Of a DNA stretch of 25,399 nt, positions 1 through 25,399 are shown piece after piece (within the stretch, counting starts at the first letter, position 1; every line of letters starts with the position of its first letter). The notes under the pieces are model-generated. The model saw only the letters and a program-made list of their open reading frames with translations, did not search any database and was not told where the DNA came from. Source of the DNA: a virus; IMG/VR virus record IMGVR_UViG_3300015165_000003, positions 1-25,399 of that record; one strand, 5' to 3'. A program made the translations under genes and the position numbers.

Positions 1-82
1 CGAGCAGCTCAAGACCATGACCGCCAAGCAAGTCGCCGACCTCGACCCATCCGTGGTCGCGGCGGCTCTGAAGACCGGCTGA
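1..82 (+). CDS. C-terminal end of an upstream head gene (5' partial)
   Basis: An open frame enters from the left edge and stops 23 bases before the capsid start. The visible 26 residues are Lys/Ala/Val/Asp-rich (containing MTAKQVADLDPSVVAAALK) and look like the helical tail of a larger protein. Position immediately upstream of the capsid gene is where scaffold or head-assembly proteins usually sit in siphoviruses, so that is a positional guess only. No domain is recognisable in so short a piece. Confidence 0.55.
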   Translation, partial: EQLKTMTAKQVADLDPSVVAAALKTG

Positions 83-105
83 GGCCGGCCAGGAGGTAGT
101 ACCCC

Positions 106-1005
106 ATGTCCCTCGAGAACTTCATCCCCTCAGTCTGGGCGGGCCAGATCCTGCGTGCCATGCGCACCGCCATCGTCTACCCGCAGCTCATGAACCGCGA
201 CTACGAAGGCGAGATCGCCGCCGCCGGCGACAGCGTGAGAATCAATATGATCGGCGATGTTTCTATCTTCAATTACCAAAAGAACACCGACCTGCCCGCC
301 CCCGAAACCCTAACAGACGCCCAGCTGGTGCTGAAGGTGGACCAGTCCAAGGCGTTCAACTTCGCCATCGACGACATCGACAAGGCCCAGCAGACCCCGA
401 AGGTCATGGGCGAGGCTGGCTCCCGGGCCGCCTACGGGCTGAAGAAGGTCACCGACGCCTTCTGCGCATCGCTCTACACCGACATCTCGCCGGCGAACTT
501 CATCGGCACCGACGCGGCCCCCATCACCGGCACCTGGTCCACCGCCGGCTCCCAGGCGTATGACCGCCTGGTCGACCTGGGCGTGCTCCTCGACGTCAAC
601 GACGTTCCCGACGAGGGCCGCTGGGTCGTGGTGCCCCCGTGGTTCGAGGCCTACCTGCTCAAGGACGCCCGCTTCACCAGCTTCGCCACCGCCGCGGCCA
701 TCGCCAACCTCCGCGAGGGCACGATCACGGGGCAGCCCGACCACGCCATCGGCGGCAACGGGGCCATCGGCCGGGCCGCCGGCTTCGACCTCTACATGTC
801 GAACCAGGTCCCGCAGACGGCGGCGACCAAGTACAAGATCATCGCCGGCCACTCCATGGCCTGGGCCTTCGCCGACCAGATCCTCGAGATCGAGGGCTAC
901 CGCCCCGAGAAGCGCTTCGGCGACGCCCTCAAGGGACTCCACGTCTACGGCGGGCGCATCGTTCGGCCCTACTCCCTGGCCCTGCTGACCGCCAACCCCA
1001 CGTAG
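106..1005 (+). CDS. Major capsid protein, P22 gp5-like coat family
   Basis: This 299-residue protein builds the icosahedral shell. Its opening (SLENFIPSVWAGQILRAM, then LMNRDYEGEIAAAGDSVRI, then DQSKAFNFAIDDIDKAQ) has the layout I know from coat proteins of actinophages annotated as P22 gp5-like: an N-terminal arm, a NRDYEGEI strand, and a DD-D-Q turn. It is shorter than P22 coat itself (about 430 residues), which suggests a plain HK97 fold without the extra inserted domain. AGGAGG lies about ten bases before the ATG, the strongest ribosome site in this part of the window, as expected for the most abundant structural protein. Family recognition is from memory of sequence patterns and was not searched. 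Confidence 0.85.
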   Translation: MSLENFIPSVWAGQILRAMRTAIVYPQLMNRDYEGEIAAAGDSVRINMIGDVSIFNYQKNTDLPAPETLTDAQLVLKVDQSKAFNFAIDDIDKAQQTPKVMGEAGSRAAYGLKKVTDAFCASLYTDISPANFIGTDAAPITGTWSTAGSQAYDRLVDLGVLLDVNDVPDEGRWVVVPPWFEAYLLKDARFTSFATAAAIANLREGTITGQPDHAIGGNGAIGRAAGFDLYMSNQVPQTAATKYKIIAGHSMAWAFADQILEIEGYRPEKRFGDALKGLHVYGGRIVRPYSLALLTANPT

Positions 1006-1088
1006 TCGCCCGCCTGCACAGCGCGCCGCATCTGGCGTCGCTGTGCGGCACGCGCTCGATCCCGTCCGTCTTTCGTCAAGGAGCCCCC

Positions 1089-1457
1089 ATGGCCCGCACC
1101 AACGTCCCCCTGTCCAACCTCGTCGCCAACGGCGGCCTGGCCGAGCCGGCCGGCACCGCCGTCGACCCGGCCAACGGCCACGTCATCGACGTCTCCGGCC
1201 TCACCGGCCAGCTCATCATCGAGATCAACAACACCTTCGCCGGCACCAAGGTGGTCACCGTCAAGGCCGGCGCCGTCAACCCCCCGGCCTTCCGCGCCGG
1301 CCTGGGAGACATCACCTTCACCGTCCCCGCCTCCAGCCGGGCATTCCTCGGCCCCTTCGAGGGCGCCCGGGTCTTCAACGCCGGCGGCGTGCAGGTCGAC
1401 ATGGCCGCCGGCATCACCGGCACCATCGCCGCCCTGTTCATTCCGGACACCATCTGA
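1089..1457 (+). CDS. Small capsid-associated protein, probable head decoration
   Basis: A 122-residue, beta-rich protein starting at an ATG preceded by AAGGAG. It begins ARTNVPLSNLVANGG and ends in a Gly/Ala/Ile-rich strand (GITGTIAALFIPDTI). Proteins of this size and opening frequently follow the capsid gene in actinophages and are usually taken as decoration or minor capsid proteins; that role is inferred from position. There are no cysteines, signal peptide or membrane segment. An 83-base gap separates it from the capsid gene, the largest gap in the left half. Its stop overlaps the next start (TGATG), so the next gene is probably translationally coupled. Confidence 0.7.
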   Translation: MARTNVPLSNLVANGGLAEPAGTAVDPANGHVIDVSGLTGQLIIEINNTFAGTKVVTVKAGAVNPPAFRAGLGDITFTVPASSRAFLGPFEGARVFNAGGVQVDMAAGITGTIAALFIPDTI

Positions 1458-1672
1458 TGGCCGGCCCGATGAAGGACCCCGCACCCCGAGACCGCGGCAG
1501 CGACGGGGTCGCCGAGGCCGTCGCCGAGCTGGCCGACGAGCCGGGCTCCGTCGTCTGGTTCCGCTCGTCCAACAGCGCCGAGTGGGAAGTCGCGGTCGGC
1601 TCGCCGGCCTGGGAGCGCCTGGCAGGCGACGGCTCCGAGCGCATCGACGGCCCCACCAAGCCCAAGGGCTGA
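1457..1672 (+). CDS. Small acidic protein of unknown function
   Basis: A 71-residue protein whose ATG overlaps the TGA of the preceding gene. The first half is acidic and Ala/Asp/Glu-rich. The second half (VVWFRSSNSAEWEVAVGSPAW) contains three Trp residues and could be a small beta unit. It has no recognisable domain. Very tight packing between head genes and GC-rich third positions support it as a real coding unit. It may serve in the head or neck, but the sequence does not show this. Confidence 0.6.
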   Translation: MAGPMKDPAPRDRGSDGVAEAVAELADEPGSVVWFRSSNSAEWEVAVGSPAWERLAGDGSERIDGPTKPKG

Positions 1673-1682
1673 CGCCCCCGCC

Positions 1683-2225
1683 GTGGCCGACGGCACGATC
1701 CAGCTCCCGCCCGACAGCACGGGGACGAAGCTCCGCACCTTCACCAACCCGGCTGTCGACGACGGCGCCCACCAGGAGGTCGTGTCCGTCGCCCTGAGCG
1801 ACGGCACCCTCGACACCACCATCGCCGCCCTGCTGTCGGGCCTGCGGGGCGCGCCCGCCGGCACGCTGGAGGCCATCCGTGCGCTGCTGTCGGGAACCCT
1901 GGCAGTGGCCGGCACGGTCACCGTCTCCAACCCGACGACCAGCCCTGAGACCGGACTGGCCAAGGACGTCACTCTGCCCAAGCTGGTGGGTACGTGGTCC
2001 TACCTCGCCGGGGCCAACGGCACCTTCACCGTCGCCGCCGGCCGCCGGGTGGTGGGCATCGCCGTCCACTCCACCGCCGGTGGCAGCTTCACCATCAACG
2101 CCGGCGCGTCCATCCCGGTACCGGCGGCGACCGCGGTCGCCATCACTCCCAACGGCCAGTTGGTGGCCCCCACCATCACCGCCGACGCCGGCTGTGACTC
2201 GGTCTTCATCGAGCTGGTGCTGTGA
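1683..2225 (+). CDS. Virion-type beta-rich protein, function unknown
   Basis: 180 residues from a GTG start 10 bases after the previous stop; there is no good ribosome site, so coupling to the upstream gene is likely. An N-terminal part rich in polar and helical residues (to about residue 75) is followed by a Thr/Val/Ala/Gly-rich C-terminal half with alternating small and hydrophobic residues (GTFTVAAGRRVVGIAVHSTA), typical of beta-sandwich appendage proteins of virions. This is the first of a run of genes between the capsid and the neck genes that look like surface appendages. Alternatives are a minor head protein or an adaptor for the following adhesin-like gene. Confidence 0.6.
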   Translation: MADGTIQLPPDSTGTKLRTFTNPAVDDGAHQEVVSVALSDGTLDTTIAALLSGLRGAPAGTLEAIRALLSGTLAVAGTVTVSNPTTSPETGLAKDVTLPKLVGTWSYLAGANGTFTVAAGRRVVGIAVHSTAGGSFTINAGASIPVPAATAVAITPNGQLVAPTITADAGCDSVFIELVL

Positions 2226-2893
2226 GCCCCGTCCGCTACTCCGGCGGCGCCGCTGCGGCGCCATCGGGCGCTCCCGCCCAATGGGGGCCGAACTTCGGCA
2301 AGGCCGGCGGCGCCCAGGAGATCACCATGGCCGCCCACGTCCAACGCCTCGAATACGCCATGACCTCACCCGTGGGCGCCACCAAGGACACGTGGGTCGG
2401 CCACCCGCCGGCCTGCGCGGCCGAGACCAACCACAACGCCACCGGCCTCCAGGTCGACTCCCTGGCCGCGCTGCCCAAGGACGCCTGGGTCGGCTTCGAC
2501 CTGTCGGGCTTTCCGGCTGGCGGCACCGTCACCTCGGCCGAGCTCACCCTTCGGGTTTCCACCGCCCCGGTCGTCGCCACGACCTGCTCTCTCTCCCGTC
2601 TGGGCGACGCCAACGAGGCGTGGGTGGAGACCACGCTCCAATGCTCCGGGTCCCCGGCCATCGGCGCCGTCCTCCAATCCGCCCAAGGCCCCATCCCCGC
2701 CGTCGGCTCTGACCTCGTCGTGACGCTCAACGCATCGTGGCTCGCCCGCCTCAGTGCCCGCCTCGGCGTCGGCAACGTGTCCTTCATCGTCGCCAGCGAA
2801 ACCGCCCTCGGCGCCGCCACCTTCACAGACCGAGAGACCGGCGGCCTCGCCACCGGGCCACGCCTCCGCCTCACGCTCACGGTCCCGACCTGA
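2222..2893 (+). CDS. Adhesin-like protein with DNRLRE/CBM96-type beta domain
   Basis: 223 residues, starting at a GTG that overlaps the preceding stop. From about residue 45 to the end the sequence follows the DNRLRE/CBM96 pattern: DTWV near the start, a strand reading VGFDLSGFPAGGTVTSAELT, a later W-x-E-T-T-L segment (WVETTLQ), and a final strand series ending RLRLTLTVP. In known families these are extracellular jelly-roll carbohydrate-binding domains, so glycan or cell-surface binding is a reasonable inference. The first 45 residues are Pro/Gly/Ala-rich and probably flexible. No signal peptide is visible, consistent with a virion component rather than a secreted protein. Domain assignment rests on pattern recognition only. 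Confidence 0.65.
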   Translation: MSPVRYSGGAAAAPSGAPAQWGPNFGKAGGAQEITMAAHVQRLEYAMTSPVGATKDTWVGHPPACAAETNHNATGLQVDSLAALPKDAWVGFDLSGFPAGGTVTSAELTLRVSTAPVVATTCSLSRLGDANEAWVETTLQCSGSPAIGAVLQSAQGPIPAVGSDLVVTLNASWLARLSARLGVGNVSFIVASETALGAATFTDRETGGLATGPRLRLTLTVPT

Positions 2894-3291
2894 TGGCCTC
2901 CGGCATCTTCAACCGAGGGCTCCAGCAGGTGGCATCCAAGGCCGCCGGCATCGGCGCCGTTCCCGCCATCCAGACGATGAGCGTCGACGACCGCTCGACC
3001 GCCTTCGTCTTCACCACCGACACCACCCTCGGCAACCCCACGAACGTCTTCAAGGCCGCCTTCGACGCCACGCCCGTCCTCACCGGCCAGACCGTCCGCT
3101 ACGTCATGACGGTCCCGGCCGCCAGCTTCAACGCCGCACCCATCCGCCGCATCGTTGTCCACAACGACACCGCGGCCAACGTCTCCCCGACCTCGGCCAC
3201 CGTCATCGCCGGCACCGACGGCCAGAGCTTCCAGAAGTCGGCGAGCTTCGGCGTCACCATCTCCGTCGACATCCTCTACACGAGCGTCTAG
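2893..3291 (+). CDS. Small virion-type beta protein, function unknown
   Basis: 132 residues; the ATG overlaps the TGA of the adhesin-like gene (TGATG). It starts ASGIFNRGLQQVASKAAG, a helical N-terminus, then turns into Thr/Val/Ala strands (TVRYVMTVPAASFNAAPI). The FNRGLQQ-type opening occurs in small phage structural proteins that accompany fibre genes, but I cannot name a family. Tight coupling on both sides suggests it acts with its neighbours, perhaps as a connector or tip of the same appendage. Confidence 0.6.
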   Translation: MASGIFNRGLQQVASKAAGIGAVPAIQTMSVDDRSTAFVFTTDTTLGNPTNVFKAAFDATPVLTGQTVRYVMTVPAASFNAAPIRRIVVHNDTAANVSPTSATVIAGTDGQSFQKSASFGVTISVDILYTSV

Positions 3292-3293
3292 CC

Positions 3294-3638
3294 ATGGCCG
3301 GTTGGAAGGCGAACTGGCTCGCCGGCTGGGGGAGCGGCGATCCCTGCCCCGCCACCCGCCGCTCGAGCAATCCCACCTCCCGGACCTTCTCGGCACCGAC
3401 CACCGGCACGGTCGGCGGCAGCACATCCCGCCAGCTGGTCGGGGCCACGGCACGCTCGCAAGCCAGCACCACCGTTCGCCTGCAGTCCACCGCCACGGCC
3501 CGGGCCACGTCGGGCGCAACCGTCCGCAGCACCACCGCAGCCGCCACGGCGCGCAGCACCACAGGCGCAGCGGCCCGCCAGTCAGCCGAGGGCGCACCCC
3601 GCCGCCGGTCCACCCCTACGCCGAGGAGGTCTTGCTAG
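3294..3638 (+). CDS. Thr/Ser/Ala/Arg-rich low-complexity protein
   Basis: 114 residues with an ATG two bases after the previous stop. A short Trp-rich head (AGWKANWLAGWGSGDP) is followed by a long tract of short irregular repeats in which Thr, Ser and Ala alternate with single Arg residues about every seven to nine positions (segments such as TTVRLQSTATARAT and STTAAATARSTTGAAAR). The end is strongly basic. There is no globular domain. Similar small proteins with a GWKA-W-GW head and T/R repeats occur near fibre genes in actinophages, as far as I recall. It might form a repetitive beta stalk or bind the negatively charged surface of another virion protein; both are guesses. Immediately downstream, GAGGAGG serves the fibre gene. 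Confidence 0.55.
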   Translation: MAGWKANWLAGWGSGDPCPATRRSSNPTSRTFSAPTTGTVGGSTSRQLVGATARSQASTTVRLQSTATARATSGATVRSTTAAATARSTTGAAARQSAEGAPRRRSTPTPRRSC

Positions 3639-4916
3639 ATGGCATTCACCTTCGCCGGCCAATACGGCCCGGAGCTGCTCACCGACACCATCGGGCGGCC
3701 GTACCTGTCCACCGCCTTCACTGTGGTCCTCACCGGCACGGCGACGCCGGCCACGCTGTGGACCGACCGCACCAAGACCACGACCATGCCCAACCCGGGA
3801 CTCACGACCTCCGCCGGAAATGCCAGGTTCTTCTGCGACCCCGGCCTCTACGACCTCATGGTCGCCGGCGTGACCGTCGCCACCGGCCTCGACGTGTTGC
3901 CCGATCGGCTGGAGCCCGTGGCCGCCGTGGCCGCCGGGTCTGTCACCGACGCCTCCGTCGCCGTCGGCGCAGCCATCTCCCAGTCCAAGGTCGCCACGCT
4001 GGTCTCGGACCTGGCGGCCAAGGCGGGGACGGCCGCGCCCGTCTTCTCCGGTGACGTCAACGTCATCGCCAGCCGGAACAACCCCACTGGGTTGCTCTGC
4101 CAGAACCTGAGCGCCGGCACATCGGCCATGTCCGGCATCCGAGCAGTTCGCCCTGACGGCAATGCGGTCTGGATCGGAGCCGCTGGCCCCACCACGACAG
4201 CCCTCGGAGGCGTCGGTGTCAACGCCAACGAAGCGGGCCTCTGGAGCGACGGAGGGTTGCCCGGTCTGAAGGTGGAGAACACCACTCCCGGCGGTTACAT
4301 CCTGTTCCAGAAGTCGGCCGTCGAGGTCGCCCGCTTCGACGCCAACGGCCATTTCACCCCCGGTCAGGACATCACCTACAACCTCGGCTCGCTCACGAAA
4401 CGCTGGCTCGGGTTGTGGGCCACGCAGGGGCTCATCGGTGGAGCGCAAAGCCCAGCGGAGTACGCACTGGCGGTCAAGGGCGCCCCCGGGCAGAGCGTGG
4501 CGCCGCTCCAGGTCAAGGACTCGACCGGAGCGACCGTCGTGCAATTCACGGTGGCCGGCCGCGTGCTTTCCTCCATGCTCCGAGGGTTGAGCGATTCGGG
4601 TCCCTACATCGCCTTCGGGTCTCGACTCACGCTCATCAATCCCGACTTCTACTCGTCTGCGACCACCGATCCGAGTTGCCAGATCTTCGGCCAAACCGGC
4701 CAGACCGCGGACCTGTGCCAGTTCCGGGTGACCGCCGCCACCATCGACAGCCGGGTTGGGCCAGCCGGCCGGTACATCACGAAGGTCGCCACCGCGCCCG
4801 TGCTGGCAGATCTGGTCGACGGCGAGATCGCCTTTCACACCGATGGAGCGGGGGCCCTCAAGGTGTCCGCTCGCGTCGCTGGCGTGCTCACCACGAAGAC
4901 AGCGACCCTCACATGA
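3639..4916 (+). CDS. Fibre-like virion protein
   Basis: 425 residues with a strong GAGGAGGT ribosome site inside the end of the preceding gene. The N-terminal 90 residues (including LWTDRTKTTTMPNPGLTT and RFFCDPGLYDLMV) form a small beta module common at the head of actinophage fibre and minor structural proteins. The rest is Gly/Ala/Thr-rich with repeated hydrophobic strand elements. It includes NLGSLTKRWLGLWA, a phrase I know from fibre proteins that carry C-terminal chaperone domains, though no such domain is visible here. Its location before the neck genes is unusual for a tail fibre, so a head fibre is possible. It overlaps the next possible ATG by four bases. Confidence 0.65.
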   Translation: MAFTFAGQYGPELLTDTIGRPYLSTAFTVVLTGTATPATLWTDRTKTTTMPNPGLTTSAGNARFFCDPGLYDLMVAGVTVATGLDVLPDRLEPVAAVAAGSVTDASVAVGAAISQSKVATLVSDLAAKAGTAAPVFSGDVNVIASRNNPTGLLCQNLSAGTSAMSGIRAVRPDGNAVWIGAAGPTTTALGGVGVNANEAGLWSDGGLPGLKVENTTPGGYILFQKSAVEVARFDANGHFTPGQDITYNLGSLTKRWLGLWATQGLIGGAQSPAEYALAVKGAPGQSVAPLQVKDSTGATVVQFTVAGRVLSSMLRGLSDSGPYIAFGSRLTLINPDFYSSATTDPSCQIFGQTGQTADLCQFRVTAATIDSRVGPAGRYITKVATAPVLADLVDGEIAFHTDGAGALKVSARVAGVLTTKTATLT

Positions 4917-4939
4917 TGCCCTCACGACAGGAGCCCACC

Positions 4940-5227
4940 GTGGCCGACATCACCATCACCGTCCCCGACGAGGCGGCGTTGGTCGCAGCTTTTGCCGCCG
5001 CCTACGGCTACGAGGAGCAGCTACTCGTGCCGATCCTCGGCCACGTGGTGCATGTGGTGGACGACGAGAACCCCACTGGTTTCAAGGAGATACGCGTCGA
5101 CCCCGAGGGCGAGGACACCGGGCACAAGCAGATGGTGCGGAACCCGGAGAGCCGAGAGGACTTCGCCCGCCGCCAGATCGCCGAGTACATCACCGCCGTC
5201 ACCGGCGAGCAGGTCACCGTCACGTGA
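4940..5227 (+). CDS. Small acidic protein linked to the fibre gene
   Basis: 95 residues from the GTG, chosen because AGGAG lies six bases upstream; an in-frame ATG at 4913 overlapping the fibre stop would add nine residues and cannot be excluded. The sequence starts ADITITVPDEAALVAAFAA and ends in a helical stretch (RRQIAEYITAVTGEQVTVT). It is acidic and has no cysteines or membrane segment. Small proteins with this opening are often found beside fibre genes in actinophages, but their job is unknown to me. Confidence 0.6.
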   Translation: MADITITVPDEAALVAAFAAAYGYEEQLLVPILGHVVHVVDDENPTGFKEIRVDPEGEDTGHKQMVRNPESREDFARRQIAEYITAVTGEQVTVT

Positions 5228-5358
5228 GCGAGCCCGTCCCTGTCATTCCCGAGTGGGTGGCGACGATTGTCGGCCGCCTGGTGCTGGAGAACGAGGCCAT
5301 GCGCCAGGCGCTCGCTGTCCAACCGGCGCCGACGCCCGCCAGCCCGGTCTCCCCATAA
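5224..5358 (+). CDS. Very small helical protein
   Basis: 44 residues starting with a GTG that overlaps the previous stop (GTGA). The core IPEWVATIVGRLVLENEAMRQ is one amphipathic helix, followed by a Pro/Ala tail. Short proteins of this type (helix with LENEALR-like core) are seen next to fibre genes in actinophages and may be coiled-coil partners. Support comes from the stop-start overlaps at both ends and the sensible composition; the small size keeps confidence moderate. Confidence 0.45.
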   Translation: MSEPVPVIPEWVATIVGRLVLENEAMRQALAVQPAPTPASPVSP

Positions 5359-5519
5359 TGCCGGCTGTTCTCGGTGTCCTCGCCGCTGGTGTGGTGGCCG
5401 GAGCGTTTCTTTGCGGCTTCCACGACGGACGGTTGTTTGAGCGCCAAGCGGGCAATCGCCCCTTCTGGCGGAAGTCCACGTTAATGCCGGCTCGGCGTAC
5501 AGATCGGGCGGTGCCGTAG
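5358..5519 (+). CDS. Small putative single-span membrane protein
   Basis: 53 residues; its ATG overlaps the TAA of the previous gene and its TAG directly abuts the next ATG. The first 20 residues (PAVLGVLAAGVVAGAFLCGF) form a hydrophobic segment long enough to span a membrane, followed by a charged, basic tail. It is unclear why a membrane protein would lie between fibre and connector genes; it could be an accessory gene or a spurious frame. The perfect fit between two coding regions favours a real gene. Confidence 0.4.
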   Translation: MPAVLGVLAAGVVAGAFLCGFHDGRLFERQAGNRPFWRKSTLMPARRTDRAVP

Positions 5520-6155
5520 ATGCCGGTCGGTATCGGTGGGGCCGCCCCCTCCGCCCCGTTCGCCACCGCAGCGGACCTCGCCACGTTCCTCCAGCGGGAC
5601 CTCAGCGCGGCCGAGACCGCCACGGCGACGCTGCTGCTCAACCTGGCCAGCGACGCCATCCGGGCCGAGACCAACCAGAGCATCGCCCTGGTGCCCGGCG
5701 ACGTCGCCACCCTCTTCGGCAACTGGTCGCCCCGCCTGGTCCTGCCCGAGCGCCCCGTCATAGCGGTAATCGCCGTGAGCATCAACGGCATCGCCCTGGT
5801 GGCCGACGTCGACTACTGGTGGCCCGGCAAGTACCGCCTCATCCGCGGCGCCCGGCCGTCGGGGTCGTCGACCCACGACATCGGCCGGGGGGACGACTGG
5901 GGCGGGCCGGACATGGCCGTGGTCGTCACCTACTCCCACGGCTTCGCCGTCATCCCCGACGTGGTCCGCGCCGTCTGTCTCTCCGCCGCCCGGCGCAGCA
6001 TGGTCAACCCCGACGGCGCCCTCAGCCTGGCGCTCAACATGACCGCAGGCTCCGTGGCCACCACCTACGGCGCCGACGGCGGCGCCGGGGCCACCGTGGA
6101 GCTGACCCCCGGCGAGAAGGCATCGCTGGCCTACCTGAGCAGGAGCTGGCAGTGA
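5520..6155 (+). CDS. Head-tail adaptor (HK97 gp6 / SPP1 gp15-like)
   Basis: 211 residues. After a short leader comes FATAADLATFLQRDLSAAET, the typical N-terminal helix set of head-tail adaptors. Next is a helix ending SDAIRAETNQSI, then a beta insertion around LPERPVIAVIAVSINGIAL and DYWW, and finally a C-terminal helical part with the VVRAVCLSAARRSMVNP segment. This is the all-helical gp6/gp15 fold that forms a ring on the portal and closes the connector. It begins the compact neck gene block. Assignment rests on family knowledge and gene order; no search was possible. Confidence 0.75.
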   Translation: MPVGIGGAAPSAPFATAADLATFLQRDLSAAETATATLLLNLASDAIRAETNQSIALVPGDVATLFGNWSPRLVLPERPVIAVIAVSINGIALVADVDYWWPGKYRLIRGARPSGSSTHDIGRGDDWGGPDMAVVVTYSHGFAVIPDVVRAVCLSAARRSMVNPDGALSLALNMTAGSVATTYGADGGAGATVELTPGEKASLAYLSRSWQ

Positions 6156-6397
6156 CCCTCAACGTCGACCTGACCTTCCTCGTGCCCGGCATCGGCGAGG
6201 TGTCGTGCTCGGGCACCATCGCCGAGCTCGAGCCCGAGCCCAGCGAGGCGCCGGCCAATGTCGTGGCGGACTGGCTCGGCCACGTCAGCCCCGCCGAGCT
6301 GGAGCGGTTCGCCTGGGCCGCCCAGGAGGCCACCGGCGAGGAGTACACAACCGTGGTGCTCGCCGTCCTGGCGAAGTGGGCCAGTGGCACTCCCTAG
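6152..6397 (+). CDS. Small neck-region protein, unknown function
   Basis: 81 residues from a GTG overlapping the adaptor stop (GTGA). Its start has beta character (TLNVDLTFLVPGIGEVSCSG), followed by an acidic linker and a C-terminal helical part (LERFAWAAQEATGEEYTTVV). I do not recognise a family. Its position between the adaptor and the likely stopper gene suggests a role in the head or neck, or a small accessory insertion. Confidence 0.5.
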   Translation: MTLNVDLTFLVPGIGEVSCSGTIAELEPEPSEAPANVVADWLGHVSPAELERFAWAAQEATGEEYTTVVLAVLAKWASGTP

Positions 6398-6815
6398 TCT
6401 CACCGGCCCCCGGGCCCGGCTGGCCGCCCTCATGGTCGACACCGTCACCATCACCCACACGACCGCCACGCCCGTCGACGACGCCATCAACGCCGCCACC
6501 GGCAAGACCGTCCCCTCGGCCGGCGAGACCCCGGCCACGACCTACACCGGCGCCGCCTTCATCTCCCCCACCACGTCGGTCGCGGCGAAGCCCGGCCAGG
6601 CCCCGGTGGGCCTCGACGCCTACACGCTGGTCCTGCCCTTCGACGCCCCGGAGCCCACCCCAGGCGACCAGGCCACGGTCACCGCCTCCGCCGCCGAGCC
6701 CGCCCTGGTCGGCCTGATCCTCGTCGTGCTCTCCGCCGAGGCCCACACCCTCAATCTGGCCCGGGTCGTTAGCACCCAGGTCCTCACCCCGGCCCGGCCC
6801 GTCCATGGCCGCTGA
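6384..6815 (+). CDS. Probable head-tail stopper/closure protein (DUF6093-type)
   Basis: 143 residues from the GTG that lies inside the end of the previous gene; I prefer it to the ATG at 6432 because family members begin with a short helix before the motif LMVDTVTI, which this start retains (RARLAALMVDTVTITHTT). The remainder is beta-rich with alternating Thr/Val/Pro, like the closure proteins that follow gp6-type adaptors in siphoviruses. It occupies the second neck position and overlaps the next gene by 11 bases. The label DUF6093 is from memory and should be taken as likely rather than shown. Confidence 0.55.
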   Translation: MALPSLTGPRARLAALMVDTVTITHTTATPVDDAINAATGKTVPSAGETPATTYTGAAFISPTTSVAAKPGQAPVGLDAYTLVLPFDAPEPTPGDQATVTASAAEPALVGLILVVLSAEAHTLNLARVVSTQVLTPARPVHGR

Positions 6816-7194
6816 CGTCTCCCAGCTGCTCGCCTTCAGCGCCGAGCTGGAGGCCGCCGGCTCGAGCGTCGGCGCCCGGGCCTACTCCCTGGTCGACCAC
6901 TGGGCCCACATCGCAGAGGCCGCCATCGCGGCCAAGGCCCCCGGCACCCACTACCCCTCCACCATCCACGCGGATCCGCCGGTGGTAACGCCCGAGGGCA
7001 TCGTCGCCGTCATCTCCACCCCCCGGCCCGACGGCTGGCGCCGCGAGTTCGGCTTCCACGGCACCGACAGCCTGGGGCGGCACTTCTCCGAGCCCGGTCA
7101 TCCCCACTTCGTGCCCGGCATCGACGCCACCGAGGTTCCGTTCCTGGAGGCCGTCGAAGCTCTGGGCACTCGAGTGCTCGCCGCCAATGGCTGA
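6805..7194 (+). CDS. HK97 gp10-like tail-completion/neck protein
   Basis: 129 residues. The pattern is that of gp10-like proteins: an N-terminal helix (VSQLLAFSAELEAAG), a second helix carrying VDHWAHIAEAAIAAKAP, then a beta region in which the protein refers to its ligand side with WRREFGFHGTDSLGRHF. It ends in a helix (VPFLEAVEALGTRVLAA). Gene order (adaptor, stopper, gp10-like, tail terminator) matches standard siphovirus neck blocks. The start overlaps the preceding gene and the end overlaps the following ATG by eight bases, so translation is probably coupled. Confidence 0.65.
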   Translation: MAADVSQLLAFSAELEAAGSSVGARAYSLVDHWAHIAEAAIAAKAPGTHYPSTIHADPPVVTPEGIVAVISTPRPDGWRREFGFHGTDSLGRHFSEPGHPHFVPGIDATEVPFLEAVEALGTRVLAANG

Positions 7195-7636
7195 GGTCCT
7201 GCTCCGCCAGCCCGTCACCGACGCCCTGCTGGCCATGCTGCGGGCCACCACCAGCCCCGACGCCCGCCCGCTGCGCATCGGCGACCACCGGGCCCCCGAG
7301 CCCGTTCCGCCCGCCCTGGTGCCCGAGACGCCGTTCGCCGTGCTGTCGGTCATCGACGAGACCGAGCTGTACGGCACCTGGGACGATCCCCACACCGACG
7401 GCCGCATGGTCTTCCAGCTCTCGAGCGTGGGCGACAGCCGCCGCTCGGCGGAGTGGATGGCCGACCAGGTGCGCAAGGCCGTCCTCGGCCGGGCCGCCGG
7501 CGACTACCTCCGCCCCATCACCCCCACCGAAGGCGCCCTCATGGGCCGCGACCTCCACATCGGAGGCCCGACGCTCCAGGACGGCGACTGGTGGAACGTC
7601 GTCGACCAGTACGCGCTGTTCATCACCAACGCCTAA
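7187..7636 (+). CDS. Probable tail terminator protein
   Basis: 149 residues in the position of the tail terminator (lambda gpU / SPP1 gp17-like). It begins with a helix (PVTDALLAMLRATTSP), has a central strand pair (VLSVIDETELYGTW and MVFQLSSVG), then a helix (SAEWMADQVRKAVLG), and closes with WWNVVDQYALFITNA. This alternation of helix, strands, helix and a final strand with paired aromatic residues fits the terminator fold. The next feature downstream is an unusual run of 19 cytosines. Alternative: another neck or tail-completion protein; the exact role is inferred from order. Confidence 0.6.
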   Translation: MAEVLLRQPVTDALLAMLRATTSPDARPLRIGDHRAPEPVPPALVPETPFAVLSVIDETELYGTWDDPHTDGRMVFQLSSVGDSRRSAEWMADQVRKAVLGRAAGDYLRPITPTEGALMGRDLHIGGPTLQDGDWWNVVDQYALFITNA

Positions 7637-7655
7637 CCCCCCCCCCCCCCCCCCC
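7637..7655 (+). repeat. Homopolymer tract of 19 cytosines
   Basis: Directly after the stop codon of the terminator gene there are 19 consecutive C residues, followed by GGCGGAGAGAGCGAG and the next ATG. It lies in the only sizeable gap (40 bases) of the neck-tail block. Homopolymers of this length are prone to slippage during replication and to sequencing miscalls, so its exact length is uncertain. Confidence 0.9.
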
Positions 7656-7676
7656 GGCGGAGAGAGCGAGCACCCG

Positions 7677-7985
7677 ATGACCCCGGAGTCTGTCGCGCCC
7701 TTCCTCACCTGCGCCGACCTCGACCGGGCTCTGGCCGATTTCGGCCTGAGCATCCGCGACGTCGCCTGCCAGCGGATCGACGCCGAGTCCTTCCTCCCCG
7801 AGGGCCGCCTCGTGCTCGTCGTCACCGCATACGCCCGCGACGCCGAGGGCCGGCGCTACATCGACCACGAAGACCGCACGAAGGCCGCCACCGAGGTTCG
7901 TCGGTTCCTGCTCACCGGCGACCTGTGCCTTGCCCCCAACACCGCAGCACCACCGACCCGAACCCAAGGAGAAAGCAATGGCTGA
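7677..7985 (+). CDS. Small protein before the major tail gene, unknown function
   Basis: 102 residues with a weak purine-rich leader (GGCGGAGAGAGCGAG) upstream. It is acidic, with a helical N-terminus (VAPFLTCADLDRALADFGL), a central strand pair (RLVLVVTAYARDAEGRRY) and a disordered Pro/Thr tail. The final codons overlap the next gene. I do not recognise a family. Its position just before the major tail protein could mean a tail or neck accessory role. Confidence 0.6.
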   Translation: MTPESVAPFLTCADLDRALADFGLSIRDVACQRIDAESFLPEGRLVLVVTAYARDAEGRRYIDHEDRTKAATEVRRFLLTGDLCLAPNTAAPPTRTQGESNG

Positions 7986-8193
7986 CGAAACAGAGGGCTG
8001 GGTGCAGATGCGCCACCCCGACCTTCCCGTCGAGAGCACCGCCCCCGACGGCGGCTATCCCCTCGTGCACCCCGAGGCGTTCGAGCAGGCCTGGGCCCCC
8101 CTGGGCTGGGTCCTCGTCGACGAGGCCGCGACCCCGCCGAGCCCGGCCAAGGCGCCCCGATCCACCACGCCGCCCACTCCCCAGGAGAGCTGA
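7978..8193 (+). CDS. Small protein upstream of the major tail protein
   Basis: 71 residues; the ATG was chosen because AAGGAG lies seven bases upstream, although an in-frame ATG 48 bases earlier exists. The sequence GWVQMRHPDLPVESTAPDGG and the Trp-rich FEQAWAPLGWVLVDE resemble short proteins that precede the major tail gene in many actinophages and share a hydrophobic 'AW-x-x-GW' core. Function unknown; the Pro/Thr-rich end is likely flexible. Confidence 0.6.
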   Translation: MADETEGWVQMRHPDLPVESTAPDGGYPLVHPEAFEQAWAPLGWVLVDEAATPPSPAKAPRSTTPPTPQES

Positions 8194-8196
8194 TCC

Positions 8197-8682
8197 ATGC
8201 CTGTCGCCGATGTCCGCTTCATCCGCCCCGGCATCTCGAAGATCTACTTCGTTGCCACCATCGCCAACCCGGCCGCACCCACCGCCGCCGAGGTCAACGC
8301 CGGCGTCAACCTGTCGGCCACCGTGGCCGACGTGGTCGGGTTCACCTACCAGAACACCCCCGTTTCGGTCCTCGACTGGGGCGACAACTTCGAGTCCAAG
8401 GTGATCGGCCTCGACGTCGCCGCCCAGTCGGGGCTGAAGATCTACGAGAAGCGCACGACCAACACCGGCCGCACCACGCTGGCCAAGAACGTCGCCGGCT
8501 ATCTCGTCATCCTGTTCTCGGGCACGGCCGGGGCGACGCCGGCTGCGGGCGACAAGGGCGACACTTGGCCCATCCTGTCCGCCGGTGTGCCCCGGGAGTA
8601 CGTCTCCGGCGCCACCGCGGCGAAGTGGACGGCCGCCCTGGTGATCACCGCCCGCCCCTCCGAAGACGCGGTGTTGGTCTAG
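8197..8682 (+). CDS. Major tail (tube) protein
   Basis: 161 residues. The opening PVADVRFIRPGISKIYFVAT and the following AEVNAGVNLSATVADVVGF match the typical start of actinophage tail tube subunits (ADVRF-RPG, then a Ala-Pro-Thr-x-x-E turn and an acidic strand). The middle has alternating strands, and the C-terminus is a short Ala/Thr/Val strand. Tube subunits stack into hexameric rings around the tape measure. Being single and without a sheath gene nearby, it supports a flexible non-contractile tail. It sits directly before the chaperone genes, as expected. GAGAGC is a weak ribosome site just before the ATG. Confidence 0.8.
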   Translation: MPVADVRFIRPGISKIYFVATIANPAAPTAAEVNAGVNLSATVADVVGFTYQNTPVSVLDWGDNFESKVIGLDVAAQSGLKIYEKRTTNTGRTTLAKNVAGYLVILFSGTAGATPAAGDKGDTWPILSAGVPREYVSGATAAKWTAALVITARPSEDAVLV

Positions 8683-9231
8683 ATGCCCATCGACTTCGAA
8701 GCACTCCTGGCCCGCAAGCGCCCGGCCACGGCCGAGTGCGTCATCGCCCTCGACGCCGAGGCGGTCGACGCCGTGGCCGCGGCCCGAGCTGTCTGGCAGG
8801 CAGCGGAGGCCGCGGCCATCGACCACCCCGAGCTGCGCTCGGCCCAGCAGGCCCGCGACAACGCCGAGGCGGCCCTGGACGCGGCCGAGAAGGCGGCGGC
8901 AGATGCGACGGCCACCTTCCGCTTCGAGGGCATCTCTGGCCCGAAGTGGGATCTCCTGGTCGACGCGCACCCGCCGACCGATGAGCAGGTCGAAAAGGCC
9001 CGGGCGGCCAAGGAGGAGCTGCCCACCTGGAACGACGACACCTTCCCGCCCGTTGCCGTGGCCGCCTGCTGCGTCGAGCCGGCCATGTCGCTGGAGCAGG
9101 TGCAGCAGCTGTTCGCCTCCGGCCAGTGGAACGCGGCCGAGACGCAGGGGCTGTTCAGCGCCGCCCACACCGCCAGCCGGACCCGGAGAGTGCCGCAGCT
9201 GGGAAAAGGATTTGGTCGGACCCTGAGCTGA
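8683..9231 (+). CDS. Tail assembly chaperone, short (gpG-like) form
   Basis: 182 residues; its ATG abuts the stop of the tail tube gene. It is acidic and Ala-rich with long helices (residues about 20 to 85), as in chaperones that coat the tape measure protein before tube polymerisation. Near its end, at residues 174 and 175, lies the codon pair GGA AAA within GGGAAAA, a canonical -1 frameshift heptamer in the correct phase, and the zero frame stops only 24 bases later. The position between tube and tape measure genes is the standard one. The product without slippage is this short form; the longer form is described separately. Confidence 0.75.
   Translation: MPIDFEALLARKRPATAECVIALDAEAVDAVAAARAVWQAAEAAAIDHPELRSAQQARDNAEAALDAAEKAAADATATFRFEGISGPKWDLLVDAHPPTDEQVEKARAAKEELPTWNDDTFPPVAVAACCVEPAMSLEQVQQLFASGQWNAAETQGLFSAAHTASRTRRVPQLGKGFGRTLS
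9201..9207 (+). promoter_or_regulatory. Programmed -1 ribosomal frameshift site GGGAAAA
   Basis: In the zero frame the site reads ct-G GGA AAA, giving the X XXY YYZ arrangement needed for two tRNAs to slip back by one base and re-pair. The -1 frame continues openly for another 133 codons including the stop. This heptamer is one of the most common slippery sites of tail assembly chaperone genes in actinophages. A purine run GGAGAG ends ten bases upstream, a spacing at which internal Shine-Dalgarno-like sequences can stimulate -1 slippage. Confidence 0.8.
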
Positions 9232-9605
9232 GGCTGCAGCTGGCCATCTGCAGCCGGGGCCCGATCCCGCATTCGCAGTTGCTGTCCTGGGACCCGGAGG
9301 ACATCGACAAGGCCGTCGCCTACGAGCTCGCCATGCGCGAGGTGTGCAAAACCTGCGGAACCCGGCCAGAGGACTACCGCGACGACGACGGCGAACCCCA
9401 CGACCCGCCCCGCCTCGAAGCCGTCGTGCGCCGTTGCCACTGGTGCGCCCAGACGACGAAGCTGCGCCTGGCCATCGAGGACCAGGCCCGCCGCGACGCC
9501 GGCACCGGCGAGGACGCCTCCATGGCCGCCTCCCGGGAGCTGGCCGGCCTGGCCGTGGCGCTCGTGACCTTCGATCCCGACCGCCCCCTGATCGAGGACG
9601 ACTGA
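9207..9605 (+). CDS. Tail assembly chaperone, -1 extension (gpGT-like C-terminal part)
   Basis: This frame is made only by -1 slippage from the preceding gene, giving a fusion of about 307 residues (175 from the first frame plus 132). It has no good start of its own: candidate starts inside the overlap encode Arg-rich nonsense. The extension begins IWSDPELRLQLAICSRG and contains two CxxC pairs (CKTC and CHWC, about 31 residues apart) and a helical, acidic end. In lambda the equivalent gpGT contacts the tape measure protein and brings it to the tube subunit; the same role is inferred here. A GAGGAGG sequence after its stop serves the tape measure gene. Confidence 0.75.
   Translation, partial: RIWSDPELRLQLAICSRGPIPHSQLLSWDPEDIDKAVAYELAMREVCKTCGTRPEDYRDDDGEPHDPPRLEAVVRRCHWCAQTTKLRLAIEDQARRDAGTGEDASMAASRELAGLAVALVTFDPDRPLIEDD
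9232..9255 (+). other. Perfect inverted repeat downstream of the frameshift site
   Basis: GGCTGCAG, an eight-base loop and CTGCAGCC form an eight-pair hairpin 24 bases past the slippery site. It could stall ribosomes and stimulate slippage, though the spacing exceeds the usual five to nine bases. Confidence 0.5.
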
Positions 9606-9618
9606 GGAGGGCTGACCC

Positions 9619-12477
9619 ATGCCCCTGAAGACGATTGCAGTCGCCCTCGGGCTCGACGTCGCGCCCTATGTCGCCGGTGGCGAAAAGGCGATGGCCACCA
9701 ACCGTGCCGTCGCCGAGTCGGCTGTTGCCGCCGCCGCCCAGATCGACGCCGCCTACGCGGTGGCGGCCAAGGGGGCCCGGGCCTACGTGGTGGCTGCCAC
9801 CGAGGCCTCCGTCGCCAATCAGCGCCTGGCCGCATCGGGCGCCGAGGTCGTGGCCGCCGACGAGGCCCAGATCGCGGCGAGCAGCCGCCTGACGGCGGCG
9901 CTGGAGAGGCAGATCGTGGCCGGCAACGGCGCTGCCGGGGCCATGAAGGCCGGAGCCACCAGCCTCCGGTCGATGGTGGCCGACATGTCGGGGGCGGAGA
10001 AGGCGGCCGGGCTGGTGGGCGTGGCCGTGGTGGCGCTGGGCGTCGAGGGCGTCAAGCAAATCCTCAGCGTCGACGGCGAGATCCGCAAGCTCAAGGGCAC
10101 GCTGGGATCGACGGCCGAGGAGGCGTCTGGTCTGCGCAACGTCTCGGTGGCGCTCGGCCTCGACACCGACACCGTCAACACCGCCATTTTCCGGCTGTCA
10201 ACCAACCTGCAGAAGACCAAGGGCGATCTGGCCGGCACCCACGTCGAGACGGCCAAGAACTCCGACGGCAACGCCAACCTCTACAAGACCCTGCTCAACC
10301 TCCGGGCCGCCTATCAGTCCATCGGAGACGCCCAGGAGCGCAACATCTTCCTGCGGGAGGCCATCGGCCGGGGCGGCGCCGAGCTGCGCCCCCTCATCAC
10401 CGCGTCGGACGAGGAGTACAAGCGCCTCACCGGCTCGGGCATCCAGCGCACCGAAGCCGACCTGAAGGCCAGCCGCGATCTGTCGATCGCCCTGAAAGAG
10501 GCCGGCCAGTCCGTCAAGGAGCTGGAGATCGACCTGGCCAACGGTCTGGTGCCGGTCCTCACCACGACGGCCAAGGCCATCACGACCGTGGTCAACGCCG
10601 CCGACAAGCTCTCGGGCCCCATCGGCGGGATCAAGGGCGTCATCGGGGCTGCCCTCGACTTCACGCCGTTGAACCTGTTCAAGGACCACGTCAGCACCTC
10701 CAAGCTCGGGCTTGACGGCTGGGCCGGCACCGTCGAGAACATCACCTCCCGCGTGTTCCCGCCGCTCGGGGTGGCCCTCGACCTGGCCGGCCGCAAGACC
10801 AAGGACCACACCGCGGCAACGGCCGACTCGGCCGCGGCCCAGAAGAACCTGGCCGCCCAGCTCGAGCTGACGGCAAAGCAGGAAGAGAAGGCGGCTACGG
10901 CCCAGGCCCAGCTGGTCGATGCTCACATCTCCGGGCTCGACAAGGTCAAGGCCGAGACGACGGCCGAGGAGCACCTGGCCGACGTGGTGGCCCGGGCCGG
11001 CGAGGTCTCGGTCAACGTGGACGAGGAGTCGGCCAAGGCCAGGGAGGATTACGCGTCCAAGGTCACCGCCGCCGACGACCGGGTGAGCGCGGCCCGCACA
11101 AACCTGGCCGCGGTCCAGGTCTCCGCCGCCGCCCGGGTGTCGGAGGCCGAGACCCATCTGGCCGACGCCCAGGAGGCGGCATCGCGGCGCGTGGTCGACG
11201 CCCAGCGGTCCGCGGCCGACGCCAACGAGAACGCCCACCGCTCCACCCGCTCCGCCGAGCAGGCCCTGTCCGACCTGCGGGCCAACCAGGCGGCGACGGG
11301 CAACCCCGTGCTGGCGGCCATGCTCCAGCGGGCCCAGGCCATGCAGCGGGCCGTCGAGGCCGTCGACCGGGCCCGCGACGCCGAGAAGGACACGGCCGTC
11401 CGGGGCTCGGAGTCGGTCGGCAGGGCCCAGACCGAGGGGGCCAAGCAGGTCGACAGCGCCGCCGACGCCCTGGCCAAGGCCCGCACCGAGGGGGCCAAGC
11501 AGGTCCAGGTCGCCGAGGCCGAGATCACCAAGGCCCGGGCCGAACAGGTCAAGGTGGCCGGCGAGTCCGAGGCCCTGGACCGCCGCCTGGTGGCCCTGGC
11601 CCGGGAGCGCGAGACGGCGGTGAAAGAGGTTGGCAAGGCCCAGGGCGCCGTGGCCATGGCCCAGCGAACCGACGCCATCGCCGAGGCCAAGGAGCAGGCC
11701 GCGGCCATCGAGCTGGGCCTGCAGATCAAGGGCCGGGACCTCACCCAGATGGAGCGCAACCTCGTCCTGGCCCAGCAGTACGACCTCCAGGCGGCCAAGT
11801 TCGGCCCCGGCTCCCCGATGCGCAAGAACCTGGAGGACCTCTCCGACCGCCTCAAGGGCCTGAAGGTCGACATCGACACCGGGCCGGCCGAGAAGATGCT
11901 GTTCGGCCTGACCGAAAAGGCGTCCGCCCTCAAGAAGGTGTGGGACGACCTGAACACCACCACTGCGGGGCGGGCGGCCGTCGGCGCCGGTGCGCTGCCT
12001 CCGGGATCGCGGCCCGAGGCCGGCGTGGCCAGCGCGGCCAGCGGCGCGGTGTTCCACTACTTCGCCCAGGGCGGCACCGAGAACCACATCGCCCAGATCG
12101 CCCCGGCCGGGGTCGTGCGGGTATGGGCCGAGCCCGAGACGGGCGGAGAGGCCTACATCCCCCTGTCGGCCGCCAAGCGCCCCGGCTCCGAGGCCGTGCT
12201 GGCCACCGTGGCCCGCCAGTTCGACATGGCGGTCGTCAAGATGGACAAGGCCAACATCGGGTCCAGCTACATCGCCCCGCCCCAGCCCATCCTGGGCAGC
12301 GGCATCGGCAGCGGCGGGGGCGGCATCGACTACGACAAGCTCGGCGCCGCCATCGCCCGGGCCCAGGGCGTGCGCCAGGTCGGCCCCTTCAACATCACCG
12401 GCGTGCCCAGCGGCGACGTGGCGTCGGCCATCCCCCGGGAGATCCGCCGCGAGATGTTCCTGATGGGTGGGCGGTAG
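9619..12477 (+). CDS. Tape measure protein
   Basis: 952 residues, the largest gene in the window, with GAGGAGGG upstream. The N-terminus (LKTIAVALGLDVAPYVAGGEKAM) matches many tape measure openings. A hydrophobic stretch lies near residues 130 to 148. Residues about 400 to 760 are a long Ala/Glu/Arg/Lys/Gln helical coiled-coil tract. The C-terminus carries the motif VRVWAEPETGGEAYIPL, a conserved phrase of actinophage tape measures, preceded by FHYFAQGG. The protein sets tail length and is ejected with DNA. At roughly 0.15 nm per residue, a tail of about 140 nm would be expected (family rule, not measured). No lysozyme-like or peptidase domain was seen. It overlaps the next gene by one base (TAGTG). 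Confidence 0.9.
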   Translation: MPLKTIAVALGLDVAPYVAGGEKAMATNRAVAESAVAAAAQIDAAYAVAAKGARAYVVAATEASVANQRLAASGAEVVAADEAQIAASSRLTAALERQIVAGNGAAGAMKAGATSLRSMVADMSGAEKAAGLVGVAVVALGVEGVKQILSVDGEIRKLKGTLGSTAEEASGLRNVSVALGLDTDTVNTAIFRLSTNLQKTKGDLAGTHVETAKNSDGNANLYKTLLNLRAAYQSIGDAQERNIFLREAIGRGGAELRPLITASDEEYKRLTGSGIQRTEADLKASRDLSIALKEAGQSVKELEIDLANGLVPVLTTTAKAITTVVNAADKLSGPIGGIKGVIGAALDFTPLNLFKDHVSTSKLGLDGWAGTVENITSRVFPPLGVALDLAGRKTKDHTAATADSAAAQKNLAAQLELTAKQEEKAATAQAQLVDAHISGLDKVKAETTAEEHLADVVARAGEVSVNVDEESAKAREDYASKVTAADDRVSAARTNLAAVQVSAAARVSEAETHLADAQEAASRRVVDAQRSAADANENAHRSTRSAEQALSDLRANQAATGNPVLAAMLQRAQAMQRAVEAVDRARDAEKDTAVRGSESVGRAQTEGAKQVDSAADALAKARTEGAKQVQVAEAEITKARAEQVKVAGESEALDRRLVALARERETAVKEVGKAQGAVAMAQRTDAIAEAKEQAAAIELGLQIKGRDLTQMERNLVLAQQYDLQAAKFGPGSPMRKNLEDLSDRLKGLKVDIDTGPAEKMLFGLTEKASALKKVWDDLNTTTAGRAAVGAGALPPGSRPEAGVASAASGAVFHYFAQGGTENHIAQIAPAGVVRVWAEPETGGEAYIPLSAAKRPGSEAVLATVARQFDMAVVKMDKANIGSSYIAPPQPILGSGIGSGGGGIDYDKLGAAIARAQGVRQVGPFNITGVPSGDVASAIPREIRREMFLMGGR

Positions 12478-12956
12478 TGGCCTTCGTCATCACCCGCACC
12501 GAGTACCTGGAGATCAACGACTACCTGGGCACGACCAGCATCCCCCTGGCCACCCCGGCGTGGCGGATCATCAACATGTCCACCCTCTTCGAGGGCCCCG
12601 ACGTGCGGGGCAGCAACCGCGTCTTGCCCGGGACCGCGGGCGAGAAGGCGTTCCCGAAGCGGGTCGGGGCCACGGTCAAGGTGCTGCAGATGGTCGTCTA
12701 CGGCGGGCGCAAGTGGGACAACACCGTGTACTCCGACCGCCACGTCGGCCTCGAGACCAACCTGCTCTATTTGGCCGACAACCTGGCCGTGCCCCCGGCG
12801 GCGCCGGCCGGCACCCGCGCCTCCACGCTGCACCTGGCCGACGGCTCGACCCGCACGGCCAACATCCAGGTCATCAAGTTCCGCATCGGCTCGGGCGGCG
12901 GCCTCGACACCCTGGCCACCCTCGACATCAACATCCCCACCGGGCGCTACGCATGA
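12477..12956 (+). CDS. Distal tail (minor tail) protein
   Basis: 159 residues from a GTG sharing a base with the tape measure stop. The core reads TPAWRIINMSTLFEGPDVRGSNRVLPGTAG, the characteristic segment of the first minor tail protein after the tape measure in actinophages (W-R, GPD-RG, R-LPG). A beta-rich remainder follows, ending TLDINIPTG. Such proteins form the Dit-like hexamer ring that ends the tube and holds the hub. Position directly after the tape measure is exactly where a distal tail protein is expected. Confidence 0.75.
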   Translation: MAFVITRTEYLEINDYLGTTSIPLATPAWRIINMSTLFEGPDVRGSNRVLPGTAGEKAFPKRVGATVKVLQMVVYGGRKWDNTVYSDRHVGLETNLLYLADNLAVPPAAPAGTRASTLHLADGSTRTANIQVIKFRIGSGGGLDTLATLDINIPTGRYA

Positions 12957-14170
12957 CGCTGGCCGCTTCGGTCTACCAGCGCAACGGGACCCTCGTCTCG
13001 GCGCTGCCCAACAGCTTCGCCCGCCAGTTCCACGACGCCATCAGCGACACCGGCGGCTGGTCGCTGTCGCTGACCAACGACGATGCGGCCCTGGCCAATC
13101 TGGTCTACGGCCGCGTCGTACGCCTCAGCGTCGACGGGACGGTGCGCTTCGCCGGGCTCATCGAGCGCCTGGACCGCACCAGCGTGGCCCCCACCGAAGA
13201 GGTCGACCAGGTCACCAAGGCCAGCGGCCGGGGCACGCTGGCCATCTTCGAGGAGGCCGTCATCGTGCCCTCCCTCGGCGTCGACCGCCTGACGTTCCAG
13301 GACGCCCGCCTGTTCAATTTCGCCGCCAGCGGGCTCGACATGTCGGCGTGGACGGCGGTGACGAACCACCCCCAGACCGGCGGCACCGGCGGGGTCGGCA
13401 GCCAGAACTTCCTCCTGCCCCGCTGGCCGGACCCCAACTCGCTGAAGATCTGGATGACCTACGTCCCCGGGGACCGCGCCGTCACCGATGGCGATGTCTA
13501 CGCCCGAACGACCTTCACCACGACGTCGGCGCACGCGCTCTATCGCGTGTTCGCCAGCGCGGACGACGGCTACGAGCTGTGGATCGACGGCTCCTATGTG
13601 ATGGGCGAGATCATGCCGTTTCTCTGGTACGAGTTCGGGACCACCGAGGTGACGTTGGACTCGGGCTCCCACACCATCGCCATGAAGGGCAGCAACCCTC
13701 CCGGCCTGCGCGTCGGCGGGCCCGGCAGCGACAACGTGGCCTGGATGATGGCATCGGTCATGGAGACCAGCTCCGGCGGGGCGGCCCTGGGCGCCGTGGC
13801 GGTCAACACCAGCGCCTCATGGACCGGCGTCGGCTATCCGGCCGTTCCGCCGGGGTTCTCCCCCGGTGCGATCGTGCGCATCCTGGTGGCCGAGGCCCAG
13901 GCCCGAGGGGCGCTGACCGGCGTCACCCTCGGCTTCTCCGACACCGTCGACACCGCGGGCACGACGTGGCCGATCATCTCCGACTTCGCCGTGCAGGTCG
14001 GCGCCGACATGCTCACCACCATCCGCCAGCTGTGCGAGACGTACATGGACGTCCACATGGACCCGTCCACCCTGCGCCTCGACGCCTGGGTGTCGCGGGG
14101 CGCGACCAAGGCCGTCACCCTGGTCGGGGGCAGCAACGTGACCTCGCTCGTCCACGCCGGCATCGGCTGA
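12953..14170 (+). CDS. Tail hub protein, N-terminal part with PA14-like insertion
   Basis: 405 residues overlapping the previous gene by four bases (ATGA). The first 110 residues (SLTNDDAALANLVYGRVVRLSVDGTVRF-type pattern) resemble the hub domain of Tal/gpJ-like minor tail proteins. Residues about 180 to 275 read like a PA14 carbohydrate-binding domain (YRVFASADDGYELWIDGSY, then strand pairs ending HTIAMKG). The last 80 residues contain DMLTTIRQLCETYMDVHMDP, the usual helix before the final hub strands. The expected hub C-terminus is missing here and is instead encoded by the next gene. Host-surface binding by the PA14-like insert is inference. Confidence 0.65.
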   Translation: MTLAASVYQRNGTLVSALPNSFARQFHDAISDTGGWSLSLTNDDAALANLVYGRVVRLSVDGTVRFAGLIERLDRTSVAPTEEVDQVTKASGRGTLAIFEEAVIVPSLGVDRLTFQDARLFNFAASGLDMSAWTAVTNHPQTGGTGGVGSQNFLLPRWPDPNSLKIWMTYVPGDRAVTDGDVYARTTFTTTSAHALYRVFASADDGYELWIDGSYVMGEIMPFLWYEFGTTEVTLDSGSHTIAMKGSNPPGLRVGGPGSDNVAWMMASVMETSSGGAALGAVAVNTSASWTGVGYPAVPPGFSPGAIVRILVAEAQARGALTGVTLGFSDTVDTAGTTWPIISDFAVQVGADMLTTIRQLCETYMDVHMDPSTLRLDAWVSRGATKAVTLVGGSNVTSLVHAGIG

Positions 14171-14967
14171 TGGCCCTCACAAACGCCATGCTGGTGCGCT
14201 GGGGCGGCGGGTTCACCTTCGCCACCGTGCCGGCGAGCATCACCACCTACAGCCGCCGGGAGGGCTACCTCGCCGTCGGGGCGTCGGGCAAGGACGAGGC
14301 CCTGCGCATCGCCAACGCCATCCTGGCCAACCGGGCCAACCCCGACGTCGCCGTCACCGCCGTGCTGGAGCCGGCGGGCACCGACGTGCCCTACGTCAAC
14401 TTCGACGTGGGCGACACCATCACCGCGCCGGACCCGAGCGGGGCCACCGCGGCCCAGCGGGTGGTGGGCATCACCGTCAGCGAGGACACCGACGGCAACA
14501 ACCTCTTCGTGCCCGAGCTGAGCTCCCTGCGCCTGCTCCAGGAGCAGTACAACGCGGCATGGCTCAAGCGCATGGCCAACGGGACCCTGGCCGGCGTGGC
14601 CCGCAGCGCCAGCCCGGCCGTGGCCAAGCTGGCGCCCAAGCCCAAGCCGCCGACTGACCCCATGAGCTTCTCGATGCCCGGCCCGCTGGTCATCGCCACA
14701 AGCGGGCGGCTCTACCCGTCCGTCGCCGTGTTCGCCTTGTGGGGGTCCATCTCGCTGGGCACCGCTGGCTCCACCACCACCACCGTCGTTTTGTACAAAA
14801 ACGGGGCGCAGGTCGCGACCGCCAGCCTGGCGGCGGGCGTCTCCCTGGTTGAGCGGACAGGGATCGACCCCGGCATCGCCTTCGCGGTCGGCGACTATGC
14901 CTCCCTGGCCACCACCGCGGTCGGGATTGGGGCCGCCGACCTCGCGGTCAGCGTGCCCACGATCTGA
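14170..14967 (+). CDS. Tail hub protein, C-terminal part (split gene)
   Basis: 265 residues starting at an ATG that shares one base with the previous stop (TGATG). Its first 130 residues (RWGGGFTFATVPASITTYSRREGYLAVG, then VPYVNFDVGDTITAP and VPELSSL) match the second half of the same hub proteins that are normally one polypeptide with the preceding gene's product. The remaining part is a Pro/Lys linker (APKPKPPTDP) and a C-terminal Gly/Thr/Ala beta domain that may hold the downstream fibre. Likely two subunits of one hub, translated together by coupling. Whether the split is ancestral or specific to this phage cannot be told from one sequence. Confidence 0.65.
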   Translation: MALTNAMLVRWGGGFTFATVPASITTYSRREGYLAVGASGKDEALRIANAILANRANPDVAVTAVLEPAGTDVPYVNFDVGDTITAPDPSGATAAQRVVGITVSEDTDGNNLFVPELSSLRLLQEQYNAAWLKRMANGTLAGVARSASPAVAKLAPKPKPPTDPMSFSMPGPLVIATSGRLYPSVAVFALWGSISLGTAGSTTTTVVLYKNGAQVATASLAAGVSLVERTGIDPGIAFAVGDYASLATTAVGIGAADLAVSVPTI

Positions 14968-17027
14968 TGGGCCACGTCACCTTCGGGTCCCTGGCTCTGG
15001 GATCGAGCGTCGTCGCTGAGAACCTGTTCTCGGGCGTCGTTTCCTCGGCGGGCTCGGCGGCGGTGGCCTCCAAGTCCGACCACACCCACGGCACGCCCCT
15101 GCCCCGCCACCCCCAGACCGGCTTTCCGAACGTGGACTTCTCCGGCGGCGCGCTGAGCCTGGGGCGCCGCAGCGGCGAGTACTCCCCGGCGCTCCTCGCC
15201 ACCGAGGACGTGACCACCTACGAGCGGCTCTTTGTGACCTGCCCCGTGGGGGTGAGCGGCTGGGGCCGGGCCACCCTGGACCTGTGGGGCGTCAACGACG
15301 GCTCGGCCCTGATCAAGTTCTACAACGACCTCGACGTCAACGGCGCCTATGGCAACACCGCGGCGGCCTCCAAGCCCTTCGGCTTCGCCCTCGAGGGCTA
15401 TCTCGGCTTCCTGTCCATCGCCGACACCCCAGCGGTCGCCCCCGCCGGCCAGGCCCGCATCTACTACCAGTCGTCGGCGGGCAAGCTGCAGGTGAGCCAG
15501 AACGGCGGGGCCTACACCGGCATCGGCGAGGCCGCGGTGGGCCATGGCGCCTTCGGGACCTTCCTGATAACCGACCCCAGCGGCAGCAACGCCCTGCGGT
15601 GGACCACCGCGTCGGAGATCTACTTCAACGCCACCGACAGCATCCACATCGGGGGGGCCTCGGCCCTGTGGGTCTACCAGGGCAACATCGCCATGGGCGG
15701 CACCGTCACCGGCGGCTACCAGCTCACCGTCACCGGCAAGACCAACCTCGTCGGCAACGTTGACGTGACCGGCAGCGTCAGCGTGTTGTCGGGCTCCACG
15801 GGGCTCGGGATCGCCGTTGCCCTGGCTCCGCTGCACGTGGTCACGCCGAGCTCGGGGACCGCGGGGCCGACGGCCATCTTCGCCCTGAACAACTGCGGGC
15901 TGCCCTGCGCTCAGCCGACCTGGACCGAGGGCGTCCGCCTGGTCAACACCAACACCAACGGCCGGGTGGGGATGGCTCTGGTCGTGGCACCGTCCAACGT
16001 CTTCTCCTCGGTGCCCGATGTCTACGTCGGCACCCCCGACAGCGGCGGTACCGGGGCCTCCAACAGCCTCATCGTGGCCTTCAAAGCGGCCGGGACGCTC
16101 ACCGAGTTCGTCCGCATCACCGGCACCGGCAACGTGGGCATCGGAACGGTGCTGCCACGGGCCAAGCTGTCGTTCGGGACGATGTACGGCTCGCCCGCCG
16201 TGTACCTCTACGATGCCGGCGCGGCTCAAAACTACGGCATGGGAATCCAGGCCAATGAGCTGCAGGTCTTCATACCGACCGCCGCCCACATGTCCTTCAA
16301 CAGCGGCGGTGACCTGCAGACGTCGGGCACCAACGAGATCATGCGCCTCACCGGCACCGGCACCCTCCGCCTGGAGGTGGGCGGCAACGTCAGGGTGAAC
16401 CCCGACGCCGCCTCCTACCCCTATGACTATTTGCGCTTGAGCGACAGCGTCTACGGAAACCTCGGCCTGAGGATTTCCCGCTACGACACCATTTCAGCCG
16501 AGGTCTATCGCTACGCCGCGGTCTATGCCTCCTACCAGGGGATCTGGATGGTCGGCCCGGCCAAGACCAACGGCACCGGCCAGCCGATTTGCGAGATGCT
16601 CGGCTTCGCTGACGGGACAGCATCTGCGCACCTCTTCAACGACCTCGACGTCAACGGCGCCTACGGCAACACAGCGGCGGCCAGCAAGGCCTTCGAGCTC
16701 GACGTGGACGGCCCGGTCAAGTCCAACGGGCTCACGCTGGTCTCGGCCCGGTCGAAGAAGACCAACATCCGCGACGACGACCGCTCCTCGCTGGCGGTGG
16801 TGCGCCGACTGCGCCGGCGCCGGTACTCGTGGCTCGGCAGCGAGGAGGACCACAGCGGCTTCGTGGCCGACGAGGTGGCCGCCGCCCATCCCAGCCTGGC
16901 GGCCACCGACGACCAGGGCGTGCCCACCGGGTGGAAGCTGGGCGAGATGGTGACCCTGCTCGTCGGCGGAATGCAGGAGCAGTCGGCCCAGATCGAGGCC
17001 CTCACCGCCGAACTGGCCAAGAGATGA
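14967..17027 (+). CDS. Tail fibre with S74-type C-terminal chaperone domain
   Basis: 686 residues; ATG overlaps the previous stop. A short N-terminal attachment part (FGSLALGSSVVAENLF) is followed by long Gly/Thr/Asn-rich beta-repeat regions typical of trimeric fibres, then residues about 590 to 686 as an S74 peptidase/intramolecular chaperone. The probable catalytic pair is Ser593 and Lys598 (SARSKK), five residues apart as in endosialidase chaperone domains, followed by HSGFVADEVAAAHP and a C-terminal coiled helix (QEQSAQIEALTAELAKR). In known proteins the domain trimerises the fibre and then cuts itself off. A phrase DLDVNGAYGNTAAASK occurs twice in the fibre. This is the most likely receptor-binding fibre of the tail. 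Confidence 0.75.
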   Translation: MGHVTFGSLALGSSVVAENLFSGVVSSAGSAAVASKSDHTHGTPLPRHPQTGFPNVDFSGGALSLGRRSGEYSPALLATEDVTTYERLFVTCPVGVSGWGRATLDLWGVNDGSALIKFYNDLDVNGAYGNTAAASKPFGFALEGYLGFLSIADTPAVAPAGQARIYYQSSAGKLQVSQNGGAYTGIGEAAVGHGAFGTFLITDPSGSNALRWTTASEIYFNATDSIHIGGASALWVYQGNIAMGGTVTGGYQLTVTGKTNLVGNVDVTGSVSVLSGSTGLGIAVALAPLHVVTPSSGTAGPTAIFALNNCGLPCAQPTWTEGVRLVNTNTNGRVGMALVVAPSNVFSSVPDVYVGTPDSGGTGASNSLIVAFKAAGTLTEFVRITGTGNVGIGTVLPRAKLSFGTMYGSPAVYLYDAGAAQNYGMGIQANELQVFIPTAAHMSFNSGGDLQTSGTNEIMRLTGTGTLRLEVGGNVRVNPDAASYPYDYLRLSDSVYGNLGLRISRYDTISAEVYRYAAVYASYQGIWMVGPAKTNGTGQPICEMLGFADGTASAHLFNDLDVNGAYGNTAAASKAFELDVDGPVKSNGLTLVSARSKKTNIRDDDRSSLAVVRRLRRRRYSWLGSEEDHSGFVADEVAAAHPSLAATDDQGVPTGWKLGEMVTLLVGGMQEQSAQIEALTAELAKR

Positions 17028-17045
17028 CAACCAACAAGGAGAACC

Positions 17046-17384
17046 GTGCCCAAGCTGCACCATGACACCGTGGTCCTGGGATTCGCCGGCGAGGAGCTGT
17101 CCTACCGTGACGGCCCCGATGCCGAGCCCCGGCCGCTGACGTTTCGCGATCTGGCCTTCATCGCCCTGGACTTCCTGGACCCCGGCGAGGCAATGGGACC
17201 GGAGATGAAGGGCCGCATCTTCGGTCTGACCATGAAGTTCTTCGCTCCCGGCACCATCCTCGACCTGGCCGTCGAGGATGCCGCCCTGGTCAAAGACCGC
17301 GCCGGCAAGGCACTCAACCCCCTGGCCTATGGCCGGCTGTGCGAATGGCTGGAGGGCGACCCCCAGCGCGTGGCGGGACAGTGA
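17046..17384 (+). CDS. Small conserved phage protein after the tail fibre
   Basis: 112 residues from a GTG start with AAGGAG four bases upstream. The composition is that of a small helical protein: LTFRDLAFIALDFLDP, then MKGRIFGLTMKFF, then DAALVKDRAGKALNPLAYGRLCEWL. A pattern of 'LIK-x-x-x-GK-x-x-P-L-x-x-GR' occurs in small proteins of many siphoviruses located between fibre and lysis genes; their function is not known to me. It ends the tail operon, and a 43-base intergenic gap with a promoter-like motif follows. Confidence 0.65.
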   Translation: MPKLHHDTVVLGFAGEELSYRDGPDAEPRPLTFRDLAFIALDFLDPGEAMGPEMKGRIFGLTMKFFAPGTILDLAVEDAALVKDRAGKALNPLAYGRLCEWLEGDPQRVAGQ

Positions 17385-17386
17385 CC

Positions 17387-17421
17387 ACCTCCCCCGCCCC
17401 TGGCGGCCCGTTCCCTACGTT
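17387..17421 (+). promoter_or_regulatory. Promoter-like motif before the lysis genes (copy 1)
   Basis: The gap between the last tail gene and the small membrane protein contains ACCTCCCCCGCCCCTG, nine bases, then TCCCTACG running into TACGTT, a good TANNNT -10 box. The ATG begins seven bases after the box, which would give a leaderless mRNA. The same 16-mer, with identical nine-base spacing to TCCCTACG, recurs at 21181. No -35 like TTGACA is visible, so the 16-mer itself could be the upstream element. Confidence 0.5.
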
Positions 17422-17427
17422 CGGGGA

Positions 17428-17559
17428 ATGCCCGACGACCCGATGACCTTGGCCCCCCGGCGGTGCGGTCTCGACCGCCTGGTGGCTTGCCTGCGGGCGG
17501 TCACGCTGCTGCTGACGCTCATCTTCGCCGTGCTCGCCGTAGTGGCGGTGCGGGTGTGA
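17428..17559 (+). CDS. Small single-span membrane protein, holin candidate
   Basis: 43 residues. A charged head (PDDPMTLAPRRCGLDR) is followed by a 25-residue hydrophobic segment (LVACLRAVTLLLTLIFAVLA and on to the end). It lies directly before the endolysin gene cluster and behind its own promoter-like motif. Holins or antiholins with one span exist in actinophages, so a lysis-timing role is plausible but unproven. The end overlaps the next tiny frame (GTGTGA). Confidence 0.5.
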   Translation: MPDDPMTLAPRRCGLDRLVACLRAVTLLLTLIFAVLAVVAVRV

Positions 17560-17675
17560 CCGATCTGCCGCCCGATCTGCCGCCCGTCGACGACACACCC
17601 CCCGGGCCGCCGGCCACCACCCGGGGCCCGGTGCCGGCCCCCCTGCACCCGGGGCGGGTCGATGGCGACCGCTGA
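17556..17675 (+). CDS. Tiny Pro-rich frame, doubtful
   Basis: 39 residues from a GTG overlapping the previous stop, ending inside the endolysin gene. Nearly half is Pro, Asp and Thr; DLPPDLPP comes from a twelve-base tandem repeat. Third positions are GC-rich. It may simply bridge translation to the endolysin, or be spurious. Confidence 0.3.
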   Translation: MTDLPPDLPPVDDTPPGPPATTRGPVPAPLHPGRVDGDR

Positions 17676-18384
17676 GGCGGCGCTGGGGTGGATGCGCGAG
17701 CGCATCGGCATCGGCGAGGACCCGCCGGGGAGCAATCACAACTCGATCACCGACTTCTTCGGCCTCGGCCCCGTCCCCTGGTGTGCGGAGTCGGTGTCGC
17801 TGGCCCTCAACAACGCCTGGGGCAACCAGGAGCGCTGGCAGGTGCCCGGGGTCAAGCCGGACTACCTGCTCGGCTTCGCCTACGTCCCCAACCTGCGGGG
17901 CGCCTTCATCGATGCCGGCCTCTACGACACCACGCCCCGGGTGGGCGACGTGGTCATCTTCTCCTGGGGACCGGGCGTGCCCATCGGCGACCACACCGGC
18001 CTGGTCGAACAGGTTCTCGGCGACGGCACCGTGGTCACCCTCGAGGGCAACACCGGCGACGACCTGCTGCGCAAGCGCCGGTCGATGGCCGTCATCGACG
18101 GCTTCGGCCACCCCCCCTACGACGCCGCGCCGACGCCGCGCCCACCTGGCAGTACCCCCCAACCGCCTCCCGAGGAGGACGACGACATGTCCGACAACAC
18201 GCTCTTCAACCACGGCGGCGGCGTGATCCTGCGCTTCGGCAACGGGGCCCTGCTCACCCTGGCCAACGACGACCAGGTCGGCTCCGAGCTGGCCATCAAG
18301 GCCCCCTCGCTGGGCGACGTGACCGACGAGCAGTACGCCACCCTGCTGCGGGGCGACCGGACCCCGCCGGGCCCGCCGGCGTGA
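17662..18384 (+). CDS. Endolysin with CHAP domain
   Basis: 240 residues; cuts host peptidoglycan at the end of infection. The N-terminal 155 residues form a CHAP amidase/peptidase: PVPWCAESVSLALNNAW contains the nucleophile Cys41, GDHTGLVEQV the His111, and LEGNTGDD the Glu128/Asn130 pair typical of the family. PRVGDVVIFSW is the conserved strand before the His. A Pro-rich acidic linker (157 to 175) leads to a C-terminal 65-residue part of unknown fold, likely a wall-binding domain. Inside the linker GAGGAGG lies eight bases before an in-frame ATG, so this C-terminal part may also be made alone. No signal peptide is seen, so release depends on a holin. Confidence 0.8.
   Translation: MATAEAALGWMRERIGIGEDPPGSNHNSITDFFGLGPVPWCAESVSLALNNAWGNQERWQVPGVKPDYLLGFAYVPNLRGAFIDAGLYDTTPRVGDVVIFSWGPGVPIGDHTGLVEQVLGDGTVVTLEGNTGDDLLRKRRSMAVIDGFGHPPYDAAPTPRPPGSTPQPPPEEDDDMSDNTLFNHGGGVILRFGNGALLTLANDDQVGSELAIKAPSLGDVTDEQYATLLRGDRTPPGPPA
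18187..18384 (+). CDS. Possible separate wall-binding subunit from an internal endolysin start
   Basis: An in-frame ATG (residue 176 of the endolysin) has a near-perfect Shine-Dalgarno sequence, GAGGAGG at 18172-18178, eight bases upstream. The 65-residue product (SDNTLFNHGGGVILRFGNGA and onward) would be the C-terminal domain alone. Several characterised endolysins make such truncated binding subunits from internal starts and assemble into oligomers with the full enzyme. The site also encodes the acidic linker EEDDD, so part of the purine richness could be due to protein sequence. Confidence 0.4.
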   Translation: MSDNTLFNHGGGVILRFGNGALLTLANDDQVGSELAIKAPSLGDVTDEQYATLLRGDRTPPGPPA

Positions 18385-18971
18385 GCGGGGAAACGGCGGA
18401 GGCCCCCCTCGGGTGGACGCCGGACCTGCTGCGCATCCACATCGAGCGGGTGCTGGCCGAGCGGGACCTTCGCTACAAGGACCACTTCAACGCACAGGAG
18501 GCAGCCGCGGCGCTGGCCCTCAGTGCGGTCAAGGAAGCCAGCGACAAGGCCGAGCGAGAGCGCGTGGCGTGGCAGGCCGCTTCCAACGAGTGGAGGGCGG
18601 CAATGAACGACCGGGAGCTGCGGTTCATGCCCCGCACAGAATCCGAGGCCCTGCACCACCGCACGGGCGAGAACCTGGACGACCTGGCGAAACGGACCGC
18701 CGCCACCTTCTCGTCCATCGGGTCCCGCCTGGACCTGATGACCGGCCGGGCCGCCGGCTCCAACATCGAGGCCCGGCTGGAGGCCATCGCCAGGCAGATC
18801 GACACCAACTCATCGGCCATCATCACCGAGGGGGCCAAGGCTGCCGGCGGGCGCGACGCCGTCATCGAACGTCGCCAGAGCCAGGCCGCCGTCTACGCCG
18901 CCGTTGGCATGGCTATCACCATCCTGACCTTCCTGGTGGGCTTCGTGGCCTACGTGGCGGCCAGGCCGTGA
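18381..18971 (+). CDS. Coiled-coil protein with C-terminal membrane anchor (lysis-region)
   Basis: 196 residues from a GTG overlapping the endolysin stop. Residues about 12 to 160 are helical and charged (IHIERVLAERDLRYKDHFNA, then AVKEASDKAERERVAW, then FMPRTESEAL), ending with one membrane segment near residues 172 to 192 (VYAAVGMAITILTFLVGFVA). This layout, with the RDLRY and FMPR phrases, is widespread in lysis regions of siphoviruses and is often annotated as holin or membrane protein. A soluble coiled-coil outside or inside the membrane could help holin or spanin-like action. Role inferred from position. Confidence 0.6.
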   Translation: MSGETAEAPLGWTPDLLRIHIERVLAERDLRYKDHFNAQEAAAALALSAVKEASDKAERERVAWQAASNEWRAAMNDRELRFMPRTESEALHHRTGENLDDLAKRTAATFSSIGSRLDLMTGRAAGSNIEARLEAIARQIDTNSSAIITEGAKAAGGRDAVIERRQSQAAVYAAVGMAITILTFLVGFVAYVAARP

Positions 18972-19240
18972 GCACCGACGACGGCGACGAGATCATCGTG
19001 TCGGTGCTCCGGGACATCCTCGGCAAGCTGGGCGACATCCATGGCGCCATCGACCGCCTCGGCATCCGCGTGATGTCTGTGAACGCCGCCGCCGGCCGCA
19101 TCGAGTCCCACGCCGACGCGGTGGCCGTCGACCTGGCCTGGAGCCACCTGGAGGCGGCGAAGGTGGCCCCAGATGCCCCGGCCGGCGCCCGGGCCGACGC
19201 CGCCGTCCAACCCACCCCGACCGAGCGGTGGGAGGCCTAA
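18968..19240 (+). CDS. Small helical protein of the lysis region
   Basis: 90 residues from a GTG sharing bases with the stop of the membrane protein (GTGA). It starts acidic, then forms a helix (SVLRDILGKLGDIHGAIDRL), then Ala/Asp-rich helical sequence and a Pro/Thr end. Leu/Ile spacing in the first helix suggests a short coiled coil. It may partner the coiled-coil membrane protein. No family recognised. Confidence 0.5.
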   Translation: MSTDDGDEIIVSVLRDILGKLGDIHGAIDRLGIRVMSVNAAAGRIESHADAVAVDLAWSHLEAAKVAPDAPAGARADAAVQPTPTERWEA

Positions 19241-19244
19241 CCCG

Positions 19245-19901
19245 GTGAACGACCCGCTGGTCGACCACGCCATCCACGCCATCCGGGCCATCCGCCATGA
19301 GCAGGCCGGCCAGGCCGCCGTCCTCGACCGGCTGGTGCATGAGTCCGCGGTACTGCGCGGGTGCATCGCCGTACTCGACGACCAGCTCCATGCGGTGGTG
19401 CTGGAGTCGGCGGCCGTCACCCGCAGCATGCTCGGCGAGATCCTCTTCCGCCTACCCCGGCCGCGCCCTGCGGTCGGGCTCGAAGTCACCCTCACCAACA
19501 CAGGAGACACCATGACCGACACCAACACCGTCACTCTCGACGTCGACGTCACCGGCGAGCAGCTCGTCGCCCAGTACGTGGACGACCGCGGCGACGTGAC
19601 CACCACCGGCCCCGCCGGCCCCGACGGCGTCCCCGCCACCATCGGCTACGCCAGCTCCGACACCACCGTCGTCACCGTCGACGCCACCGGGTCGCTGTCG
19701 TTCCTCCAGGCCGGCACGGTCGTCCTGACGGCCACGGCCAACGACTCCAGCGGCGCCCCCGTCGCCGGCTTCAGCGCCTCGGTCAACCTGGTCCTGACCC
19801 CCGGTGTCGCGACCGCGCTGGAGGTCAGCGTCGAGGGCGCACCGCCCGTGCCTGCTCCCGAGCCGGCGCCGGAGCCCACGCCGGCCCCGCCCACCATCTA
19901 A
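19245..19901 (+). CDS. Helical protein fused in frame to an Ig-like domain
   Basis: 218 residues from a GTG five bases after the previous stop. Residues 1 to about 75 are helical (LVDHAIHAIRAIRHEQAGQA, like the preceding gene). From about residue 90 onward a bacterial Ig-like (Big2) domain follows: IGYASSDTTVVTVDATGSLS and VVLTATANDSSG match the SSD-x-x-V-x-TVD-x-x-G signature, and the end is a Pro/Glu/Ala tail. An ATG at 19512 with AGGAG five bases upstream lies at the junction. Normally one would expect two genes here, so this may be a stop-loss fusion, or two products from nested starts. Ig-like domains on virions often bind cell surfaces or particles. Confidence 0.5.
   Translation: MNDPLVDHAIHAIRAIRHEQAGQAAVLDRLVHESAVLRGCIAVLDDQLHAVVLESAAVTRSMLGEILFRLPRPRPAVGLEVTLTNTGDTMTDTNTVTLDVDVTGEQLVAQYVDDRGDVTTTGPAGPDGVPATIGYASSDTTVVTVDATGSLSFLQAGTVVLTATANDSSGAPVAGFSASVNLVLTPGVATALEVSVEGAPPVPAPEPAPEPTPAPPTI
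19512..19901 (+). CDS. Ig-like (Big2) domain protein, internal in-frame start
   Basis: 129 residues. The start is supported by AGGAG at 19502-19506 and by the fact that the Ig-like domain begins right after it (TDTNTVTLDVDVTGEQLVAQ). The core carries the Big2 signature SSDTTVVTVDATGSLSF. A Pro/Glu/Ala repeat tail (PAPEPAPEPTPAPP) ends the protein. It is the last gene of the rightward late operon. Likely a virion accessory or decoration domain; it may be translated independently of the upstream helical part. Confidence 0.6.
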   Translation: MTDTNTVTLDVDVTGEQLVAQYVDDRGDVTTTGPAGPDGVPATIGYASSDTTVVTVDATGSLSFLQAGTVVLTATANDSSGAPVAGFSASVNLVLTPGVATALEVSVEGAPPVPAPEPAPEPTPAPPTI

Positions 19902-19981
19902 CCCCACACGCGGTGAGTGCAAACGGCGCATCAAGCCTCACCGCACCGGACTCCCTGCGCTTACCGCGCACCCCTCGCCCT

Positions 19982-20015
19982 CGTGGGAGTCGCGCCGCAC
20001 ATCGCGACTCCCACG
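19982..20015. terminator. Thirteen-pair perfect hairpin after the late operon
   Basis: CGTGGGAGTCGCG, eight loop bases (CCGCACAT) and CGCGACTCCCACG form a perfect 13-pair stem about 80 bases after the last late gene. It has no T-run on either side, so it resembles the hairpin-only terminators frequent in actinobacteria. A regulatory role is possible, because GAGGAG and a small ATG frame follow within 25 bases. Confidence 0.55.
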
Positions 20016-20039
20016 CAGGGCGTCTCATCGAGGAGCAGC

Positions 20040-20191
20040 ATGAACAGCGGGCCGAAGCTGGCGACCTGGCGGGCGTGGGCCGTGTGGCTGGTGATCGCCT
20101 TGGCCGCATCGGTCGTGGCCGGCTGGTCGCCGCCGTCGTGGTCGTGGCCACGACCCACGCCACCGCCATCCAGCAGGCGCCCGGGCCGTAG
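20040..20191 (+). pseudogene. Small membrane protein with apparent frame break
   Basis: GAGGAG lies four bases before an ATG. The first frame reads NSGPKLATWRAWAVWLVIAL then AASVVAG, a clear membrane segment, and afterwards becomes Trp/Pro/Arg-rich nonsense. The frame shifted by -1 continues sensibly as LVAAVVVVATTHATAIQQAP and stops at the position given. Joined, they give a hydrophobic protein of about 50 residues. Either one base is missing in the sequence, or this is a natural frameshift; no slippery heptamer is visible at the junction. Confidence 0.4.
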
Positions 20192-20195
20192 GCCG

Positions 20196-20696
20196 CTACT
20201 CGTCGCCCCTGGAAAGCAGGCGGTCGCGCTGCCAGGCGTCGAAGACGGTGACGCAGAAGTCGGGCAGGCGGCGCTCGACGAGGGCCTTGCACTCCCGGTG
20301 GAGGTGGCGGGCGTCGCAGCGGACCTCCTGGTGGGGGGCGATGAGGGCCAGCGCCGTCGGCGCGTGCACGAGGCGGAGGCGGGGCAACGTCTCGGCGGCG
20401 ACGTAGAAGGCGCCCACGATGTCCTCCAGCGGCTTGGCCGTGTAGTTCTTCTCCGACCACGCCCACAGCTCGGCGGCGACCAGCAGGAGCCATTCCGCCA
20501 CCGGGACCGGGACCGGGATGCGTACGGCGCCGTCACCCTGGCGCACCAGGGAGGCCGCCACCCGCTTCGGCGGCGCGTCGCGGTGGACACCCAGGGCGGC
20601 GGCGAGCCCGCTGTCGATCACAGCCCGCAGGCTACGGCCGGGCAGGTCTACCGTCGCGTCGTGGTCGATGACGACGAGGACTGGGTCAACCAGCAT
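20196..20696 (-). CDS. Protein of unknown function
   Basis: 166 residues on the minus strand with strongly GC-rich third positions. It begins LVDPVLVVIDHDATVDLPG, has a hydrophobic helical middle (VPVAEWLLLVAAELWAWSEK), and ends in a helix (LPDFCVTVFDAWQRDRLL). No signal peptide, catalytic motif or known domain was recognised; the hydrophobic middle is not a clear membrane span. It faces away from the plus-strand gene to its right, and the ATG lies inside the first codons of that gene. In temperate phages such genes between lysis and integrase are often accessory (moron) genes; here that is only a positional statement. Confidence 0.6.
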   Translation of the reverse strand: MLVDPVLVVIDHDATVDLPGRSLRAVIDSGLAAALGVHRDAPPKRVAASLVRQGDGAVRIPVPVPVAEWLLLVAAELWAWSEKNYTAKPLEDIVGAFYVAAETLPRLRLVHAPTALALIAPHQEVRCDARHLHRECKALVERRLPDFCVTVFDAWQRDRLLSRGDE

Positions 20697-21167
20697 GTCC
20701 CCATCACGCCCTGGCTCGCGAACGCGCTGAAGGTGGCGACCCGGGGCGGCGGGGCAAGGCGGTATCTCATCGCCGACTCGCTGGCCGAGCAGCTCGGCTT
20801 CGAGGAGCCGTTGGGAGTGGCGGGCATCCGCATACTGCTGAGCCTGCTCCCGAACCTGGAGGAAGTGCTGCTCGGCGATCCCGACGATTGGGTGTCAGGT
20901 GTCGACCTGCCCCGTCGCGTGGCGCTGGGGGCGGTTGGAGATCTCGACGAAGCCGGACTGGTGACGGCGCTGGTCGAGTTGGGGTGGTCGCGGCTGTCAC
21001 CGCCGCTGACCGTGCGCGACGCGGCCGAACTGCGGGACGCTCTGGCGGGGGCGTTGACCGAGCGCCTGTCGACGGGCCTTCGCGTGATGCTCGACGCGTG
21101 GCGCAACCGCGGCCTGTGGATCGCCGACCCCCGCCGTCCACCGCCGAGGGCGGAATCGTCGTCCTGA
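20661..21167 (+). CDS. Protein of unknown function, divergent partner
   Basis: 168 residues from a GTG (start uncertain); third positions are GC-rich throughout and neither the other plus frames nor the minus strand look protein-like over this stretch. Composition is Leu/Ala/Gly/Asp with helical segments (ITPWLANALKVATRGGGARR, then LSLLPNLEEVLLGDP, then LRDALAGALTERLSTGLRVM). It ends with LDAWRNRGLWIADP, which faintly resembles the DAWQRDRLL end of the minus-strand neighbour. No family recognised. If the GTG is right, the first 36 bases overlap the start of the opposite gene; a shared promoter region would then be missing, so one of the starts may be wrong. Confidence 0.5.
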   Translation: MVDDDEDWVNQHVPITPWLANALKVATRGGGARRYLIADSLAEQLGFEEPLGVAGIRILLSLLPNLEEVLLGDPDDWVSGVDLPRRVALGAVGDLDEAGLVTALVELGWSRLSPPLTVRDAAELRDALAGALTERLSTGLRVMLDAWRNRGLWIADPRRPPPRAESSS

Positions 21168-21180
21168 GTGGCACCGGGCG

Positions 21181-21215
21181 ACCTCCCCCGCCCCTGCCAA
21201 GGGTGTCCCTACGGT
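21181..21215 (+). promoter_or_regulatory. Promoter-like motif before the tRNA-like segment (copy 2)
   Basis: ACCTCCCCCGCCCCTG, nine bases, TCCCTACG, then TACGGT as a TANNNT -10 box repeat the layout seen before the lysis genes, with the same spacing. It begins 14 bases after the stop of the preceding gene. No protein-like frame follows it; a transcript starting near 21221 would enter the structured tRNA-like segment. Confidence 0.45.
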
Positions 21216-21227
21216 GGCCCGTGCATG

Positions 21228-21260
21228 CCTGCCGGAGTCGGTTACGCGACGCCCGGCAGG
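21228..21260 (+). ncRNA. Strong hairpin preceding the tRNA-like fold
   Basis: CCTGCCGG pairs with CCGGCAGG (eight pairs), and inside it GTCG pairs with CGAC around a six-base loop, giving a 12-pair stem with a small internal loop. Its right arm (GCCCGGCAGG) could alternatively pair with CCTGCCGGG at the 3' end of the tRNA-like fold, so two exclusive structures are possible. Confidence 0.5.
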
Positions 21261-21266
21261 GTTTGC

Positions 21267-21335
21267 GCCCCCGCTGATGGAAGCAGGCCTCCCTTTCGCA
21301 AGGGAGGGTCGCAGGTTCGATCCCTGCCGGGGGTG
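21267..21335 (+). tRNA. tRNA-like element (reduced cloverleaf) or tRNA-derived attachment site
   Basis: The 3' half is unmistakably tRNA-derived: a T-arm GCAGG-TTCGATC-CCTGC followed by CGGGGGT and G. The 5' end GCCCCCG pairs with CGGGGGT (seven pairs, one G-U). Between them is a reduced D-arm (CTG, seven-base loop, CAG), an anticodon-like stem (CTCCC/GGGAG) with an eight-base loop TTTCGCAA instead of seven, and a four-base variable region. Total is 69 bases without encoded CCA. It may be a degenerate phage tRNA, a tRNA mimic, or an attP core copied from the 3' half of a host tRNA; the integrase lies about 1 kb away. Amino acid identity cannot be assigned. Confidence 0.5.
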
Positions 21336-21512
21336 CTAGAGCAGGTTACGTCGTTTGGCCCACCCGGCCAGCGCAGCCGCCCGGGCCAGCTCGCTGCGGC
21401 GCTTGGGGGACAATCGCTCGGACCGGATGAGCCCGCCTTTGCGGCCGGTCGCCACCGCCAGCTCGTGGAGCTGCTCGGCCGACCAGCCCGGGTGCTTCGC
21501 GCGACGAGGCAT
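21336..21512 (-). CDS. Small basic phage protein
   Basis: 58 residues from the ATG chosen because the preceding 18 in-frame residues are not protein-like. The sequence HPGWSAEQLHELAVATGRKG and LSPKRRSELARAAALAGWAKRR carry the pattern GRKGG-x(5-8)-LSP-x-RRSE-x-A-x-x-A-x-x-AxWAK seen in many small phage and plasmid proteins, probably nucleic-acid binding. Its stop codon directly abuts the 3' end of the tRNA-like element. GGAGGG directly precedes the ATG, too close for an ideal ribosome site. Confidence 0.55.
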   Translation of the reverse strand: MPRRAKHPGWSAEQLHELAVATGRKGGLIRSERLSPKRRSELARAAALAGWAKRRNLL

Positions 21513-21603
21513 CCCTCCAGGTTGCCGCAATCTGCGGTGGGCTGGCGGTAGCGTGCTCGGGGCCATCGGGTCCGACCGTGAACCGGACCCCTCCGCTCAG
21601 GCC

Positions 21604-21630
21604 CCCGTCCGCAAGGGCGGGTGTCTTTCT
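21604..21630 (+). terminator. Rho-independent-like terminator on the plus strand
   Basis: CCCGTCC, loop GCAA and GGGCGGG form a seven-pair stem with a stable tetraloop, followed by TGTCTTTCTT, a T-rich tail. All genes around it are on the minus strand, so it would stop a rightward transcript, for example one from the motif at 21181. Confidence 0.5.
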
Positions 21631-21653
21631 TCGCGCCCGGTCAGGGGGAGTGG

Positions 21654-22178
21654 CTACATGGTCAGGCTGACAAGCCGCCACGTCTTCGCCGCAGGGTCAT
21701 GGACGACGGTGCAGGAGTAGGGCGAGCGCACCAGTGCGCCAAAGCCGTTCTGGGAGTCGACGCTGGCCACCACGACGTACGGCCCGTCGCCCGATCCCGA
21801 GTAGCTGACTTGGTCGCCCAGCGGATCCCGCCACTTCGCGGTGGCGGGCGCTTTCAGCGTGTCGGTCACGAAGGACTTGCACATCATGAAAGCGTCGTAC
21901 TCGCCAGACGACACCGACGACACCGACGAGTCCGGGCTGTCGTCCGGGCTGTCGCCCACCAACGCTCCCACCGCTATGAGGAAGACAACCACAACGGCGA
22001 TGATCAGAGCCCCTTGGGCCCGGCTGGTCAATCGATTCCACCAGACTGAGAAGCGGCCCTTGGCCTGCTCGTCCATTTGTGGGGGAGCTGGTGAGGGCGG
22101 CGGCAAGGGCGAGTGGGGCGCGTACCACCGCCCATCGGACCCGCGCCACCAGCCGGGGCCCTGCGAGCTGTCGCTCAT
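21654..22178 (-). CDS. Membrane-anchored protein with N-terminal DUF2510-like motif
   Basis: 174 residues; the start was chosen because AAGGAG lies ten bases upstream and the conserved motif begins right after it. Residues 1 to 20 contain GPGWWRGSDGRWYAP, like the DUF2510 motif common in actinobacterial membrane proteins. A Pro-rich stretch, one membrane span (about 56 to 76), a Ser/Asp linker and a C-terminal domain follow, with CKSFVTDTLKAPATAKW and SVDSQNGFGALVRSPYSCTV. Cys100 and Cys156 could form a disulfide outside the cell. This C-terminal domain is widespread in actinobacterial lipoproteins and membrane proteins. In a prophage lysogeny region it is a good candidate for superinfection exclusion; function is inferred. 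Confidence 0.65.
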   Translation of the reverse strand: MSDSSQGPGWWRGSDGRWYAPHSPLPPPSPAPPQMDEQAKGRFSVWWNRLTSRAQGALIIAVVVVFLIAVGALVGDSPDDSPDSSVSSVSSGEYDAFMMCKSFVTDTLKAPATAKWRDPLGDQVSYSGSGDGPYVVVASVDSQNGFGALVRSPYSCTVVHDPAAKTWRLVSLTM

Positions 22179-22312
22179 TGTCGCCGTGCTCCTTGGTCGC
22201 CGTCGGTGGCTCGACCGTACGCCCGGCGTCAATAGTCGGCGCGGGATCCGGGGGCAGGGGCCGACGGTCACTTTCTGCGCGCCACGCTACACAGACGTAA
22301 TTTCAACTCGAC

Positions 22313-22350
22313 ATAACCATTGTTATAGGCGGTCTGGCACGTACGAAAGG
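22313..22350 (-). promoter_or_regulatory. Candidate promoter of the membrane protein with a palindrome
   Basis: In this AT-richer patch the minus strand reads TATAAC (plus strand 22322-22327), five of six matches to the -10 consensus, about 145 bases upstream of the gene. No good -35 is seen. The box overlaps the inverted repeat ATAAC-CATT-GTTAT (22313-22326), which could be an operator. It would let the gene be expressed apart from the integrase. Confidence 0.35.
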
Positions 22351-22361
22351 CCCGCCCACGC

Positions 22362-23183
22362 TCAGTAGTCGAGAGACGCGACCACTTCCCGAAGCGCCCG
22401 GGTCGTGGCCCGGGTGTACCGGCTCGTCGTCTCCGGTTTCGCGTGGCCGGCGAGCGACTGGACGGCGCGCAGGTTGCCGGTGTTGTCGTTGCCGGTGGCC
22501 AGGCAGGTGTGGCGCAGGACGTGCGGCGGAACGACCGGCACGCCCGCCTGCTCGGACACCATCCGCACCCAGGCCCACACGGTGGCCAGCGACACTGTCC
22601 CGCCGTAGCGGCCCGGGAACACCCACGGCCCGGACCGGCCCAGCTCGGCCATGGCGTCGACAATCGCGGGATGCAGCGGGATGCGCCGCTGTTTCGATCC
22701 CTTGCCCGTTGGAATGAGCAGGCCGGTGGGAAAGGTCGAGTCGGGCGCGTGGAACCAGTCCCAGCGTGTCCCGGCTATCTCGGCCCGTCGGAGCCCGGCG
22801 TACATCCCGAGCAGCACGGCGAAGCCGGGACGGTCACCGCGGGCTCGCGCCGCCTTGGCCAGGATGCGGGCATCGTCGGTCTCCTGCGCCTTGCACATCG
22901 GCTCGGGCTCGGGCGGTACCCGGATGGCGCGCAGTGGCGGATGGTCGCGGCCGACCAACTCCCAGTAGTACCGGAGCGCGCACCGCACGAGAAGGCGGCT
23001 GGAATGGGTCAGCGGTTTGGTGTCCGCGTACTCGACGACCCGGGCCGCCGGGAGCGTTTCCAGGTCGAGGCCCTCGGCGTCACACCACCGCTGCGCGGCG
23101 CCGATGGCGAGCGCGTAGAGGGTCGCTGTGCGGGGAGCAAGCCCGAGCGCGAGTAGGGCCGAGTAGTGCTTCGGGTCCGCCAT
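22362..23183 (-). CDS. int: Tyrosine recombinase (phage integrase)
   Basis: 273 residues from the ATG opening ADPKHYSALLALG; the 23 in-frame codons before it read as Arg/Pro-rich noise. Residues 1 to 90 are a SAM-like core-binding domain. The catalytic domain follows with Arg132 (GLRRAEI), Lys161 (TGKGSKQRRIPL), His221 and Arg224 (HVLRHT), His247 (LAGHAKPETTSRY) and the nucleophile Tyr256. All six are present, so the enzyme looks active and should catalyse integration at attP/attB. It lacks an N-terminal arm-binding domain of the usual size, being shorter than lambda Int (356). It is on the same strand as the repressor, 34 bases after it, so the two may be transcribed together. Confidence 0.9.
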   Translation of the reverse strand: MADPKHYSALLALGLAPRTATLYALAIGAAQRWCDAEGLDLETLPAARVVEYADTKPLTHSSRLLVRCALRYYWELVGRDHPPLRAIRVPPEPEPMCKAQETDDARILAKAARARGDRPGFAVLLGMYAGLRRAEIAGTRWDWFHAPDSTFPTGLLIPTGKGSKQRRIPLHPAIVDAMAELGRSGPWVFPGRYGGTVSLATVWAWVRMVSEQAGVPVVPPHVLRHTCLATGNDNTGNLRAVQSLAGHAKPETTSRYTRATTRALREVVASLDY

Positions 23184-23217
23184 ACGGCCACAAGACCGGC
23201 GGGGACCGGGCCGGGGC

Positions 23218-23505
23218 TCAGGCCGCCGAACTGAGCAATCGGCCCTGGTCACGGATCGTAGCGGAGGCGCCGATGAGCCGTCGCGGCTCGGTGAAGAACA
23301 CCCCGGGATCGACGGCGAAGTAGTCGGCCAGCCTGCGCAGGTCGTTCACCGTGAAACGGCGGTTTCCGCCCAAACGCTCGTACACGCTCTTGCGGGCCAC
23401 TCCCAGGACCTCAGCCAACGCGCCAGCGTCGACTTCGTTGGCCGCCATCAACATCTGCACGACGAGCCGGACGTTGCGGTCTGCGTCACTCTTCTCGGTA
23501 GCCAC
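23218..23505 (-). CDS. HTH repressor (XRE/Cro-CI type), likely immunity repressor
   Basis: 95 residues from a GTG. The helix-turn-helix spans about residues 26 to 46 (DAGALAEVLGVARKSVYERL), followed by a helix pair RFTVNDLRRLADYFAV and DPGVFF, the typical XRE fold ending. No C-terminal dimerisation or peptidase domain of the LexA/CI type is present, so it is probably regulated differently from lambda CI. There is no ribosome site; a -10-like TAGTCT ends six bases before the GTG, implying a leaderless mRNA. Divergent position against the early rightward operon, and the adjacent integrase, fit a lysogeny repressor. Confidence 0.75.
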   Translation of the reverse strand: MATEKSDADRNVRLVVQMLMAANEVDAGALAEVLGVARKSVYERLGGNRRFTVNDLRRLADYFAVDPGVFFTEPRRLIGASATIRDQGRLLSSAA

Positions 23506-23511
23506 GAGGCG

Positions 23512-23541
23512 AGACTAAGGTGTCGGGGACACGCGTAACAA
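23512..23541 (-). promoter_or_regulatory. Candidate repressor promoter
   Basis: On the minus strand TTGTTA, 18 bases, TAGTCT, then six bases to the GTG. The predicted start coincides with the initiation codon. The palindrome at 23520-23532 lies between the two boxes. Confidence 0.45.
23520..23532. promoter_or_regulatory. Palindrome GTGTCGGGGACAC, candidate operator
   Basis: Perfect five-base arms around three central bases, placed inside the spacer of the repressor promoter. Binding here would block the repressor's own transcription. Confidence 0.45.
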
Positions 23542-23544
23542 GCC

Positions 23545-23557
23545 CAATCGCGGATTG
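23545..23557. promoter_or_regulatory. Palindrome CAATCGCGGATTG, candidate operator
   Basis: Perfect five-base arms around three central bases, the same size as the neighbouring palindrome but different in sequence. It sits between the -35 boxes of the two divergent promoters, three bases before TTGACA. Confidence 0.45.
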
Positions 23558-23560
23558 CCC

Positions 23561-23589
23561 TTGACAGAGTGACGAAATCCGGGAACTAT
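23561..23589 (+). promoter_or_regulatory. Early rightward promoter
   Basis: A consensus TTGACA, a 17-base spacer and AACTAT as a weak -10. The predicted start falls at the ATG of the following gene, so the mRNA would be leaderless. ATTGCCC occurs just before the -35 and again just after the -10. Confidence 0.6.
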
Positions 23590-23596
23590 TGCCCGC

Positions 23597-23845
23597 ATGC
23601 CGGATCGGAGTCCCGCCTTCCGCCACGCCGACGTGCTGCTCAAGGAGCAGGGAGGGATCGTGGCATTCGTCAACAGCCGTCGCGCCCTCGCTGGTCGACA
23701 GGGATCGTGGCGGCGGATCGCTCTCGAGCTCCGGGACCTCACCGACCGCGAAGTCGACCTCGACCAGTCGACGTTGCGCAGTTGGTCCGAGTTCGGGTGG
23801 TTCGATCCCACCCCCGACGACGAGCCGGCGGCGAAGACCGGATGA
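23597..23845 (+). CDS. Small HTH-type early regulator (Cro/excisionase-like candidate)
   Basis: 82 residues with the ATG seven bases after the -10 box and no ribosome site, thus probably translated from a leaderless mRNA. The middle (GSWRRIALELRDLTDREVDL, then QSTLRSWSEFGWFD) looks like a helix-turn-helix, with the second helix resembling a recognition helix. As first gene of the rightward early operon opposite the repressor it may act as Cro or as an excisionase; the sequence does not decide. The end is acidic. Its stop overlaps the next ATG (ATGA). Confidence 0.6.
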   Translation: MPDRSPAFRHADVLLKEQGGIVAFVNSRRALAGRQGSWRRIALELRDLTDREVDLDQSTLRSWSEFGWFDPTPDDEPAAKTG

Positions 23846-24459
23846 GCACGCCCCGCCACCTGTGGATCTCCGACCCGTCCCACCCCCGCCGGGCCGACCC
23901 CATGCGCACCTTCGGCGAGCGCCGGGGAGAGCCCGGATCGCGCGTCGGCGTCACCAAGCCGGCCGCGTACCAAGCGGAAGGGCCGGCGTCAATGAGCGCC
24001 CTGCGGCTTGAGAAGTCGGAGTGGGGTCCGGGCCCGTGGCAGGACGAGCCCGATCGGGTCGAGTGGCGCCACGCCGGCCTGCCCTGCCTGGTGCGGCGCT
24101 CCCCCATGGGGGGTAACTGGTGCGGGTACGTCGCCGTGCCCCCGGGCCATCCCCTGCACGGCGCCGACTACGACACGCCCGGCGTCGACGTCCACGGCGG
24201 CCTGACCTACGCGGCGGCGTGCGACGGGTCCGAGGGCGTCGGCATCTGCCACGTCCCCCGTGAGGGAGAGCCGGCCGATGTGTGGTGGCTCGCGTTCGAC
24301 TGCCACCACCTCTGGGACATCGCTCCGTGCTTCCTGGCCGAAATGGCCAGGATCGGCATCCCCCAACACCGCCACGGACATGAGGTCTACCGGGACCTGG
24401 CCTACGTCACCGCCGAGACGAACCGCTTGGCCGACCAGCTCGCCGAGCTAGCCCCGTGA
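23842..24459 (+). CDS. Conserved actinophage protein of unknown function
   Basis: 205 residues from an ATG overlapping the previous stop. From about residue 55 onward it matches a pattern I know from actinophage early genes: HAGLPCLVRRSPMGGNWCGYV, VPPGHPLHGADYD, VHGGLTYA, ICHVPREGEPADVWWLAFDC, and at the end EVYRDLAYVTAETNRLADQL. The first 50 residues (ISDPSHPRRADPMRTFGERR) are a separate basic, unstructured-looking piece; an internal ATG at 23992 would remove them. Function unknown; not membrane-bound. Confidence 0.65.
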   Translation: MSTPRHLWISDPSHPRRADPMRTFGERRGEPGSRVGVTKPAAYQAEGPASMSALRLEKSEWGPGPWQDEPDRVEWRHAGLPCLVRRSPMGGNWCGYVAVPPGHPLHGADYDTPGVDVHGGLTYAAACDGSEGVGICHVPREGEPADVWWLAFDCHHLWDIAPCFLAEMARIGIPQHRHGHEVYRDLAYVTAETNRLADQLAELAP

Positions 24460-24899
24460 CCCGCCCCACGCCGGCCCGCTTCCCGGGCTGGCCCATCCCT
24501 GCCGGGAGCACCCCGTTCCTTTCCGGGGACACGTCGCCTGCGCCTGCGGGCGTCAACGGGGTGGATCTCCCCGAAGGCGACCTGCTCCCGGCACACCCCG
24601 CTCCTGTCGCTCGTGGGGGTGATGCGCCTCGGTCCGCCGTCGGGGCGCTCGCCTCCACCGGCGACAGGGCCGAACCTCTGGCGGCGACACCCCTTCGGGG
24701 AAGTGGGGGTGTCGTCGCCGGTGCCGCCATGCCGGCCGAGCTCGAGGAGCTGCTCCACGACGTCCGCCAAGCGTGGGGCGCGGACGTCGAGGTCGACGAT
24801 GACCTCCTGGCACAGCTGTTCGTGCCCAAGGCCGGCGTGTGGGCTGGCGTCCCGACGGTCGACCACTACCGCCACCTGCGCGTCGGCGACGAGCCATGA
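24456..24899 (+). CDS. Small early protein; N-terminal half doubtful
   Basis: 147 residues from a GTG overlapping the previous stop. The last 56 residues, starting at an in-frame ATG at 24729 (PAELEELLHDVRQAWGADVE, then LLAQLFVPKAGVWAGVP), look like a good helical protein. The first 90 are Pro/Gly/Ala-rich with poorer third-position GC, and the DNA there is full of inverted repeats. Either the long form has a disordered head, or the real gene starts at 24729 and the 270 bases before it are non-coding structured sequence. No family recognised. Confidence 0.4.
   Translation: MTRPTPARFPGWPIPAGSTPFLSGDTSPAPAGVNGVDLPEGDLLPAHPAPVARGGDAPRSAVGALASTGDRAEPLAATPLRGSGGVVAGAAMPAELEELLHDVRQAWGADVEVDDDLLAQLFVPKAGVWAGVPTVDHYRHLRVGDEP
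24656..24723 (+). other. Nested inverted repeats upstream of an ATG
   Basis: CACCGGCGAC (24656-24665) pairs with GTCGCCGGTG (24714-24723), and inside it GACACCCC (24686-24693) pairs with GGGGTGTC (24706-24713); the inner loop holds CCCCTTCGGGG, itself a UUCG-type hairpin. The structure ends five bases before the ATG at 24729 and could control its translation or act as a terminator. Confidence 0.5.
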
Positions 24900-25399
24900 G
24901 CGCGGCGCCCATCCACATCGCCCACGGTTCCCACGGCAACAACCCAGGCGTAAGAAAGTGCGCGGCCGAGTGGCGCTACTTCCTGTGCCGCTGCGACCGC
25001 TGCACCGAGGCCAAAGCCGCCGGCACGCTGCTGACCGACGTGCCGCCGTGCAGCCCGCCCACGATGGCCCGGGTCATTCCCGCGGTGAACGACCGCCTCA
25101 CCGATGCCGGCCGCCAGCGCTTGGCCTCCCGCATCCCCCTCATCCCCTCCGTCGAGGCCGGCGCTGAGCGGGCGGTCCTGCTGCGCGTCGAGCGCCGGGT
25201 CGCGCTGTGGTGTGCCCGCAGCGTCGAGCGCTTCGCCAAGGACTCACGGGTCAAGGCGTGCAACGAGGACTCACGGGTCAAGGCGTGCAACGACGTCACC
25301 GAGCAGTTCCTGGCCGGGCCGGCAACCGCAGCCGAGCTACGCGAGGCGGCGGCGGAGGCGGCGGAGGCGGCGGAGGCGGCGGAGGCGGCGGAGGCGGCG
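24896..25399 (+). CDS. Cys-rich N-terminal protein with Ala/Glu repeats (3' partial)
   Basis: At least 168 residues, open at the window edge; the ATG overlaps the previous stop (ATGA). An N-terminal HGSHGNNPG is followed by Cys22, Cys31, Cys33 and Cys36 (FLCRCDRCTEAK), a possible metal site like the HG-x-G-CRC-x-C motif of small phage proteins. A helical middle follows (LLRVERRVALWCARSVERF). Then the nine-residue unit DSRVKACNE occurs twice in tandem from an exact DNA repeat, and finally a run of Glu-Ala-Ala triplets from a nine-base repeat reaches the window edge. Function unknown. Confidence 0.6.
   Translation, partial: MSAAPIHIAHGSHGNNPGVRKCAAEWRYFLCRCDRCTEAKAAGTLLTDVPPCSPPTMARVIPAVNDRLTDAGRQRLASRIPLIPSVEAGAERAVLLRVERRVALWCARSVERFAKDSRVKACNEDSRVKACNDVTEQFLAGPATAAELREAAAEAAEAAEAAEAAEAA
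25241..25294 (+). repeat. Two tandem copies of a 27-base unit
   Basis: The units are identical except for their last base, remain in frame and encode the same nine residues except the last (Glu or Asp). This indicates a recent duplication. Confidence 0.9.
25343..25399 (+). repeat. GAGGCGGCG nine-base repeat
   Basis: Five exact tandem copies from 25355 to the edge, preceded by one interrupted copy. They encode Glu-Ala-Ala triplets, which would form a continuous helix with one acidic face. The array is cut by the window edge, so its total length is unknown. Confidence 0.9.

What the first reader, a model, noticed from the sequence alone, without database searches (positions are those of the whole stretch)
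21228..21335. A structured tRNA-like RNA with a truncated D-arm and an eight-base anticodon loop
A complete four-arm fold can be drawn: seven-pair acceptor, three-pair D-arm, five-pair anticodon stem, five-pair T-arm with canonical TTCGATC loop. It is preceded by a second strong hairpin whose right arm could also pair with the 3' part of the fold. No ordinary tRNA has this shortened D-arm together with an eight-base loop. It may be a phage tRNA mimic, a frameshift-type tRNA, a small regulatory RNA, or an attachment core taken from a host tRNA. The hairpin and the promoter-like motif upstream argue for an expressed RNA rather than a passive attP only.
Basis: partly seen in the sequence, partly recalled or inferred. 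Interest (0 to 1): 0.68.

Follow-up and report, generated by a model that had tools for sequence, protein, structure and literature searches.

The report
Decayed tRNA-Arg, probable phage attachment site
Next to its integration genes this bacterial virus carries a decayed copy of a bacterial arginine tRNA gene with an intact 3' end, most likely the site where the virus inserts itself into its host's chromosome, which is common in such viruses.

Summary
In detail: all four helices can be drawn at 21267-21335, with a 3-pair D-arm and an 8-base anticodon loop. The interpretation as a novel structured RNA is weak. ARAGORN calls nothing, the Rfam tRNA score is 19.5 bits (cut-off 29), and the cloverleaf is 7 kcal/mol less stable than the predicted fold. 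The element is better read as a degenerate tRNA-Arg. Its nearest relative found, a phage tRNA-Arg(CCG) in L037, shares 32 identical bases (21310-21341, from the T-arm to 6 bases past the discriminator), the unusual G1.U72 pair and the D-loop word GATGGAAG. It is the only clear tRNA similarity in the record and lies in a convergent gap at the end of a repressor - tyrosine integrase - small-gene block. Comparable tRNA-Arg sites are attP in VWB and RP3 and lie beside integrases in unrelated IMG/VR phages. Best reading: an attP whose 3' part is kept intact to rebuild the host tRNA-Arg on integration, while the 5' half has decayed. The host attB was not found, so attP is inferred. A decayed cargo tRNA is the main rival; a functional frameshift-type tRNA or mimic is unlikely.

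The parts
21267..21335 (+). degenerate tRNA-Arg (the element as a whole)
   Evidence: RF00005 19.5 bits end to end; best full-length tRNA match is L037 tRNA-Arg(CCG); no ARAGORN call
21310..21341 (+). probable attP core: T-arm, acceptor 3' strand, discriminator and 6 bases beyond, CGCAGGTTCGATCCCTGCCGGGGGTGCTAGAG
   Evidence: 32 identical bases with a complete tRNA-Arg gene and its 3' flank in L037
21288..21307 (+). anticodon-arm palindrome CCTCCCTT-TCGC-AAGGGAGG, read as a 5-pair stem with an 8-base loop
21228..21260 (.). upstream hairpin in the convergent gap, perhaps a bidirectional terminator
   Evidence: z -3.6
21336..21512 (-). 58-aa protein gene whose stop codon abuts the element
   Evidence: ORF with GGAGGG just before its ATG
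21654..22175 (-). 173-aa protein gene with a hydrophobic stretch, PHROG 13160
22362..23183 (-). tyrosine integrase, about 273 aa from its first ATG
   Evidence: PF00589 2.7e-17; phrog_1; PDB relatives XerA, XerD, Gp33
23218..23505 (-). HTH repressor-like gene
   Evidence: PF13560 below its cut-off, PHROG 2439 and 2328

Best explanation
The element is the phage attachment site (attP), built on a captured tRNA-Arg gene. The tyrosine integrase encoded about 1 kb away would recombine it with the matching tRNA-Arg gene of the host, and the phage-borne T-arm and acceptor strand would replace the host's and rebuild a working tRNA. Because the overlap must match a host gene and real tRNAs have a 7-base anticodon loop, the T-loop (as in phage Ms6) is a likelier crossover point than the 8-base anticodon loop. 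The 5' part of the phage's copy is never used by the lysogen and drifts, which explains an intact 3' end beside a shortened D-arm and an off-size anticodon loop. Shown: sequence, fold, homology to tRNA-Arg, gene context. Inferred: attP function, crossover position, identity of the host tRNA.
For: It is the only strong tRNA similarity in the record (local score 30, next 15.5; Redi's tRNA-like segment inside its rep gene scores 25 in the same test). A tyrosine integrase lies on the same side. 32 bases identical to a real tRNA-Arg end and its 3' flank. VWB and RP3 attP share the core type. L006 and L004/L007 carry tRNA-Arg 3' halves 150-400 bases from tyrosine integrases. Literature: actinophage attP usually holds 30-45 bp of a tRNA 3' half (PMC10865867); Ms6 uses a 26-bp T-loop core (PMC1762012).
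Against: No attB was found: exact scans of 84,980 genomes gave nothing. The integrase gene ends about 1 kb away with two genes between, further than in the comparators. No arm-type sites could be shown. No close relative of the phage was found.
Confidence: 0.66

Rival explanations
1. A decayed cargo tRNA: the phage once carried a working tRNA-Arg gene, as the L037 phage still does in an array, and it has become a pseudogene with no role in integration.
For: Both halves descend from a tRNA-Arg. The closest relative is a phage-borne cargo tRNA in a record without a detectable tyrosine integrase.
Against: Decay is uneven: the 3' end and 6 bases of its flank are untouched while the D-arm and anticodon loop are broken. 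It sits at the integrase block and the record holds no other tRNA.
Confidence: 0.22
2. The true attP lies inside the repressor gene (integration-dependent immunity, as in Redi, BPs and Brujita), and the tRNA-like element is a bystander, perhaps part of a transcription terminator between convergent genes.
For: Same rep-int order and an integrase 31% identical to Redi's; the window's rep ends in -SSAA and Redi's in -SAA; strong hairpins between convergent genes.
Against: Redi's rep holds an obvious antisense tRNA segment; the window's rep holds none.
Confidence: 0.07
3. A functional small RNA: a frameshift-type tRNA-Arg with anticodon UCG plus one base, or a tRNA mimic or decoy.
For: The four helices can be drawn and are beyond chance; the loop has TT before and AA after, with an Arg anticodon TCG and one extra base between.
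Against: 19.5 bits against 42-70 for most tRNAs of the L037 array (one there scores 26.7); no bases for positions 8-9; no ARAGORN call; no promoter-like site; cloverleaf about 1e-6 of the predicted ensemble; no relatives to show covariation.
Confidence: 0.04

Closest known systems
attP of Streptomyces phage VWB and actinophage RP3 (tRNA-Arg, anticodon CCT)
   Same: tRNA-Arg 3' end with the T-arm core GCAGGTTCGA(A/T)(T/C)CCTGCCGGGGG; VWB's lies beside int; RP3's annotated core runs into the D-stem
   Different: their anticodon loops are 7 bases and intact (CTCCTAA); here the loop has 8 bases and a 5' acceptor strand is also kept
Mycobacteriophage Ms6 attP (tRNA-Ala T-loop, PMC1762012)
   Same: core from the T-arm to the end of the tRNA, which does not need the anticodon loop
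   Different: other tRNA; the crossover was mapped there by experiment, here it is inferred
L037 phage tRNA-Arg(CCG), IMGVR_UViG_3300037851_000839
   Same: 32 identical bases at the 3' end and flank, G1.U72, D-loop GATGGAAG
   Different: a complete tRNA in an array of 15, no tyrosine integrase detected in its record
Mycobacteriophage Redi rep-int cassette (cluster N type)
   Same: rep-int gene order, integrase 31% identical, rep ending -SAA
   Different: its tRNA-like segment is inside rep; in this window it is about 1 kb beyond int

Membership tests
phage attP in a tRNA gene (tyrosine integrase) | tRNA 3' segment on the phage genome near a tyrosine integrase gene | tested here: met
   about 1 kb between int and the element
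phage attP in a tRNA gene (tyrosine integrase) | identical core in a host tRNA gene (attB) | tested here: inconclusive
phage attP in a tRNA gene (tyrosine integrase) | integration rebuilds a functional tRNA at a junction | not testable with these tools
   needs a lysogen or junction reads
functional tRNA | recognised by tRNA models above their cut-off | tested here: not met
   ARAGORN none; RF00005 19.5 bits, cut-off 29
functional tRNA | complete D-arm with positions 8-9 and a 7-base anticodon loop | tested here: not met
   15 bases between acceptor and anticodon stem (19 in L037), loop of 8
structured RNA under selection | compensatory changes in relatives | not testable with these tools
   no orthologous element was found
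integration-dependent immunity cassette | attP (tRNA segment) within the repressor gene | tested here: not met
   no tRNA similarity above background in 23218-23505; present in Redi

The most novel reading that the evidence does not exclude
The element is transcribed and acts as a tRNA-Arg variant with an 8-base anticodon loop (UCG plus one base), shifting frame at Arg codons, or as a mimic that occupies tRNA-processing or defence enzymes.
Probability: 0.04. Interest if true: 0.75.

Novelty: new member of a known kind. Interest (0 to 1): 0.2.

Why it matters
It gives a plausible attP, and so a predicted integration target (a tRNA-Arg gene), for an otherwise orphan temperate phage of a high-GC host. 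It also shows that an attP can keep traces of a whole captured tRNA, so odd tRNAs beside integrases should be read as attachment sites before they are read as new RNAs.

Tried and rejected
Relatives of the integrase and of the 58-aa protein in viral contigs: none by tblastn. Exact anticodon palindrome in viral contigs: none. D-loop plus T-arm pattern: only L037. So no covariation test was possible. One BLAST query used the wrong stretch of L037 and was repeated with the right one. A second T-arm-like motif at 23796-23812 inside a coding ORF was considered as attP and set aside: no tRNA-model support, ordinary codons. The partial repeat around CCTGCCGG and GGTTACG was considered as a second att copy or as arm sites; local alignment of the two flanks is not significant. 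Plastid-ycf2 and TCV_Pr matches on the minus strand are below their cut-offs; Plastid-ycf2 also hits true tRNAs antisense in L044.

Full report
What is there. The window is a complete IMG/VR record of 25,399 bases (linear), 70.8% GC. It runs from a major capsid gene (106-1005) through tail genes and a CHAP-domain lysin (17662-18384) to a block on the minus strand: an HTH protein 23218-23505, a tyrosine integrase 22362-23183, a 173-aa protein 21654-22175 and a 58-aa protein 21336-21512. The plus-strand ORF upstream ends at 21167. The finding lies in the 168-base convergent gap between that stop and the stop of the 58-aa gene.

The fold. The D-arm begins directly after the acceptor, leaving no bases for positions 8 and 9. 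The anticodon arm is a perfect 8-pair palindrome with a TCGC loop, which can be read as a 5-pair stem with an 8-base loop. The cloverleaf is not the favoured state (-29.3 against -36.3 kcal/mol, about 1e-6 of the predicted ensemble). Even so, the pairing is beyond chance for this composition: when the 5' half is replaced by other stretches of the phage, 121 of 50,678 give both acceptor and anticodon stems at tRNA-like spacing (0.24%). Rfam's tRNA model aligns end to end with 19.5 bits (cut-off 29; E 0.0023 in the record) and finds nothing else. ARAGORN finds nothing.

What it descends from. The 3' part GCAGGTTCGATCCCTGCCGGGGGTG has a single exact match in 2.9 million viral contigs: a complete tRNA-Arg(CCG) in L037, in an array of 15 tRNAs. 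Identity runs without a break over 32 bases, 21310-21341, including CTAGAG past the discriminator, and the odd first pair G1.U72 is shared. The 5' half aligns to the same tRNA with the D-loop word GATGGAAG; none of 4,614 window segments aligns as well. A gapped match of 66 query bases at 82% has E 2.5e-12 in that record. So both halves come from a tRNA-Arg, and the stretch between acceptor and anticodon stem is 4 bases shorter (15 against 19). The loop TTTCGCAA is most simply an Arg loop (TT-TCG-AA) with one extra base; this is my reading. The anticodon stem CTCCC/GGGAG is not that of L037 (TCGCC/GGCGA) but occurs in the tRNA-Arg(CCT) of L032 and L035, so the source was probably another Arg isoacceptor.

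Why attP. In a local-alignment scan of the whole record against 96 tRNAs this place scores 30 and no other exceeds 15.5; Redi's tRNA-like segment inside its repressor gene scores 25. Comparators carry the same type of core: VWB and RP3 (annotated attP), L006 (Arg CCT) and L004/L007 (Arg TCT, nearly identical to each other), with integrase genes 150-400 bases from the L006 and L007 sites. L006 and RP3 also keep tRNA sequence into the D-arm. Published work states that actinophage attP sites usually hold 30-45 bp of the tRNA 3' half, so that the tRNA is rebuilt at a junction (PMC10865867), and that Ms6 uses a 26-bp core centred on the T-loop (PMC1762012). A core that begins at the T-arm and tolerates an altered anticodon loop fits the Ms6 pattern better than the anticodon-loop pattern. 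That last step is inference.

What argues against certainty. No host is known. The integrase is compact, with PDB relatives XerA, XerD and a protein named Gp33, and is 31% identical to Redi's. In phages with such arm-less integrases attP can lie inside the repressor gene (PMC7194413; Redi). The window's repressor ends in -SSAA as Redi's ends in -SAA, but it holds no tRNA-like sequence.

Verdict. The evidence favours a decayed tRNA-Arg kept at its 3' end as an attP core, an ordinary feature of temperate actinophages, over a new RNA. A decayed cargo tRNA is the main alternative. The frameshift-tRNA and mimic readings have no support beyond the drawn fold.

Noticed in passing
window 23218-23505: The repressor-like protein ends ...GRLLSSAA, like Redi's repressor ...GTRDSAA, which hints at a degradation tag as in integration-dependent immunity, yet no tRNA-like attP lies inside this gene.
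   Followed up: partly
window 23796-23812: A second canonical T-arm-like motif, GGTGG-TTCGATC-CCACC, inside the plus-strand ORF 23597-23845 beside the repressor; about 0.1 such motifs are expected by chance in the record (both strands). No tRNA-model support.
   Followed up: partly
window 21604-21621: Plus-strand terminator CCCGTCC-GCAA-GGGCGGG then TGTCTTTCTT, resembling the anticodon-arm hairpin 21291-21308 (84% over 19 bases); it would stop late transcripts before they run against the integrase operon.
   Followed up: no
window 21240-21246 and 21344-21350: GGTTACG occurs only twice in the record, as a direct repeat on either side of the element; it could be an integrase or accessory site, or chance.
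   Followed up: partly
L006 around 9060-9150: A phage attP-like site whose tRNA similarity (Arg CCT) runs from the D-arm to the 3' end (27.1 bits), another case of more than the 3' half being kept.
   Followed up: partly
L045 1871-1953 (minus): An 83-base place that matches the two ends of the tmRNA model (66 bits) with only 10 bases in place of the long middle, near the integrase of the L007 phage.
   Followed up: no
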